A DNA stretch of 64,000 nucleotides from Bacteroidota bacterium (lineage in GTDB: Bacteria; Bacteroidota; Bacteroidia; 2-12-FULL-35-15). Location: NCBI GenBank assembly GCA_017303895.1, contig JAFLBF010000001.1:558001-622000 (forward strand). Direction: 5' to 3'. A program made the position numbers and the translations under genes. The notes below the pieces were generated by a model. The model saw nothing but the letters and a program-made list of their open reading frames with translations, was not told where the DNA came from and did not search any database. Shown in pieces: positions 1 through 64,000 of this stretch; positions within the stretch are counted from its first letter, which is position 1; each line of letters opens with the position of its first letter.

Positions 1-1603
1 ACGTATATGTTCCAGGGGCATTGATGGTTGCTGTTGGATTAGCAATTGTGCTGCTGCTTAAATACGTTGAAGGTGACCAAGAGTAGGTATAAACCCCGGC
101 AGGTGTTGGCGTTACATTTAACTGAATAGGCTGAGTCAAACAAGTTGTTGCCGCTGATTGGCTTACGGTAAAGCTATAGTCAGGAACAACAGTTATTGTA
201 ATCGTGTCTTTATTGACACATGTTCCGCTTAAGTCGCTGGTTACTTCATAAACAGTAGTAGCACTTGGACTAGCAATAGGGTTAGCGCAAGGGTTACAAG
301 AGAAGTTGGTTCCAACAGCCATTGGCGGACCACTCAATACAGCCCAGTTGAAAACACTACCACCTGTACCCGTCAATTGAGCCGTTTGGCTTCCGCAGAT
401 GATCTGGTCAGGGCCACCCAATGTTCTTGGTAATACATTGATATCGTAAACAAATGTTTGCTGACCTTGAACCGGACAAGCACCATCGTTTACTGTAACA
501 CTGAATGTTGTGTTGGTATTGGCGCTTCCACCCGGAGCAGTCCAGATAATGTTTGCTGTCATTGGATTGGCACCACTAGTGGTGATCGTAGCACCCGGTA
601 GCACAGTCAATAAATTTGTTACAATGGAAAGGGAGTCACCCGCATCCGCATCGGTATAAACAGCGTTAAAGTTAAAGACAGAGCCTTCGCACATCTCAAT
701 AGAATACGGTCCGGTTTGAACCGATGTTCCTGTTAATCCGGTAATAGCACCAGCTGTAGGTGAAGGAACAATGTTGGAACAGTTTTGTACAATGAACTGA
801 ATATCGCGCATGGTCGTTCCTAAAAGATTGCCATTGCTATCATATTCTTCCACCATTACAACCACCACAAAGTTTCCAAGTGTGGTTGGTGTAAATGTTA
901 ATTGTCCAGTTAATGGGTCGATCGCAATTCCCGGGATAGGTGAACCTGCCGTATAACCGGGATTATACGCTAATAATGTTCCTCCTGCTCCTAAAGCATT
1001 TACTAAAGAATAATACAATGAATCTCCGTCCGTTTCCACAACACCATAGCTGTAATTCACCTGTTGGTTGATACAAACGTAAGGAATAGGTTGAGCTGTA
1101 AAAGAAGGAGAGTTGTTACAAGAATCAGTAGCACTGTTCATTGTAGCTTGTAGATAACTATCTAACGAACCCGGATTTGTTAAGTTAAGAATGGCATTGT
1201 TACGGCAACAAGTGGTCCAGCTCATGGTCCAGGTATTACAAGTTGGGCTCAATGTAACTGTTCCTGTATAATTAAATACCCACATTCCCGGAAGCGTACC
1301 TCCGCTACAGGTACTGTTGTTTATTTGTGATGGACACAACTGAGAGATCTCTGTTCCGCCAGGATTGGTTACATTCACCAAAGCGGTAGCAGTTCCGCCA
1401 CAAGTACTTGTGAATGTGATGGTTTGAGAGGCGCCAGGATCAAAGCCCAAGCAGTCAACAAACAGGTTCAGATTGATCTGATATTGGTTGTTTCCCAAAC
1501 AAACATAGTTAATGTCACCACCTGCAATATGTGATGCTTTTGCAACATTAGCAGAAAAGAACAAGCCAATAGAAACAAATAATAGTAAGTAAAATTTTTT
1601 CAT
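1..1603 (-). CDS. Large secreted repeat protein, SHIAGGD family (3' end outside window)
   Basis: Read on the minus strand from the ATG at 1601-1603, this frame stays open to the window edge (about 534 codons), so the C-terminus is missing. It starts with a signal peptide (MKKFYLLLFVSIGLFFSANV) followed by the SHIAGGDINYVC block and a Cys-rich N-terminal domain. This start is typical of very large Bacteroidota exported proteins that usually end in a gliding-motility-associated or T9SS C-terminal domain. Later there are cadherin/PKD-like beta-sandwich repeats, with segments such as GQLTFTPTTLGNF and PGTYTYSW-type strands. Probable role: cell-surface or secreted structural/adhesive protein exported by T9SS. 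The sorting domain itself is not visible. It is divergent from holB. The family call is reliable; no specific ligand or function can be named. Confidence 0.85.
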   Translation of the reverse strand, partial: MKKFYLLLFVSIGLFFSANVAKASHIAGGDINYVCLGNNQYQINLNLFVDCLGFDPGASQTITFTSTCGGTATALVNVTNPGGTEISQLCPSQINNSTCSGGTLPGMWVFNYTGTVTLSPTCNTWTMSWTTCCRNNAILNLTNPGSLDSYLQATMNSATDSCNNSPSFTAQPIPYVCINQQVNYSYGVVETDGDSLYYSLVNALGAGGTLLAYNPGYTAGSPIPGIAIDPLTGQLTFTPTTLGNFVVVVMVEEYDSNGNLLGTTMRDIQFIVQNCSNIVPSPTAGAITGLTGTSVQTGPYSIEMCEGSVFNFNAVYTDADAGDSLSIVTNLLTVLPGATITTSGANPMTANIIWTAPGGSANTNTTFSVTVNDGACPVQGQQTFVYDINVLPRTLGGPDQIICGSQTAQLTGTGGSVFNWAVLSGPPMAVGTNFSCNPCANPIASPSATTVYEVTSDLSGTCVNKDTITITVVPDYSFTVSQSAATTCLTQPIQLNVTPTPAGVYTYSWSPSTYLSSSTIANPTATINAPGTYT

Positions 1604-1631
1604 TTTCTTAGAGATTATAAGAGGCTAATAT

Positions 1632-1660
1632 ATGAAAATTAAAATAAATCTAATTTTCAT
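1632..1660. promoter_or_regulatory. Perfect 10-bp inverted repeat between divergent genes
   Basis: ATGAAAATTA at 1632-1641 is the exact reverse complement of TAATTTTCAT at 1651-1660, with 9 bases between them. It lies about 30 bp upstream of the large secreted protein start, in the divergent region with holB. It has no T-run, so it reads more like an operator or a 5' UTR hairpin than a terminator. Function is inferred only. Confidence 0.35.
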
Positions 1661-1752
1661 ATTCTTATCAGGATAAAAAAGGGAACCGGGTTATTAAGAA
1701 AATGAGGTTTAAAAAATGTCAGAAAGGGCTTATTTATACTGAAATCATTTAG

Positions 1753-1760
1753 TATCTTTG
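1753..1760 (+). promoter_or_regulatory. Bacteroidota -7 box upstream of holB
   Basis: TATCTTTG matches the Bacteroidota -7 consensus TAnnTTTG exactly and lies 27 bp before the holB start. No convincing TTG -33 element is seen at the usual distance, so this is a partial promoter match. It would drive holB and probably the closely spaced genes that follow. Confidence 0.35.
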
Positions 1761-1787
1761 AGAGTTTTTTAGTAGAAAAATAGCGAG

Positions 1788-2930
1788 ATGTTATTTCACG
1801 AAATTATTGGTCAACAGGCAGTTAAAGAACGTCTGGTCCGCTCTGTAAAAGAGGGAAGGATCAGTCATGCACAGCTGTTTTTGGGTCCGGAAGGAAACGG
1901 AAGCCTGGCTTTGGCCATGGCTTATGCTCAGTATATTTCGTGTAAGGATAAAAAAGAGGATGACGCCTGTGGTGTTTGTCCTTCTTGTATAAAGTATAAT
2001 AAGCTGATTCACCCCGATCTTCATTTTGTTTATCCTGTTGCCTTATCAAAGGATGTGAGAACAAGTACAGATGTGATCGCTAAATTCAGAGAGGCATTCC
2101 TTGATAATCCATACATCAGCTTGTTCAAATGGTTTGAGCAGCTGGATGCGGAAAATAAACAAGCCGTTATTGGGGTTGAGGAAAGTGGCGAGATCCTTCG
2201 TAAGCTTAGTTTAACTACCTATGAGGCTGAATATAAGATCATGGTCATTTGGCAAGCGGAGAAGATGAATCAAGCAGCTGCCAATAAGTTGTTAAAGATA
2301 TTGGAAGAGCCACCTGATAAAACATTGTTTTTGCTGGTATGTGAAAGTGAAGATCAATTATTGCGAACCATTGTTTCCAGAACACAGCTGATCAAGATCC
2401 CTAAAATTGCTGATCAGGATATGTTAAAAGCATTGGTAGAAAAAAATGGCCTGTCTCCTGAGGATGCTGAGAAAACAGCGCATTTAGCGGATGGAAGTTA
2501 TGCCGAGGCGCTATTGTTGATCAATGAGAATGAAAATGCTGCTCAAAATTTATTGAGCTTTCAAAAGTTAATGAGAGCAAGTTTAAAGTTTGATGCAAAA
2601 GCAGTTATCTCCTGGATAGATGAGGTAAGTGCAGCGGGGCGTGAACGACAAAAGAATTTTATTAATTATTCGCTGCATATTATTCGCGAAAGCATGATCA
2701 TCAATTATGGGGATCCGGTTTTAACCAAGCTGGGTAAAGATGAGCAAGATTTCGTAAGAAAGTTTGCGCCATTTATTCACTCCAATAATATTGAACGATT
2801 TACTGAAGAGTTAAATAAAGCCTATTATCACATGGAACGGAACGCTAATCCGAAAATACTATTTATGGATCTGGCATTTAAGTTCAATGAATTATTAAAT
2901 GTTCCGAAACCGGAACTTATTAAAAACTAA
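1788..2930 (+). CDS. holB: DNA polymerase III delta' subunit
   Basis: 380-residue clamp-loader subunit that helps load the sliding clamp on primed DNA. The N-terminus (IIGQQ...ISHAQLFLGPEGNGS, loop at residues 33-39) is the delta'/DnaX AAA+ fold with a degenerate Walker A, as expected because delta' does not hydrolyse ATP. Cysteines 52, 61, 64 and 67 form the zinc module. The segment NQAAANKLLKILEEPP followed by a VSRTQ motif is the clamp-loader sensor/SRC region. It is first in a plus-strand gene run; ricT follows after 34 bp. This order (delta', PSP1 protein, gldH) is commonly seen in Bacteroidota. The start is the first ATG after the -7 box. Confident call. Confidence 0.95.
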   Translation: MLFHEIIGQQAVKERLVRSVKEGRISHAQLFLGPEGNGSLALAMAYAQYISCKDKKEDDACGVCPSCIKYNKLIHPDLHFVYPVALSKDVRTSTDVIAKFREAFLDNPYISLFKWFEQLDAENKQAVIGVEESGEILRKLSLTTYEAEYKIMVIWQAEKMNQAAANKLLKILEEPPDKTLFLLVCESEDQLLRTIVSRTQLIKIPKIADQDMLKALVEKNGLSPEDAEKTAHLADGSYAEALLLINENENAAQNLLSFQKLMRASLKFDAKAVISWIDEVSAAGRERQKNFINYSLHIIRESMIINYGDPVLTKLGKDEQDFVRKFAPFIHSNNIERFTEELNKAYYHMERNANPKILFMDLAFKFNELLNVPKPELIKN

Positions 2931-2951
2931 AAGAAGCCGGAGCATTCCGGC
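2901..2951 (+). promoter_or_regulatory. Two tandem hairpins at the holB-ricT junction
   Basis: Two perfect 6-bp stems with 4-base loops sit close together: GTTCCG-aaac-CGGAAC (2901-2916, inside the end of holB) and GCCGGA-gcat-TCCGGC (2936-2951, 13 bp before the ricT ATG). CCGGAA at 2910-2915 can also pair with TTCCGG at 2945-2950, so alternative folds are possible. Neither stem is followed by a T-run. Possible translational or transcript-stability control of ricT; this is inference from base pairing only. Confidence 0.4.
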
Positions 2952-2964
2952 ATGGAAATAAATT

Positions 2965-4341
2965 ATGGGATGTAGTGGATGTTCAACCGGAAGAGGTTGT
3001 AGTACAGAAAGCAAAGGTTTGCCGGGAGGCTGTAGAAATAATGGCTCCTGTGGCACAGGCGGATGTAATAAATTAAGTGTATTCGATTGGTTAGCCAATA
3101 TGGAATTGCCCGGGGGGCAGGCTCCATTTGATTGCGTGGAGATACGATTCAAGAACAGCCGGAAAGAATTCTTTAGAAATGTGAACAACCTCCAATTGAA
3201 CGTTGGGGATGTTGTGGCTGTTGAAGCTTCACCGGGACACGATATCGGTATTGTGTCGATTTCAGGGGAATTGGTTCGTATCCAAATGAAAAAACAGAAT
3301 GTTGATCCCGCCTCCGAACAGATCAAAAAAGTATATCGAAAAGCTAAACAAACCGATATTGAAAAATGGCAGGAGGCACAAGGCTTGGAATATAACACCA
3401 TGCACCGTGCAAGAACAATAGCTGTTAAGCTTGGATTACAAATGAAGATCAGTGATGTAGAATACCAGGGAGATAAAACAAAAGCGATCTTTTATTATAC
3501 GGCCGATGAACGTGTTGATTTTCGTGAGTTGATCAAAGTAATGGCCGATGAATTTAAAGTGCGTATTGAAATGCGACAGATCGGTGCCCGTCAGGAAGCC
3601 AGTCGTTTAGGAGGTATCGGATCATGTGGACGAGAATTGTGTTGCTCTACATGGCTAACAGATTTCAGATCTGTTGGTACAAGTGCAGCCCGTTATCAGC
3701 AATTATCGTTGAATCCATTGAAGTTAGCCGGACAATGCGGAAAGCTAAAATGTTGTTTGAACTACGAGTTGGATAGCTATATGGATGCTCTAAAAGATTT
3801 TCCTGAAATTAATAATGTGAAATTAGAAACGGAAAAAGGAAGAGCTTTCCACCAAAAGACCGATATTTTCAGAAGAACCATGTTCTTCTCCTACTTTGAT
3901 GAGCCGGATAATTTTATTCCACTTTCTGTTGATCGTGTAAAGGAAGTAATGGCTTTAAATGCGGATGGGAAAAAACCGTCAGACCTACTTGTTCATGTTC
4001 AACAAAAAGTAGTTGAGAAAAAACCGGATTATGAAAATGTAGTTGGACAAGATGACTTAACACGTTTTGATAAAAAGAAAAATAATAACAAGTCGAAGAA
4101 CAGAAATAAAAAGCGCCCGCAAGGTGGAGGTGGAAATAATCCAAATCAACAACAGGCGAAGCCGAATAATAATCCGAATCAACAAAAATCAAATAATAAC
4201 CCGAATCAAGGGAAACCAAACAATAACAGGCCTAACAACAATAAGCCCAATAACAATAACAACAACCGTCCGCGACCAAATAACAATCGTCCGCGACCAA
4301 ACAATAATAACAATAACCCAAAGCCACCACAAGCAGAATAA
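2965..4341 (+). CDS. ricT: PSP1/RicT-family iron-sulfur protein with Asn-rich tail
   Basis: 458 residues. The PSP1 domain (about residues 50-300) carries the two cysteine clusters typical of RicT/YaaT: GSCGRELCCSTW and GQCGKLKCCLNYE. In Bacillus the Ric complex (RicA, RicF, RicT) binds iron-sulfur clusters and affects RNA maturation and development; the role in Bacteroidota is unknown. Two regions are unusual. The first 36 residues hold six cysteines (3, 6, 12, 23, 29, 34) in a Gly/Ser-rich segment. The last roughly 95 residues are Lys/Arg-rich, then a low-complexity Asn/Pro/Gln run. It lies between holB and gldH, and its TAA overlaps the gldH ATG by one base. The family is certain; the cluster-binding role of the N-terminal cysteines is a guess. 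Confidence 0.9.
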   Translation: MGCSGCSTGRGCSTESKGLPGGCRNNGSCGTGGCNKLSVFDWLANMELPGGQAPFDCVEIRFKNSRKEFFRNVNNLQLNVGDVVAVEASPGHDIGIVSISGELVRIQMKKQNVDPASEQIKKVYRKAKQTDIEKWQEAQGLEYNTMHRARTIAVKLGLQMKISDVEYQGDKTKAIFYYTADERVDFRELIKVMADEFKVRIEMRQIGARQEASRLGGIGSCGRELCCSTWLTDFRSVGTSAARYQQLSLNPLKLAGQCGKLKCCLNYELDSYMDALKDFPEINNVKLETEKGRAFHQKTDIFRRTMFFSYFDEPDNFIPLSVDRVKEVMALNADGKKPSDLLVHVQQKVVEKKPDYENVVGQDDLTRFDKKKNNNKSKNRNKKRPQGGGGNNPNQQQAKPNNNPNQQKSNNNPNQGKPNNNRPNNNKPNNNNNNRPRPNNNRPRPNNNNNNPKPPQAE

Positions 4342-4826
4342 TGAGGAATAGATCAATAATCAAGATGGGTTTTGGATTAGCAGCAGGATGGTGTTTGCTG
4401 TTGTTTGCCTCGTGCGATAGTAATCGTATCTATGAGCAGAACGAAACCATTCCTGAATCAGGATGGAACACGAATGATGTCAAAAAGTTTGAAGTAGAAA
4501 TAAAAGACCCGGCAACACCGGTAAATTTTTATATCAATATTCGCCATGCAGATGGTTACCCGTACAGCAATTTATTTTTATTTATAAAAACAAATCTGCC
4601 GGGCGGCAAAGCATCCGTTGATACACTTGAATGTATGTTGGCTGATGAAAAAGGCAAATGGTTAGGCAGCGGAATAGGAGATATTTATGATAATCAAATA
4701 CCATTCAAACGAAATGTACGTTTTCCTCAGGCTGGAAAATATGTATTTGAGATACAGCAAGGCATGCGTACGGACGGAGTGCCTTTGATCATGGATGTTG
4801 GATTAAGAATTGAAAAGACAGAATAA
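4341..4826 (+). CDS. gldH: Gliding motility lipoprotein GldH
   Basis: 161 residues with an N-terminal hydrophobic segment and an SPII lipobox ending at Cys25 (LLLFASCDSN). The mature part matches the GldH family: an early NRIYEQNETIP segment, the YINIRHADGYPYSNLFLFI strand region, and a GSGIGDIYDNQIPF motif. GldH is one of the lipoproteins needed for gliding in Flavobacterium johnsoniae; its exact biochemical role is not known. It starts on the ricT stop codon (TAATG), implying translational coupling, and ends 17 bp before the PBP gene. Its presence supports a gliding/T9SS-bearing Bacteroidota host. Confidence 0.92.
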   Translation: MRNRSIIKMGFGLAAGWCLLLFASCDSNRIYEQNETIPESGWNTNDVKKFEVEIKDPATPVNFYINIRHADGYPYSNLFLFIKTNLPGGKASVDTLECMLADEKGKWLGSGIGDIYDNQIPFKRNVRFPQAGKYVFEIQQGMRTDGVPLIMDVGLRIEKTE

Positions 4827-4843
4827 TTTATAGCGCGAAGATC

Positions 4844-7111
4844 ATGGCAGCAGAGAAATCGAAATCACCTAAACAAAATTTTAAGAGATACATCATTGCT
4901 TTTTGGCTCATCTTTTTTGGACCAATTGCATTTTTATTTCTATTTGTATTAGGGGTGCGTTTGTTTGCAGATCTTCCGGATACAGAGGAATTGCAAAACC
5001 CGAAGACACTTTTAGCTACCGAGATCATCTCCAGCGATATGAAAGTGCTTGGAAAATTTTATGCGGAAAACAGAACCAATGTAAAGTACAAAGAGATCTC
5101 ACCTTATGTGGTAAATGCTTTGATCGCAACCGAGGATGCCCGCTTCTATGAGCACTCCGGAGTCGATTTTAAAGCACTGGGGCGTGCAGTAGCGGGAGCT
5201 TTAACTTTTAGTACTTCGAGTGGAGGTGGGAGTACCATTTCTCAACAATTAGCAAAATTATTATTCCCAAGAGAAGATCTGAACAAGGTTCAATTGGTAA
5301 TCCGTAAGATCAAAGAATGGATCATTGCAACAAAACTAGAGAGAGAGTACACAAAAGAAGAGATCATTGCTCTATACCTTAACAAGTTTGATTTTAACCA
5401 CAATGCTGTTGGGATTAAATCTGCAGCTCAAATTTATTTTGACACAACTCCCGACTCGTTGAAAATAGAAGAGGCTGCGATGCTTGTTGGAATGTTACAG
5501 AACCCAACAAAATGGGATCCGGTAAGGGAATCAAAAAAGAAAGGCGCTACGACCAGAAGAAATGTTGTACTTAAACAAATGGTCAAGTATGGTTATCTTG
5601 AGCAAGTAGTATACGATTCATTAAATGTACTTCCAATTAAAACAGATTTTCATCCGGAAGATCATAATGAAGGATTAGCGCCTTATTTTAGAGAATATTT
5701 ACGTGATGTGTTTTTGAAAAAATGGTGCGATCAAAATCGTAAACCGGATGGAACAAAATATGATATCTATCGCGATGGATTAAAGATCTATACAACCATT
5801 GATTCACGGATGCAGCGCTATGCAGAGCAAGCAGCAACAGAGCATCTGAAAGAATTACAAGCGGCATTCTTTAAAGATTGTAAACGTAAAAAGAATGCTC
5901 CGTTTGCATGGAATGTTTCAAAAGATGAGATCAAGACCATCATGACACAAGCCATGAAACGCAGTGAGCGTTACCGAGTTTTGAAAAAAGCAGGCAGGTC
6001 GATGGAAGAGATCGAAAAGAATTTTAATACACCAATTGAAATGACTTTATTCACTTGGGATGGTGAGAAAGATACAACCATGACACCAATGGATTCGATC
6101 CGTTATGCCAAATCCTATTTGCAAACCGGATTCATGTCAATGGAGCCACAAACCGGATATATCAAAGCATGGGTAGGAGGTATCAATCATAAATATTTTC
6201 AATACGATCACGTACAGATCGGTCATGCACGTCAGGTAGGATCCACCTTCAAACCGTTTGTATACGCATTGGCAATTCAGGAAGGATACTCTCCTTGTTA
6301 TCGTTTGCCGAATGTTCCTACCACGATCACGTATGATGATAAAGAATGGACTCCATCCAATTCTGATGATAAATTGAATGGAAGAATGTTGACCATTCAA
6401 CAGGCTTTAGCGAATTCAGTAAATTATATCTCTGCTTATTTTATGAAACAGTTTGGTCCGCAAGCAACTGTTGATCTTGTTCGTAGGATGGGAATCGTTT
6501 CACCGATCGATCCTGTTCCTGCTATCTGTCTTGGCACACCGGAGATCAGTGTATTTGAAATGGTAGGAGCCAATGCTACTTTTGCCAACAAAGGAACATG
6601 GATAGAACCAACATTTGTTACACGCATTGAAGATAAAAATGGAAAAGTGTTAGCCGATTTTGTTCCGAAAACAGAAGAGGTGATGAGTGAGGAGAAAGCA
6701 TACGTGATGATACAGTTGATGAAGGGCGTTGTACAAATTGGTACCGGTGTCCGTTTGCGTTATCGTTATAAATTGAATCAACCAATGGCAGGTAAAACTG
6801 GTACTACACAGAATAATTCCGATGGATGGTTTATGGGTATCACACCTGATCTGGTTTCAGGCTGTTGGGTTGGTGCGGAAGATCGTTCGGTTCACTTTAA
6901 CAGTACGAATGAAGGGCAAGGTGCCAGCATGGCTTTGCCGATCTTTGCTAAGTATATGCAAAAAGTGTATGCCGATAAAACAATAAAGATCACACAAGGA
7001 GATTTTGAAAAACCTTCCAAGAAGATCGATATTGAAATGGATTGCAGTAAATACAATAAAGAGTTGGAGAGCGGTGTAGAGAATTTCAATGAAACAGAAG
7101 ACTTTTATTAA
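4844..7111 (+). CDS. mrcA: Class A penicillin-binding protein (PBP1A type)
   Basis: 755-residue bifunctional peptidoglycan synthase. It has a short cytoplasmic tail, one membrane segment (about residues 16-40), and a GT51 transglycosylase domain with the catalytic Glu97 in the ATEDARFYEHSG motif plus GGGSTISQQLAKLLF. A transpeptidase domain follows, with the nucleophile Ser467 (STFK), SVN at 525-527 and KTGT at 651-654. All key residues are present. It polymerises and cross-links murein in the periplasm. It sits 17 bp after gldH and 10 bp before the CoA-transferase, so it is likely in the same transcript. Length is usual for Bacteroidota PBP1A proteins. Confidence 0.95.
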   Translation: MAAEKSKSPKQNFKRYIIAFWLIFFGPIAFLFLFVLGVRLFADLPDTEELQNPKTLLATEIISSDMKVLGKFYAENRTNVKYKEISPYVVNALIATEDARFYEHSGVDFKALGRAVAGALTFSTSSGGGSTISQQLAKLLFPREDLNKVQLVIRKIKEWIIATKLEREYTKEEIIALYLNKFDFNHNAVGIKSAAQIYFDTTPDSLKIEEAAMLVGMLQNPTKWDPVRESKKKGATTRRNVVLKQMVKYGYLEQVVYDSLNVLPIKTDFHPEDHNEGLAPYFREYLRDVFLKKWCDQNRKPDGTKYDIYRDGLKIYTTIDSRMQRYAEQAATEHLKELQAAFFKDCKRKKNAPFAWNVSKDEIKTIMTQAMKRSERYRVLKKAGRSMEEIEKNFNTPIEMTLFTWDGEKDTTMTPMDSIRYAKSYLQTGFMSMEPQTGYIKAWVGGINHKYFQYDHVQIGHARQVGSTFKPFVYALAIQEGYSPCYRLPNVPTTITYDDKEWTPSNSDDKLNGRMLTIQQALANSVNYISAYFMKQFGPQATVDLVRRMGIVSPIDPVPAICLGTPEISVFEMVGANATFANKGTWIEPTFVTRIEDKNGKVLADFVPKTEEVMSEEKAYVMIQLMKGVVQIGTGVRLRYRYKLNQPMAGKTGTTQNNSDGWFMGITPDLVSGCWVGAEDRSVHFNSTNEGQGASMALPIFAKYMQKVYADKTIKITQGDFEKPSKKIDIEMDCSKYNKELESGVENFNETEDFY

Positions 7112-7121
7112 TTATATAATT

Positions 7122-7829
7122 ATGAATAAGACAGTAAAAAATGCGGAAGAAGCAATAAAGGACATTCAGGATAACATGACCCTGATGTTAGGAGGATTTG
7201 GTTTGTGTGGGATCCCGGAGAATTGTATTTCAGCATTGGTAAAAAAGGGAGTTAAAGGTTTAACGTGTATCTCTAACAATGCTGGTGTGGATGATTTCGG
7301 AATAGGATTGATGTTACAAACCCGTCAGGTGAAAAAAATGATCTCTTCGTATGTAGGAGAGAATGCAGAATTTGAACGTCAGTTATTAAGTGGAGAATTA
7401 GAAGTAGAATTGATTCCTCAAGGAACATTAGCTACACGCTGCCTGGCGGCTGGTTACGGTATGCCGGCAATATTTACTCCTGCAGGTGTAGGAACAGAGG
7501 TAGCAATAGGAAAAGAGACACGCAAGTTTATGGTAGATGGTGCAGAAAAAGAATTCCTAATGGAAATGGCTTTTGATGCCGATTTTGCAATTGTTAAAGC
7601 TTGGAAAGGCGATACACACGGAAATTTGATCTATCGTGAAACGGCTCGTAATTTTAATCCAATGATGGCAATGGCAGGAAAAATTACAATTGCAGAGGTG
7701 GAGGAACTGGTTCCTGCCGGTGAATTAAATCCTGATCATATTCATACTCCGGGAATTTATGTACACCGTATTTTCCAAGGAGCAAATTATGAAAAACGAA
7801 TTGAACAAAGAACGGTGAGAGTAAGATAA
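7122..7829 (+). CDS. scoA: 3-oxoacid CoA-transferase subunit A
   Basis: Alpha subunit of a class I CoA-transferase (succinyl-CoA:3-ketoacid/acetoacetate type), which moves CoA between succinate and acetoacetyl groups in ketone-body or short-chain acid metabolism. The start at 7122 (MNKTVKNAEEA) is chosen over an in-frame ATG at 7089, which lies inside the PBP gene. Family motifs are present: GGFGLCGIPEN near the N-terminus, TCISNNAG, a GTLATRCLAAG loop, and MAMAGKITIAEVEELV near the C-terminus. The partner subunit scoB follows but is separated by a 525-bp insert that holds a four-helix-bundle gene; normally the two are adjacent. The stop codon overlaps the left inverted repeat of that insert. 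Confidence 0.93.
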   Translation: MNKTVKNAEEAIKDIQDNMTLMLGGFGLCGIPENCISALVKKGVKGLTCISNNAGVDDFGIGLMLQTRQVKKMISSYVGENAEFERQLLSGELEVELIPQGTLATRCLAAGYGMPAIFTPAGVGTEVAIGKETRKFMVDGAEKEFLMEMAFDADFAIVKAWKGDTHGNLIYRETARNFNPMMAMAGKITIAEVEELVPAGELNPDHIHTPGIYVHRIFQGANYEKRIEQRTVRVR

Positions 7830-8343
7830 TTTGGAAATGGACTAATTTGAAAATGTAGAGATTTCTGGATTAATTCTTCTTTAATTTGAAGTAAAAAAGA
7901 CTAAAAATTATGCAAGAGAGACCCAATGTTATTGTTGATAAAACTTTTGAGTTTGCATTATTAATAGTTGAGTTTGCTGAAAAGTTAGAATCAAATAAAA
8001 GATATGTTATAGCAAACCAATTACTAAAATCAGGAACATCTATTGGTGCAAATGTAAGAGAGGCGCAAAATGCAGAGAGCAAAGCGGATTTTATTCATAA
8101 GATGAAAATAGCAGCAAAAGAAGCAGATGAGACTGAATATTGGTTGTTGTTGTGTCAAAAGTCAGAAAATTATCCTGATTGCGAAGGACTTCAGAAGGAA
8201 GTAAAGGAGATAGTAAAAATTCTTTCAAAGATAATTGCATCATCAAAAAATAAATCATTAACAAATTAAAATTAAAAACAATAGATAAGAACAAAGAATG
8301 TGCTATTAAAAGAATTATTTTCAAATTAGCTCATTTTCAAATT
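7828..8343. mobile_element. Putative four-helix-bundle cassette with imperfect inverted-repeat ends
   Basis: The left arm (7828-7855) and right arm (8316-8343) are inverted repeats: 24 of 28 bases match when one is reverse-complemented. Both carry the TTTTCAAATT word, twice in the right arm with one more shortened copy beyond it. The left arm begins in the scoA stop codon and the right arm ends 11 bp before the scoB ATG, so the unit fills the whole space between two subunit genes. The only gene inside is the 119-residue IVS-type protein. No transposase is encoded, so mobility is inferred from the arms and the position only. Confidence 0.45.
7910..8269 (+). CDS. Four-helix-bundle protein, 23S rRNA intervening-sequence (S23) family
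   Basis: 119 residues, mostly helical, with the family core SGTSIGANVREA and the downstream EADETEYWL motif. Relatives are encoded in intervening sequences of 23S rRNA in Leptospira and Coxiella, and the accessory protein Avd of diversity-generating retroelements has the same fold; free-standing copies are common in Bacteroidota with no assigned function. This copy interrupts the scoA-scoB pair and is bounded by imperfect inverted repeats (7828-7855, 8316-8343). A second family member lies at 51790-52140. There is no adjacent reverse transcriptase or template repeat, so an Avd/DGR role is not supported. Confidence 0.85.
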   Translation: MQERPNVIVDKTFEFALLIVEFAEKLESNKRYVIANQLLKSGTSIGANVREAQNAESKADFIHKMKIAAKEADETEYWLLLCQKSENYPDCEGLQKEVKEIVKILSKIIASSKNKSLTN

Positions 8344-8354
8344 CTCAAATTAAT

Positions 8355-9011
8355 ATGTTAGATAAAGTTGGTATTGCGAAACGTATCGCAAAAGAAATAA
8401 AAGATGGTTACTATGTAAATTTAGGAATTGGTATTCCAACATTAGTAGCGAATTATATTCCACAAGGAATGAATGTGGTTTTGCAATCTGAAAATGGCTT
8501 GTTGGGGATGGGACCCTTTCCTTTTGAAGGGGAAGAAGATCCTGACTTGATCAATGCCGGGAAACAAACAATTACAACCGTTCCAGGCTCTGTTTTCTTC
8601 GACTCAGCCATGAGTTTTGGAATGATCCGTGCACGAAAAGTTGATCTTACTATTCTTGGAGCAATGGAAGTAGCCGATAATGGTGATATTGCCAATTGGA
8701 AAATTCCGGGAAAAATGGTTAAAGGAATGGGTGGTGCGATGGATCTGGTGGCATCTGCAAAAAACATTATTGTTGCTATGCAACATGTAAATAAAGCCGG
8801 AGAATCGAAATTATTAACGAAGTGTACTTTGCCTTTAACCGGAGTGAAGTGCGTTAAGAAGATCGTTACTGAATTAGCGGTACTGGACGTTACTCCACAA
8901 GGATTCAAATTATTGGAACGAGCACCCGGTATCAGCGTGGAACAAATCAAAAATGCGACCGAAGGGAAATTGATCATTGATGGGGACATTCCTGAAATGA
9001 CCATAGAATAA
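8355..9011 (+). CDS. scoB: 3-oxoacid CoA-transferase subunit B
   Basis: 218-residue beta subunit carrying the catalytic glutamate in the SENG motif (LQSENGLLGMGPFP), to which CoA is transiently linked. Other family marks are GIGIPTLVANYIP near the N-terminus, GSVFFDSAMSFGMIR, the GAMEVADNGDIANWKIPGK block and a VTPQGFKLLE C-terminal segment. It pairs with scoA, with the four-helix-bundle insert between them. Only 10 bp separate it from the following GT-C gene, so transcription probably continues into the glycan genes. Complete and typical in length. Confidence 0.94.
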   Translation: MLDKVGIAKRIAKEIKDGYYVNLGIGIPTLVANYIPQGMNVVLQSENGLLGMGPFPFEGEEDPDLINAGKQTITTVPGSVFFDSAMSFGMIRARKVDLTILGAMEVADNGDIANWKIPGKMVKGMGGAMDLVASAKNIIVAMQHVNKAGESKLLTKCTLPLTGVKCVKKIVTELAVLDVTPQGFKLLERAPGISVEQIKNATEGKLIIDGDIPEMTIE

Positions 9012-9021
9012 TCCTGATTAA

Positions 9022-10923
9022 ATGAATACGTCTAACACCAAAAATAAATTAGCGCTTTCCTTGCTGATCATTTTTGGTGTTTTACTTTTTATATATACTA
9101 CCGCAAGAGCTTATCTTTTATCCATTACCTGGGATGAAAGTCAGTCTTATCTGGAATTTATAAGACACAATATTGTTCTCTGGCAGGACTATGATTTCAT
9201 GTCGGCCAATAATCATCTATTAAACACATTAGGCGGAATTGTTTTTACAAAGTGGTTCGGTTTAAGTGAGTTTTCTCTCAGAGTCTCCTCGCTTATTGCA
9301 CATGCATTTTTTCTATTCTACTCTGCCAAGCTAGCATATAAAATGGAGAACAAATGGATCGCGCTTTCTGCTTTCCTGATTCTTAATTTGAATCCATTTA
9401 TGCTCGATTTCTTTTCTTTGGCTCGTGGTTACAGTATTTCACTTGGTATGATGATGGCCAGTGTTTTTTATTTGTTTGAATTACATACATCCGGATATCG
9501 CACAAAATACGCCTTGTTATCAATCCTATTTGCTATACTGGGCACCTTAGGCAATTTAACCCTGCTAAATTATTTGGTTGTACTGTATGGTGTGATCATG
9601 CTACTTCTTGCTTATAATAACTATAAGGATTCCAAGAGGGTGTTATCAACCATGAGGCGCTCCGCTCTTCAAATGCTTTTGCCAAGTATCGTTCTGGCCT
9701 TATTTCTATGGTTTATGTTGCCCTATTCTTTCAAATTGAAAGAAGCAGGAGCATTATTTATGGGTGGAGAAAACGGATTTTGGCAAGACACAGTTGGAAG
9801 TATTGTTCCCCGCTTATGGTATCATTTGGATTTTTCATATTGGCTTATCCGCATAACTAAAATATTATTTGTTGTTATTTTAGTTTTGTCACTGATTTAC
9901 ATTGGCCTTAAGCACGCTAAAGGGAAGACAACAAATGAGAATATGTTCTTAGGCTCTTTGTTGTTGCTTTTTTTATTGATCATTTTATTTACATTGGCTC
10001 AACACTATTTACTTGAAACGCTGTACCTGATCGAAAGAGCGGTATTATTTCTGTTTGTTTTATTGATGTTGATATTTGTGTTTTTTGTAAACGAATTATT
10101 TAAAGAACGGAAATTCTTTCAAAGCATCCTACACGTTTTTGCATTGATCGTTTTTGTTCATTTTCTTTTTTCATTCAACTTGAAGTATGTGTATGAATGG
10201 AAAGATGAATGTGATTCAAAAGAGATGTTGCAGGATCTTAAAAAGATTAAACAATCTCAGAAAAATAAATTCAATGTAAGCATTTCTATGCCGCTTATTT
10301 TGGAATCGGAAATAAATTATTATCGAGTAGCCGATACGCTTACCTGGCTCAATCAGGCCATACGTGAAAAGAAACCACACCATTTGCATGATTATTTTTT
10401 TCTGAAGAAAGATCAGTATGATACTATTCAAAAGGATTTATTAGAAGTAATAAAGGTGTATCCAACAAGCGGGAATATTCTGGCTAAAGCAAAATATCCA
10501 TATACAAATTCTACAATCGTTTTTGATAGTATCATTGATTTTGAATCAACAACAGCTGATTGCAGAGTCAAGCGCGACCAGGAATATTCCCCAGCGATCA
10601 CTTATGTATTAAATGAGCAAACAGCCAATTCTGGGCACCTAGTGAGTGTACGATATAATTTTACTACTAAACAAAGGAAAGAAGGAAATATGTACATGCT
10701 GCTTGTTTTTGAAAATGATAAAGGAGCTTATGTATGGCTTCGTCCAAATTTGATGGACTTTGTTTACGAAAATGATAAAAAAACAGAAGCCTATTTTAGC
10801 TATCCATTTCCGGCATCAGTCAAGCCGGGCGATATTATAAAAGCGTTTATCTGGAATCCGAATAAGAGAGAATTGTTTTTGAATCAAATGGAGATGCGTA
10901 TTATACGATATAGTAGAGAATGA
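9022..10923 (+). CDS. GT-C family membrane glycosyltransferase with C-terminal beta-sandwich
   Basis: 633 residues. About ten or more hydrophobic segments fill residues 10-380. The first outer loop has a WDES motif (ITWDESQSY) that fits the acidic catalytic loop of GT-C enzymes (PMT/ArnT type), followed by a conserved ARGYS segment. Such enzymes use polyprenyl-phosphate sugars as donors on the outer face of the inner membrane. Residues about 505-633 form a soluble tail with an EYSPAI motif and a closing AFIWNPNKRELFLNQ strand, which is the locus-wide module in a divergent form (LNQ instead of IDD). Its stop overlaps the start of the next GT-C gene (ATGA), showing coupling. The acceptor and sugar are unknown. 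Confidence 0.8.
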   Translation: MNTSNTKNKLALSLLIIFGVLLFIYTTARAYLLSITWDESQSYLEFIRHNIVLWQDYDFMSANNHLLNTLGGIVFTKWFGLSEFSLRVSSLIAHAFFLFYSAKLAYKMENKWIALSAFLILNLNPFMLDFFSLARGYSISLGMMMASVFYLFELHTSGYRTKYALLSILFAILGTLGNLTLLNYLVVLYGVIMLLLAYNNYKDSKRVLSTMRRSALQMLLPSIVLALFLWFMLPYSFKLKEAGALFMGGENGFWQDTVGSIVPRLWYHLDFSYWLIRITKILFVVILVLSLIYIGLKHAKGKTTNENMFLGSLLLLFLLIILFTLAQHYLLETLYLIERAVLFLFVLLMLIFVFFVNELFKERKFFQSILHVFALIVFVHFLFSFNLKYVYEWKDECDSKEMLQDLKKIKQSQKNKFNVSISMPLILESEINYYRVADTLTWLNQAIREKKPHHLHDYFFLKKDQYDTIQKDLLEVIKVYPTSGNILAKAKYPYTNSTIVFDSIIDFESTTADCRVKRDQEYSPAITYVLNEQTANSGHLVSVRYNFTTKQRKEGNMYMLLVFENDKGAYVWLRPNLMDFVYENDKKTEAYFSYPFPASVKPGDIIKAFIWNPNKRELFLNQMEMRIIRYSRE

Positions 10924-12971
10924 GCGAAACCACTTATATAAAGATACAACGATCATCAAGAGTGCTTATCATCAGCCTTTTTGCTGTCTACTTTATTGTT
11001 GGACTGTTTACTTTTTCTGATTATGGTTTATCATGGGATGAAAATTCACAATGGAAAAACAATGGGCATGCGAATTACAACTTTATTTTCCATGACGATG
11101 AAAGAACATTGCTGGATGGGCTTGATAAATATCACGGTCCGGCATTTGAGCTAGTCTTGGTATTCATTGAAAATGCATTTTCAATGCAAGAGCTTCGTTC
11201 TATCTTTTTGATGCGTCATTTATTTACATTTTTAACCTTTTTCATTTCCGCAATCGTTTTCTTTTTCCTATCCCGGAAGATCTTTAAAAAAGACTTGTTG
11301 GCCCTTCTTGGTGTGCTGATGTATGTGCTGAGTCCACACATTTATTCCCATTCTTTTTATAATTCAAAGGACGCTATCTTTTTAGCATTTATTGTTTTTA
11401 GTCTTTACTCTATGCTGATATTTATGGAGAAGCCGGGCATTAAAAGCGCTTTTATATATGCATTGCTAAGTGCCTTTACCATTGATATCCGTATCATAGG
11501 AATATTATTACCATTGCTTACAATTTCTTTATTTGTTGTCGATTTGTTTTTAAACAGTGAGTATGCAAAACAAGGGGCAAAGGCTTTTATGTCTTATTTT
11601 ATCTTTTTAATTCCTTTAATTATTTTATTCTGGCCGGTATTGTGGATCGACCCGGTTTTTCATTTTATTGAAGCATTAAAAGAAAATGCAAAATACCCAT
11701 GGAATGGTGATGTCCTATATTTTGGAGAATATATAAAGGCTGCTGAGCTGCCTTGGCATTATCTGTTTGTTTGGAACTTTATTGCCCGTCCTATTTTGTA
11801 CTCATTTTTATTTATTGTTGGTACAGGCGTTTTGTTGATATCGTTTGTAAAAGCACCTATTGCATTTATTATGGATCGAAGAATTGAGTTCATTATTGCT
11901 GCCGTTTTTTTGCTCCCTTTATTAGCTGTATTATTGTTTAATAGCCCCGCTTTTGATACAGGCAGACATTTTTATTTCATGCATTGTTCTTTTATTTTAA
12001 TTGCATTATATGGAACAGCTTATTTATTGGAACGCATTCGAGTGAAGAATATTCTTCTTTTAGTTTATAGTTTCTTTTTTCTTTCTTTCATAAGTGTGAT
12101 CATTCGAATGATCCAATTACACCCCTATCAGCATTTATATTTTAATTCGGCAATTGTTGGAGGGTTGAAGCAAGCACAGGCCAATTTTGAAACGGATTAT
12201 TGGGGCTTAGCTGCCCGTCCGTTATTAGAACAAATTGTCAAGAACGATACATCTGCATCCATTCAACTGTTTGCTGAAAATTATCCCGGCAAATTGAATG
12301 CAGCCATGCTTTCTTTAGAGGATCGTAAAAGGATCGTATATGTGGATACTCCCGAGGTAGCGAAATATTATTTAGGAGACTACAGGTGGAAAAAGATCAC
12401 CGATTATCGTTATCAAAGAGAGTTGTGTTCTATTGAACTACAAGGAGAAAAAATTGCATCGGCATTTTTAGTTAGAAGTCCTGAAGAACTTTATTCCGCC
12501 AAAGGCAAGCGATTGTTTTTTCATAAGAACGATTGTGAGCGGCCGGACTCATTATGGACAAACAATTATATCGTTGAGGGCAGCGATTCTTTGAAGGATA
12601 ATAGATGTATGCTGTTGACCAATGGAGTGGAATATTCTGATCAATTGGTGATTGATAAGCTTGGTGCTGAGGCTGGCAAGAAAGGACTTGTTTTAAAATT
12701 GAAATTTAAGTACCGAACGGAAGAAAACAATAACGACTTAAAATGGGTGGTGACAAGCGGTTTGGATCTGGATAAGCCTTATCAATGGATCTCTGTTTAT
12801 CACATTTATGGAGCAGCACAACCAAGTTGGAAGGAAGTGTCTTGTGGCGTAGAACTGGCTCCCAACAATATAGATAATAATAAGATCAAATTATATTTGT
12901 GGAATATAAATAAAAAAAAGATATTTATAGATGATATTGAAGTGGAACTAATAGAAGAGCACAAAGAATGA
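10920..12971 (+). CDS. GT-C family membrane glycosyltransferase with C-terminal beta-sandwich
   Basis: 683 residues with an N-terminal membrane helix, then an outer loop with SWDEN ([10 protein letters not shown]), the probable GT-C catalytic acidic motif. Many membrane helices follow to about residue 400, including a [10 protein letters not shown] segment like that seen in PMT/ArnT proteins. The soluble C-terminus (about 543-683) is the shared module: VEYSDQ near its start and [19 protein letters not shown] at the end. It overlaps its neighbours by four bases on both sides (ATGA), so the three genes GT-C, GT-C and GT2 form one translationally coupled unit. Likely uses a polyprenyl-phosphate sugar made by the next gene. 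Substrate unknown. Confidence 0.8.
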
Positions 12972-13687
12972 GTATTAAGAAATTATCGATAGTAATTCCT
13001 GCCTACAACGAAGCAGCTACCATTCATTTGATCCTGAATAAGGTGATAGCTGTTCAATTATTGAATAATATCCAGAAAGAGATCATTATTGTGAATGATT
13101 GTTCTAAAGATGCTACTAAGGAGGTTATTGAAAAATACATTGCCGATCACAAAGGACATGACATCCGTTTATTTAACCAGGAATACAATCAGGGAAAAGG
13201 TGCTGCTTTACACAAGGGAATTTCTTTAGCCACAGGTGATTATCTGATCATTCAGGATGCCGATCTGGAATACGACCCGGAAGAATATAATGTACTATTA
13301 AAACCTGTTGTTAATGGCTTTGCCGATGTGGTATATGGTTCCCGTTTTATGGGAGGAAGACCTCACCGTATTTTATTTTTCTGGCACACCATCGGTAATA
13401 AGTTTCTTACATTTTTATCCAACATGTTTACTAATTTGAATTTATCGGATATGGAAACATGCTATAAATTATTTGATACCAAAACCATTCAATCCATTAA
13501 GTTAAAAGAAAAGCGCTTCGGTTTTGAACCGGAGGTAACAGCTAAAATTTCGCGTGTTCCAAAGATCCGTATTTACGAAGTGGGAATTTCCTATTATGGT
13601 AGAACCTACGAAGAAGGCAAGAAAATAGGTTGGAAAGATGGGTTTAGAGCGATCTGGTGTATTTTAAAGTATAATTTGTTTTCGTAA
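12968..13687 (+). CDS. GT2 glycosyltransferase, DPM1-like (polyprenyl-phosphate hexosyltransferase)
   Basis: 239-residue soluble GT-A enzyme. The N-terminus [14 protein letters not shown] is the GT2 nucleotide-binding start, and the metal-binding DAD is at residues 97-99 in [14 protein letters not shown]. The short length without C-terminal membrane helices and the YGSRFMGG block match dolichyl/polyprenyl-phosphate mannose or glucose synthases. Such enzymes charge the lipid carrier on the cytoplasmic face, giving the donors that GT-C enzymes need, which fits its coupling (ATGA overlap) to two GT-C genes. The particular sugar cannot be read from sequence. It is the last gene of the plus-strand run; a convergent gene begins 43 bp on. 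Confidence 0.88.
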
Positions 13688-13730
13688 AAACACTCTATAA
13701 TTTCGTTAATTGATACCTAATGATAATAAG

Positions 13731-15617
13731 TTACTCTTTTTTATCAAACGCATCAATTTGTATATCATCGATGTACAGAGGGGTGTTACCACTTTTATAC
13801 CACACATAAGCTCTTACTTCATCGTCTTCATTTTGCAACAATGGGCTTAAATAATAGATGGTATATTTGTTCCATTCATTTAACTTATAGTCCGCTGCAG
13901 CGATTGGATATCCCCAATATTGGTAGGGTTTGCCATTGTGCATGAAATGAATAACGATTTCGGCTGCATAATCTTTCGTATCAATAATGGGATAAAACCA
14001 AACACTAAATTTTAGCCAAGCATGATCTTTATCTGTAATATGAGAATAAGGCTTAGATATAACAGGGGAGAATTCGCATTCTTTACTAAGCAGACAGCAA
14101 TAATTACCGCTTTTGGAGTAAGTAGTATCTAAACAGACTTTATTTATTTCAGATCTGTTTGGATCTTCCATGTTGAAAAAGGCAACTGTATGCTTTTTGT
14201 AAAGAGGATTTGTTTCATCAAATTTTTCGAGGGGGTCAAAAGTCCTTTGTAATTCTAACAAACCTAGATCATCCTTTGTCATGGGGGTGGTTTTTAAAAA
14301 ACTGTGCTTGTAGAAGGACCAGGTTATACCATCTCCAGGTAGTATCCATCTTACAAATTGCCAAGTTTGAAATAAATTGAGTATGATAAGCAGCAGTATA
14401 ATTATTCCCATGCCTAACTTTATAAAATTATTTCTATTAGAAATATTATGAATAAATGCGCCAAGTGGAATTGAAAGCATCGCATATGATTGAACCATAA
14501 ATCGTTGTCCGAAGCTGCCGGCATTGTGCCAAACGGGAACGTGTGTTAGAATAAAAACATTTAATAAAATAAATACAAAAATAGATAACCGCACATTCTT
14601 TAATTTGTCACTTTTTAAATAGAAACAGCCAATAAAAGCTAGTGTTATTAAAGGGGTGTAAAACCACCATCCCTTTCTAATGCTAAAAAACACCTTTAAA
14701 AAATGCGATTCGGTGATATCGAATGAGTTTTGGTTCCAGTAACTATTATAAAAGAACGATCCTGTCTGGTATTTCCAATAGATAAGCTGTGGGAGCCCAA
14801 CTAAAAAAATCATTAGTACCAACAATGCAAGATCTTTTGTTTTAGATTTTAGAAGAGTTAATTTTTCTTTCAAGCTATTTTTATCATGTATCCCCCATAA
14901 TAAAGGAATGAAAATGCAAATAATTTCTGTCGGTCGTATAAGCGTTAAAAATCCAATACTTAAACCAATTATTGAAACAAATTTCTTTGTGGGTTGTTCA
15001 TGCCATTTTATGGTATAAAACAAAAGAAGGGCATAAATACTAAAAAGGACCGCATGCGGACCCATATTATAATCAATTGCCTCCCGCAAATAGTTGGTGC
15101 CTAAAGCAATAATAATTATTGTAATTGAAGTTGTCCTTTCCGAATAAAATTTCAGTAAAATTTTCCTTAAAAAGAAAATTCCAACTAAAACATAGATCAT
15201 CATTCCAGATGACACACAAAATTGATATGGATAGGAAAAACCATCAGTAGGATATCCCCCTAGTTTTGCCCAAACATGCCCGATTAAGAAGAATGGCAAG
15301 TAAAGGATAGCCATTCCGGATGTATAGATCATTACCCAATTTCCGTTGGGTGCTTGCGCTGCCTGATAAAATGCCGGAGAGAAATGATATTTATCAAATA
15401 ATGCTTGTATGTAAACGGGGTCATTGATCCCAATGTCTCCATGAATAAATGTTAAAGGCAGGTATAAATAATAAGATAGTATATCCCAGGCAACTTCGTT
15501 TGTTAGTCCGGGAGAATCATATTTTGGCAATGTAAAATGAAAATACAGGTAAAGAAAAGAGATAAAAATTATAAGCGCCAGCGATTCACTTTTTTTTGAA
15601 AGAAGCACCTTATACAT
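13731..15617 (-). CDS. GT-C-like membrane protein with C-terminal beta-sandwich
   Basis: 628 residues with roughly ten hydrophobic helices up to about residue 430 and an early outer loop holding NEVAWDILSYYLYLP, where Glu/Asp could act as the GT-C acidic motif. Overall layout resembles the ArnT/PMT clan, though sequence motifs are weaker than in the two plus-strand GT-C genes. Residues about 481-628 form the shared module: it starts FNMED, has ECEFSPVISKP, and ends YVWYKSGNTPLYIDDIQID. It converges with the GT2 gene and diverges from the next membrane protein gene. A role in the same surface glycan pathway is inferred from the module and the neighbourhood. Confidence 0.7.
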   Translation of the reverse strand: MYKVLLSKKSESLALIIFISFLYLYFHFTLPKYDSPGLTNEVAWDILSYYLYLPLTFIHGDIGINDPVYIQALFDKYHFSPAFYQAAQAPNGNWVMIYTSGMAILYLPFFLIGHVWAKLGGYPTDGFSYPYQFCVSSGMMIYVLVGIFFLRKILLKFYSERTTSITIIIIALGTNYLREAIDYNMGPHAVLFSIYALLLFYTIKWHEQPTKKFVSIIGLSIGFLTLIRPTEIICIFIPLLWGIHDKNSLKEKLTLLKSKTKDLALLVLMIFLVGLPQLIYWKYQTGSFFYNSYWNQNSFDITESHFLKVFFSIRKGWWFYTPLITLAFIGCFYLKSDKLKNVRLSIFVFILLNVFILTHVPVWHNAGSFGQRFMVQSYAMLSIPLGAFIHNISNRNNFIKLGMGIIILLLIILNLFQTWQFVRWILPGDGITWSFYKHSFLKTTPMTKDDLGLLELQRTFDPLEKFDETNPLYKKHTVAFFNMEDPNRSEINKVCLDTTYSKSGNYCCLLSKECEFSPVISKPYSHITDKDHAWLKFSVWFYPIIDTKDYAAEIVIHFMHNGKPYQYWGYPIAAADYKLNEWNKYTIYYLSPLLQNEDDEVRAYVWYKSGNTPLYIDDIQIDAFDKKE

Positions 15618-15675
15618 TTTCTTTGGATCAGTAAGTTGAAATTACTTAATTTTATGCAATATACATGAAATCTCT

Positions 15676-17559
15676 ATGCTTAAGCAATTATTAAGTTCAC
15701 GAATTTATATTTTGATATTTATTCTATTAATATCAGTTCTGGGAATAATAAGGTTACAAAAAGAGCCTGAGTTATATCCAACAGGTGACGCTATTGAATA
15801 CACCATAATGACAGAGGCTTTTTTCAATCATTTTACCCCGGATGTTAGAAGTTCTGATTTTGATACTTTTAAAGAAGCGTTTTGTAAAAAGAGAAAGTGG
15901 GATGAGAATGATAAGTATTTTGTATATGATGCTGCTCAGAAATTTATTGCGAGTAGCGAATATAAGCTACTTGATTTTAATTATGCTTTTTTTGTTGACA
16001 AAACCGGAAAGAAGTATAGTTGTCATTTTTTTGCATACTCCTTGATCAACCTTCCTTCAAGGGTTTTGTGTTCTTTGGTTGGCTTTGATCCCCTTTTTAC
16101 GCATCAACTTACAAACCTGATACTTATTCTTTTAACAACGTTCTTATTTTTCAAATTTAGCCCATTCGACCGTTTTTACACATCGACTTTTGCATTGATG
16201 TTTTTCTTCTCTACTAACTATTGGTATATTTCCTGGCAACATCCTGAAGTTTTCACCGTGTGCTTCTCATCTTTAGGTTTTTGGTTGTTTCTTGCAGAAA
16301 AACGCTATTGGGGAATTTTCTTAATTTCCATTGCCGCGCTTCAAAATCAGCCCATTGCAGTTTTAGTGGTGGGGCTCTCTGCATTTACTTTTTTCAAAGA
16401 AACAATATCAATTAAGAATACGATTAAGCTAGGCTTCAGTTCATTTTTAATATTTATACCTTCTCTTTTTTACTTTTATCATTTTGGTGAGACGAATTTA
16501 ATAAAGTATCAAGGCGCACTTAGCTTTGATTATGTTTCATTTACCCGGGTTTGGGGTTTGTTTTTTGATATAAATCAAGGTGCAATTTTAGCAATCCCAT
16601 TTGTTCTCTTTGCCTACATTGTATTGATTGTCAGAAAGATCTTTATTGATAGATCGAAAAGAGGAATGCTTGAAATAATTATAATAAGCTGCACTATTAT
16701 TTCAGTTTGTATTGCAGGGACTATCGATAATTGGAACCATGGACAATCAGTAGTAAATAGATACGTAACATATTTTAGTGGAATTATTCTTGTTCATTTT
16801 ACTTTTTTGCTATATGAGCTCAAGAACTCTAAACTTAAGAACGGTGTAGTTTTGTTTGCAACCTTCACGCAGATGATTACTGTTTTGTATCACAACAGTC
16901 TAAGCCCATTTGATTGGTCAACCAATTTGCCTAAACCAATTTCGAACTGGGTGTTAGATAATATCCCATCTTTATATAATCCCGATCCTGTTATTTTTGT
17001 AAGTAGATATAATCCTAAGGCTGGGAATGATGTTGTATACTACATGAAAGAAAACGGAGAGATCACAAAGTTTCTAGTGAATGAGAAAAATACAGTAAAC
17101 CTTAAATTGTTTGGCTTTTCTGACCATCAAATAGATTCGATTGTTCCGCATTTAAATTTTATAAATAAGTGGGCATATATTGATGTGGACGATAAAATTA
17201 AAGGAATTCTCTCGCCTGTAAAGCTGAAGCAATTAGATAATGCACGAAAAATAAAAGAGCAGATAGAAGTGATCAAATCTACTCCGGAATGGTATGAACA
17301 GATACTTCTCCAATCAAAAAATGAAAACATTTCAATAGACGATGCTTTAGAAAAAAATGCAAAATTTGTGCTAAAGATCTATGAAGAAATTCCTCAAGGG
17401 GGAACAAAAGAAGAAAAGATCAATGCAAAAATTATGGAAATAAAAGCAAATGCTTCCTGGTTAGATCTTTTAAAAGTGAAAGCTTCCGAACAGAAGATTA
17501 GTTTGGACTCTGCCATTTACTTAGATGCAAAGTGGATGGTAGATGAGGAGGCAAAATAA
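15676..17559 (+). CDS. GT-C-like membrane protein with C-terminal helical repeats
   Basis: 627 residues with an N-terminal membrane helix, an outer loop with TGDAIEYTIMTEAFF (possible acidic catalytic motif) and about ten further helices to residue 410. It is the only membrane protein of this group here that lacks the beta-sandwich tail. Instead the C-terminus has two similar helical repeats (about residues 525-567 and 581-625) of the form IxxIKxxxxW then ISxDxAxxxxAK. This repeat type is, from memory, frequent at the ends of Bacteroidota membrane proteins; its function is unknown. The gene is on the plus strand between two minus-strand relatives, and its TAA lies one base from the stop of the convergent gene. 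Glycosyltransferase activity is likely but not proven. Confidence 0.65.
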   Translation: MLKQLLSSRIYILIFILLISVLGIIRLQKEPELYPTGDAIEYTIMTEAFFNHFTPDVRSSDFDTFKEAFCKKRKWDENDKYFVYDAAQKFIASSEYKLLDFNYAFFVDKTGKKYSCHFFAYSLINLPSRVLCSLVGFDPLFTHQLTNLILILLTTFLFFKFSPFDRFYTSTFALMFFFSTNYWYISWQHPEVFTVCFSSLGFWLFLAEKRYWGIFLISIAALQNQPIAVLVVGLSAFTFFKETISIKNTIKLGFSSFLIFIPSLFYFYHFGETNLIKYQGALSFDYVSFTRVWGLFFDINQGAILAIPFVLFAYIVLIVRKIFIDRSKRGMLEIIIISCTIISVCIAGTIDNWNHGQSVVNRYVTYFSGIILVHFTFLLYELKNSKLKNGVVLFATFTQMITVLYHNSLSPFDWSTNLPKPISNWVLDNIPSLYNPDPVIFVSRYNPKAGNDVVYYMKENGEITKFLVNEKNTVNLKLFGFSDHQIDSIVPHLNFINKWAYIDVDDKIKGILSPVKLKQLDNARKIKEQIEVIKSTPEWYEQILLQSKNENISIDDALEKNAKFVLKIYEEIPQGGTKEEKINAKIMEIKANASWLDLLKVKASEQKISLDSAIYLDAKWMVDEEAK

Positions 17560-17569
17560 ACTATTTGCC
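17550..17569. terminator. Small hairpin spanning two convergent stop codons
   Basis: GGCAAA (17550-17555) and TTTGCC (17564-17569) form an inverted repeat whose 8-base loop contains both stop codons: TAA of the plus gene and TAG of the minus gene, one base apart. It could act as a weak bidirectional terminator, but the stem is short and no long T-run follows on either side. Confidence 0.3.
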
Positions 17570-19468
17570 TAAAAGTCGTACTTCTATATCATCGATATAA
17601 AAATCATTTTTACAAATATTCCAAAAGTAGATCTCAACTATATTATTAGAATTTATATGACTACTGTTAATTGAGAATTTATGTTTTAATTGCACCCAAT
17701 TATTTGTGTTTTTTTGTTCAATTTTCTCGCTATTCCAATATATGTTTTCACCTTTTTGGTTATAAATAGAGACAACTAACTGCGGGTTTATTTTGTTTTC
17801 ATTTATTACGAAGACATTTGATGTTATGATTATTGTGTTTGTACGTAAAGGAACTGAATCTATTTTCTCAAGAAGATTAAAACTATATTCGGTTTCTGCT
17901 GTAATATGGCAAGAGCGGCTTCCGCTTAATTTAACGGTTTCGTCTATTGTGATTGTTTTATTATATGGAGGCTCTTCCTCAAAGTTAAACAACTGTTTTT
18001 CTAATAATTTGTTTGACCTTGCTTTGGGAAGCTTTATAAAAGCATTTACTTCGAAGGGGTAGTCATTTAGCGTTTTAAATGGGACATCAGGAATAAACGA
18101 TTTAACGCATATAAAATTGGAATCATTCATAAGTCTTTCAAGTGGTATTTGACATTCATTCGGACCAAAATGTGCATCCCATATTATTACTGAACTATCG
18201 GGGATAGAGTTTATTCCATATTTTTCAATCCAGGGATAAAGCCCCCATAATTCTGCAACCTTTTCTGTGTCGTAGGGATCTACATTCAGATAGTGAGCAA
18301 ATAAGGGGTATAGATAATAAACTTTTTTGTTAGACAATCCACTTTTTTTAAACCAGTCCCCCGTTTCTTTTATTACTTTCTGTTCTGCTTCTAATTTAAA
18401 TGGGAAGTAGTTTTGAAAAAATGGAGATGCAATTACCGAAATAATGATTATGGCTAAAAAAATTTTTTTAAGCAATTTCTGCTTTACTGGAATAATGTTT
18501 ATAAAAAGGTCAATTCCCCGATGGCAAATTAGTGCAGTGCAAGGTATAATTCCTGCTAGAACTCTTATCAATCCAAGTGAATTTGCATATCCTTTCCACC
18601 ACATTATAGAGTGCGCAATAAAATAAATTGAAAAAGATCCCAAAATGAGAATTACTTCTTCTAAATAATATTCCTTGAAATTGTTAATATTAATTTTTCT
18701 TCGAATTAGTGCGAAAATTATCCCTATACATAGAAAAAAAGTCATTATTGTTCCCCAAATAAAAATATATGCATTTATGAAATGCAAGAGTTCCCCTTGT
18801 TTATAAAATTCTTTATTGTCACCGTTGTAGGGGTTTTGATTGAATATCCAAAAAAAATCATTTAAAACAATCATCCCAATAATGCTATATAGGATGGTTC
18901 CAGATGCTAAAAATAAAATTGATGCAAATTTTTTTCTATATAATAAAATCACTCCAAATAAAGGAACAATTAAAAATCCTTCTGTTCTTACAAATGGCAG
19001 GAACGATATTATTAAACTTCCTAAAATGTATCTATTAACAAAGTAAAGATATATTGAAGAAATTAATATTAATCCAAACAGCGGCTCTGTTAAACCGCTG
19101 TTAATAGTTGGGAGGTAGATTGGTGTAAAGAAAAGTAAAATTGGAGCAACAAGAGGTGTTGCCAATTTAAGTATTTTTGCTATTTTGAAAATATAATAAC
19201 CACTTAGGACAGCACAAACAATATTAAAGATGTTTATTCCTAAGAGACCAAATTGAGAAAAGGGAGAGGAAATTAATGTAAAAAAAGGTTTACCCCAACT
19301 ATATAAGAATAGATCCGGGTGTTTCCAAGAGTACCTAGAAACTAAATAATGTCTTATTCCATCCCCTGGATCGTAAGTTGATTCAGCAGTCAAAATTAGG
19401 ATAACAAAAAACACACTTGCTAATACAAGCAGTATGTATAGGGATGTCCTCTCCGAAAATTTTAACAT
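17561..19468 (-). CDS. GT-C-like membrane protein with C-terminal beta-sandwich
   Basis: 635 residues. The first outer loop contains YDPGDGIRHYL, a DxxDGxxH-type acidic loop plausible for the GT-C fold, followed by about nine to ten hydrophobic helices to residue 380. The soluble end (about 494-635) is the shared module: it begins FNFEEEP, contains the TEYSFNL motif, and closes with IYFWNICKNDFYIDDIEV. The ATG sits on the stop codon of the upstream STELLO-type gene (TAATG), so the two are co-translated. AT content is high even for this genome. Likely a sugar transferase using a lipid-linked donor; specificity unknown. Confidence 0.7.
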   Translation of the reverse strand: MLKFSERTSLYILLVLASVFFVILILTAESTYDPGDGIRHYLVSRYSWKHPDLFLYSWGKPFFTLISSPFSQFGLLGINIFNIVCAVLSGYYIFKIAKILKLATPLVAPILLFFTPIYLPTINSGLTEPLFGLILISSIYLYFVNRYILGSLIISFLPFVRTEGFLIVPLFGVILLYRKKFASILFLASGTILYSIIGMIVLNDFFWIFNQNPYNGDNKEFYKQGELLHFINAYIFIWGTIMTFFLCIGIIFALIRRKININNFKEYYLEEVILILGSFSIYFIAHSIMWWKGYANSLGLIRVLAGIIPCTALICHRGIDLFINIIPVKQKLLKKIFLAIIIISVIASPFFQNYFPFKLEAEQKVIKETGDWFKKSGLSNKKVYYLYPLFAHYLNVDPYDTEKVAELWGLYPWIEKYGINSIPDSSVIIWDAHFGPNECQIPLERLMNDSNFICVKSFIPDVPFKTLNDYPFEVNAFIKLPKARSNKLLEKQLFNFEEEPPYNKTITIDETVKLSGSRSCHITAETEYSFNLLEKIDSVPLRTNTIIITSNVFVINENKINPQLVVSIYNQKGENIYWNSEKIEQKNTNNWVQLKHKFSINSSHINSNNIVEIYFWNICKNDFYIDDIEVRLLGK

Positions 19469-20469
19469 TAAATAATGTTTTTCAAATCCTTAATCCAAGC
19501 CTTTAATAAAGTCATTTCTTCTTTGCCGATCACATTGATGTCAATTAATTTTTGATAGCAGGTGATCAGGTTATCGTAAATATTCTCCTGGCCCGGTTTT
19601 AGATTTAAAGCTTGTAATTCCTTACAGATATTGAAATTGTTGGTATATCCGGAGATCTCATCTTCAAAATCTTTCATCAGGTTATGCTCGTTGCGTTCCT
19701 GCCAAACCGTTGGTTCATGATATAAAACACTCCATCCACATTCCCAAGCGATACGTTGTGCCACATAACTTCTCCAGATATCGGTCATCCTAAAGCTGCA
19801 ATAGGAAGGTAAATACATCAATGCAAATGCTTCTTTGAACCAATAGGTGTTCTGACTGTTAAATGGGCTCCAGGCATTTTTACCCAATGCTAATCTGGTT
19901 TTGATCTCAAAATTCAAGGGTAATGGATACGTTAAACGGTACACCGCATCCACATCCGGATTCTCATCGGCCAATCCTTGTTGAATCGGACAATTAATAG
20001 CTTTGTTCTCTAATGTTGCGGTATCGATCTGTTTCTTTTGAAGTTCTTCTAGTGGGAAACCTCGAGGCCAAATCATATTTTTAGTAAAGTAATGATATAC
20101 ATTTACCCAACCGGAGTTTTCGAAAGCATAACTTTTTACTTCACGTGTTTTTGTTTCCCAAAATTCTTTTCGTGGAATATTATCATCGTCCGTTTCCACT
20201 AATTCTGTAGCTCCGTTTTGTATAGCGATCAAGTATCCTAAGTTCTTACGCGAATAATGACGGGTAGGGGTGATCTTAGCCAATTCAAAAGGCAATGTTA
20301 ACTGTCGATCCACACTCCAGAAATCACATCCCTCCAATTTGAATTCAGCAGGTGATTTAGTATCACCAATTACAATAAATGGTGTATTGTATTCTTTGCA
20401 TTCTTTTGCAAACTGTTTTAAGATCGGATGTTGATCATTTGCAATAGAGGTGATGATAAGTGATTTCAT
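19468..20469 (-). CDS. STELLO-type glycosyltransferase (DUF288)
   Basis: 333 residues from the ATG at 20469 (MKSLIITSIANDQHP); an upstream in-frame ATG at 20496 would add nine residues lying in non-coding-like GC-rich sequence and is not preferred. The protein matches the DUF288/STELLO family: an N-terminal TSIANDQHPILKQF segment, FIVIGDTKSP, a KNLGYLIAIQNGA helix and an acidic ETDDDNIP motif that resembles a metal-binding DxD of GT-A folds. STELLO proteins in plants are putative glycosyltransferases linked to cellulose synthase assembly; bacterial members are little studied. Soluble, no signal peptide. Coupled to the GT-C-like gene after it. Confidence 0.82.
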   Translation of the reverse strand: MKSLIITSIANDQHPILKQFAKECKEYNTPFIVIGDTKSPAEFKLEGCDFWSVDRQLTLPFELAKITPTRHYSRKNLGYLIAIQNGATELVETDDDNIPRKEFWETKTREVKSYAFENSGWVNVYHYFTKNMIWPRGFPLEELQKKQIDTATLENKAINCPIQQGLADENPDVDAVYRLTYPLPLNFEIKTRLALGKNAWSPFNSQNTYWFKEAFALMYLPSYCSFRMTDIWRSYVAQRIAWECGWSVLYHEPTVWQERNEHNLMKDFEDEISGYTNNFNICKELQALNLKPGQENIYDNLITCYQKLIDINVIGKEEMTLLKAWIKDLKNII

Positions 20470-20679
20470 ATTTATAGCGAAGGCGCAAGGGCGCAATGTT
20501 AATTCGTTTATATGTCGTTTTTGTTTCTCTGTTTTTACTTCAAATATTCCAAGGGTCAGAATTCTCTAATACTTAAGCTATTCCATTATTATCAAATATA
20601 AGTTCAAATTTCATTAATACGGCTATGTTTTAAAATTCGTAAATTCGCTTTCAATGCCATTTCTATTCGTAATTCGTAG

Positions 20680-21414
20680 CTATAATGTTGGAGAATTGCC
20701 TATTAAACGTTGGATGAAATAGTAAAACAAGGTTTGGTAAGCATTCTTAATAGCATTTTTTGATACACGTGGCGAAGGTGCCTGATAGTGAATAGGCACT
20801 TCAAACATTCTTCTTTTACGTAACAAATAACGCAACTCTGTTTGATAAAAATGTGCCTTTGATTTAAACTCATGATTTATGATCTTAGCTACTACATCGC
20901 GGTGAAAACCTTGATAACCGGACGTCATATCTCTTAGTTTGGTGCCTAATAACAAGTTGGCTAATACCGTTCCTGTTTTAGACAATAATCTGCGTTTGAA
21001 AGGGGAGTCGCCCATGGAGCCACCGTTGATAAAACGGCTTCCAAATGCACATTCATTTCCTTCATTTAGTACGCGTAAAAACATAGGAATCGCTCTTGGA
21101 TCATGCGATAAACCGGCATCCATCTCAATGATGATCTCATGGCCGGCCTCATAAGCTACGCGTAAGCCTTTTACATAAGCATCAACCACATTTTTATTCT
21201 CGGGCGCCCAAACGGTTACATATCGTGGGTCTTTAGCCGATAATTCCTGGCATAATTCTAATGTACGGTCCTTTGAAGCTTTATCAATGATAAAATAAAC
21301 GTTCCCGGGGTTCAACTCATCAATCACGAAATTAACCATGTCAATGAATGGTTTAAAATCTTCTTCCTCGTTGGCCATCGGGACAACAATGGCCCATTTT
21401 TTATAATAAAACAT
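20680..21414 (-). CDS. GT2 glycosyltransferase, DPM1-like
   Basis: 244 residues of a GT-A fold. It has WAIVVPMANEEEDF at the N-terminus, FIIDKASKDRT, an EMDAG motif around residue 99 in place of the usual DxD, then FGSRFINGG and MTSGYQGFHR, both typical of polyprenyl-phosphate mannose-synthase-like enzymes. No membrane helices. It probably makes a second polyprenyl-phosphate sugar, or transfers a sugar directly, for the same glycan locus. It is preceded by the AlgX-like gene (54 bp gap) and followed by 183 bp without a gene before the STELLO-type ORF ends. Paralogous to the GT2 at 12968 but only distantly similar. Confidence 0.85.
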   Translation of the reverse strand: MFYYKKWAIVVPMANEEEDFKPFIDMVNFVIDELNPGNVYFIIDKASKDRTLELCQELSAKDPRYVTVWAPENKNVVDAYVKGLRVAYEAGHEIIIEMDAGLSHDPRAIPMFLRVLNEGNECAFGSRFINGGSMGDSPFKRRLLSKTGTVLANLLLGTKLRDMTSGYQGFHRDVVAKIINHEFKSKAHFYQTELRYLLRKRRMFEVPIHYQAPSPRVSKNAIKNAYQTLFYYFIQRLIGNSPTL

Positions 21415-21468
21415 CTTATTGGGTATTACACTACAAATATATATTTTTTAGGGAAAGATCATGCAAAA

Positions 21469-22758
21469 TTATTGGTTATAATAGAGCCAAATGGCATTGC
21501 TCACAAACTCTTCTTCGGGTTTTATATTTTTCTGTTTTGCAGCTCTGATCATTTGTTTTTGCCATGCTTTATTTTTTGAAATGTTTTTTAGAGCCCCTTT
21601 TGTGAATATCATAAACTCTCTTTTCTTTAAAAAGTAATAGTACTTGTCTTTGGGGGCATAGGTCTCAAATGCTTGATCAATAAAGTCGTAGGGAAATTGG
21701 TTCAAGGTGGCATCTGTTGCAAGAAGTAATACTACTTGATGCTTTTCGATGTGTTTTTTAAATTCAGCTTTGCTTAAAACCGGTTTGTTGTATAGCTTGT
21801 AATCATATGTTTTGAAAATGGAGTCAACTATACCTGTTGTAACAATATTACTAAAGTAACTATCGCCTATTGATAAAAGATTTAATGTTGGTTTTGATGT
21901 ATCGCTTGCAAATATCAATTCCGGTATTGTCATCTTATAATATTTTGGAAACTTTAATGTATTCATTAATAATCCGGCATCTTTGTCTGTTTGAATCAGA
22001 CTATCGTTTAGTTTTAGATCCTTGATCTTGGCAGTATTTTTTATTCCAAGCTTTTTTAATAATGTGTCAGTGGCAATATAGCATGCGTATTCTCCCCAAT
22101 GTACGCCTACTTGTGAAAAAAGGGGATATCGACAAGTGTCTTTTATTTTTAAAAAATATTCCCGCAGGTCAAGAAAATTCAGAGAACTATTGGCAAAAGC
22201 TTTTTTGTAGCAAGCATAATTAGTGCTATCCGGATGGTTGTTTGTTTTGTATGCATCAGGGATATACTCCGGAAAATAACTTCCCTTGCCCGGTGCAATA
22301 GCAAATAGTAATGAAATATTTTTTTGCTTTAAAATACTATCTACCACTTTCCCTTTTTCTATTTGTAAGTTGATGTAGGCGCTTCCCATAAAATCATTTC
22401 CATTTACTGCATCAATATAGTTTCTAACGTATAAATAGCCTTCCTTTCCCACTACAACCGACTGTATTTTGGAAATATTGAATAGGCTATAATTGATCTG
22501 TGACTGCAACTCAATAAAAAAATCATGGAATCCGATTTGATCATTATATGCAGTTTCAAATTGTTTTTGAAATTCTCCATTCTTCCATTTTTCTATTGAT
22601 AATGTTGGGTAGTCTTCAATATTAAAAAATCCTTCCAGTGGCTTTTCTTTGATAAGTTTAAACTGTTGCTGTATCAAAGGGAAAAATAAGGATACTATAA
22701 AGAACACAAACACAATGTGTTTCATTGAAAATGATCGTATGTGTTTTGTTTCTTTCAT
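21469..22758 (-). CDS. AlgX/AlgJ-like SGNH O-acetyltransferase-related protein
   Basis: 429 residues with one N-terminal membrane/signal segment (about residues 12-28) and a periplasmic SGNH-like domain. The GDSYF block carries the nucleophilic Ser of the family. The His motif reads GVHWGEY, where characterised AlgX/AlgJ proteins have Asp-x-His-Trp, so the usual triad Asp is not in that position. It overlaps by one base with the MBOAT gene upstream (TAATG), the standard AlgI-AlgJ/X pairing in which MBOAT exports acetyl groups and the SGNH partner places them on a polysaccharide. Function by analogy; the missing Asp makes catalytic competence uncertain or points to a different third residue. 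Confidence 0.8.
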   Translation of the reverse strand: MKETKHIRSFSMKHIVFVFFIVSLFFPLIQQQFKLIKEKPLEGFFNIEDYPTLSIEKWKNGEFQKQFETAYNDQIGFHDFFIELQSQINYSLFNISKIQSVVVGKEGYLYVRNYIDAVNGNDFMGSAYINLQIEKGKVVDSILKQKNISLLFAIAPGKGSYFPEYIPDAYKTNNHPDSTNYACYKKAFANSSLNFLDLREYFLKIKDTCRYPLFSQVGVHWGEYACYIATDTLLKKLGIKNTAKIKDLKLNDSLIQTDKDAGLLMNTLKFPKYYKMTIPELIFASDTSKPTLNLLSIGDSYFSNIVTTGIVDSIFKTYDYKLYNKPVLSKAEFKKHIEKHQVVLLLATDATLNQFPYDFIDQAFETYAPKDKYYYFLKKREFMIFTKGALKNISKNKAWQKQMIRAAKQKNIKPEEEFVSNAIWLYYNQ

Positions 22759-24188
22759 TAAAACCTGTAATAGATAAATGGATTAAAGCTGGCACTTACC
22801 ATTGCGCTTGCACTTAAGATCAATAATGTATAACAGATCAGTCCTAGAATGAGTGTTCTTTTGTTGCTATAGAAATTAAAATAAATGCTTTTTTCAATTG
22901 CTTGTTGAAATTTGAAGACATTCATAAAAGAAAGCATTGCTGCTATTCCTAGTATCACATAAAAATCGATGAGGTAGATCTGGTGTGTTGGATGCAAATC
23001 AACAACAAATAATTTATGGAGATAGCGCATCGCATCTCCCATATCTTCAGCTCTGAAGAATACCCAACCGATCATCACTACAAAAAACGTGATAATCATA
23101 CTTGGTAATTTCCCGATCTTGCCATAAAATGAATTCAGGAACATGCGTTCTATGATCAGGAAAAAGCCATGATAACAGCCCCAAACAATAAAGTTCCAGG
23201 AGGCTCCGTGCCATAGACCTGAAATAAAAAAAACAAATGCCAGATTAAAATACAACCGTTTATTTGATTCAACCCTATTACCACCCAATGGGATGTATAA
23301 ATAGTCACGCATCCAGCGCCCTAATGTAGTGTGCCAGCGTTGCCAGAATTCAGTGATACTTTGTGAAGTATATGGTGAGTTGAAATTTTCGGGAAATGTA
23401 AAGCCCAACATTCTGGCAATACCAATGGCCATATCGGAATATCCGGAAAAATCAAAATAGATCTGGAAGGTATATGCAATGATGCCAAGCCAAGCATCTG
23501 CAGTGTTGATCAATTGAAAGCTGGAATCGAAGATCTTGTCGGCCTCTGCGCCAAGGACATTGGCGATCAAGACTTTTTTTGACAGACCAATAATGAAGCG
23601 GTATAATCCGGATAGTTTATGGTCGATTGTTTCTTTATCTTTTCTATCAATGATCTGATCGGCAATTTCATTGTAGCGGACAATTGGTCCGGCAACTAGC
23701 TCGGGGAAGAGTAAAATGAATAAAAAATAATTAGCAATTGAATCAAATGATCGGTGTGTTTGTCTATAGACATCAATGGTATAGCTTAGTTTTTTAAAGG
23801 TAAAGAATGAGATTCCTATTGGCAATGCAATGTCTGTCCAGTTCGCGACTGCTCCCGCTCCCCAAGTTGAGAAAAGTTCATTTATATTTTCTATAAAAAA
23901 ATTGGCGTATTTAAAATAGGCGAGTGAGCCCACGTTTAAAACAATTGAAGCTAAAAGAAAAATTTTCTTTTCTTTTGAAACAGTAGCTTGTTCCATTTTT
24001 CGGACAAGATACAAATCGAGTATCAAAGAGCCGATCACAAAGAACACAAATAGGGGCGCCCCCCATGCAAAGAATAATAAACTCGCGAAAAGTAAAAAGT
24101 GATTTTTAAATTTTTGTGGAAGCGAATAATAGATCAGCAAAAAGACCGGTAAAAAACCAAATAGGAAAAGGGCGCTGCTAAAGACCAT
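22758..24188 (-). CDS. MBOAT family O-acyltransferase (AlgI-like)
   Basis: 476-residue polytopic membrane protein. It starts MVFSSALFLFGFLPVF, typical of AlgI/DltB, and carries FDFSGYSDMAIGIARMLGF, the EFWQRWHTTLGRWMRDYLY block and the catalytic-His motif SGLWHGASWNF. AlgI-type proteins move acetyl groups across the inner membrane for polysaccharide O-acetylation. The neighbour downstream is the AlgX/AlgJ-like partner (one-base overlap). Upstream, it overlaps the T9SS protein gene by 11 bp. Together with many glycosyltransferases this indicates O-acylation of a secreted or surface glycan. Confidence 0.92.
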   Translation of the reverse strand: MVFSSALFLFGFLPVFLLIYYSLPQKFKNHFLLFASLLFFAWGAPLFVFFVIGSLILDLYLVRKMEQATVSKEKKIFLLASIVLNVGSLAYFKYANFFIENINELFSTWGAGAVANWTDIALPIGISFFTFKKLSYTIDVYRQTHRSFDSIANYFLFILLFPELVAGPIVRYNEIADQIIDRKDKETIDHKLSGLYRFIIGLSKKVLIANVLGAEADKIFDSSFQLINTADAWLGIIAYTFQIYFDFSGYSDMAIGIARMLGFTFPENFNSPYTSQSITEFWQRWHTTLGRWMRDYLYIPLGGNRVESNKRLYFNLAFVFFISGLWHGASWNFIVWGCYHGFFLIIERMFLNSFYGKIGKLPSMIITFFVVMIGWVFFRAEDMGDAMRYLHKLFVVDLHPTHQIYLIDFYVILGIAAMLSFMNVFKFQQAIEKSIYFNFYSNKRTLILGLICYTLLILSASAMVSASFNPFIYYRF

Positions 24189-25068
24189 TATCTTGTTTTA
24201 TAAATTTAGAATAATGGGAATTATCTGAAAGATCGACTATTCTTAGAACGTACAAGCCATTTGCTAATTCATGAACTTTTAATTCATGTGTATAACCGTA
24301 AACTGTTTTTACAACTATACCTTGCATATTGATAAGATCAATTTGTTTGAAGTAAATGTTGTTTATGGTTATATCTGTTTTTGCGGGGTTCGGGAAAATA
24401 TAAAAAGGGTCGCCTGGGCGATTGTCAATGTATTCTTTGTAACTTAAATTTATAACTACTTTGTTTGTGTCACTTGTCCCGTTGCCAAAACATTTTATCA
24501 CAAGTGAGTCTTCTGGGCAAATAGAATTTCCGGGAATTATATCGTTTTTTATTAAAGTTTGTCCTCCGGTTGTGGTTCCTGTAAGAGAGATAAAATAGGG
24601 TGAGGGGTAAGGTGGAGGCTCAACATCCGAGCATCTCACGATTCTTAAAGCATTTAGTCCTCCACTAGAAATAAGATAGCCGAGATGTTCATTAACAATG
24701 TAGAAATTATCGTAGGGGAGTAGTGATCTTCCAATCTCAAGCCATGTATTTCCATAATTAGAAGTTTTTTCGACAATAAGATATGGTGTTCCACTTCCTG
24801 CTAAATATGTAATCTTAAAGCCGGTTGAGTTGCTTATAAATTTGAGAGCCAAGCAGCCTAGAGAAATATTGTAAGAATTATTTGCCCCATATATTTCTAT
24901 GCCATTTCGTAATATTTTATAACCATTAGGGGTATTAACATAGCTATAATTGTAATCTATGTTGTAATTGCAAATAGGTGGATCGAAAGTTGTAGTCGGT
25001 AATTGAGTCCATCCAACACTTTGAATAGTAAGAAAAAGGAATATAAATATGTTTTTCCAAAAATTCAT
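24178..25068 (-). CDS. Secreted protein with T9SS type A sorting domain
   Basis: 296 residues: signal peptide (about 1-21, ending VGWTQ), a middle region of unknown fold with aromatic-rich strands, and a C-terminal T9SS domain of about 75 residues (FYIFPNPAKTDITIN, then LINMQGIVV and a HELANGLYVLRI strand). The sorting domain directs export through T9SS and often anchorage to the surface. No enzyme motif is recognised in the middle. It lies inside the glycan operon, 9 bp after the GH16-like lipoprotein gene and overlapping the MBOAT gene by 11 bp, so it probably acts on or with that glycan. Confidence 0.85.
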   Translation of the reverse strand: MNFWKNIFIFLFLTIQSVGWTQLPTTTFDPPICNYNIDYNYSYVNTPNGYKILRNGIEIYGANNSYNISLGCLALKFISNSTGFKITYLAGSGTPYLIVEKTSNYGNTWLEIGRSLLPYDNFYIVNEHLGYLISSGGLNALRIVRCSDVEPPPYPSPYFISLTGTTTGGQTLIKNDIIPGNSICPEDSLVIKCFGNGTSDTNKVVINLSYKEYIDNRPGDPFYIFPNPAKTDITINNIYFKQIDLINMQGIVVKTVYGYTHELKVHELANGLYVLRIVDLSDNSHYSKFIKQDNGL

Positions 25069-25077
25069 TTGTACATT

Positions 25078-27015
25078 TTACTCAATTACCAATTCATAGA
25101 TCTCTCCCGGAATATCGTTGAGCGGGAAAGGCAAATTATCCTGTGAATAGGGAGCACCTGGCCACCATTGTGTGTTGTGATATTCCTGTGTAATGATCAA
25201 AAGCATTTGATTGTTAGGAATAGATGTAACGGTTTCATTCATATAGCCCACCTCACGCATCTTATCGGGCGATGGTCCTATTCTCCATATGATCTCAGTT
25301 GGTCGCCAATCTATTTCAAAATAATAATACTCGCCCGCAAATAACTCATCGTCTTTTTCTTCTTTCTTTTCTGTTATTGCTCTGTACCAATGATCCCAAC
25401 GGTGTGTGTAATAGGTTTGTCCTTTGTGTTCAATAGGATTACAGCCTACACCAAAATTCTTTGGCTCCCAGCAAGCCATATCCCAATTGGTACACGCAAC
25501 GGTAATATTGTCATCGTTTTTTGTAATATCATCCGGCATTGGAATATTCCAACTATTAATGTTCTTGTTATTGTCGTTCGGATTTTTAAATACCGGTGGA
25601 AATTCATTATCCGGACAATACGGTGGTGTTTTTAAGATCTCAAAATCGATCTCAGAATAGTCTACGGCAGCAACACGTTTATCATCCTTGCCACCCCAAT
25701 AACTGGCCATGTAACCTTCTTTGTTACAGCTACGTCTGAAGTTCCATTCTCCACCTCCTTGTGTGATCAACCAAATGGCATTCGTTAATCCATTCCATAC
25801 TCCATTCTTGTTGAGCAATTCAGTAAGTTTTACTTTCACTCTGTATTTGCCGTATGTAAAACCATGACGGGTGATGATGCCTACGCTTTCTTTTTTCCAT
25901 TCCCCATATTTTGTTCCCGGATTTTTGATCACGATCTTGTTCTCTTTTGGATCGGAAAAAACTGTTTGACAAGGATGTTTTGCAGTTTGGATCAAGGTTG
26001 GAATGAGTTCTTCTTTTTTATAAAAACTCTTGTTCCAGTTATAGTCTGTTTTAGAATAATTGTCCTTTAAAATGTCAGCAATCACCGGAATGTTCTCCAT
26101 TTTGGTAGAGGCATCTACATAATTGATGAATTGTTGAATAGGGGCATTTTTATAGATGTTAGAATCTTGTCCACAAGTAGCGCAGAAATACGACTTATCG
26201 TACTCTTTCCCATTAAAACTCATGTCGTTGATGTATATCCCCGCTCCTAAATTCGGTTTAGCTACAACAAGCAAACTCTTTTCGGAAGTATAAGCAATGG
26301 TGTTTTTTAAACCCTTTCCTTTTCCATAATTGAAAAAGTAGTAGGGATTAACAAAATGATCTTTTGATTTTTTGCTGATATCTTGTACTTCAGTAGGAAT
26401 GGTTTTTAGATCATCCTCTGTACATACAACAAGCATGAATTTATATTCTCCTACTCTTGGATTTCGTTTCCAGCGATCGTTCTTACCATTTGAAAAATAT
26501 CGTTGATCATTGCGCGGATTTCCAACGATTCTGAATTTGTCAGTGATCGTATGATACTCATCATCATTTGCTATGGCGGTTGTGCTTTTAAATGCGATCC
26601 CTGTTTCTTCCCAGCTACCGTAAAAATTTTCTTCTGCTAAGGGGTTTTCATTTTTGGATACAGAATCTATTTCCGGGAATTTATAGCGCTCGTTTTGATA
26701 GTAGATCTTGTAATAGAATTTTTGCGGAGCAGTTCCGGTGTTTTTGATCTCAAAGGACAATTCAAATTTCCCATCTTTTGTTTGTGCAATTGAAGGCACA
26801 GAAAAACCTTCCACGGCATTGTTATAGTCCAGGTAAATATGATTATCCAGGCTATCCTTTTGATAATTTGATAAGGGATCAACATTATTTAAACTGAACT
26901 TTTCACAGCTGAGTGTTGGTCCATTTTGGCTTCCATTACTGCAGGAGAAAAGACCGGCAGCGATAACTGTCAACAAGAAAAATACGATGCTCGAATATGT
27001 ATTATTATTTTTCAA
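25078..27015 (-). CDS. Lipoprotein with GH16-like (laminarinase-type) domain
   Basis: 645 residues with an SPII signal (LFSCSNGS, Cys25), an N-terminal region of about 300 residues with beta-sandwich character, and a C-terminal concanavalin-like half (about 370-645). The latter has HGFTYGKYRVKVKL, a NAIWLITQ strand and SEIDFEIL, matching the GH16 catalytic pattern E-x-D-x-E. GH16 enzymes cleave or transfer beta-1,3/1,4 glucans and galactans; the substrate is not predictable. It overlaps the upstream lipoprotein gene by 11 bp. Being in the biosynthetic cluster, it may trim, length-control or attach the glycan rather than serve in catabolism; that role is inference. Confidence 0.72.
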   Translation of the reverse strand: MKNNNTYSSIVFFLLTVIAAGLFSCSNGSQNGPTLSCEKFSLNNVDPLSNYQKDSLDNHIYLDYNNAVEGFSVPSIAQTKDGKFELSFEIKNTGTAPQKFYYKIYYQNERYKFPEIDSVSKNENPLAEENFYGSWEETGIAFKSTTAIANDDEYHTITDKFRIVGNPRNDQRYFSNGKNDRWKRNPRVGEYKFMLVVCTEDDLKTIPTEVQDISKKSKDHFVNPYYFFNYGKGKGLKNTIAYTSEKSLLVVAKPNLGAGIYINDMSFNGKEYDKSYFCATCGQDSNIYKNAPIQQFINYVDASTKMENIPVIADILKDNYSKTDYNWNKSFYKKEELIPTLIQTAKHPCQTVFSDPKENKIVIKNPGTKYGEWKKESVGIITRHGFTYGKYRVKVKLTELLNKNGVWNGLTNAIWLITQGGGEWNFRRSCNKEGYMASYWGGKDDKRVAAVDYSEIDFEILKTPPYCPDNEFPPVFKNPNDNNKNINSWNIPMPDDITKNDDNITVACTNWDMACWEPKNFGVGCNPIEHKGQTYYTHRWDHWYRAITEKKEEKDDELFAGEYYYFEIDWRPTEIIWRIGPSPDKMREVGYMNETVTSIPNNQMLLIITQEYHNTQWWPGAPYSQDNLPFPLNDIPGEIYELVIE

Positions 27016-29014
27016 ATGTATATAGTTCTATTTTATTGGGGAATTGTTTATTGTTTTCAATACTTGTGCACTTTATCCCGTCAAAGTTGTTATCTGCACA
27101 ATTAAAAGAGAATACAAGTAATGATAGGTCTTTTTCAGAATAAAAATTTCCGCTCACCAGTTTGGTGAATTCATAATATTTTGGATTGTGATCGGCTTCA
27201 TAACCCTTAAAATCGATCATATACCGGATGGTTGGATCGTTATTCTCAGCCGAAATTAACTTCAGATCAAATCGCCAGTCTTTATTCAGTACAAGCGTAT
27301 GTTTGCTTCCCGCGATTGATCCTGTATAATACAGATCATTTGCGTGAAACACCGTTTGAGCACTTGCGGTAATGTTGATCATTTTTTCTTGCCATTCTCC
27401 ATTGATCAATTGTAGTGTAATGTGCGCTTTGCCATTATTGAATATTAATGCGTCTTTATCTGTAAATGTTTTTCCTGAGCTGACAAATGCGTGTTGTTTG
27501 TACCAATTTTCTTTTAGACTATTTTTTCCTGTAATTCCTATTTGCCATTTGTTATTTAAATAATTGAGGATCTGCCAGGTTCCATTTGTTGTATTAATGC
27601 AAAGCAGATCCTGTTTCCCATCGCTGTTATAGTCGCCCGAAAAATAGATATTTACAGGGTCAAACAGCGATGATTCATTGGTGTTTGATTCAGCAATCTT
27701 TTCGAATTCTTTTTTGATAGCATTAAATGAATAGATACGTGCTGTTTTGTTTTTGATACATACCAACTCATCTGTTTTGGATGAAGCAATAAAATTCCCT
27801 GAAACAATAGGATCTTTTGACGTATATTCTGTTAATGCGTTTGATGATCCTTTTTTATTCAGATAATGCACATCAAATGGAGGCGTGTTTTTGATGGGCG
27901 TAAATTCTTTTTCATATTGAGTGTTCAGTTCTAATGCAGAGGGAAGTCCTTTCCGTTCATTGGGCGTACCATAAACGATCTCAAGATCATCCACGATCAC
28001 TCCGGTTTTCCCTTTGTTCCAGATGTTGATCTGAATTTTATTGTCGGCAGTTAATTTTTCTGAAGGGACATTAAAGGAAGCATTTAGTTTTGTCCAGGTG
28101 TTGATTGGAAATATAGAGTTTTCAGTGCTTTTCCCTTCCCAGAAAATAGCTTCTCTACTTTGTTCGTTGATCGATGAAGCCGTTAGAACCAGGTTGGGTT
28201 TTTCTTGTGTGGGATAAACCCATACGCTAGCCGATACTTTTTTAAAAGGCTCAGTAGCAATTTCACTAATCGTCTTCACGATGCTTGGTCCGTATTCTTT
28301 TCCATCGCTCATGTCAATGGCTTGTTTGCCTGAATGAGCAGTTGTTGCTTTGATGTTTTCAGGGCCTACAATTCCTTCTGTTGTTTCAAAATCGAAGAAG
28401 AAGTTGGAATTAGAAACCAACACATCATTAGCGACCTTTGTATTTCCAAAGATATCGATCACCAGGTCATCGATATAAAACTCTTCTTTGGTTTTGTTCC
28501 AAACATAAACACTAATGCTGTTGCCCGGTGATATGAATTCAGGCTTTATATCATAGCTAAAGCTATTGTTATTCCAATTGTTGGGTGGTTCGAATAATAA
28601 GGGCTTTCCTTCCCAAAGAATATTTTTTTGTTCTTTCGCATTATCAATCGATACTACAAGAACCGCATCTTTGATCTTATTTTTGGAATATGATTTTAAT
28701 CCAATACTTATCTTTTGTATGCCTTGATAGGATGGTATATCTTGAAATAATTTATTGAAGCCAATACTGTATTCAAGATCTTTAGAAAGTTTATGAGATT
28801 GTTTTCCGGAGGCAAAGCATTCAGTGGATAGTCTGGGATCATTAAGCATTTCCATATCCTGGAGCTCGTGATACAGGTTTGTAAATACCAATGAATCCTT
28901 TTTAGGAGTAAGATTCACTGCAGATGAACTTGCTCCTTCATGGTTGCTATTGCAGGAAATACTAAGCGGAATTGCAAACAAAAATAAATACCGGGTCAGG
29001 ATCCGCAATTTCAT
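27005..29014 (-). CDS. Lipoprotein with two shared beta-sandwich modules and an FG-GAP-like region
   Basis: 669 residues. The lipobox ends in SISCNS (Cys21). Residues about 45-190 and 206-348 are two copies of the locus module: LEYSIGF then VYVWNKTKEEFYIDDLVI in the first; FFFDFE, KEYGPSI then INIWNKGKTGVIVDDLEI in the second. The rest holds VCBS/FG-GAP-like strands including the calcium-loop motif GDYNSDGKQD. The protein probably sits on the outer membrane or periplasmic side and binds carbohydrate, by analogy with CBM4/9-like folds that end in an IDD strand. It is followed by the GH16-like gene (11-bp overlap) and preceded by a one-module lipoprotein. Confidence 0.75.
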   Translation of the reverse strand: MKLRILTRYLFLFAIPLSISCNSNHEGASSSAVNLTPKKDSLVFTNLYHELQDMEMLNDPRLSTECFASGKQSHKLSKDLEYSIGFNKLFQDIPSYQGIQKISIGLKSYSKNKIKDAVLVVSIDNAKEQKNILWEGKPLLFEPPNNWNNNSFSYDIKPEFISPGNSISVYVWNKTKEEFYIDDLVIDIFGNTKVANDVLVSNSNFFFDFETTEGIVGPENIKATTAHSGKQAIDMSDGKEYGPSIVKTISEIATEPFKKVSASVWVYPTQEKPNLVLTASSINEQSREAIFWEGKSTENSIFPINTWTKLNASFNVPSEKLTADNKIQINIWNKGKTGVIVDDLEIVYGTPNERKGLPSALELNTQYEKEFTPIKNTPPFDVHYLNKKGSSNALTEYTSKDPIVSGNFIASSKTDELVCIKNKTARIYSFNAIKKEFEKIAESNTNESSLFDPVNIYFSGDYNSDGKQDLLCINTTNGTWQILNYLNNKWQIGITGKNSLKENWYKQHAFVSSGKTFTDKDALIFNNGKAHITLQLINGEWQEKMINITASAQTVFHANDLYYTGSIAGSKHTLVLNKDWRFDLKLISAENNDPTIRYMIDFKGYEADHNPKYYEFTKLVSGNFYSEKDLSLLVFSFNCADNNFDGIKCTSIENNKQFPNKIELYTFEK

Positions 29015-29022
29015 GTTTGTAA

Positions 29023-29556
29023 TTAATAAAATGTAACATTTAGATCATCGATCATGATCTCTTCTTTGGAAGTGTTCCACAGGTATAATTTGATAAAATG
29101 CTCCGGATTGATACTGGATGGTAATTTAAAGCCATCTTTGACCTCAACCCATTTATTGATCTCTTTTGTTTTTTCATTGACAATATTTCCTGCCCAAAAG
29201 ATATTTTTTCCTGTTACATCATCAATACTTACAACTGATTTTGCGTTTGCGTTCGGAGACTTGAAATAGATCCAATAGGTAAATGCAACGGAATCAAACT
29301 TCTCTGCGCTAATTGATTTAACCGGTTTGTTTAATCCAACGCTGTATAAATTTGTGGAGTCCATCACGGATATGCGTTTGCCTGTATGTGCTCCTTCTAT
29401 TTCCCGGATCGTATGCATAGAACCCCATTCTTCATGTTCTAGTGATTGTGTAAATATTGCTTTAGGCAAAACAGGCTTTACTTCTTCCGTTTTTATTTCC
29501 TCTTGTTTACATGAAAACAAAAAAGTTGCAGCAGCAGCAAGTAAAAAATATTTCAT
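29023..29556 (-). CDS. Small lipoprotein made of one shared beta-sandwich module
   Basis: 177 residues from the ATG at 29556 (MKYFLLAAAATFLFSCKQ, lipobox Cys16); a longer reading from 29640 would overlap the ABC gene and hide the lipobox. After a Glu/Lys linker the whole mature protein (about residues 40-177) is a single copy of the module: a NLYSVGL motif, IFWAGN, and the closing LYLWNTSKEEIMIDDLNV strand. This is the minimal form of the domain that ends four GT-C proteins in the locus. Seven bp follow the ABC ATPase gene and 8 bp precede the two-module lipoprotein, so they are co-transcribed. Probable glycan-binding lipoprotein; not proven. Confidence 0.78.
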   Translation of the reverse strand: MKYFLLAAAATFLFSCKQEEIKTEEVKPVLPKAIFTQSLEHEEWGSMHTIREIEGAHTGKRISVMDSTNLYSVGLNKPVKSISAEKFDSVAFTYWIYFKSPNANAKSVVSIDDVTGKNIFWAGNIVNEKTKEINKWVEVKDGFKLPSSINPEHFIKLYLWNTSKEEIMIDDLNVTFY

Positions 29557-29563
29557 AATAAAT

Positions 29564-31369
29564 TTATGCTGTGTGGAATTGTTTTTTCTTTTCAATAGAT
29601 GCTTTGATATCCTCCAACTGTCCTTTAGGGATAGCGCCAATCAACTTTTTAGTGTACTCCGATTGTGGGTTGGTGTATATGCTGTCTGCATCTCCCATTT
29701 CTTCTACTTTCCCTTTATTCATCACCACCATGCGGTCGCTCATGAATTTTACGACTGAAAGATCGTGTGAAATGAAAATATATGTAAAATCGAATTCGCG
29801 TTTTAATTCATTCAGTAAGTTAAGTACTTGCGCTTGTACAGAAACATCTAAAGCCGAAACGGATTCATCGCAGATGATGAATTTAGGACGTAATGCCAAT
29901 GCTCGAGCAATACAGATACGCTGACGTTGTCCACCGGAGAATTCATGCGGATAACGGTAAAAATGACTCTCATTCATGTTTACCCGTTGAAGCAATTCGA
30001 TCACGCGTTCTTTGCGGGCTTTATCATTCTCTAATATACCATGCACCTGCATCGGCTCCATGATGGCTTGTCCGATCGTAATACGTGGATTAAGTGATGA
30101 ATACGGATCCTGAAAAATGATCTGAATATCTTTTCGCAGATCACGCATTTCTTTTGTTCCTAAGGTGGTGATGTTCTTCCCATTGAAAATCACTTCTCCC
30201 CCTGTAGGTTCTATCAATCGTAACACGGTTCTACCAAGAGTGGTTTTTCCGCACCCCGATTCTCCTACCAATCCTAATGTCTCGCCCGGATAAACATCAA
30301 AGCTCACATCATCAACCGCTCTTACATGATCTTTTGCTTTACCAAAGATCCCTTTTTTGATCGGGAAATAAGTTTTCAGATTCTTGATCTGTAGGATCGG
30401 TTCTTTGGCATATAATTTTTTATGCGCTTCTTCACGTTCCTGTTTTGTAACAACTAATTTTTCTGTCACATCAGCAACCGATTGAGAGCTTTCTATCATT
30501 TCACCGCTATCATTCGTTTTCATGAAGTCGGCAACTGTTGGCAACCAATGTAAACGTTTGTTCAACGGTGGACGGCAGGCTAAAAGTCCTTTAGTATATG
30601 GGTGTTGAGGATTAGAAAATATTTCAAGCACAGTTCCTTGTTCAACAATTTTACCTTTATACATCACAACCACTTTATCAGCTAATTCAGCAATAACACC
30701 AAGGTCATGCGTAATAAACATGATCCCCATTTCGTGTTCACGCTGAAGCTTCAGCATAAGATCTAAGATGGTAGCCTGAACAGTTACATCCAATGCAGTT
30801 GTAGGTTCATCGGCAATAAGGATGTTGGGCTGGCAGCTCATCGCCATCGCGATCATCACCCTTTGTTTTTGACCCCCGGATATTTGATGTGGATAGCTAT
30901 CGAATATCGCTTCCGGACGAGGCAATTGCACCTCATTGAACAATGCGATCGTTTTTTCTTTCGCTTCTTTCGTAGAACATTTTTGATGTAAAAGGATTGC
31001 TTCCATCACCTGATCTCCACACGTATAAACCGGATTTAAAGAGGTCATGGGTTCCTGAAAGATCATGGCAATTTCATTCCCTCTTAATGCACGCATTTCC
31101 TTTTCAGAGAGTGTTACTAAGTCAAGTGGGCCTTTGGTCTTAGAATGGTAGATGATCTCGCCACCGGTAATTTTCCCCGGAGGGTTTGGTATCAAACGCA
31201 TCACAGATAGAGAGGTAACTGATTTTCCGGATCCCGATTCCCCCACAATGCCAATCGTCTCTCCTTTGGAAAGTGTAAATGATATATCGTTTACGGCTTT
31301 TACCGTTTCATCCTCTGTACGGAATTCGGTAACCAGGTTCTTGATCTCTAAAAGTGTTTCTTTTGCCAT
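29564..31369 (-). CDS. ABC transporter ATP-binding protein, two fused oligopeptide-type NBDs
   Basis: 601 residues with two complete nucleotide-binding domains of the Dpp/Opp (DppD-DppF) type. Domain 1 has Walker A GESGSGKS (43-50), signature SGGQKQR and Walker B ILIADEP; domain 2 has GESGCGKT, SGGQRQR and FIICDES. Both have the Opp/Dpp C-terminal extension. Such fused ATPases normally power uptake or export of peptides or other solutes with two permease subunits, but no permease lies in this window, so it is an orphan here. It is first in the minus-strand lipoprotein/glycan operon; whether it serves that pathway is uncertain. Confidence 0.92.
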   Translation of the reverse strand: MAKETLLEIKNLVTEFRTEDETVKAVNDISFTLSKGETIGIVGESGSGKSVTSLSVMRLIPNPPGKITGGEIIYHSKTKGPLDLVTLSEKEMRALRGNEIAMIFQEPMTSLNPVYTCGDQVMEAILLHQKCSTKEAKEKTIALFNEVQLPRPEAIFDSYPHQISGGQKQRVMIAMAMSCQPNILIADEPTTALDVTVQATILDLMLKLQREHEMGIMFITHDLGVIAELADKVVVMYKGKIVEQGTVLEIFSNPQHPYTKGLLACRPPLNKRLHWLPTVADFMKTNDSGEMIESSQSVADVTEKLVVTKQEREEAHKKLYAKEPILQIKNLKTYFPIKKGIFGKAKDHVRAVDDVSFDVYPGETLGLVGESGCGKTTLGRTVLRLIEPTGGEVIFNGKNITTLGTKEMRDLRKDIQIIFQDPYSSLNPRITIGQAIMEPMQVHGILENDKARKERVIELLQRVNMNESHFYRYPHEFSGGQRQRICIARALALRPKFIICDESVSALDVSVQAQVLNLLNELKREFDFTYIFISHDLSVVKFMSDRMVVMNKGKVEEMGDADSIYTNPQSEYTKKLIGAIPKGQLEDIKASIEKKKQFHTA

Positions 31370-31396
31370 CTCGATTCTTGATTTTTCAAAGAGTGC

Positions 31397-31427
31397 TAAA
31401 AGTACGTTTTGTTGGGCAATTATGCAA
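31397..31427 (-). promoter_or_regulatory. Bacteroidota-type promoter for the ABC/lipoprotein/glycan operon
   Basis: On the minus strand TTG (31425-31427) is followed after exactly 20 bases by TACTTTTA (31397-31404), seven of eight matches to the -7 consensus TAnnTTTG. It lies 28 bp before the ABC ATPase start. Spacing fits the sigma-ABfr promoter form. Good candidate for the start of the long minus-strand transcript. Confidence 0.5.
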
Positions 31428-31467
31428 GAATTAAAAGCCTTTTAGAGCAAAAAGGATGGAGTAGAGT

Positions 31468-32013
31468 CTAGTTTTTATCGGGATAGATCCAGATGGATAT
31501 CTTCCCCGGATTATTTTCAACTGTAAAGTCGGCACTTTCGTCACTTAAGTTGATCCTTACATCGCCATACTTCCCTGATTTTACGGTCCATACAGCAAAT
31601 CCCATATGATCTTCACAAACGCCATAATGCTGGTCGAAGTATTTCTTGAAGCCATCATACACCGTTTCGGTTGAGGCAGAATTTGTTATAAAAACATCGG
31701 CCTGGATCTCACTCAATTCATTTTCTTCAAAATTGTAGGCTACATTATAGGATCCAAGCGTATCCATTCCGTATTCATAGTACAAATACCCATCATCTGC
31801 TTCTATCGGTTGTGAAGACTCTGTTTTTTGAATCGTATCTTGTTTATCGCCCAACGCAAATCCTCTAAAAACCCCGGCATCACTCTTCATTACTTGTTCG
31901 AAAACAGGACCATACTGAGCTAACTCTGATTTAGGCTCCGAACAGGACTGCATCAAAAGGATGAACATTGCAAATCCTGAAAGTAAAACTGATTTCGAAA
32001 GTGGCTTAAACAT
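31468..32013 (-). CDS. Hypothetical lipoprotein
   Basis: 181 residues from the ATG at 32013 (MFKPLSKSVLLSGF); a start seven codons earlier is possible but gives a poorer signal. The hydrophobic stretch ends in LLMQSCSEP, a plausible lipobox. The mature protein is acidic with alternating strand-like segments (DDGYLYYEYGMD, YNVAYNFEEN) and a repeat-like AVWTVKSGKYGDVRI region. I recognise no family motif. It stands between the ABC gene and the exonuclease gene with about 50-100 bp on either side, so it may be single. Function unknown. Confidence 0.75.
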   Translation of the reverse strand: MFKPLSKSVLLSGFAMFILLMQSCSEPKSELAQYGPVFEQVMKSDAGVFRGFALGDKQDTIQKTESSQPIEADDGYLYYEYGMDTLGSYNVAYNFEENELSEIQADVFITNSASTETVYDGFKKYFDQHYGVCEDHMGFAVWTVKSGKYGDVRINLSDESADFTVENNPGKISIWIYPDKN

Positions 32014-32061
32014 GTTGTTGTAGGAATATCTCAAGCAAAAGTATAAAAATTAAAAACACCA

Positions 32062-32760
32062 TCAGGTTAGAACTACATTTTTATCTTCTATTTGTTGTTC
32101 GCCCATAAATCGCAATAGCAATCGTGCAACAGTCAATACATCTTTCTGGCAATAGGTAACAATTCGTTTTATATCTTTTTCTTCCCAATACACACGCGCC
32201 ACATCACTACCATCAATATCATCCTTTGGTGTTGGAATATTGAAGATGTGTGCTAAAAGATTTAATGAGGTAAAACTTTTATAGTCGCCAAACTTCCAGA
32301 GTTCCATAGTATCCAGGTGTTGAACCTCCCAAGGCTTTTTCCCTGCAATGTTCAATGCTTTTGGAAGCTTTATGCCATTGATCAACATTCTTCTACAGAG
32401 GAAGGGAAAATCAAATTCTTTTCCATTATGAGCACATAACAGATGCTCTTTTCTGTTGAAATGTTTGTTGAGTAATCCTGCAAAATCCTTTAGGAGCTGC
32501 TTTTCATCTTCGTGATAAAACGATTTGATACGGAATTCTTTTGCATTAAAAAATCCGACTGAGATACAGATCACTTTCGCAAATTCTGCATAAATGCCGG
32601 CTTTCTTGTATTGATTTTCCGGACTATCACTCGTAGGATACCTGAATTTAGAGTCCCACAGGCTTCGGACATTTTCATTTAGTTCATTATATTTATATAC
32701 GATGGGAGCAGTTTCTACGTCTAAAAATAAAATGTTTGATAATTTATAATTTTCAAGCAT
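32062..32760 (-). CDS. 3'-5' exonuclease, PolB-like (DEDDy)
   Basis: 232 residues of the predicted PolB-like 3'-5' exonuclease family. The three Exo motifs of the DnaQ fold are visible: LFLDVETAP (Exo I, D and E), AHNGKEFDFPFL (Exo II) and the YCQKDV motif (Exo III with Tyr, hence DEDDy). The stand-alone family is widespread in Bacteroidota and thought to act in DNA repair or nucleic acid degradation; no polymerase domain is attached. It lies 16 bp after phoH2, suggesting co-transcription of two nucleic-acid enzymes. Confidence 0.9.
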   Translation of the reverse strand: MLENYKLSNILFLDVETAPIVYKYNELNENVRSLWDSKFRYPTSDSPENQYKKAGIYAEFAKVICISVGFFNAKEFRIKSFYHEDEKQLLKDFAGLLNKHFNRKEHLLCAHNGKEFDFPFLCRRMLINGIKLPKALNIAGKKPWEVQHLDTMELWKFGDYKSFTSLNLLAHIFNIPTPKDDIDGSDVARVYWEEKDIKRIVTYCQKDVLTVARLLLRFMGEQQIEDKNVVLT

Positions 32761-32776
32761 AGTATTTTAGGGGTTA

Positions 32777-34114
32777 TTATAAAAATTCATTTGCAAGGTT
32801 AGCCAATTCTGAACGCTCTCCTTTTTCAAGGGTAATATGTGCATACAAAGGCTGGTCTTTTAATTTATCGATCAAGTAAGACAATCCATTACTCTGTGTA
32901 TCCAAATAGGGCGTATCAATTTGATAGATATCACCTGTAAAGATGATCTTGGTGTTCTCTCCGGCACGGGAAATAACCGTTTTTACCTCATGCGGAGTAA
33001 GGTTTTGTGCTTCATCCACAATAAAGAACACATTTGATAAACTTCTTCCTCTGATATAGGCTAATGGACAAACAACCAATTTCTCATGTTCTACCATTTC
33101 ATTGATCTGTTTGTATTCTTTATCTTTTTCGCTAAACAGATTCTTGATGTATTTCAAATTATCCCAAAGCGGCTCCATGTATGGATTTAACTTCGACTTG
33201 ATATCGCCTGGCAAATAACCAATGTCTTTATTACTCAGTGGAACGATCGGACGCGCTAAATAGATCTGATGGAAATTTCTTCTTTGTTCTAAAGCTCCTG
33301 CCAGTGATAGAAGGGTTTTCCCTGTTCCGGCAACACCTTGAATAGAAACAAGTTTGATGTCCGGATTCATAATGGCATCCAATGCAAATGCTTGTTCGGC
33401 ATTGCGTGGATTCACTCCAAATGCGGTTACTTTTTTAACTCGTTCGATTACATCTTTATTCGGACTGTAGGACGCAAGAACAGATTTGGAGCCGTTTTTA
33501 AGTGTATAGAAATGGTTGGAAGTTGGTTTTTGTTTTTTAAGCAAAGCATTCGGCTCACAAAACCCTTTTTCATAGATCTCATTGATCAACTCAGTCGAAA
33601 CTTTTTGGATCTCGCTTCTTCCGGTATATAGCTGTTCGTTTACATCTTTGATCTTTCCTGTTTCATAATCTTCAGCAGTAAGATTCAACGATTTAGCTTT
33701 GATACGAAGGTTAATGTCCTTCGTTACCATGATCACTTTTCTGTTAGGATTATTTTCCGCAACATACATGGCGGTGTTTAAAATACGGTGATCTCCTTTT
33801 CGTTCGCCAAATACTTTTTCTGCATCTATTTTCGAATTTTGATGCATCTCGATCTTGATCATACCATGGCCTTTGCCGTTGATATTGATCCAGTCTTGTA
33901 ATGTATGTCCATTGGAAATTTTGTCAATGTATCTCGAGAATTCACGTGCCGCAAAGTTCTTCGTATCATTTCCCTTTTTAAAGTTATCCAGCTCTTCAAG
34001 AACAGTTATTGGAATAACGACATCATGTTCTTTAAAATTTTTCACTGCCATGTGATCGTAAATGATCACGGATGTATCAAGAACGAAAATCTTTTTCTCT
34101 TTTTCTTTCGCCAT
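32777..34114 (-). CDS. PhoH2-type protein: PIN domain fused to PhoH ATPase
   Basis: 445 residues. The N-terminal PIN nuclease domain (about 9-150) has Asp13 in VLDTSVIIYD and further acidic residues (LEELDNF, VTKDINLR). The C-terminal PhoH ATPase has Walker A GVAGTGKT at 260-267, Walker B FIVDEAQN and a FTGDIYQID motif. PhoH2 proteins are RNA helicase/ribonuclease toxin-like enzymes characterised in mycobacteria, where they pair with a small antitoxin-like PhoAT; no such small gene is evident here. Complete in length. The 3' neighbour is the PolB-like exonuclease. Confidence 0.93.
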   Translation of the reverse strand: MAKEKEKKIFVLDTSVIIYDHMAVKNFKEHDVVIPITVLEELDNFKKGNDTKNFAAREFSRYIDKISNGHTLQDWININGKGHGMIKIEMHQNSKIDAEKVFGERKGDHRILNTAMYVAENNPNRKVIMVTKDINLRIKAKSLNLTAEDYETGKIKDVNEQLYTGRSEIQKVSTELINEIYEKGFCEPNALLKKQKPTSNHFYTLKNGSKSVLASYSPNKDVIERVKKVTAFGVNPRNAEQAFALDAIMNPDIKLVSIQGVAGTGKTLLSLAGALEQRRNFHQIYLARPIVPLSNKDIGYLPGDIKSKLNPYMEPLWDNLKYIKNLFSEKDKEYKQINEMVEHEKLVVCPLAYIRGRSLSNVFFIVDEAQNLTPHEVKTVISRAGENTKIIFTGDIYQIDTPYLDTQSNGLSYLIDKLKDQPLYAHITLEKGERSELANLANEFL

Positions 34115-34249
34115 AAACAGAACGGGTTAATTAGATTCTATAAAACTATAAAAACAAATAGTATATTTTGATCTTATGAAATAAAGTAATCAACAAAATG
34201 CTGTTGAAATGAAAAGGGGGAAATGAGGGATTGAGAGATGTATTAAAAG

Positions 34250-35689
34250 CTACCCTTTTAACTTTTTCTCGATGTATTTTTCGGTAGGCAGGAGCGACTG
34301 TTGTATCCTCTTGGCGTAATGGATACTATCTAAAATTTCTTTTTGTTTGGTTTCCAATAAAAGCTTCTGGTATTCTACTTCTTTTTTCTGTTTCTCAATA
34401 ATATCGTTGGCTGTCTTTTTTTGTTTATAACCCCTGTATATGAATCCTGAAACGAGCAACATCGCTATAAATCCAACAATAAAATAGTTTTTTTGTGCCG
34501 CTTGCTTTTCTGCTTTTGCTGATTGTTTTAATATCTCAGCGTCTTTAAGAAGCAATTCTTTGTCTTTTTTCTCAGTCTCATACTTTTTATCCAGTTCGGA
34601 AATTTGTTTGAAAGTATTTTCATTCATCAAACTGTCTTTGTATTTAATGAACAGCACATAGTTCTCATAGGCATTTTTAAAATCTCCCTTTTTTGCATAG
34701 GTATTGGAAAGCATTTCATAGGCATACCGGATATTATCCATTCCCTTAAGTGAGAGTGCCATGTTCAAACTTTTTTTCTGCCATTCAATGGCTTGCTCAT
34801 AATCTCCTTTCTCTGCATGAATACTTCCTATGTTATCATACACATACATCAGTCCGCTTACACTGTTTATTTTCTTGTAGATATCATGCGAAAGTGTAAA
34901 GTACTGAAGTGATTTGTTTAGGTCTTTTTCATTATAGGCCGTTATGGCCATCCATGTGTACAGGTTTGATAAGCCATTATCATATTTTTGAGACAGATAA
35001 AGTGCTTCCGCTTCTGCATAATTTTTTTTGGCAGCATTGAAATCGCCATTAACATTATGGATGATGCCAATAGCCGTTATAAGGTTTGCCTTATCAATTG
35101 CGCTTCCTTCTTTCTTATAGATCTCAAGTGCTTGGGAATAACACTCCATTGCTTTATCATATCGCCCCATGTCTTTATATAGAGTTCCCATGGAGTAATC
35201 AAGTCCGGCAATCCCATCTTTTGAATTGATCTGTTCGTAAATGGTTAGCGCTTTCTGGAAATAATGTAAGGCTCCTTTAAGGTCGCCTTTGTACTTGGTG
35301 GCTTCACCAATAAGCTTTATTTGTTCCGCAGCATTAGCCTTGTCTCCGATTTTATTAAAAATGCTGAGTGCCTTTGTATAATTTGAGATTGCAGAATCAT
35401 AATTTGATACATCTTCCTCTAAATAGCCCAGATACATATAAGCAATCCCTTGTCCCGGCAGATAATTTTTTTGAACGGCCAACTTGTTAGCTTTTAATAT
35501 GTAGTGCTTTGCTGAGTCTTGATCAATAAATTCATAAGCCTTACCGATTCGGTTTAAGGTTTGAATAAGAAGCGTATCATGGATTTTTGATCTGGAGTAC
35601 TTTTTAAGAGAATCAATATTTGTTGTGTTTGAAAAAAGTGAGCCGGTTATATCAAACAAAAGAAAGATAAGGAGTACAGCTTTTTTCAT
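34250..35689 (-). CDS. TPR sensor protein lacking its phosphatase domain
   Basis: 479 residues from the ATG at 35689 (MKKAVLLIFLLFDITGSLF signal peptide); an upstream in-frame ATG at 35728 would add 13 non-signal-like residues. Residues about 30-340 are tandem TPRs in series, such as AISNYTKALSIFNKIGD and ALHYFQKALTIYEQ. A membrane helix (YFIVGFIAMLLVSGFIYRG) and a coiled coil follow. The protein stops after DSIHYAKRIQQSLLPTEKYI, which in related Bacteroidota proteins continues straight into a SpoIIE/PP2C phosphatase domain. That domain is instead encoded by the gene just upstream (35765-36475), 75 bp away. Likely a membrane sensor that acts with that separate phosphatase. Confidence 0.85.
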   Translation of the reverse strand: MKKAVLLIFLLFDITGSLFSNTTNIDSLKKYSRSKIHDTLLIQTLNRIGKAYEFIDQDSAKHYILKANKLAVQKNYLPGQGIAYMYLGYLEEDVSNYDSAISNYTKALSIFNKIGDKANAAEQIKLIGEATKYKGDLKGALHYFQKALTIYEQINSKDGIAGLDYSMGTLYKDMGRYDKAMECYSQALEIYKKEGSAIDKANLITAIGIIHNVNGDFNAAKKNYAEAEALYLSQKYDNGLSNLYTWMAITAYNEKDLNKSLQYFTLSHDIYKKINSVSGLMYVYDNIGSIHAEKGDYEQAIEWQKKSLNMALSLKGMDNIRYAYEMLSNTYAKKGDFKNAYENYVLFIKYKDSLMNENTFKQISELDKKYETEKKDKELLLKDAEILKQSAKAEKQAAQKNYFIVGFIAMLLVSGFIYRGYKQKKTANDIIEKQKKEVEYQKLLLETKQKEILDSIHYAKRIQQSLLPTEKYIEKKLKG

Positions 35690-35764
35690 CCTGTAACGTT
35701 GAGAATAAATATTATTAAAACGCAACAATTGGTTGACGTCTAATTCTATTCAGGTTAAAAAGAA

Positions 35765-36475
35765 TTATATTTTTATTCCGATCACAAGAATATCATCTAC
35801 TTGCTCAAGGTTGCCCATCCATTTTTCAATGGTGTTAGCAAGGATCTGTTTTTGCTCTTGCATGGGTAAATGGGAATTGCTGATCAAGAGTTCTTGCAGC
35901 TGTTTGTATTTAAATTTTTTCCCTTTTTCTCCACCAAATTGATCGGCATAGCCATCCGTGAAAATATAAATGATATCCCCTTTTACCAGATCAATTGATT
36001 TGAGTGTATAAGGCTCATTCTCTTTAGGCGACTTGCCGACAGGCATTTTGTCGGGTGCGTATTCTGTAACTTTTCCGTCTCTGACTAACCATAAAGGGTT
36101 ATTTGCTGCCGCAAAGTCCAATTTCATATCTTCAAAATCGAAGGCACACAAAACACAGTCCATTCCATCCTTACTTTCTTCTTCACTTCCTTCGGGATTC
36201 AAAGATGCGATGATCCCCTTTCTAACATTATCCAATATTTCATTGGGTGCTATCAGGTTTTTTTCAATGATGGATTCATTGAGTTTAGAAACAGCCATCA
36301 TGCTCATCAATGCGCCCGGAACACCGTGACCGGTACAGTCGGCAGCACTCATGTAAAAGATCTCTTTTTTACTACCCTGGTGTTTGTGCGATAAAGCATA
36401 ATAAAAGTCACCACTTACAATATCTTTTGGTTTGTAAAGAATAAAGAATGGTTTTGTTTCCGTCATTGTTTCCAT
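35765..36475 (-). CDS. SpoIIE/RsbU-type PP2C phosphatase domain protein
   Basis: 236 residues beginning almost directly with the catalytic domain: FFILYKPKDIVSGDFYY (metal-binding Asp23), AADCTGHGVPGALMSM (Asp46), a NPLWLVRDG segment and IFTDGYADQFG near the end. The motifs for a metal-dependent Ser/Thr phosphatase of the SpoIIE family are present. Such proteins often dephosphorylate anti-sigma-factor antagonists or other regulators. There is no N-terminal sensor region; an in-frame stop lies three codons before the ATG. The matching TPR-membrane-coiled-coil part is encoded by the following gene on the same strand, so order is reversed from the fused form. Confidence 0.9.
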   Translation of the reverse strand: METMTETKPFFILYKPKDIVSGDFYYALSHKHQGSKKEIFYMSAADCTGHGVPGALMSMMAVSKLNESIIEKNLIAPNEILDNVRKGIIASLNPEGSEEESKDGMDCVLCAFDFEDMKLDFAAANNPLWLVRDGKVTEYAPDKMPVGKSPKENEPYTLKSIDLVKGDIIYIFTDGYADQFGGEKGKKFKYKQLQELLISNSHLPMQEQKQILANTIEKWMGNLEQVDDILVIGIKI

Positions 36476-36822
36476 GCAACTAAATTAAGATTTTTTATTT
36501 AACTTTTTAATGGATCGTAAAATATAGTTTTCGTCATTTTTGCTTTATCGGTGTCGTTTTTACGCTGTTGAGTAGCCCCAATCAATCGGTTTTATTTTCA
36601 GTAGAAAGGAGATGGAGATTAAATAATATGAGGAGGGGAAGTAAAAAATACGTTTGAATAGCATCATATTTAACTGATCCTTATTTTAATTGTAAAAGGA
36701 AATAAGTCTATTTTTTCCCCGAAACCCAAAAAACAATGAAATTAGGTTTAGGCTTATATGTCAATACAAATGAGGCATTCATAAGAAAATTGCCCGCTAA
36801 AAATTAAAAATAAGATAAAAAC
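36476..36822. other. Divergent intergenic region with no recognised gene
   Basis: AT-rich spacer between the phosphatase gene (minus) and a giant T9SS gene (plus). I see no RNA gene, no stable terminator and no credible protein; the longest nearby reading (23 codons from 36736) has no family marks. The promoter of the plus gene is at its right end (36823-36853). Confidence 0.6.
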
Positions 36823-36853
36823 TTGACAAAGGAGTAATATATTGCTATATTCG
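36823..36853 (+). promoter_or_regulatory. Bacteroidota-type promoter of the giant T9SS gene
   Basis: TTG at 36823-36825 is followed after 20 bases by TATATTCG (36846-36853), seven of eight matches to TAnnTTTG, and lies 22 bp before the ATG at 36876. Position and spacing fit the sigma-ABfr promoter form. Confidence 0.5.
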
Positions 36854-36875
36854 TTACTCTCTAAACTAAATTAAA

Positions 36876-39800
36876 ATGAAAAAGATTACCCTTTTCTTAG
36901 GAGCGATCGCTTCTACTTTTGGAATTTCTGTATCTAATGCTCAGAATAACTGGGTTGAAATGATGCAGGATCCTACCGTTAATTTTTATAACGTACAGCA
37001 AGCATTTGAGCAATATTGGGCAGATCCTTCACACACTGTAGATGTTCAAGTTCCCAATCCGAACTATTCTGTAAAATGGTCGAATGTTAATCAGTCGCCA
37101 TTTATTACGAAAGCCAAAAAACCGGGATGGAAAACATTTAAACGTTGGGAAGATCTGATGAAACCTCGTTTGTATCCTTCGGGAGACAGGATGGTGATGA
37201 TCAATGCCATGAACGATTTTTATGATAATTATGCTGTTCAAGAAGCCAACAGAGGTCCTTCCGGTACAGGAAATCCAACTCCTCAAGCAGCTAACTGGAC
37301 GATCATTGGACCAACCACCACTATTCCTACTGGCGGTGGAGCGGGTCGTGTGAATTTTGTGCGTTTTGATCCAAGCAATACCAACACTATTTACGTTGGT
37401 GCACCTGATGGTGGTTGCTGGAAATCAACAACAGGCGGTACGGCATGGAGCACAACAACCGACAATCTGCCTTTGATCGGGTGTTCCGATCTTGCAATCG
37501 ATCCAAGCAATACACAAGTGTTATACTTAGCGATGGGTGATGCAGATGCGTCTGACACTTATAGTATTGGTGTTTATAAATCTACCAATGGTGGAGCAAC
37601 TTGGGCTGTAACCGGCCTTAATTGGGCAGTAACGAATGGTCGTGTGATCAGTCGTTTATTGATCAATCCATTGAAGCCAAGCACTATTTATGCGGCTTCA
37701 TCGAATGGTATTTACCGTACCTATAATTCAGGAACCACATGGACCCAGATCACAGGAACAAATGGCTTGAATATGAAAGATATTGAGTATAAGCCGGGCG
37801 ATACAACCGTGGTGTATGCTTGCTCAACAACCCGTTTTTATAAATCCACAAATGGCGGAACTTCCTTTACAAATATTACTGCAGGCTTGCCTGCAAACAC
37901 TGCAGTTGTTCGATTGTCAATTGCAGTAACACCTGCAAATGCAGCTTATGTATATTTATTAGCATCAGGGACCGACTATGGTTTTTATGGTTTATATCGC
38001 TCAACCGACAGTGGTACAAACTTTACTTCACGTGCAACTACACCAAACCTTTTGGGTTGGAATAGCAATGGCGGTGATTCCGGTGGACAAGGATGGTACG
38101 ATCTGGCTTTAGCAGTTGCACCAACAAATGCCGACCATGTATTGGTTGGTGGAATTAATATTTGGCGCTCAACAAACGGAGGGACAAGTTGGACGATTAA
38201 TGCGCATTGGACCGGTTCCGGTGCTCCTTACGTTCATGCCGATATTCATGCTTTGGAATATCTTCCCGGTAGTGCAACTACCTATTATGCCGGTAGTGAT
38301 GGAGGTTTATCAAGAACAACCAACAGCGGAACCGCATGGACCGATCTGAGTAACGGTTTGCAGATCGCTCAGATTTATCGTGTAGGGTTGTCCGCTACCA
38401 ACCAAAATTTATTATTAACAGGGTGGCAGGATAATGGAACCAATCGTTGGACAGGTGGAACAACATGGGCAGAGGTATTAGGCGGAGATGGGATGGAAGC
38501 GATCATTGATCATTCAAATGCGAATGTTCAATATGGTGAGCTTTATTATGGAGAGATCAACAGAACTACAACCGGTGGGAACTTAACCACAACTATTGTT
38601 CAGTCAGGTGGTACAGGTGTAAATGCTGATGGCGAATGGGTTACTCCATACATTATGAATCCTTTGAGAGCTGCTACATTGTTAGTTGGTAAAGCACAAG
38701 TGTATAAATCAGTCAACAGAGGTGGAACCTGGTCACAGGTTGGAACGATATCAGGTGGCACAGGAAACTTGGTAGCAATGGCTTATGCGCCAACAGATAG
38801 TAACTATATTTATGTTGCGAAAATGAATAAGTTCTATGCTTCTACGAATGGAACTTCCTTTACCGACAGAACAACGGGCTTGCCGGTAACATCTGCAGCT
38901 ATCACTTATATTGCCGTTGCCTCCAACAATCCTCAACATGTATGGGTAACATTCTCCGGTTACTCTGCAGCAAATAAAGTGTGGTATTCTGCGAATGCAG
39001 GCGCTACATGGACGAATTACACAACAGGTTTACCAAATATTCCTGCCAACTGTATCGTCTATCAAAACAATTCAACCAACGATGCGCTTTATGTAGGAAC
39101 AGATGTTGGTGTTTATTATAGAGATAATACAGCAGGATCGTGGACAGCTTATAATACCGGTCTTCCAAATGTGATCGTAAAAGAATTGGAGATCCAGTAT
39201 GCAGCTAATAAGCTAAGAGCGGCTACTTATGGTCGTGGTGTTTGGCAGTCTGATCTGAACACTCCGGGCACATCGCCTCCAACGGCTGATTTTACTGCTA
39301 ACAGAACCAATATATGTGTGGGTGATTGTATCAATTTCACTGACCTTTCTACTGGAACGCCTACTGCCTGGTCATGGTCATTCCCTGGAGCAGCAACAAC
39401 CGCTTCATCTGTTCAAAATCCAACCAACATTTGTTATAATACTGCCGGTACTTATAATGTTACGTTGACTGCAACAAATGGAAACGGAAGTTCTCCAATC
39501 ACAAAAACTGCTTACATAACCGTATCGGGTGTTTCTGCGCTACCATTAGTTGAAGGGTACGAGAACGCTACATTTGTGCCGGCCAATTGGTATTTGAATA
39601 ATCCGGATGCAGATGCTTATACGTGGACCCGTGTAACAAATGCGAATGGTCCATCTGCTGCAGGAACAGCTTCAGCAATGATTGACAATGCAACCCCTCC
39701 AACATCTACTGTTGGTTATATTGATGAAATGCATACCCCTAAATATAGCTTTGCAGGATTATCATCGGCAACCCTGACCTTTGATGTTGCTTACGCTCGT

Positions 39801-42581
39801 TATAATGCAACGTACTTTGATTCATTAATTGTGTTGATCTCTACTAATTGTGGTAGCTCATGGACAAGGGTTTATGCCAAAGGAAGTACAGCGTTAGCAA
39901 CAGCACCAGATAATAGTACTTCATTGTTTGTTCCTAGCGGAGCAACTCAGTGGAGAACAGAGACGGTTAACTTAAATAGTTATGTAGGACAAGCAAACGT
40001 TATGTTAAGTTTCCAGAATAAATCGGGTTGGGGACAAGCGCTATATCTGGATAATATTAATCTTTCAGGTGCAAGTACTGCAGCTGCCGTTTCTATTACA
40101 TCCAACGATGCTGATAATGTGATCTGTGCTGGTCAGAGTGTAACATTCACTGCAACTCCAACTAATGGTGGAACAACACCTGCTTATCAATGGAAAGTTA
40201 ATGGTGCGAACGTTGGAACCAATAGTCCAACTTATACTACGACTACCTTGACCAATGGTCAGATCGTTACTTGTGTGATGACATCCAACTTACCGGGTGT
40301 TACCGGAAATCCTGCAACAAGCAATGCAATTACAATGACTGTAAATGCCATTCCTGCTACCCCTACAGCAAGTAGTAATACTCCTGTATGTGCAGGAAGT
40401 ACGATCAATTTGAGTACTCCAACAGTAACAGGTGCAACGTATAGCTGGACAGGTCCGAGTACATTTACAAGTACAACACAAAATCCAACCCGTCCAAGTG
40501 CTACAACGGCTATGGCAGGAACATATAGTGTAACTGTTACTCAAAATGGTTGTACAAGTTTAGCGGGAACAACAGCGGTAGTGGTAAATGCCATTCCTGC
40601 TACCCCTACAGCAAGTAGTAATACTCCTGTATGTGCAGGAAGTACGATCAATTTGAGTACTCCAACAGTAACCGGTGCAACGTATAGCTGGACAGGTCCA
40701 AGTACATTTACAAGTACAACACAAAATCCAACCCGTCCAAGTTCTACTACAGCGATGGCTGGAACCTATAGCGTAACTGTAACACAAAATGGTTGTACAA
40801 GTTTGGTTGGTACAACAGCAGTAGTGGTAAATGCAACACCTGCAACACCTACCGCAAGTAGCAATACTCCGGTTTGTTCTGGAAGCACGATCAATTTAAG
40901 CACCCCAACAGTAACCGGTGCAACGTACAGCTGGACAGGCCCAAGTACATTTACTAGTACAAATCAAAACCCGACTCGCCCAAGCTCAACTACAGCAATG
41001 GCCGGAACCTATAGTGTAACTGTTACACAAAATGGTTGTACTAGTTTAGCGGGAACTACTGCTGTAGTGGTGAATGCAACACCTGCAACACCTACAGCAA
41101 GTAGCAATACTCCTGTATGTGCGGGAAGTACCATTAACTTAACGACTCCAACAGCAGCAGGTGCAACCTATAGCTGGACAGGTCCAAGTACTTTTACAAG
41201 TGCTACGCAAAATCCAATTCGTCCAAGCTCAACCACAGCGATGGGTGGAACATATAGTGTAACGGTTACACAAAACGGATGTACCAGTTTGGCCGGAACT
41301 ACAATGGTTGTGGTAAATGCAACTCCTGCAGCTCCAACAGCGGGAAGCAATTCTCCTGTTTGTGTAGGTTCTACGATCAATTTAACAGCATCCACAGTAA
41401 GCGGTGCAACGTATAGCTGGACAGGTCCAGGTTCGTTCTCTAGTACGAATCAGAATCCGACACGTCCTTCTGCTACGAATGGAATGGCTGGAACATACAG
41501 TGTAACAGCCACTCAAAATGGGTGTACTAGTGTTGCAGGAACTACTGTTGTGAGTGTAAGTAGTTCGGTTACGCCTTCAGTTACAACATCCATCGTTTCG
41601 GGATCTAATCCAACGTGTTCAGGGCAACCAATAACGATAACTGCTACACCAACCAATGGCGGAACAACACCAACCTATCAATGGCAGGTGAATGGTGCCA
41701 ATGCAGGAACCGGAGCAGTGTTTACATCCAGTACATTAGCAAATGGAGATATTGTAACTTGTATCATGACGAGCAACTCTCCTTGTGCTAGTCCTACAAC
41801 GGCCACTTCAACTGGTATTACAATGACCGTTACGTCAACAGTAACACCGACAGTTTCAGTTGCTGGTTCAAATACCATCTGTGCAGGTGCTAGCGCCACA
41901 TTTACAGCGATTCCAACTGATGGCGGAACAGCTCCAACTTATCAGTGGCAGGTAAATGGTTCAAATGCAGGAACCGGGTCAACTTTTACTTCTTCGACAT
42001 TGAACAATGGTGATGTTGTAACTTGTATCATGACGAGCAACTCTCCATGTGCTAGTCCGGCTACTGCCACCTCAACGGGTGTTACCATGGTGGTGAATGC
42101 AATTCCATCAACACCTACTATTTCACAAAATGGCAACGTATTAACATCAAGTGCAACCACAGGAAATCAATGGTACCTGAACGGTGTTGTAATTCCGGGA
42201 GCAACTGCACAGGATTACACAGTAGCACAAAGTGGCAATTATACAGTTGTTGTTACTGTGAATGGTTGTGAATCAGCTAGTTCTGCTGTGTTGCCGGTGA
42301 CGGTAACAGGTGTGGAAGAAACAGCAAACGCAATTGTATTTGATGTATATCCAAACCCAAATGATGGCAACTTTAATGTTCAGTTTAATGCAATTGAAAG
42401 ATCCAATTATAGAATAGAGATCTATAATGCGATCGGACAAAAAGTATATGCTGAAGAATTAAATCAATTCCAAGGATCATATAATAAACGATTAAGTGTA
42501 GTTGAATATGGCAGAGGCATTTACACGATCAATTTGGTAAATGTGAATCATCAGACCATCAAGAAAATGGTTGTTTATTAG
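36876..42581 (+). CDS. Giant secreted T9SS protein: sortilin-like propeller, PKD and Ig-like repeats
   Basis: 1901 residues. Signal peptide about 1-22 (ending SVSNAQ). Residues about 140-800 are BNR/sortilin-type propeller repeats (units such as VYKSTNGGATWAVTG). A PKD domain follows (about 815-885, PPTADFTANRTNICVGD), then a MAM/CBM-like jelly roll (about 890-1070, ending ALYLDNINLSG). An Ig-like series includes five 81-residue copies at 1158-1562 and two further copies of a different unit (GGTTPTYQWQVNG and GGTAPTYQWQVNG). The last 80 residues are a type A T9SS sorting domain (VYPNPNDGNFNVQFN), nearly identical in DNA to the next gene. Role: secreted or surface-anchored adhesin-like protein or, given the propeller, a possible hydrolase; no active site identified. 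Confidence 0.88.
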   Translation: MKKITLFLGAIASTFGISVSNAQNNWVEMMQDPTVNFYNVQQAFEQYWADPSHTVDVQVPNPNYSVKWSNVNQSPFITKAKKPGWKTFKRWEDLMKPRLYPSGDRMVMINAMNDFYDNYAVQEANRGPSGTGNPTPQAANWTIIGPTTTIPTGGGAGRVNFVRFDPSNTNTIYVGAPDGGCWKSTTGGTAWSTTTDNLPLIGCSDLAIDPSNTQVLYLAMGDADASDTYSIGVYKSTNGGATWAVTGLNWAVTNGRVISRLLINPLKPSTIYAASSNGIYRTYNSGTTWTQITGTNGLNMKDIEYKPGDTTVVYACSTTRFYKSTNGGTSFTNITAGLPANTAVVRLSIAVTPANAAYVYLLASGTDYGFYGLYRSTDSGTNFTSRATTPNLLGWNSNGGDSGGQGWYDLALAVAPTNADHVLVGGINIWRSTNGGTSWTINAHWTGSGAPYVHADIHALEYLPGSATTYYAGSDGGLSRTTNSGTAWTDLSNGLQIAQIYRVGLSATNQNLLLTGWQDNGTNRWTGGTTWAEVLGGDGMEAIIDHSNANVQYGELYYGEINRTTTGGNLTTTIVQSGGTGVNADGEWVTPYIMNPLRAATLLVGKAQVYKSVNRGGTWSQVGTISGGTGNLVAMAYAPTDSNYIYVAKMNKFYASTNGTSFTDRTTGLPVTSAAITYIAVASNNPQHVWVTFSGYSAANKVWYSANAGATWTNYTTGLPNIPANCIVYQNNSTNDALYVGTDVGVYYRDNTAGSWTAYNTGLPNVIVKELEIQYAANKLRAATYGRGVWQSDLNTPGTSPPTADFTANRTNICVGDCINFTDLSTGTPTAWSWSFPGAATTASSVQNPTNICYNTAGTYNVTLTATNGNGSSPITKTAYITVSGVSALPLVEGYENATFVPANWYLNNPDADAYTWTRVTNANGPSAAGTASAMIDNATPPTSTVGYIDEMHTPKYSFAGLSSATLTFDVAYARYNATYFDSLIVLISTNCGSSWTRVYAKGSTALATAPDNSTSLFVPSGATQWRTETVNLNSYVGQANVMLSFQNKSGWGQALYLDNINLSGASTAAAVSITSNDADNVICAGQSVTFTATPTNGGTTPAYQWKVNGANVGTNSPTYTTTTLTNGQIVTCVMTSNLPGVTGNPATSNAITMTVNAIPATPTASSNTPVCAGSTINLSTPTVTGATYSWTGPSTFTSTTQNPTRPSATTAMAGTYSVTVTQNGCTSLAGTTAVVVNAIPATPTASSNTPVCAGSTINLSTPTVTGATYSWTGPSTFTSTTQNPTRPSSTTAMAGTYSVTVTQNGCTSLVGTTAVVVNATPATPTASSNTPVCSGSTINLSTPTVTGATYSWTGPSTFTSTNQNPTRPSSTTAMAGTYSVTVTQNGCTSLAGTTAVVVNATPATPTASSNTPVCAGSTINLTTPTAAGATYSWTGPSTFTSATQNPIRPSSTTAMGGTYSVTVTQNGCTSLAGTTMVVVNATPAAPTAGSNSPVCVGSTINLTASTVSGATYSWTGPGSFSSTNQNPTRPSATNGMAGTYSVTATQNGCTSVAGTTVVSVSSSVTPSVTTSIVSGSNPTCSGQPITITATPTNGGTTPTYQWQVNGANAGTGAVFTSSTLANGDIVTCIMTSNSPCASPTTATSTGITMTVTSTVTPTVSVAGSNTICAGASATFTAIPTDGGTAPTYQWQVNGSNAGTGSTFTSSTLNNGDVVTCIMTSNSPCASPATATSTGVTMVVNAIPSTPTISQNGNVLTSSATTGNQWYLNGVVIPGATAQDYTVAQSGNYTVVVTVNGCESASSAVLPVTVTGVEETANAIVFDVYPNPNDGNFNVQFNAIERSNYRIEIYNAIGQKVYAEELNQFQGSYNKRLSVVEYGRGIYTINLVNVNHQTIKKMVVY
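40347..41561 (+). repeat. Five tandem 243-bp coding repeats (81 residues each)
   Basis: Copies begin at 40347, 40590, 40833, 41076 and 41319, each exactly 243 bp, without indels. Each encodes an Ig-like unit: TPTASSNTPVC, a YSWTGPSTF strand, NPTRPS and TYSVTVTQNGC, with two cysteines. Copies 1 and 2 differ at only two of their first 153 bases and then more often, suggesting recent local duplication or gene conversion. Copy 5 is the most divergent. Confidence 0.92.
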
Positions 42582-42633
42582 GACGGATAATAAATTTTTA
42601 AAAATGCCCGGTTATGCCGCGCATTTTTGTTTA
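42346..42633 (+). repeat. 288-bp near-identical block, copy A (sorting domain plus terminator)
   Basis: This block matches 46304-46591 at 282 of 288 positions with no gaps. It covers most of the T9SS sorting domain, the stop codon, the 3' UTR and the terminator hairpin. Homology ends abruptly just upstream and downstream. Confidence 0.93.
42600..42628 (+). terminator. Rho-independent terminator (stem with one mismatch)
   Basis: AAAAATGCCCGG-ttatg-CCGCGCATTTTT: the stem is broken by one C in the 3' arm relative to the perfect copy at 46558-46586. It lies 18 bp after the stop codon of the giant T9SS gene and ends in a T-run. Confidence 0.8.
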
Positions 42634-42702
42634 CATGATGATTGAGCATTTTTGCGATGAAAAAATTAAATTATATTTACTATAAATTATAATGTACTAC
42701 CG

Positions 42703-45700
42703 ATGAAAAACTATCTCCTATCCTTGTTGTTTTTATCTCTTTTAAAAATTATCAATGCTCAGACACCATCTTTCTCATGGTCCCATTCCTTTTCGCAAAA
42801 TGTTGTCGTTATGGAGCATGCAATTGATAACAATAATAATATTATTTTGGGTGGTTATTTTTCCGGAACGGTAGATTTTGATTTTGGTTCTGGTTCATCA
42901 ACATGGACAGCATCAAATGAAGATGCCTTTCTTGCTAAATATACCCCTGGAGGACAACTTATTTGGAAAATTGTTTTCTCTTCTACTTCAAGCGAAGCGG
43001 TTAACGACCTTACAGTTGATGCTTCTGACAATATTTTTATTAAAGCTTCCGGAGTTCTGAATACAGTTGATCTTGATCCGGGAGCGGGAACAGCTTTTCT
43101 CAATTCGTCCGGTAATTTTATTGCAAAATATAGCTCTTCCGGTCAATTTCAATGGGCTGATCGACTCGATATTTTAACTGTGTTTACCAATGGTCAAAAT
43201 GGAAATTATATGACGATTGATAACGTTACTCAAGACTTAATCCTTACAGGAGGTTATGTCGATACGATAGATATTGATCCTTCTGCTGGCGTTCAACAGC
43301 TCATAGGAAATTCTCCTTCCGATCAGACATTTTTTATGGCACGATTTAATACAAATGGACAGCTATTGTGGGCAAATGATTTTGATGGATCAAACACTAA
43401 TAATGTTGTTTTAGGACATGATTTAAAGCTTGAGCAGGTAAAAACAGATTTGTTGGGAAATATATTTATCATAGGTCATATAAACGGAACAATTGATATG
43501 GATCCTTCTGTTGGAATAGTCAACCTAACAAATACATACTATATATGCAAATACAATTCATTAGGACAATTATTAATTGCACAATCCTTTGCTGCAAGTC
43601 CTATGTCATTTGATATCGACTCTCAAAATAACATTGTTTTAGGAGGATGGTTTGTAAATGTTGTAGATTTCGATCTTGGCGCAGGCACACAATCACTTAA
43701 TGCAGGCCCTTCTTCTGGTGATTTTTTTGTTGCAAAATACTCAAATACACTTTCCTATATATGGGCATTTACACACAGCAATACTCCCAACACATTTTCC
43801 GGAATTCATTCTGTTTTTGTTGATACATCCGATGATATTTTTGTTTACGGATATTATGACCTACCATTTAATGCTTCTGATTTTGATCCTGGAGCAGGAG
43901 TATATACAGTTCCTATTGGAACAGGTGTTTTTGTTGCAAAATATTCTGGAACCAATGATTTGTTGATGTTTGGGTCATTCTCGGGGCCACTTGCCAATAA
44001 TGTAACAAATGCGAGCATGAATAAGATAAGCAATAAAATATTGCTTTATGGGGATTATAACGGAACCATTGATTTTGATATGGGAGTGGGAGTCTATAAT
44101 GTGACACACGTTACAGGGCAAAAATTTTTAACTCGTTACGATATGGAATGCGTTTCATCTCCTGTTTATATTTCAGATACGATTTGTTATGGAGATACAC
44201 TCCACTTTGGGACTAATAGCCTTTATACAAGTGGAATGCATTCAATTGTATCACAATCGTTGTCAGGTTGTGATAGTACATTTGCGGTTAATTTATTCGT
44301 GCACCCTCAAAATGTGAACAACATGAATGTTACGATTTGTTCTACTCAAAATTATTTTTTTGATGGAACATATATCAGCACGCCAGGTGTATACCACGAC
44401 ACGTTGATTTCTTTTACTGGCTGTGACAGTATTGTGAATTTAACATTGAGTGTTATCCCTTTAAATGGTTCCGTTACTCAATCGGGTTATGTTCTCACGA
44501 CATCGGAAACTGCTGCAAATAGCTATCAATGGTTCAATTGTACAAATAATACTTCGGTGTCAGGTGCAACAGGAATTTCATTTTCGGTTAGTACTACAGG
44601 AAGTTATGGAATTATTTTATCAAAAGGAGGATGTATTGATACAACTGTTTGTCAAATGGTCACAGCACCTTCTTCCGCTATAAATACAGCTCCTGCTAAT
44701 TTATGGGGGAATCAATATGAAACACTAAATGCAGAATTTTTTAAAGTGGACAAAAATGGGAATTCGTATTTGGCTGGAACCTTTTTGCCTGCAGTAGATC
44801 TTGATCCGGGAGTAGGGACATTTGCCGCTCCTTATGATATTGAGGGAATTTATTTCATTAAGTACGGTCCATCAGGAGATTTAATTTGGGCTAAATGGAT
44901 AGAAACGACTACAAGCTTATATTTAACAGATATGGAGGTGGATTCTTCGGGTGCAATACTGTTATCTGGAGGTTTTTCCGGGGGAGGTTTTGATGTTGAT
45001 GCAGGGACGGGGAGCACGATTATTAATGCTACAGGAACAGGTAGTATTTTTTTGTTTAAATATGATTTTTCCGGAAATTTTCAGTGGGCTAGTGCCTTTG
45101 GAGGTGCGGGAGATAACTATCCTTCAAGTATTGCTATTGATAGAAACAATAATGTTTATATGACGGGTTATTTTGAGGATGATATCGACTTTGATCCAGG
45201 TGCAGCTGTTAATGTTATTAGTACAATGGGGGGAAACGTGTTTAATTTTATTGTAAAATATAGCTCAGCTGGAGCATATTTATCTGGAGTAGGGATTGAA
45301 AATTGGGTACTGATAGACAAAATCACAGTAGATAAAAATGATGATATTTTATACTCCGGAAGTTATTGGGATCTTACCGACATAGCACCTGGACCGACTG
45401 ATTATTTTGTGGATGACCTAAGCTCAGGATCACAACAAAATGCATTTGTAGTTAAGGTTGATCAGGGATACAATTTTATTTCAGGATTGGGAATTAGTTC
45501 GGATATGCTATTGCAGATAACTGATATTACTACAGATGCATCTGCCTCCCTTTTTGTAACTGGATATTTCAGATCAGCGATAAACGATTTTGACCCATCA
45601 ATATCCAGCAGTTCTCTTGTTTATGCAGCAAATGATGATGTGTTTCTTGCTAGGTACTCTCCATCTTTTTCACTACAATGGGTAAGAGGCATTGGGAATA

Positions 45701-46539
45701 ATGATTCGGATTATTCAAATTCACTTTGCGTAGATACCGATAATAATGCTTATGTTTTTAGTAGATATGGAAACACGCTTGATGCAGATGCTACCTCTGG
45801 AATGCTGATGTTAAATTGTTCGGGAATCTCTGATAATTATGTTGACAGCTATGATTCGCTTGGAAATTTTAATTGGGCATTTCGTGTTGGCTCAACGGGT
45901 GATGATTTCCCTGTAGGAATGGGGGTTGACAATCTTGGAAATGTATTTGTATGTGGCAATGCCACTGGAGCTGTTTCATTTTTGGGTGAAAACAATTCAT
46001 CAATACGTTCAGTAGCATCTGGTGCTTTTGTCGCAAAATATGGAACATGCTCGTTTTACACAAATACTGTAACAGATAATGGACCGTATTTGACTGCAAA
46101 TAATGCAACAGGTCCCTATCAATGGTATAATTGCTCTACTTCATTGCCAATTTCCGGAGCAAGCAACCAGAGTTTTTATCCTTCTTCAGCTGGACAATAT
46201 AGTGTTTTGATTGGCAATGGAACATGCGCAGTGATGTCATCTTGTGTTAATTTTTCCGGACCAACGACAGTTGAATTGAATAATATTGGGCAAGAATTAT
46301 TGTTATATCCAAATCCAAACGATGGCAACTTTAATGTTCAGTTTAATGCAATTGAAAGATCCAATTATAGAATCGAGATCTATAATGCGATCGGACAAAA
46401 AGTATATGCTGAAGAATTAAATCAATTCCAAGGATCATATAATAAACGATTAAGTGTAGTTGAATATGGCAGAGGCATTTATACGATCAATTTGGTAAAT
46501 GTGAATCATCAGACCATCAAGAAAATGGTTGTTTATTAG
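42703..46539 (+). CDS. Giant secreted T9SS protein with DFDPG beta-propeller repeats
   Basis: 1278 residues: signal peptide about 1-19 (ending INAQT), then two propeller-like halves (about 20-480 and 670-1150) built of units with a VDFDxGxG motif (for example VDLDPGAGTA, SDFDPGAGVY, IDFDPGAAVN) followed by FLAKY or IVKYS strands. This fits SBBP-type beta-propellers; the Asp-rich loops could bind calcium. Between them and near the end are short Ig-like cysteine-bearing segments (SGCDS, TGCDS, CTNNTSVSGA). The final 80 residues are a T9SS sorting domain almost identical to that of the previous gene. Surface or secreted protein, ligand unknown. A paralogue lies on the other side of the nuo operon (60647-63610). 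Confidence 0.88.
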   Translation: MKNYLLSLLFLSLLKIINAQTPSFSWSHSFSQNVVVMEHAIDNNNNIILGGYFSGTVDFDFGSGSSTWTASNEDAFLAKYTPGGQLIWKIVFSSTSSEAVNDLTVDASDNIFIKASGVLNTVDLDPGAGTAFLNSSGNFIAKYSSSGQFQWADRLDILTVFTNGQNGNYMTIDNVTQDLILTGGYVDTIDIDPSAGVQQLIGNSPSDQTFFMARFNTNGQLLWANDFDGSNTNNVVLGHDLKLEQVKTDLLGNIFIIGHINGTIDMDPSVGIVNLTNTYYICKYNSLGQLLIAQSFAASPMSFDIDSQNNIVLGGWFVNVVDFDLGAGTQSLNAGPSSGDFFVAKYSNTLSYIWAFTHSNTPNTFSGIHSVFVDTSDDIFVYGYYDLPFNASDFDPGAGVYTVPIGTGVFVAKYSGTNDLLMFGSFSGPLANNVTNASMNKISNKILLYGDYNGTIDFDMGVGVYNVTHVTGQKFLTRYDMECVSSPVYISDTICYGDTLHFGTNSLYTSGMHSIVSQSLSGCDSTFAVNLFVHPQNVNNMNVTICSTQNYFFDGTYISTPGVYHDTLISFTGCDSIVNLTLSVIPLNGSVTQSGYVLTTSETAANSYQWFNCTNNTSVSGATGISFSVSTTGSYGIILSKGGCIDTTVCQMVTAPSSAINTAPANLWGNQYETLNAEFFKVDKNGNSYLAGTFLPAVDLDPGVGTFAAPYDIEGIYFIKYGPSGDLIWAKWIETTTSLYLTDMEVDSSGAILLSGGFSGGGFDVDAGTGSTIINATGTGSIFLFKYDFSGNFQWASAFGGAGDNYPSSIAIDRNNNVYMTGYFEDDIDFDPGAAVNVISTMGGNVFNFIVKYSSAGAYLSGVGIENWVLIDKITVDKNDDILYSGSYWDLTDIAPGPTDYFVDDLSSGSQQNAFVVKVDQGYNFISGLGISSDMLLQITDITTDASASLFVTGYFRSAINDFDPSISSSSLVYAANDDVFLARYSPSFSLQWVRGIGNNDSDYSNSLCVDTDNNAYVFSRYGNTLDADATSGMLMLNCSGISDNYVDSYDSLGNFNWAFRVGSTGDDFPVGMGVDNLGNVFVCGNATGAVSFLGENNSSIRSVASGAFVAKYGTCSFYTNTVTDNGPYLTANNATGPYQWYNCSTSLPISGASNQSFYPSSAGQYSVLIGNGTCAVMSSCVNFSGPTTVELNNIGQELLLYPNPNDGNFNVQFNAIERSNYRIEIYNAIGQKVYAEELNQFQGSYNKRLSVVEYGRGIYTINLVNVNHQTIKKMVVY

Positions 46540-46591
46540 GACGCATAATAAATTTTTAAAAATGCCCGGTTATGCCGGGCATTTTTGTTTA
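46304..46591 (+). repeat. 288-bp near-identical block, copy B (sorting domain plus terminator)
   Basis: Second copy of the block at 42346-42633, offset by exactly 3958 bp; six substitutions, no gaps. The stem of the terminator inside this copy is perfect, unlike copy A. Confidence 0.93.
46558..46586 (+). terminator. Rho-independent terminator (perfect stem)
   Basis: AAAAATGCCCGG-ttatg-CCGGGCATTTTT: a 12-bp perfect stem including the A/T flanks, 18 bp after the stop codon of the DFDPG propeller gene. It separates that gene from the nuo operon. Confidence 0.9.
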
Positions 46592-46654
46592 TCGGCATTC
46601 TGAGTAAATTCGTCTAAATATCACTTTCAGATCATTCATATAGGGATAAAACAG

Positions 46655-46662
46655 TAAATTTG
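46655..46662 (+). promoter_or_regulatory. -7 box of the nuo operon
   Basis: TAAATTTG matches TAnnTTTG exactly, 66 bp before nuoA. No clear TTG -33 element is seen 19-21 bp upstream, so the assignment rests on the -7 box and position after the terminator. Confidence 0.4.
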
Positions 46663-46728
46663 TTCGCAAAATTTGGGTTATTTAAAAAGAATTACCTAAA
46701 ATTGAGGTCGAATTAAACACTATCACTT

Positions 46729-47100
46729 ATGCCAACACAAAGTGCTCCTATCGATTTTTTTCCAATTGCTTTAATGTTTGTTGTTGCCCTTGGTTTTGTT
46801 GTTACCACCATGGTTGTAACACATTTACTTGGACCAAAACGTAAATCAAAGATCAAAAACGACACATTTGAGTGTGGTATTGAAGTACAAGGGAATGCCC
46901 GTATTCCTTTTTCTATCAAATATTTTCTAGTGGCTATTCTCTTTGTTTTGTTCGATGTGGAGGTGATCTTCATGTATCCTTGGGCAGTAAACTTTAAAGA
47001 ATTAGGATTGTTAGGTTTTATAGAAATGTTAACGTTTGTAGCCTTTTTATTGGTTGGTTTCTACTATATCATTAAAAAAGGGGCTTTAAAATGGGAATAA
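46729..47100 (+). CDS. nuoA: NADH-quinone oxidoreductase subunit A
   Basis: 123-residue membrane subunit of complex I with three hydrophobic helices. The family mark FECGIEVQGNARIPFSIKYF and the following FDVEVIFMYPWAV helix with conserved acidic residues are present. NuoA helps link the hydrophilic arm to the membrane arm near the quinone site. First gene of the operon. The next gene is not nuoB but a small exported-protein gene that starts 11 bp after its stop. Confidence 0.96.
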   Translation: MPTQSAPIDFFPIALMFVVALGFVVTTMVVTHLLGPKRKSKIKNDTFECGIEVQGNARIPFSIKYFLVAILFVLFDVEVIFMYPWAVNFKELGLLGFIEMLTFVAFLLVGFYYIIKKGALKWE

Positions 47101-47111
47101 GAATAGGATCT

Positions 47112-47507
47112 ATGAGCAGAACTCTTACCGCAGCCTTTATTTTATTTTTAATAACAGCAAATGCTTTTGCTCAAAAAGCACCGGTGTTCTCTCTATGCGG
47201 TAAAATGGGAGATTGCTCAATGACCTGGGATGAATTCTTAAAATGTAAAAAGGAGTTGATAACTACCGATAAAAAATTGTCCATCGGTTCTTTTATTGTT
47301 ACTATTCAAAAAGGCTCCAAAAAAGACACCGTTTCTGTTCAATATCCTTGCAAAGGATATGTGTTTAGTAAGAGTTGTGTTGAAGCAATTGAAGAGCTTC
47401 ATAAAGACAAAAAAATGGGAGGGAAAGTGTTGATCGAAGGAGTGGAAATATTACAAAGCGGTCAGTCGGCCCGAAAAGGAACCGGCATGACCATTCGATT
47501 ATATTAA
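47112..47507 (+). CDS. Small exported protein of unknown function inserted between nuoA and nuoB
   Basis: 131 residues from the ATG at 47112 (MSRTLTAAFILFLITANAFA signal peptide, cleavage near AFAQK); an ATG at 47091 overlapping nuoA is possible but less likely. The mature domain is about 110 residues with four cysteines (SLCGKMGDCS, KCKKE, PCKGY, KSCVE make five Cys in all) and alternating strands and one helix ending in GMTIRLY. The strand-helix-strand order (YVFSKSCVEAIEEL, GGKVLIEGVEI) faintly recalls repeat domains of GldM, but this is weak. It is co-oriented with nuo genes, 28 bp before nuoB. Not a known complex I subunit. Confidence 0.75.
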   Translation: MSRTLTAAFILFLITANAFAQKAPVFSLCGKMGDCSMTWDEFLKCKKELITTDKKLSIGSFIVTIQKGSKKDTVSVQYPCKGYVFSKSCVEAIEELHKDKKMGGKVLIEGVEILQSGQSARKGTGMTIRLY

Positions 47508-47535
47508 TCATTGTATTTGCATAAAAACAAAAAAC

Positions 47536-48093
47536 ATGAGTACAATTCAAAAGTCTAAAATAGAAATAGCTAAAGCTCCAGAAGGAATTGAAGGGCCTGG
47601 CTTTTTTGCTACGCAAGTAGATAAGGTTGTAGGGATGGCACGCGCCAATTCATTATGGCCACTACCTTTTGCAACATCTTGTTGTGGAATTGAGTTCATG
47701 GCTACCATGGCTTCTACTTACGATCTTTCCCGTTTCGGATCAGAGCGTTTGAGTTTTTCTCCTCGTCAGGCCGATCTTTTGATGGTGATGGGTACCATCT
47801 CCAAAAAAATGGCTCCGGTTTTACGTCAGGTGTATGAGCAAATGGCAGAACCAAAATGGGTTTTATCTATGGGTGCTTGCGCTTCCAGCGGTGGTGTATT
47901 CGATACATACAGCGTGCTTCAGGGAATTGACAGGATCATTCCTGTTGATGTATATATTCCTGGTTGCCCTCCTCGTCCAGAACAAGTATTGGATGGTATT
48001 ATGCAAATTCAGGAATTGGCAAAGTCAGAATCTATAAGAAGAAGAGATACTGAAGAATACAAGAATATGTTGGCGAAATACAACATCGAATAA
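47536..48093 (+). CDS. nuoB: NADH-quinone oxidoreductase subunit B
   Basis: 185 residues; it binds the terminal [4Fe-4S] cluster N2 that passes electrons to quinone. The tandem cysteines 49-50 (ATSCCGIEFMA), the SMGACASSGG cysteine and the YIPGCPPRPE cysteine are all present. It sits at the junction of the peripheral and membrane arms. nuoC follows after 29 bp. Complete and typical. Confidence 0.97.
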   Translation: MSTIQKSKIEIAKAPEGIEGPGFFATQVDKVVGMARANSLWPLPFATSCCGIEFMATMASTYDLSRFGSERLSFSPRQADLLMVMGTISKKMAPVLRQVYEQMAEPKWVLSMGACASSGGVFDTYSVLQGIDRIIPVDVYIPGCPPRPEQVLDGIMQIQELAKSESIRRRDTEEYKNMLAKYNIE

Positions 48094-48122
48094 TATTACA
48101 AACGCTCTTTAGAAAAATAAAT

Positions 48123-48629
48123 ATGAGCAATACGCTATTAGATACAGTAAACGACAAGTTAAAAGCAAAATTTGGTGATGGAGTGCTATCAGCCGAAATG
48201 CATTACGACTTTCCTGTATTCACCATCAGAAAAGACATCATTCATGATGTGATCAAATTCTTAAAAGAAGATGAGGAGCTGGCATTTGGTTTCTTAACAA
48301 CCATGTGCGGTCTTCATTATCCCGATAATAAAGGTCACGAGTTGGGTGTAATGTATCAATTACACAACCTACCTAAGAATTTACGTATCCGTTTAAAAAC
48401 ATTCTTTAGCATTTCCGATCCTCACATCCCTACTGTTACTGATCTATATCCAACAGCAAATTGGATGGAGCGTCAGGAGTACGACTTTTTTGGGATCATT
48501 TTCAAAGGACATCCGAACTTAAAACGCATCCTGAATATGGACGAAATGACGTATCATCCTATGCGCAAGGAATATCCTGTAGAAGATGGAACACGTGAGG
48601 ATAAAGATGATAAAATGTTTGGACGATAA
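48123..48629 (+). CDS. nuoC: NADH-quinone oxidoreductase subunit C
   Basis: 168-residue peripheral-arm subunit (30-kDa type), separate from NuoD rather than fused as in E. coli. The family mark is the segment PTVTDLYPTANWMERQEYDFF, with conserved aromatic and acidic residues, followed by FKGHPNLKRILNMDE. No cofactor. The gene order nuoB-nuoC-nuoD with short gaps (29 and 12 bp) supports cotranslation of the connecting module. Confidence 0.96.
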   Translation: MSNTLLDTVNDKLKAKFGDGVLSAEMHYDFPVFTIRKDIIHDVIKFLKEDEELAFGFLTTMCGLHYPDNKGHELGVMYQLHNLPKNLRIRLKTFFSISDPHIPTVTDLYPTANWMERQEYDFFGIIFKGHPNLKRILNMDEMTYHPMRKEYPVEDGTREDKDDKMFGR

Positions 48630-48641
48630 AACAGTATTCAC

Positions 48642-49853
48642 ATGAGCAAAGAAAAAAATAACAATACGGATATCATAGAAAAAGAGTACACAACTCTTAA
48701 TCTTGGACCTACGCATCCTGCTACACATGGCATTTTCCAGAACGTGTTAAAGATGGACGGAGAGATCATCCTGGAAGGAGAATCTACTGTAGGATATATT
48801 CACCGTGCTTTTGAAAAGATCGCTGAACGCAGACCATATTATCAAATCACGGTATTGACAGATCGTTTGAACTATTGTTCATCGCCAATTAATAACATGG
48901 GCTGGCACATGACAGTTGAAAAACTCTTGAAAATAGAGGTTCCTAAACGTGTTCAATATCTTCGTGTGATCATCATGGAGCTTTCCCGTATTGCCGATCA
49001 TATTATCTGTAATAGTGTAATAGGTGTGGATACCGGGGCAATGACAGGGTTCTTGTATATCTTCCAACAAAGAGAAAGCATCTATGATATTTTCGAAGAA
49101 TTATGTGGTGCCCGCTTAACAACCAATATTGGTCGTATTGGTGGATTAGAGAGAGATTTCTCTCCAAAAGCTTGGGCCTTGATCGATAAATTCTTAAAAG
49201 AGTTTCCGGATAAATTAAAAGAGTTTGAAAATCTGTTAATGCGTAACAGAATATTTATGGATCGTACAGTTAACTGTGGTCCGATATCGGCTGAAAAAGC
49301 ATTAGGATACGGGTTTACCGGTCCGAATTTACGTGCTGCCGGTGTGGATTATGATGTACGTGTTATGAATCCATATTCATCATACGAAGAATTTGAATTT
49401 ACTGTTCCTGTTGGAACACAAGGTGATACTTACGATCGCTTTATGGTTCGTCAGGAAGAAATGTGGCAAAGCGTAAGCATTATCAAACAAGCGATCGAAA
49501 AAGTAAAGAAAGAACCTGCCGGTGTTTATCATGCCGATGTTCCAGAATTTTTCCTTCCTCCAAAAGAAGAGGTGTATAACAATATGGAAGCTTTGATCTA
49601 TCACTTTAAAATTGTGATGGGCGAAACAGATGTTCCTGCCGGTGAAGTATATCACTGTGTAGAAGGTGGAAATGGAGAATTAGGTTATTACCTGATCAGT
49701 GATGGTGGACGTGCTCCTTATCGTATGCACATCCGCAGACCATGCTTTATCTATTATCAGGCATATACAGATATGATCAAAGGAACTTATTTGTCGGATG
49801 CGATCTTGACAATGAGTAGTATGAATGTGATCGCAGGTGAATTAGATGCCTAA
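48642..49853 (+). CDS. nuoD: NADH-quinone oxidoreductase subunit D
   Basis: 403 residues, 49-kDa subunit forming the quinone pocket with NuoB. GPTHPATHGIFQ near the N-terminus holds the conserved His residues; also visible are EKIAERRPYYQ, a RIADHIICNSVIG helix and the C-terminal MSSMNVIAGELD. No fusion to NuoC. Normal length. Confidence 0.97.
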   Translation: MSKEKNNNTDIIEKEYTTLNLGPTHPATHGIFQNVLKMDGEIILEGESTVGYIHRAFEKIAERRPYYQITVLTDRLNYCSSPINNMGWHMTVEKLLKIEVPKRVQYLRVIIMELSRIADHIICNSVIGVDTGAMTGFLYIFQQRESIYDIFEELCGARLTTNIGRIGGLERDFSPKAWALIDKFLKEFPDKLKEFENLLMRNRIFMDRTVNCGPISAEKALGYGFTGPNLRAAGVDYDVRVMNPYSSYEEFEFTVPVGTQGDTYDRFMVRQEEMWQSVSIIKQAIEKVKKEPAGVYHADVPEFFLPPKEEVYNNMEALIYHFKIVMGETDVPAGEVYHCVEGGNGELGYYLISDGGRAPYRMHIRRPCFIYYQAYTDMIKGTYLSDAILTMSSMNVIAGELDA

Positions 49854-49885
49854 TTGGAATTGAATAAAAACGAATTCTCAATATT

Positions 49886-50425
49886 ATGAGTAATGAAATA
49901 AAATTTAATGAGGAAGCAATGGCAACGGTGAATAAGATCATTGCCCGTTATCCTCAAGGAAAACAAAAATCAGCTTTGCTTCCCATTTTACATGTAGCAC
50001 AAGCTGAATTTGGTGGATGGTTAAGTCCTGAAACAATGGATTATGTTGCATCTATCTTAAATATAAAACCTATTGAGGTGTATGAGGTAGCATCGTTTTA
50101 CTCCATGTTCAACTTGAAACCTGTTGGCAAATGTTTATTGGAAGTATGCCGTACTTCTTCTTGTTGGGTGCGCGGTGCCGAAGATGTCGTAAAACACATC
50201 GAAAAACGCTTAGGCATTAAAGAAGGAGAAACAACAAAAGACGGTATGTTCACACTGAAGACTGTTGAATGTTTAGGAAGCTGCGGTACTGCACCAATGC
50301 TTCAATGTGGCGCTTCTTTTCATGAAAATTTAACAATGGAAAAAGTGGATGCTTTGTTGGATGAATACCGTGCTGCAGGCAAATTGAGAAGTTATACTGA
50401 TATGGATTATAAAAACACATTATAA
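49886..50425 (+). CDS. nuoE: NADH-quinone oxidoreductase subunit E
   Basis: 179 residues, thioredoxin-like [2Fe-2S] protein of the NADH dehydrogenase module. The four ligand cysteines are in CRTSSCWVRG and CLGSCGTAP. The helical N-terminus (RYPQGKQKSALLPILHVAQ) is typical. Its stop codon overlaps the nuoF ATG by one base (TAATG), as expected for partners in the electron-input module. Confidence 0.96.
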   Translation: MSNEIKFNEEAMATVNKIIARYPQGKQKSALLPILHVAQAEFGGWLSPETMDYVASILNIKPIEVYEVASFYSMFNLKPVGKCLLEVCRTSSCWVRGAEDVVKHIEKRLGIKEGETTKDGMFTLKTVECLGSCGTAPMLQCGASFHENLTMEKVDALLDEYRAAGKLRSYTDMDYKNTL

Positions 50426-51759
50426 TGGGGAAGAAATTATTAATTCATAATGATAATGTTCCAAACATCCATACACTTCAGGTGTATCGTGAGCATGGAG
50501 GATATGCTTCTGTTGAGAAAGCATTAAAATCAATGACTCCAAATGATGTAGTGGAAGAGGTGAAAAAATCCGGTCTTCGTGGTCGTGGTGGTGCAGGTTT
50601 CCCTACCGGAATGAAATGGAGTTTCCTTGCTAAACCGGAAGGTGTTCCTCGTTACTTGGTGTGTAATGCCGATGAATCGGAGCCGGGAACATTCAAAGAC
50701 CGTTATTTAATGGAGAAAGTCCCTCATGCATTGGTAGAGGGAATGATCACTTCCAGCTATGCATTGGGTGCAAATACAGCATATATCTATATTCGTGGAG
50801 AATATTTTTATGTTTCCCGCATTCTTGAAAAAGCAATTGAAGAAGCTTATGCTGCAGGATATTTAGGAAAGAATATTTTAGGAACCAATTACTCGCTTGA
50901 TCTATACGTTCAAGTTGGTGGTGGTGCTTATATCTGTGGTGAAGAAACTGCTTTATTAGAATCATTGGAAGGTAAACGCGGTAACCCACGTATCAAACCT
51001 CCTTTCCCTGCTATTGCCGGTTTATATGGTTGTCCAACTGTTGTAAACAACGTGGAAACAATTGCTGCTGTTTGTCCGATCGTAATGATGGGTGGCGATG
51101 AGTATGCAAAGATCGGTGTGGGAAGAAGTACAGGAACAAAATTGATCTCTGCATCAGGTCACATCAATAAACCTGGGGTGTATGAAATTGAATTAGGATT
51201 ACCGGTTGAAGAATTTATTTATTCCGATGAATATTGTGGTGGTATCATCAATGGAAGAAAACTAAAAGCAGTAATTGCCGGAGGTTCTTCTGTTCCAATT
51301 TTACCGGCTGAATTGATCTTGAAGAATGATAAAGGCGAACCACGCTTAATGACTTACGAATCATTGAGTGAAGGAGGTTTTGCTACAGGAACCATGTTAG
51401 GTTCCGGTGGATTTATGGTATATGATGAAACAACAAGCATCGTGAAAAACCTTTATACATTGGCTCGTTTCTATCATCACGAAAGTTGTGGACAATGTTC
51501 ACCATGCCGTGAAGGTACAGGCTGGATGGAAAAAGTATTACACCGTATTGTAGAAGGACATGGAAAACCCGGTGATATCGATCTGTTATGGGATATTCAA
51601 AAGAAGATCGAAGGAAATACGATCTGTCCTTTAGGTGATGCAGCAGCATGGCCGGTAGCAAGTGCTATCCGTCACTTCCGTCACGAGTTTGAAGAATACA
51701 TCAACAATCCAGGTAAAATCAAAGATGTTAAACATTATTACAGTACACAAAGTGCATAA
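50425..51759 (+). CDS. nuoF: NADH-quinone oxidoreductase subunit F
   Basis: 444 residues; oxidises NADH with FMN and binds cluster N3. GRGGAGFPTGMKWSF is the nucleotide/FMN loop, ADESEPGTFKDR follows, and SCGQCSPCREGTGW gives three of the [4Fe-4S] cysteines with the fourth in NTICPLGDAA. Cytoplasmic tip of complex I. It is followed not by nuoG but by a four-helix-bundle gene inserted between the two, 30 bp after its stop. Confidence 0.97.
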   Translation: MGKKLLIHNDNVPNIHTLQVYREHGGYASVEKALKSMTPNDVVEEVKKSGLRGRGGAGFPTGMKWSFLAKPEGVPRYLVCNADESEPGTFKDRYLMEKVPHALVEGMITSSYALGANTAYIYIRGEYFYVSRILEKAIEEAYAAGYLGKNILGTNYSLDLYVQVGGGAYICGEETALLESLEGKRGNPRIKPPFPAIAGLYGCPTVVNNVETIAAVCPIVMMGGDEYAKIGVGRSTGTKLISASGHINKPGVYEIELGLPVEEFIYSDEYCGGIINGRKLKAVIAGGSSVPILPAELILKNDKGEPRLMTYESLSEGGFATGTMLGSGGFMVYDETTSIVKNLYTLARFYHHESCGQCSPCREGTGWMEKVLHRIVEGHGKPGDIDLLWDIQKKIEGNTICPLGDAAAWPVASAIRHFRHEFEEYINNPGKIKDVKHYYSTQSA

Positions 51760-51766
51760 GAGAGAA

Positions 51767-52163
51767 AAGTCAAAATTCAGAAGTGAATAATGGTTTACGA
51801 AAACGATATAAAAGATAGAACAAAAAAATTTGCAATAAGTACGATTAAAAAAACATTTTTATTGAGGGAAAAAGGAGTTGAGTTTTCTTTGAGAGATCAA
51901 TTTTTAAGAAGCGGAACGTCTATCGGTGCAAATGTAAGAGAAGCAAAAGCGAGTAGTACTAAAAAAGAGTTGATTCGATTTTATGAAATAGCATTAAGGT
52001 CGGCAAATGAGCTAGATTATTGGATGGATGTAATTAGTGAAGGATATAATTTTGAGAATGAATTCTTAGAAGAAGAAAAACAAGAATTAAATGAAATATC
52101 AAAAGTTCTAGATTCAATAGTGGTAAACTTGAAGAAGTAGTTAACCCTTTTGAATTTTGAATT
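51767..52163. mobile_element. Putative four-helix-bundle cassette between nuoF and nuoG
   Basis: An imperfect inverted repeat flanks the four-helix-bundle gene: 51767-51783 and 52147-52163 agree at 15 of 17 positions when one arm is reverse-complemented (shared core TGAATTTTGA). The right side carries the GAATTTTGAATT word in tandem. The unit occupies the space between the nuoF stop and the nuoG start (52186). No transposase. Arm sequence differs from the unit at 7828-8343 although the layout is alike. Confidence 0.4.
51790..52140 (+). CDS. Four-helix-bundle protein, 23S rRNA intervening-sequence (S23) family
   Basis: 116 residues, helical, with the family core RSGTSIGANVREA and the ANELDYWMD motif. 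Overall only distantly similar to the other copy at 7910-8269 outside these motifs, so the two are separate lineages rather than a recent duplication. It interrupts the nuo operon between two electron-input subunits and is not part of complex I. The known fold is a pentamer-forming four-helix bundle in Avd and IVS proteins; cellular function of free-standing copies is unknown. Confidence 0.85.
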   Translation: MVYENDIKDRTKKFAISTIKKTFLLREKGVEFSLRDQFLRSGTSIGANVREAKASSTKKELIRFYEIALRSANELDYWMDVISEGYNFENEFLEEEKQELNEISKVLDSIVVNLKK

Positions 52164-52185
52164 AAAAAATTTGACTTAATATAAA

Positions 52186-53157
52186 ATGGCAAAAGTAACA
52201 ATAGACGGACATAGCATTGAAGTAGCAGATGGAACAACCATCTTGCAGGCTGCTCGTATGATCGGTGGAGACATTGTGCCTCCTACCATGTGCTATTATT
52301 CCAAACTAAAAACAAGTGGTGGATATTGCCGCACTTGTATTGTAAAAGTAACCAAAGGGTCGGAAAAAGATCCTCGTCCAATGCCTAAACCTGTTGCTTC
52401 TTGCAGAACAACAGTAATGGATGGAATGGAAGTGGTGAACATTACTTCTCCTGAAGTATTGGAAGCACGTAGAGGTGTTGTTGAATTCCTTTTGATCAAC
52501 CACCCATTGGATTGCCCTATCTGTGACCAGGCCGGTGAATGTCATTTACAGGATCTTGGCTACGAGCATGGTTTAGCAAAAACACGTTACGATTTCCCTC
52601 GCAGAACATTCAACACCATTGATCTTGGTCCATACATCAAAATGCACATGACCCGTTGTATCATGTGTTTCCGTTGTGTAAAAACAGCTGATCAAATTAC
52701 TGATTACCGAGTACATGGTATGTTGAACCGTGGCGATGCTTCTGAGATCAGTACTTACATTCAAAAAGCAATTGATAATGATTTTTCCGGTAACATCATT
52801 GATGTTTGTCCAGTTGGAGCATTAACCGATAGAACCTTCCGTTTCAAAAGCCGTGTTTGGTTCACAAAACCAATGGATGCACACCGTAACTGTACAAAAT
52901 GTTCAGGAAAAGTAGCATTGTGGTTAAAAGGAAATGATGTATTACGTGTTACGGGTCGTAAAGATAAATGGGGTGAAGTAGAAGAATTCATTTGCAATGA
53001 ATGTCGTTTCGAGAAAAAGAATGTAAGCGATTGGATCATTGAAGGACCTCGTCACATCGATCGTCATTCTGTGATCTCAGCAAATCATTACGAAAGTTTA
53101 GCACAACTAAAATTAGATATTGGCAAACAGCAAAAAGCATTGTCAACTAAAAAATAA
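52186..53157 (+). CDS. nuoG: NADH-quinone oxidoreductase subunit G, short form
   Basis: 323 residues, much shorter than the 700-900 of E. coli or Thermus NuoG. It keeps the [2Fe-2S] domain (GGYCRTC and VASC cysteines), the His-Cys cluster (HPLDCPICDQAGEC), a [4Fe-4S] pair (RCIMCFRCV and VCPVGAL) and a last cysteine pair set (NCTKC and ICNEC). The molybdopterin-oxidoreductase-like part is absent. Short NuoG is, as far as I know, usual in Bacteroidota, so this is not read as a truncation. The 9-bp gap to nuoH and intact frame support a working gene. Confidence 0.94.
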   Translation: MAKVTIDGHSIEVADGTTILQAARMIGGDIVPPTMCYYSKLKTSGGYCRTCIVKVTKGSEKDPRPMPKPVASCRTTVMDGMEVVNITSPEVLEARRGVVEFLLINHPLDCPICDQAGECHLQDLGYEHGLAKTRYDFPRRTFNTIDLGPYIKMHMTRCIMCFRCVKTADQITDYRVHGMLNRGDASEISTYIQKAIDNDFSGNIIDVCPVGALTDRTFRFKSRVWFTKPMDAHRNCTKCSGKVALWLKGNDVLRVTGRKDKWGEVEEFICNECRFEKKNVSDWIIEGPRHIDRHSVISANHYESLAQLKLDIGKQQKALSTKK

Positions 53158-53165
53158 AGAATAAT

Positions 53166-54215
53166 ATGGCATTCACAACTTATTTCATCTATAAAGCGAT
53201 CCTTGTTCTTGCAGTATTTGCAATTACATTGTTGGTAGCTACTTACAGTACTTATGCTGAACGTAAGATCGCAGCATTCCTTCAGGACCGTGTTGGTCCG
53301 GATAGAGCGGGTCCTTTCGGAATTCTTCAGCCATTGGCCGATGCGGTAAAAATGTTCATGAAGGAAGAGATGATCCCATCTGTTTCCAACAAATGGTTAT
53401 TCATCCTCGGTCCTTCTTTAGCCATGTTAACAGCTTGTTTAACAGGTGTTGTTATTCCATGGGGTAAATCATTGTTCATCGATGGACAGGAGTTTTCTTT
53501 ACAGATTACTGATTTAAACATTGGTGTATTGTACTTATTCAGTGTCGTTTCAATGGGTGTGTATGGGATCATGATCGGTGGCTGGGCATCTAACAATAAA
53601 TATTCTTTATTGGGTGGTATCCGTGCTTCTTCTCAAATGATCAGTTATGAAGTAGCCATGGGATTATCGATCATTGCTTTGGTAATGACAACCGGAACAT
53701 TAAGCATGAAAGAAATTGCTGCACAACAACATGGTTGGCATTGGAATGTATTGGTTCAACCTTTAGGTTGTTTGATCTTTATCATCTGTGCATTTGCTGA
53801 AACAAACCGTGCTCCATTCGATTTACCGGAGTGTGAAACAGAATTAGTTGGTGGTTACCACACCGAATATAGCTCTATGAAATTAGGGTTCTTCTTATTT
53901 GCGGAATACATCAATATGTTCATTTCTTCTGCCGTGATCTCAACCTTCTATTTTGGTGGATACAACATGCCATTCATTGGCCGTTGGGTGCATGATCCAA
54001 ATATGTTGGCGATCCTTGGCGTAGTATTCTTGTTTGTAAAAATATCTTTCTTCATTTTCTTCTTCATGTGGGTACGTTGGACTTTACCACGTTTCCGCTA
54101 CGATCAGTTGATGAATTTAGGATGGAAAATATTGATCCCGCTTTCAATTTTGAATATAGTAATTACCGGAGCAGTATCAATGCGAGTAGAAATTTTAGAA
54201 TTCTTTACTAAGTAA
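53166..54215 (+). CDS. nuoH: NADH-quinone oxidoreductase subunit H
   Basis: 349 residues, eight or so membrane helices, forming part of the quinone channel and the first proton path. Motifs: AAFLQDRVGPDRAGPFGILQ near the N-terminus and AETNRAPFDLPECETELVGG in the middle, with conserved acidic residues, then the YSSMK loop. Follows nuoG by 9 bp and precedes nuoI by 8 bp. Normal length. Confidence 0.97.
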   Translation: MAFTTYFIYKAILVLAVFAITLLVATYSTYAERKIAAFLQDRVGPDRAGPFGILQPLADAVKMFMKEEMIPSVSNKWLFILGPSLAMLTACLTGVVIPWGKSLFIDGQEFSLQITDLNIGVLYLFSVVSMGVYGIMIGGWASNNKYSLLGGIRASSQMISYEVAMGLSIIALVMTTGTLSMKEIAAQQHGWHWNVLVQPLGCLIFIICAFAETNRAPFDLPECETELVGGYHTEYSSMKLGFFLFAEYINMFISSAVISTFYFGGYNMPFIGRWVHDPNMLAILGVVFLFVKISFFIFFFMWVRWTLPRFRYDQLMNLGWKILIPLSILNIVITGAVSMRVEILEFFTK

Positions 54216-54223
54216 TAATAACG

Positions 54224-54835
54224 ATGCAATCACTTACAAATAGATCAAAAGTAGTTTCTAAAAAAGAAATGACGCTTGTAGAGCGAATGTATTTACCTGC
54301 CATCTTCAGTGGTATGTTGATCACATTGAGTCACTTTTTTAAACGTAAACCAACTATTAAGTATCCTGAGCAAAAACGCGAATTTAGCGGTGTTTACCGT
54401 GGTCAACATGTGTTGAAACGTGATGAAAAAGGTGCTGAACGTTGTACCGCTTGTGGATTATGTGCAGTAGCTTGTCCTGCTGAAGCCATCACCATGACAG
54501 CTGCAGAGCGAAAACCGGGTGAAGAAAATCTTTACCGCGAAGAGAAATACGCTGCTAAATACGAGATCAACATGTTGCGTTGCATCTTTTGTGGCGATTG
54601 TGAAGAAGCATGTCCGAAAGAAGCGATCTTCTTAACCGACCGCCAAGTAAATGTATACGGCCAACGTAAAAGCTTTGTATATGGCAAAGATATTTTAGTA
54701 GAGCCAAAAGATAATCCGATCGATCTTTCAAAACGTCAGTCAGCTGCTGTAAAAGAGTTTAAAACACATCAGGAGTTTGGTCATAACCAAACGTATGATA
54801 AAAACAGAAAAGTAAAAGTTGGTGGACACCACTAA
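54224..54835 (+). CDS. nuoI: NADH-quinone oxidoreductase subunit I
   Basis: 203 residues, an 8-Fe ferredoxin-like subunit carrying clusters N6a and N6b: CTACGLCAVACPAE and CIFCGDCEEACPKE. It relays electrons from the NuoG clusters to N2. The N-terminal hydrophobic/basic helix (YLPAIFSGMLITLSHFF) lies along the membrane. Gap of 15 bp to nuoJ. Confidence 0.97.
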   Translation: MQSLTNRSKVVSKKEMTLVERMYLPAIFSGMLITLSHFFKRKPTIKYPEQKREFSGVYRGQHVLKRDEKGAERCTACGLCAVACPAEAITMTAAERKPGEENLYREEKYAAKYEINMLRCIFCGDCEEACPKEAIFLTDRQVNVYGQRKSFVYGKDILVEPKDNPIDLSKRQSAAVKEFKTHQEFGHNQTYDKNRKVKVGGHH

Positions 54836-54850
54836 TAAATAATAAAACGT

Positions 54851-55351
54851 ATGATCACACAATACATATTCTATTTTCTATCCTTCTTAGCCATCATGTT
54901 TGGCTTAATGGTAGTACTATCTAAAAACCCGATTCATAGCGTGTTGTACCTGGTACTGACATTCTTTGCGATTGCAGGTCATTATGTTCTATTGAATGCG
55001 CAATTCCTTGCTGCCGTTCATATCATCGTATATGCCGGTGCCATCATGGTATTGTTCCTATTCGTGATCATGTTGTTGAACTTGAATAAAGAAACAGAAC
55101 CGCATAAGAATGTGTGGTTGAAATTATCTGCGGCTGTAGCTGCCGGATTATTATTAGTAGTAATGGTTGGTTCATTGAAAAACGCAGAAATGATCGCTGC
55201 TACCAATGCATTCGATCCAAGTGTTGGATTGATCGAAAATTTAGGTAAAACATTATTTGGCGAATTTTTATTGCCATTCGAAGTAGCTTCATTGCTATTG
55301 TTGGGTGCAATGGTTGGAGCAGTATTATTAGGTAAAAAAAGTATTAAATAA
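54851..55351 (+). CDS. nuoJ: NADH-quinone oxidoreductase subunit J
   Basis: 166 residues with five predicted membrane helices, including the family segment [20 protein letters not shown], which contains the helix with a pi-bulge seen in complex I structures. It borders the E-channel in the membrane arm. Normal length; nuoK starts 5 bp later. Confidence 0.95.
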
Positions 55352-55356
55352 AAGAT

Positions 55357-55674
55357 ATGAACGCAATTCAAGTTATTCCGGTTAATTGGTATCTGCTCCT
55401 AAGTGCAGTACTATTCACCATTGGTGTATTAGGTGTTTTATTCAGACGTAATGCCATCATCATTTTTATGTCGGTTGAATTAATGCTGAATGCAGTTAAT
55501 TTATTATTGGTAGCATTTTCAACGTATTTGTCGGATAGTGCCGGACAAGTATTCGTATTCTTCATTATGGCGGTGGCTGCTGCTGAGGTAGCTGTTGGTT
55601 TGGCCATCTTGATGAGTGTTTACAGAAATACCATGTCAACCGATATTAATATTTTAAGCAAATTAAAAGGTTAA
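55357..55674 (+). CDS. nuoK: NADH-quinone oxidoreductase subunit K
   Basis: 105 residues, three membrane helices. The two key membrane glutamates are visible in [13 protein letters not shown] and [12 protein letters not shown], both needed for proton pumping in studied enzymes. A 94-bp gap, the largest in the operon apart from the two inserted genes, separates it from nuoL. Confidence 0.96.
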
Positions 55675-55768
55675 CGAAGTATTAAGTACTTAGTGCAGAG
55701 TATAAAGAAAACAAAAAATAAACGTGGTGTCCTGATACAAAATACATGATACCTAATACATTAAAGTT
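55675..55768. repeat. nuoK-nuoL gap with short inverted word repeats
   Basis: This 94-bp gap contains AAGTATTAAGTACTTAG on the left and GATACAAAATACATGATACC then TAATAC on the right. Reverse-complementing the right part gives a weak inverted match to the left (GTATTAxGTA shared). It resembles the flanks of the two four-helix-bundle inserts, as if a cassette had been lost, but identity is low. Confidence 0.3.
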
Positions 55769-57667
55769 ATGATAAAATTAGTTTGGTTAGTTCCTCTTCT
55801 TCCTTTGATCGGATTCTTGATCATTGGCTTTTTAGGAAAAAAATTATCAAAAGGATTGGTTGGAACAATTGCAAGTGGAATGGTGTTGGCTGCTTTTGCT
55901 GTTTCATTGGGAATATTCTTTGAATTGGGCGGTCAAACAGAAAAGTCGGTTACAATCGATCTTTTCAGCTGGATCTCTGCAGGAAAACTTTCTATCCCTT
56001 TCTCCTTTTTGGTAGATCCGCTTTCCTCTTTATTCTTGTTGATCATCACCGGTATCGGCTTCTTGATCCATTTGTATTCAACAGGTTATATGCACGATGA
56101 TGAAGGATTCTCCCGCTTCTTCGCTTATCTGAACTTGTTCGTATTCTTCATGTTGTTATTAGTATTAGGCTCCAACTACTTGATCATGTTTGTAGGTTGG
56201 GAAGGTGTTGGTCTTTGCTCTTATTTATTGATCGGTTTCTGGTTCAAGAATACTGCTTATAACAATGCAGCTAAAAAAGCATTTATCATGAACCGTATTG
56301 GTGACCTTGGTTTCCTTTTAGGTATCATCTTAATTTTTGTAACATTCGGTAGCATCTCTTATGGTGATGTATTCGAACAAGCAAAACATTTCATTGGCGA
56401 TAATTCTGTGATCACTGCAATTGCCTTGTTATTATTCATTGGTGCAATGGGAAAAAGTGCTCAGCTACCTTTATACACCTGGTTGCCTGATGCGATGGCC
56501 GGTCCTACTCCTGTATCAGCATTGATCCATGCTGCTACAATGGTTACTGCCGGTATTTACATGGTTTCACGCTCAAACATTCTTTATACGCTTTCTCCTT
56601 TTGCAATGGAAGTAGTAGCGGTAGTAGGTGTTTGTACCGCATTGTTTGCTGCAACAATTGGCTTAGCACAAAACGATATTAAAAAAGTATTGGCTTACTC
56701 TACTGTTTCTCAGTTAGGATATATGTTCCTTGCATTAGGTGTTGGTGCCTATACAGGCGCTGTATTCCACGTTATGACACACGCTTTCTTTAAAGCATTG
56801 TTGTTCCTTGGAGCTGGTTCTGTGATCCACGCTATGAGTGGCGAACAGGATATCCGTAAAATGGGTGGATTGAAAAAATACATTCCTATTACGCATTTAA
56901 CGTTCTTATTAGGAACATTAGCGATCGTAGGGTTCCCTGGTTTCTCCGGTTTCTTCTCTAAAGATGAAATTTTAGCGCATGCCTGGGAACACAATAAATT
57001 ACTTTGGTTCTTAGGTGTATTAGGTGCTGCTATGACAACCTTCTACATGTTCCGTTTGTATTTCTTAACCTTCAAAGGTTCATTCAGAGGAACACATGAA
57101 CAAGAGCATCATTTACATGAATCACCAAAATCAATGACCATTCCATTGATCGTTTTAGCTGTACTATCTGTTGTTGGTGGTTTGATCGGTATTCCTGAAG
57201 TATTAGGCGGACACCATTATTTAGAACATTATTTGAAACCGGTGTTTGAAGATTCTTCATTCCGTTTGGTACATCATTTATCTCACGATACTGAATATAT
57301 CTTGATGGGCGTTGCGATCACGGTAATGGCGCTTTCATTATACTATGCTTACAACACGTATGTGAAAAATAAAACATTACCTGAAAATGAAGATGCTGAA
57401 TTAAAACCATTGCACAAATTGGTGTACAAAAAATACATGATCGATGAGTTATACGAAAATGTATTTATGAAACCGATCAACTTTATTGGTGATGCATTGC
57501 ATAAAGTTGTCGATAATCAGATCGTAGACGGAATCGTTAATGGAATGGGTTCTTTGGTGAGTGGTGTGAGCGGACTTATCCGCCAGGCACAAACAGGAAA
57601 CACCGGATTCTACGTGTTTGTAATGGTTATAAGCATAGTATTGATATTGTTTACACAGTTGTTTTAA
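55769..57667 (+). CDS. nuoL: NADH-quinone oxidoreductase subunit L
   Basis: 632 residues, the distal antiporter-like proton-pumping subunit. The Mrp/antiporter core includes MFVGWEGVGLCSYLLIGFW (with the helix-5 Glu), a TPVSALIHAATMVTAGIYM segment and a DIKKVLAYSTVSQLGYMF segment with the conserved Lys. The long C-terminal lateral helix region follows (about residue 500 on). Normal length. Confidence 0.97.
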   Translation: MIKLVWLVPLLPLIGFLIIGFLGKKLSKGLVGTIASGMVLAAFAVSLGIFFELGGQTEKSVTIDLFSWISAGKLSIPFSFLVDPLSSLFLLIITGIGFLIHLYSTGYMHDDEGFSRFFAYLNLFVFFMLLLVLGSNYLIMFVGWEGVGLCSYLLIGFWFKNTAYNNAAKKAFIMNRIGDLGFLLGIILIFVTFGSISYGDVFEQAKHFIGDNSVITAIALLLFIGAMGKSAQLPLYTWLPDAMAGPTPVSALIHAATMVTAGIYMVSRSNILYTLSPFAMEVVAVVGVCTALFAATIGLAQNDIKKVLAYSTVSQLGYMFLALGVGAYTGAVFHVMTHAFFKALLFLGAGSVIHAMSGEQDIRKMGGLKKYIPITHLTFLLGTLAIVGFPGFSGFFSKDEILAHAWEHNKLLWFLGVLGAAMTTFYMFRLYFLTFKGSFRGTHEQEHHLHESPKSMTIPLIVLAVLSVVGGLIGIPEVLGGHHYLEHYLKPVFEDSSFRLVHHLSHDTEYILMGVAITVMALSLYYAYNTYVKNKTLPENEDAELKPLHKLVYKKYMIDELYENVFMKPINFIGDALHKVVDNQIVDGIVNGMGSLVSGVSGLIRQAQTGNTGFYVFVMVISIVLILFTQLF

Positions 57668-57704
57668 ATATAGAAATTAAGATTTAGAATTTTATAGATA
57701 CGAT

Positions 57705-59168
57705 ATGATCACATTATTATTGATATTCTTCCCTTTAGTAGCAGCCATGTTGCTGTTATTGGTAAAAGGTGAACAAGTGAAAAAAATTGCATTGGGTGCA
57801 GCCATTGTTGAGTTTGCCATCTCTATAGGAGCCTTGTTCCTGTTTCAAAAAAATGCAGATACACAATTTGAGTTGAACTATCCTTGGATCCGTTCAATGG
57901 GCATCAACTTCCATGTAGGGATGGATGGTATCTCTTTATTGTTGGTATTACTGACAACTTTCCTTGTTCCGGTGATCATTCTTACATCTTTCAACAAGAA
58001 TCATAAAAATCCATCTACATTCTATTTATTGATATTAGCCATGCAATTTGCATTGGTAGGTGTGTTTGTTTCTTTGGATGGTTTCTTATTCTATGTGTTC
58101 TGGGAGTTAGCATTGATCCCGATTTATTTCATCTGCTTACTTTGGGGTGGCGATGATCGTGCTCGTATCACATTCAAATTCTTCGTTTACACATTAGCGG
58201 GTTCTTTATTGATGTTAGCCGGGTTGATCTACTTGTATCAATTCACACCTAATCACACATTTGATATTGCAGCATTGTATGCAGCTGGACAAAGTTTAGA
58301 TGCAGCACACCAAGGTTATGTTTTCTGGGCAATGTTCATGGCATTCGCTATCAAAATGCCGGTATTCCCTTTCCATACTTGGCAACCTGATACTTATACA
58401 ACAGCTCCTACACAAGGAACCATGTTGTTATCCGGTATCATGTTAAAGATGGGTACTTACGGAGTGATCCGTTGGTTATTACCTGTTGCTCCATTGGGTG
58501 TTGAACATTGGGCACACTTTGCTATTGTATTGGCAGTGATCGGAATTTTGTACGCATCTACTATTGCTATTGCACAAAAGGATTTCAAACGTTTGATCGC
58601 TTATTCATCTATCGCTCACGTAGGTTTAATTGCTGCAGGTATCCTTGCAGGAAACGTACAAGGTGTTCAAGGTTCAATGATCCAGATGTTAAGTCACGGT
58701 GTGAATGTAGTTGGTTTATTCTTTATCGTTGATATGTTAGAATCACGTTTCAATACACGTGAATTGCATGCAATGGGGGGTATCAGAAATGTAAATCCTC
58801 AGTTTGCTGTTTTATTCCTGATCGTATTATTAGGAAGTGTGGCCTTGCCATTAACCAACGGATTTGTGGGGGAGTTCTTATTATTGAACGGTGTTTATCA
58901 GTACAACGCTTGGATAGCTGCTTTTGCAGGGATCTCTGTGATATTGGGTGCTGTTTACATGTTACGCAGTTATCAATCAATCATGTTGGGTGAAACCAAT
59001 GCTATGACCGCTTCTTTTGCTCCATTAACCGGTAGCGAAAAAGCCGTACTGGTAATTATTTGTGCAGCGATCATCGCATTTGGTGTGTATCCAAAACCAT
59101 TGTTGGACATAGCAGAACCATCGGTGATCAAATTGGTAGAAGGATTTAAATTAGCAATTGGAAAATAA
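57705..59168 (+). CDS. nuoM: NADH-quinone oxidoreductase subunit M
   Basis: 487 residues, second antiporter-like subunit. Visible marks are FYVFWELALIPIYFICLLWG (Glu in helix 5), FPFHTWQPDTYTTAPTQGTM, and KDFKRLIAYSSIAHVGLIAAG. It pumps protons through the membrane arm together with NuoL and NuoN. 37-bp gap to nuoN. Typical. Confidence 0.97.
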   Translation: MITLLLIFFPLVAAMLLLLVKGEQVKKIALGAAIVEFAISIGALFLFQKNADTQFELNYPWIRSMGINFHVGMDGISLLLVLLTTFLVPVIILTSFNKNHKNPSTFYLLILAMQFALVGVFVSLDGFLFYVFWELALIPIYFICLLWGGDDRARITFKFFVYTLAGSLLMLAGLIYLYQFTPNHTFDIAALYAAGQSLDAAHQGYVFWAMFMAFAIKMPVFPFHTWQPDTYTTAPTQGTMLLSGIMLKMGTYGVIRWLLPVAPLGVEHWAHFAIVLAVIGILYASTIAIAQKDFKRLIAYSSIAHVGLIAAGILAGNVQGVQGSMIQMLSHGVNVVGLFFIVDMLESRFNTRELHAMGGIRNVNPQFAVLFLIVLLGSVALPLTNGFVGEFLLLNGVYQYNAWIAAFAGISVILGAVYMLRSYQSIMLGETNAMTASFAPLTGSEKAVLVIICAAIIAFGVYPKPLLDIAEPSVIKLVEGFKLAIGK

Positions 59169-59205
59169 AAATAAATGTGGGCAGCCACATTAAAGAAATA
59201 AAAAT

Positions 59206-60573
59206 ATGAAGGCATTAATATTACTTTCTTCCTTAGGTGTAATAGCATTATTGGCTGAGATCTTCAGCTTTAAAAAATTATTGTATCCATTGGTGATCAT
59301 TGGTTTGATCACTACATTCATCTTCAATGCATTTGATTGGGGTACCGATAGGATCTATTTTAACATGATGCGTTATGATGATTTTGCAGTGGCATTCTCA
59401 TCCGTTCTGATTGGTGTTTCTTTCCTTTGGTTCATCATGGCCGATGGCTTCTTTAAAGAAGAATCAAACATGACCGATTACTTTGCTTTAGTGATCTTCT
59501 CTTTAGCAGGCGCAGTCATCATGGTATCATACAGTAACATGGCGATGTTGTTCTTAGGAATTGAGATCTTATCTATTCCAATGTATGTATTGGCAGGAAG
59601 TAAAAAGGACGATGTACTTTCCAACGAAGCAGGTTTCAAATACCTCATCATGGGTGCATTCGCAAGCGGTTTCTTATTGTTTGGTATAGCATTGATCTAC
59701 GGTGCAACCGGTTCTTTTGATATTGTAGAGATCGCACAAACAGTTGCTGCAGGTGCTGCCTCTTCTATTTTCTATGCAGGTTTATTATTGATGTTAGTAG
59801 GTATGGCTTTCAAAGTATCAGCTGCACCATTTCATTTCTGGGCTCCGGATGTGTATCAAGGTGCACCAACTCCTGTTACAGCGTATATGGCTACCATTGT
59901 TAAAACAGCGGCTTTTGCTGCATTCTTACGTTTGTTCTATACATGTTTCCAGGGTTCAGCTGCAACATGGACGAGCATCGTTGTAGTAATGGCAGGATTA
60001 ACCATGTTAGCGGGTAACATCACAGCAGTGTTACAAACAAGTGCTAAGCGTATGTTAGCTTATTCCAGCGTGGCACATGCAGGTTATATGTTATTAGGAT
60101 TGGTTGCTTTGAATCAATACTCACAAGGCTCTATCTTAATGTACACATTAGCATATTCTGTTGGTTCCATCACCTCTTTCGGGGTGTTAGGATATGTTGC
60201 CAAAGCAAAAGGTGGCGATGCAGTTGATTCATTCAATGGTTTAGCAAAAACAAATCCATTCCTTGCTTTTGTAATGACAGTTGCATTGCTTTCATTAGCA
60301 GGTATTCCACCAACAGCAGGTTTCTTCGCTAAATATTACATCTTCACAGCAGCTTTCCAGGCGGGTCATGCATGGTTAGTATTAGTAGCTATTTTAGCTT
60401 CTTTAATTGGTGTGTATTATTACTTCCGTATCATCATTGCCATGTATTTCAAACACAGCAATCTTGAAGTTACAATTGAAGTAAGTGCTAACCACAAACT
60501 ATTATTTGTAATAACAGTTCTTCTAACCATCGCTTTAGGTTTAATGCCTGATTTTGTGATCGGTTTGTTGTAA
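59206..60573 (+). CDS. nuoN: NADH-quinone oxidoreductase subunit N
   Basis: 455 residues, third antiporter-like subunit. FLGIEILSIPMYVLAG holds the helix-5 Glu; VSAAPFHFWAPDVYQGAPTP and SAKRMLAYSSVAHAGYMLLG are the other family segments. It is the last nuo gene; a hairpin with a T-run follows after 19 bp. With nuoA-M this completes a 14-subunit set (NuoC and NuoD separate). Confidence 0.97.
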   Translation: MKALILLSSLGVIALLAEIFSFKKLLYPLVIIGLITTFIFNAFDWGTDRIYFNMMRYDDFAVAFSSVLIGVSFLWFIMADGFFKEESNMTDYFALVIFSLAGAVIMVSYSNMAMLFLGIEILSIPMYVLAGSKKDDVLSNEAGFKYLIMGAFASGFLLFGIALIYGATGSFDIVEIAQTVAAGAASSIFYAGLLLMLVGMAFKVSAAPFHFWAPDVYQGAPTPVTAYMATIVKTAAFAAFLRLFYTCFQGSAATWTSIVVVMAGLTMLAGNITAVLQTSAKRMLAYSSVAHAGYMLLGLVALNQYSQGSILMYTLAYSVGSITSFGVLGYVAKAKGGDAVDSFNGLAKTNPFLAFVMTVALLSLAGIPPTAGFFAKYYIFTAAFQAGHAWLVLVAILASLIGVYYYFRIIIAMYFKHSNLEVTIEVSANHKLLFVITVLLTIALGLMPDFVIGLL

Positions 60574-60592
60574 ACGAGACTTAATAATTACA

Positions 60593-60623
60593 GAAGGCTT
60601 CGCTTTGGCGAGGCCTTTTTGTT
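60593..60623 (+). terminator. Rho-independent terminator of the nuo operon
   Basis: AAGGCTTCGC-tttg-GCGAGGCCTT followed by TTT: ten-base stem with one G-T wobble. The same sequence recurs at 63626-63656 after the next gene. Confidence 0.88.
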
Positions 60624-60646
60624 ATATTTGTTATATATTCTTTAGC

Positions 60647-63610
60647 ATGAAAAAACTGCTCCTACTCTCTTTTTTTTCTTTTTCTTCTCTAATAGCAATT
60701 GCACAAAATTTTGAATGGTCAAAAGGTATTGGTGGGACAGGGGAGGTTACTAGCTTCAGTGTTGTGTCAGATTCTATAGGAAATGTATATAATTTAGGAC
60801 GCTTTACAGGAACTGCTGATTTTGATCCAGGACTTGGAGACTTCTCACTAACCTCTTCGGCTACTTATTTTGATCTCTTTATTCAAAAACTTGATGCAAA
60901 TGGAAACTTTGTCTGGGTAAAAAAAATTGATTGTATAAATTTTAGTGGTGGGTATCAAAAAAGCTGGTTTGATATAGCCATTGATTCAAATAATGATCTT
61001 TATATTTCAGCACATTTTGAAACAAGTGCAGATTTGGATTTGAGTTCTGGAAGTCAAATTTATTATTCGTCAGGTTATTATGAGGCTTTTATTATTAAGT
61101 TAGATCCAAACGGAAATCAGCTTTGGACAAAGACTAATTACTGCTTAGGGTCCAATGAAATTACTCTATCACATGATATTTTTATTGATAAAAATGACAA
61201 TATTTTGCATTGTGGTAACTTTAGTGGTTTAATAGACTTCGATTTAGGGTTAGATTCAGTTGTGTTGAATTCATCAAATGGTCATGGTTTTATTGAAAAG
61301 TTAGATCCCAATGGAGATTTGCTATGGGCAAAAAATTTTGGATCTATTCCAAAATCAGTAGTTCAAGACGACTCATTTAATTATTACATAGCAGGTTCTT
61401 TTTTGGGTGCCGTAGATTTTGATCCAGGTCCAGACTCAAATATTGTAACATCTTCTGAGAGTTTTTATGTGTTAAAATTGGATTCGTTAGGAAATTTTAT
61501 TTGGGTAAAAACTTTTGGCACAGGAACGTCTTTCGTTTTGCAGTATCCTGACGATCAATGTTTAGTTGTTACTGACAGTGGATATGTAATTTTTTCAGGA
61601 ATATTTGATCACACAATTGACTGCGATCCATCGTCTAACATTTTTAATGTTACTTCAAATAATGCAGGATCCAAAAGTACGGTGCTTGTTAAGTTAGACT
61701 TAAATGGGAACTTTGTTAATGCTTTTGAAATTGGTGGAGTGACGCAAACAAACCCTTTTCAAGTTTCAAGTAGATCTATAAAGCAAGATAAACATGGTTA
61801 TTTATATCTTACAGGCAGTTTTCAAGGGGTTGTCGATTTTGATCCTGGTGTTGGCAGTTATAATCTAAATTCTTTTGGAGGAACAGACGAGAATCTGTTC
61901 ATATTAAAAATGAAGCAGACAGGAGAGATTATTTGGGCTCATAATATAGGTGGCGCTAACTTCTCTTTGCAAGCGGGAGAATGTATGCATGTAGATTCGG
62001 ATGAAAATATTTATGTGTCAGGGATATATACTGGGCTTGTTGATTTTGATCCTGGGATTGACACTTTCTACATGACTACTACTTCGTATGATTTTTTCAC
62101 ATTAAAGTTTAATCAAGATATTTGTTCTGATTTTAATGTAACAATTGATGAAATAAGAAACGTTTCGTGTAATGATTCTGGTTTAGTCATTGTTCATCCT
62201 AGAAATGGCACTCCTCCTTATTCATATTTGTGGAGCAATGTTCTTAGCGTAAATGATTCTGTAAATAATAATTTTTTGCAGCATACAATTTTCGTAGTAG
62301 AATTAAGCGACTCCTCTGGTTGTATTGATTTTGCATCGGGTATTGTTGATGGCCCTTTAACAACTTCGAGTTTTGACCTTAAAGCAAATTTGGTTTCAAC
62401 CGATTTCCGTAATGGACTTCTATCTCAAATATGGTTAGATGCATTTAATGATGGATGCGTTCCTACATCGGGGAATTTAGCGTTAATACTAGATTCATTA
62501 ATAGTTTTCAGTTCGGCAATCCCCACGCCAGACATTATAAATGGAGATACATTGATTTGGAATTTCAGTAACTTAGCTTATGACTCAATTCATATAATTC
62601 CACAAATAACTGTTCAAACTCCTACCTGGGCTATTATTGGCGATACTGTTTGCTTTAAAATAAAAATAAGTCCTGTGGCAGGAGATATGGATACAACAAA
62701 TAATATCAAGCAATATTGTTTTCCTATTATCAATGGTTACGACCCCAATGATAAAACTGTTTATCCAACAGGAACCTGTATCCCCAACTACATCGATAAC
62801 GATCAATTGTTGACATATACTGTCCGTTTTCAAAATACAGGTAATGCATCTGCAATAAATATTTATGTATTAGACACATTAGATCCTGATCTGAATTTAA
62901 ATACAGTTCGTGTAATTGGTAATAGTCATTCACTAATTACAGAGGTTTTACCGGGTAATGTTTTAAAATTTAGATTTGATAATATTAATCTGGCTGATAG
63001 CACAAGCAATGAAGCGGAAAGCCATGGTTATGTTATTTTTGAAGTATTGCCTAATACAGGTTTGTCAAACGGAACAGCCATTACTAACAGTGTAGGTATC
63101 TATTTTGATTATAATCCTCCAGTATATACCAATACAGTTCTTAATACAATCAGTGATGGAACGGTAAATACAAACGTCAGTACAGCAGGGAACACACTAA
63201 TAGCAGATCTGCCGGGTGTAAGTTATCAGTGGCTGGATTGTGATAATGGGAATTCGATTATTGTTGGAGCGACTAATCAAAGTTATACAGCATCAACAAG
63301 CGGTAGTTATGCAGTAATTATCAATGATGGTTGTTTTATTGATACATCTGCTTGTACATTGTTAACCGTTATTGGAATAAGCGAAGTAGAAAATAGCAAT
63401 CAATTTTCTTTTTACCCAAATCCATCAAACAACACCATTACAATAACTACAAATGAACCAACTCAAATAAAAATCATTAACATGTTAGGCGAAGTTGTTA
63501 TAGAAAAACAAGTTCAAAATAATATGGTAATTGATATCAATAATTTAAGTAATGGCATTTACTTTATTCAGACAAAAGAAGGTTATAGCACTAAGCTTAT
63601 TAAGAATTAA
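60647..63610 (+). CDS. Secreted T9SS protein with DFDPG propeller repeats and a Bacteroidota repeat domain
   Basis: 987 residues from the ATG at 60647 (MKKLLLLSFFSFSSLIAIAQ signal peptide); an earlier in-frame ATG at 60605 falls within the nuo terminator and is rejected. Residues about 20-500 form a propeller with units such as ADFDPGLGDF, VDFDPGVGSY and VDFDPGIDTF, each with a nearby VKxLD or LKLDSLGNFIW strand. A Ser/Asn-rich region leads to a DUF11/DUF7619-like domain (about 710-850, DPNDKTVYPTG then VRFQNTGNASA). The end is a T9SS type A domain (FYPNPSNNTITITT, LSNGIYFIQT). It is a paralogue of the gene at 42703-46539, but its sorting domain is different. Confidence 0.87.
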   Translation: MKKLLLLSFFSFSSLIAIAQNFEWSKGIGGTGEVTSFSVVSDSIGNVYNLGRFTGTADFDPGLGDFSLTSSATYFDLFIQKLDANGNFVWVKKIDCINFSGGYQKSWFDIAIDSNNDLYISAHFETSADLDLSSGSQIYYSSGYYEAFIIKLDPNGNQLWTKTNYCLGSNEITLSHDIFIDKNDNILHCGNFSGLIDFDLGLDSVVLNSSNGHGFIEKLDPNGDLLWAKNFGSIPKSVVQDDSFNYYIAGSFLGAVDFDPGPDSNIVTSSESFYVLKLDSLGNFIWVKTFGTGTSFVLQYPDDQCLVVTDSGYVIFSGIFDHTIDCDPSSNIFNVTSNNAGSKSTVLVKLDLNGNFVNAFEIGGVTQTNPFQVSSRSIKQDKHGYLYLTGSFQGVVDFDPGVGSYNLNSFGGTDENLFILKMKQTGEIIWAHNIGGANFSLQAGECMHVDSDENIYVSGIYTGLVDFDPGIDTFYMTTTSYDFFTLKFNQDICSDFNVTIDEIRNVSCNDSGLVIVHPRNGTPPYSYLWSNVLSVNDSVNNNFLQHTIFVVELSDSSGCIDFASGIVDGPLTTSSFDLKANLVSTDFRNGLLSQIWLDAFNDGCVPTSGNLALILDSLIVFSSAIPTPDIINGDTLIWNFSNLAYDSIHIIPQITVQTPTWAIIGDTVCFKIKISPVAGDMDTTNNIKQYCFPIINGYDPNDKTVYPTGTCIPNYIDNDQLLTYTVRFQNTGNASAINIYVLDTLDPDLNLNTVRVIGNSHSLITEVLPGNVLKFRFDNINLADSTSNEAESHGYVIFEVLPNTGLSNGTAITNSVGIYFDYNPPVYTNTVLNTISDGTVNTNVSTAGNTLIADLPGVSYQWLDCDNGNSIIVGATNQSYTASTSGSYAVIINDGCFIDTSACTLLTVIGISEVENSNQFSFYPNPSNNTITITTNEPTQIKIINMLGEVVIEKQVQNNMVIDINNLSNGIYFIQTKEGYSTKLIKN

Positions 63611-63625
63611 AAGAGATTATTTACT

Positions 63626-63657
63626 GAAGGCTTCGCTTTGGCGAGGCCTTTTTTGTT
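63626..63657 (+). terminator. Rho-independent terminator, same sequence as the nuo terminator
   Basis: AAGGCTTCGC-tttg-GCGAGGCCTT followed by a five-T run, 15 bp after the stop of the T9SS propeller gene. The hairpin is identical to that at 60593-60623. Confidence 0.88.
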
Positions 63658-63706
63658 TTCCTTAGTGCCTTTGTGGTGAATATTTCCTCGTTCCCTCCAC
63701 AAACAC

Positions 63707-63714
63707 TATATTTG
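63707..63714 (+). promoter_or_regulatory. -7 box upstream of the symporter gene
   Basis: TATATTTG matches TAnnTTTG exactly and lies 60 bp before the symporter ATG. A -33 element is not clear (TTTC at 63683-63686 is about the right distance). Confidence 0.4.
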
Positions 63715-63733
63715 TTTCATAAAATCCTCATGC

Positions 63734-63751
63734 TCCCGATAGCTATCGGGA
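63734..63751. repeat. 18-bp perfect palindrome TCCCGATAGCTATCGGGA
   Basis: The sequence equals its own reverse complement over 18 bases and lies between the -7 box and the symporter start, so it would be in the 5' leader. From memory, this palindrome recurs in Bacteroidota intergenic DNA; only one copy was noticed in this window. Confidence 0.8.
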
Positions 63752-63774
63752 TTGCGGATAAAAAGCATAGAATT

Positions 63775-64000
63775 ATGAAATTCAAAAAGCCATCTCTTAT
63801 CGTTCAAATATTTCTTGGAATGTTCCTCGGTATTATCGTAGGTTATTTCTGGAAAGATTTTGCTCCTTCATTACACATACTGAGTGACATCTTCATGCGA
63901 CTGATCAAAATGATCATTGCACCATTAGTATTCTCGGTACTGGTAGTAGGTGTGGCTAAAGTGGGCGATTTTAAATCGGTGGGCCGTATCGGAATAAAAA
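63775..64000 (+). CDS. Dicarboxylate/amino acid:cation symporter, N-terminal part (window edge)
   Basis: The ATG at 63775 opens a frame that runs to the window end (75 codons). The translation MKFKKPSLIVQIFLGMFLG continues into a first membrane helix, then MRLIKMIIAPLVFSVLVVGV and KVGDFKSVGRIG. This is the conserved N-terminal region of DAACS family proteins (GltP/DctA), which import glutamate, aspartate or C4-dicarboxylates with Na+ or H+. The substrate site lies in the missing C-terminal half. Starts 118 bp after the terminator of the preceding gene, with its own -7 box. Confidence 0.9.
   Translation, partial: MKFKKPSLIVQIFLGMFLGIIVGYFWKDFAPSLHILSDIFMRLIKMIIAPLVFSVLVVGVAKVGDFKSVGRIGIK

Follow-up and report, generated by a model that had tools for sequence, protein, structure and literature searches.

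Sensor-only membrane proteins and a stand-alone PPM phosphatase as parts of a probable split signalling system in uncultured Bacteroidota

The window, i.e. the whole 64,000-nucleotide stretch of DNA analysed here, carries on its minus strand a stand-alone phosphatase gene, hereafter PHO, followed after 75 nt by the gene for a TPR protein. Gene calls and Pfam matches bear out both the coordinates and the domain order (PHO first, TPR second) of the original prediction. The features discussed below are:

36485..36529, minus strand: decayed 3' remnant (stub) of an upstream sensor gene that has been lost, NYILRSIKKLNKKS-stop, whose register and spacing to the PHO start are as in the sensor of the closest relative, G001
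35765..36475, minus strand: PHO, a stand-alone SpoIIE/PPM serine/threonine phosphatase (predicted catalytic subunit), 236 aa with an ATG start
34250..35689, minus strand: sensor-only TPR receptor, 479 aa from its ATG (TPR_12, E 5e-30; TM scan; orthologues in G001 and G009)
34253..34420, minus strand: C-terminal coiled coil and tail module of this receptor, KKTANDIIEK...DSIHYAKRIQQSLLPTEKYIEKKLKG, the proposed PHO-binding segment with the equivalents of SiaA helices α1–α2 (tail profile A2, 93 bits; motif in 6k4e; AF2 and VIA-align on the relative L099)

In a domain-model search, residues 43-235 of PHO match PF07228 (E 6e-24; 85.5 bits against a cut-off of 25), and all of the acidic residues that coordinate metal in PPM phosphatases (D23, D46, D174, D227 and D228) are present; across 34 stand-alone copies these residues and G175 are invariant. 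The TM scan finds no TM segment in PHO, and the chain, which starts at the first strand of the catalytic core, has neither a sensor nor the α1–α2 interface helices. The SiaA model NF038263 matches with E 1.6e-40 but, at 139 bits, falls below its curated cut-off of 700, the match being confined to the C-terminal positions 439-656 of the 658 in the model. Of the 33 SpoIIE domains in the window genome, all but that of PHO are in frames of at least 316 aa, as against ~240 aa for PHO.

Orthologues of PHO with the same start and length, at 61-90% identity, are found in relatives, other families included, and stand-alone copies with the same ends are present in seven further families besides 10 genomes of the genus. 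A tree of 93 phosphatase domains places the ten that stand alone on one side of a branch with an SH-aLRT of 99, which requires one change. A profile for stand-alone PHO, separated by a gap of >80 bits from all fused domains compared with it, detects exactly one copy in each of 24 of the 395 class genomes, spread over eight families, and finds the gene in 10 of the 36 genomes of the genus; the named matches are uncultured Bacteroidota genomes. Judged by this tree and this distribution, PHO is a monophyletic gene of old standing, present in single copy. In an evenly drawn sample of the phylum (395 genomes), PHO reached the threshold in the window genome only and, therefore, we claim no wider spread. 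Of the top 32 positions that tell stand-alone and fused phosphatases apart, 11 fall in the predicted switch helices (residues 52-92), an enrichment with p 0.01.

The TPR protein comprises an N-terminal hydrophobic segment (residues 4-22), the TPRs, a TM segment (402-420) and a coiled coil, and it terminates in DSIHYAKRIQQSLLPTEKYIEKKLKG-stop; a longer, TTG-started frame begins at 35728. It does not form one chain with the phosphatase, as its tail runs into a stop and PHO, encoded separately, starts from an ATG of its own. A histidine kinase domain was sought in it with Pfam and none was found, and the FimS model matches over positions 177-392 of 618 only, scoring 66.8 against a cut-off of 600. 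A 67% orthologue adjoins PHO in G001, and a 54% orthologue in G009 lies on a different contig from that of the PHO of that genome.

It had been proposed that the TPR protein ends where fused homologues enter the phosphatase, and this register is borne out by alignment with the fused paralogues, which read DSI..YA.RIQ..(I/L)LP...LP(D/E)SF(V/I)LYKPKDIVSGDFYW. After the LP, however, the window tail departs from the fused linker: it ends SLLPTEKYIEKKLKG-stop, contains no fused-type linker and, consistent with its 93-bit profile match, belongs with a conserved sensor-only class. Such sensor-only proteins, composed of TPRs, a TM segment and a coiled coil with a stop soon after IQ..LLP, are common in PHO genomes, and their tail consensus is QKEIIDSIxYAKRIQxSLLPTEKYIEKxLxRLKK-stop. 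In a comparison of 99 sensor-only with 191 fused sequences, Tyr follows PTEK in 91% versus 13%, and the next residue is Ile in 89% versus 27%, whereas 94% of the fused proteins have Phe where the first phosphatase strand begins. Some 80 sensors of 400-566 aa are intact and carry the conserved tail, and by TM scan a TM segment precedes the tail in 77 of 81 long sensors; some other sensor-only frames are short or interrupted. Not every sensor head is a TPR domain: the same tail is found on a 235-aa multi-TM protein in the window genome, where there are two short sensor-only proteins with non-TPR heads, of 246 and 235 aa (G000:C7:61345-61500 = L036 419-1159; L026 791-1498).

In a tree of the ectodomains, sensor-only and fused proteins are intermingled (28 changes, against 42 when shuffled). 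At least 14 changes between the two forms are forced by well-supported branches, although the branches are long and the details unsafe, so that these figures are indicative only. Given this mixing, the tail looks like a module that can be acquired or shed by receptors.

When these 395 class genomes were scored with the tail profile, 23 of the 24 PHO genomes gave a best match with E <= 3.3e-21 and all 371 others one with E >= 3.8e-21; the resulting Fisher p of 2e-36 ignores phylogeny and follows from a cut chosen after the values had been seen. The 24th PHO genome, G227, possesses sensor-only genes with diverged tails, as confirmed by their stops. Those loci just above the threshold in genomes without PHO that were read are fused frames, with the exception of one 141-aa sensor-only frame in G340. 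Within the genus, sensor-only tails are present in all 10 PHO genomes and absent from 24 of the 26 others. Three genomes have sensor-only tails and no detected PHO, namely, G340, G414 (a single 83-aa sensor-only frame) and G003, which is 93% complete and has 27 tails. One of the tails of G003 ends ~120 bases from the end of its contig, on the strand that would put any downstream PHO beyond the assembled sequence and, therefore, it is possible that PHO is missing there through an assembly gap. Inside several families (f1, f16, f33, f37 and f41), the presence of the tail and that of PHO vary together, a pattern suggesting that the two were jointly gained or lost more than once. At E <= 1e-20, there are eight tails in the window genome, and the number elsewhere goes from one (G413) or two (G006) up to 32 (G017); the last of these genomes, 80% complete and with a single PHO for its 32 sensor-only tails, shows the largest ratio seen.

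A sensor-only gene is the direct neighbour of PHO, mostly directly upstream, in 16 of the 32 mapped PHO loci, among which the same genome may occur under two names; in the other mapped loci (about half), PHO stands alone or beside fused genes, with the sensors elsewhere. The usual order in relatives is sensor-PHO or sensor-PHO-sensor, and the largest arrays put five sensors ahead of PHO, as in G017, with a further two behind it in G057. The closest relative, G001, has the order sensor-sensor-sensor-PHO-sensor-phoH, and the window has PHO-sensor-phoH. The stub upstream of PHO in the window shares 9 of 16 residues with the end of the upstream sensor of G001, NEKYIEKNINRLNKKS-stop, a match not equalled among 127,900 six-frame windows, and the DNA alignment between the window and G001 extends into it. 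Given this stub and the order in G001, we conclude on sequence grounds that the order seen in the window, PHO followed by TPR, is what remained of a sensor-PHO-sensor arrangement once the upstream sensor had gone, and not a split gene in reverse. A 49-aa tail-only frame, similar to the stub of the window, lies ~40 nt upstream of PHO in G212 (C33:24034-24168). Sensor and downstream PHO share a reading frame in 8 of the 12 adjacent pairs checked (those of L194, L195, L199, L200, L201, L091, L208 and L099), where chance would give ~1/3, several pairs coming from related genomes and so not being independent; PHO and the TPR protein of the window are likewise in one frame.

Among the neighbouring genes, which include Aldedh-MaoC, enoyl-CoA hydratase (phenylacetate-type), ferritin and MarR genes, we looked for a substrate or anti-sigma partner and saw no obvious one. 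In several genomes (L097, L101, L092, L095 and L096), PHO or a sensor array adjoins a 681-aa Aldedh-MaoC gene, which is PaaZ-like in L095, together with one for enoyl-CoA hydratase, surroundings that resemble a phenylacetate degradation region. Such a 681-aa gene also adjoins the C5 sensor array of the window genome, PHO being elsewhere, by phoH. At 36876-42581, the window further encodes a sortilin/PKD protein of 1901 aa that bears a type IX secretion tail and in which about five copies of a 243-bp repeat (40341-41542; 83% matches) give rise to near-identical Ig-like domains.

The nearest solved structure to PHO is the PP2C domain of SiaA (6k4e). PHO alone has the PP2C fold, aligning to SiaA 440-663 over 214 residues at 2.1 Å (Z 26.0; VIA-align). 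The tail motif is also present in the crystal chain, as GDSLDYASLIQRAILP, and a fused paralogue aligns to 6k4e through GDSLDYASLIQRAILPDRQLSATLGEHHFILWKP, from which the sensor tail can be read as the counterpart of the helices that precede the catalytic core. In SiaA, helices α1, α2 and α3 are reported to make up the homodimer interface (PMC7647112); by this correspondence, α1–α2 would be located on the sensor and α3 on PHO. An AF2 model of PHO and the TPR protein of the window, obtained by read-through, gave a pTM of 0.55, and its permuted contact is one to which a sequential structure aligner is blind; for this reason, L099, a relative with the natural gene order, was modelled. The L099 sensor tail and PHO were treated as one artificial chain with a disordered linker generated by reading through the stops, no fused sequences being used in building the model; the linker is a computational device and not a claim of readthrough. 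The model aligns to SiaA 409-662 over 243 residues at 2.1 Å (Z 29.6; VIA-align), values to which no interface score is attached and which come from a covalent linkage that itself favours docking. As the alignment begins at SiaA 409, and that of PHO alone at 440, the tail is predicted by AF2 to occupy the α1–α2 site. The suggestion made originally that the two proteins may work as partners gains indirect support from co-occurrence, adjacency and this predicted fit of the tail on PHO.

Overall, we think it probable that these genes constitute a split, many-to-one signalling system, recurring in uncultured Bacteroidota, in which one PHO is common to several sensor-only membrane receptors. The architecture, the conserved tail, its co-occurrence with PHO, the adjacency of the genes and the loss of a neighbour are read from the sequences; docking of the tail on PHO is predicted by the model; and the binding, signalling direction, stoichiometry and substrate are what we infer. 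PHO, a small soluble PPM phosphatase, would act as the shared catalytic subunit of receptors that would include the TPR protein of the window and at least seven others in its genome, and up to 32 in G017. At the end of their coiled coils, these would carry two helices that in SiaA-type phosphatases are N-terminal to the core and contribute much of the dimer interface. Presumably, a periplasmic signal perceived by the TPR domain would alter the dimeric coiled coil, and the receptor tail would dock in trans on PHO beside its switch helices, rebuilding a 2:2 dimer like that of SiaA or RsbU and raising or lowering phosphatase activity. Coiled-coil linkers and switch helices are known to control PPM phosphatases, through dimerization in the cases of SpoIIE and RsbU (PMC5468089, PMC12143880); this work, the SiaA alignments and the switch-helix enrichment are our reasons for proposing that the tail may complete and control the PHO dimer in trans. 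PHO may then dephosphorylate a downstream switch protein, perhaps one similar to SiaC: this is a guess, prompted by the relationship of PHO to SiaA and by the five SiaC-family genes in the window genome. In partner switching of the RsbU type, the protein dephosphorylated is a STAS-like antagonist of the RsbV/SpoIIAA/SiaC class. A further-reaching view, towards which we lean with some reserve, is that of a hub resembling CheA, in which tens of receptors with a conserved tip (at least 32 in one incomplete genome) would share one PPM phosphatase that is otherwise incomplete, either in competition or by joint control, and would supply the missing part of its dimer interface in trans; ectodomains would, on this view, move repeatedly between trans and fused cis forms.

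The permuted pair had originally been attributed to tandem duplication of a fused TPR-SpoIIE gene at this site, with subsequent loss of complementary halves. The ends of both proteins do meet at the fused junction, and fused paralogues are plentiful in a genome with 33 SpoIIE domains. Nevertheless, we regard this origin as highly improbable: PHO forms a single old clade with the same start in eight class families; stand-alone copies with the same ends recur in 10 genomes of the genus; the window sensor bears the tail of a dedicated sensor-only class in place of a truncated fused linker, and its orthologue in G009 is on another contig than PHO; and relatives mostly have sensor-PHO or sensor-PHO-sensor, with the stub of the lost upstream sensor being retained in the window.

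Alternatively, the sensor-only proteins might mainly form mixed dimers with fused phosphatases, as modulators or decoys, with PHO as a separate enzyme. Sensors and fused paralogues are often adjacent and have the coiled coil and the DSIxYAxRIQ segment in common, and G003, G340 and G414 combine tails and fused phosphatases with no PHO detected; however, many genomes rich in fused phosphatases have no sensor-only tails when they lack PHO, at many loci a sensor immediately precedes PHO, and after the LP the tail has a helix of its own that shows class-wide conservation, such that we consider this arrangement unlikely. There is very little to be said for degenerate, truncated receptors beside an unrelated housekeeping phosphatase, with no joint function. 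Although certain sensor-only frames are short or interrupted, and the upstream stub illustrates that sensors do decay, the many full-length sensors with conserved tails and the strong co-occurrence of tail and PHO speak against it, as do amino-acid identities between the window and G001 of 90% for PHO and 67% for the sensor despite saturated synonymous sites. For the family as a whole, the pseudogene or decay reading was rejected.

PPM phosphatases under the control of coiled-coil linkers have so far been described with sensor and enzyme in one chain, and a literature search, mainly outside subscription papers, found no description of a split sensor/phosphatase system. The shared-phosphatase system is apparently an undescribed, recurring variant of the linker-controlled PPM phosphatase, in which the cut in the chain seems to fall precisely at the boundary between linker and catalytic core, the linker having become a plug borne by many receptors. 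If so, the system would be a naturally split one whose enzyme can receive the controlling helix in trans, making the linker/switch model directly testable with peptides, and a lineage with dozens of phosphatases would be pooling many inputs into one output.

Among known systems, SiaA of the SiaABCD system of Pseudomonas aeruginosa (6k4e; PMC7647112) provides both the closest solved structure and the best NCBIfam match to PHO. It shares with the PHO system a PP2C core with invariant acidic residues and a DS(I/L)xYAxxIQxxILP segment before the core, but it unites sensor, HAMP and PP2C domains in cis in one membrane protein, whereas here the sensor and α1–α2 reside on proteins separate from the core, and one core would serve many sensors. 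Phosphatases of the RsbU/RsbP/SpoIIE type (PMC5468089, PMC12143880) are similar in that a helical linker and switch helices control the phosphatase dimer and that diverse sensor domains are exchangeable; in the examples described, however, the linker is covalently attached to the phosphatase, whereas here the two are encoded by different genes. RsbT activates in trans, but it is not a membrane receptor with a linker. The fused TPR-TM-coiled-coil-SpoIIE proteins of Bacteroidota, which account for many of the 33 SpoIIE domains in the genome, have the same sensor-linker-phosphatase domain order and related ectodomains, but their output is in cis, through the linker AILPP...LP(D/E)SF(V/I)LYKP, and they represent many independent enzymes with no common catalytic subunit. 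Chemoreceptors (MCPs), which are numerous and have varied sensor domains, converge through a conserved cytoplasmic tip on a single enzyme, CheA. The likeness of the PHO system to these is one of logic only: there is no homology, and PHO is a phosphatase, whereas CheA is a kinase.
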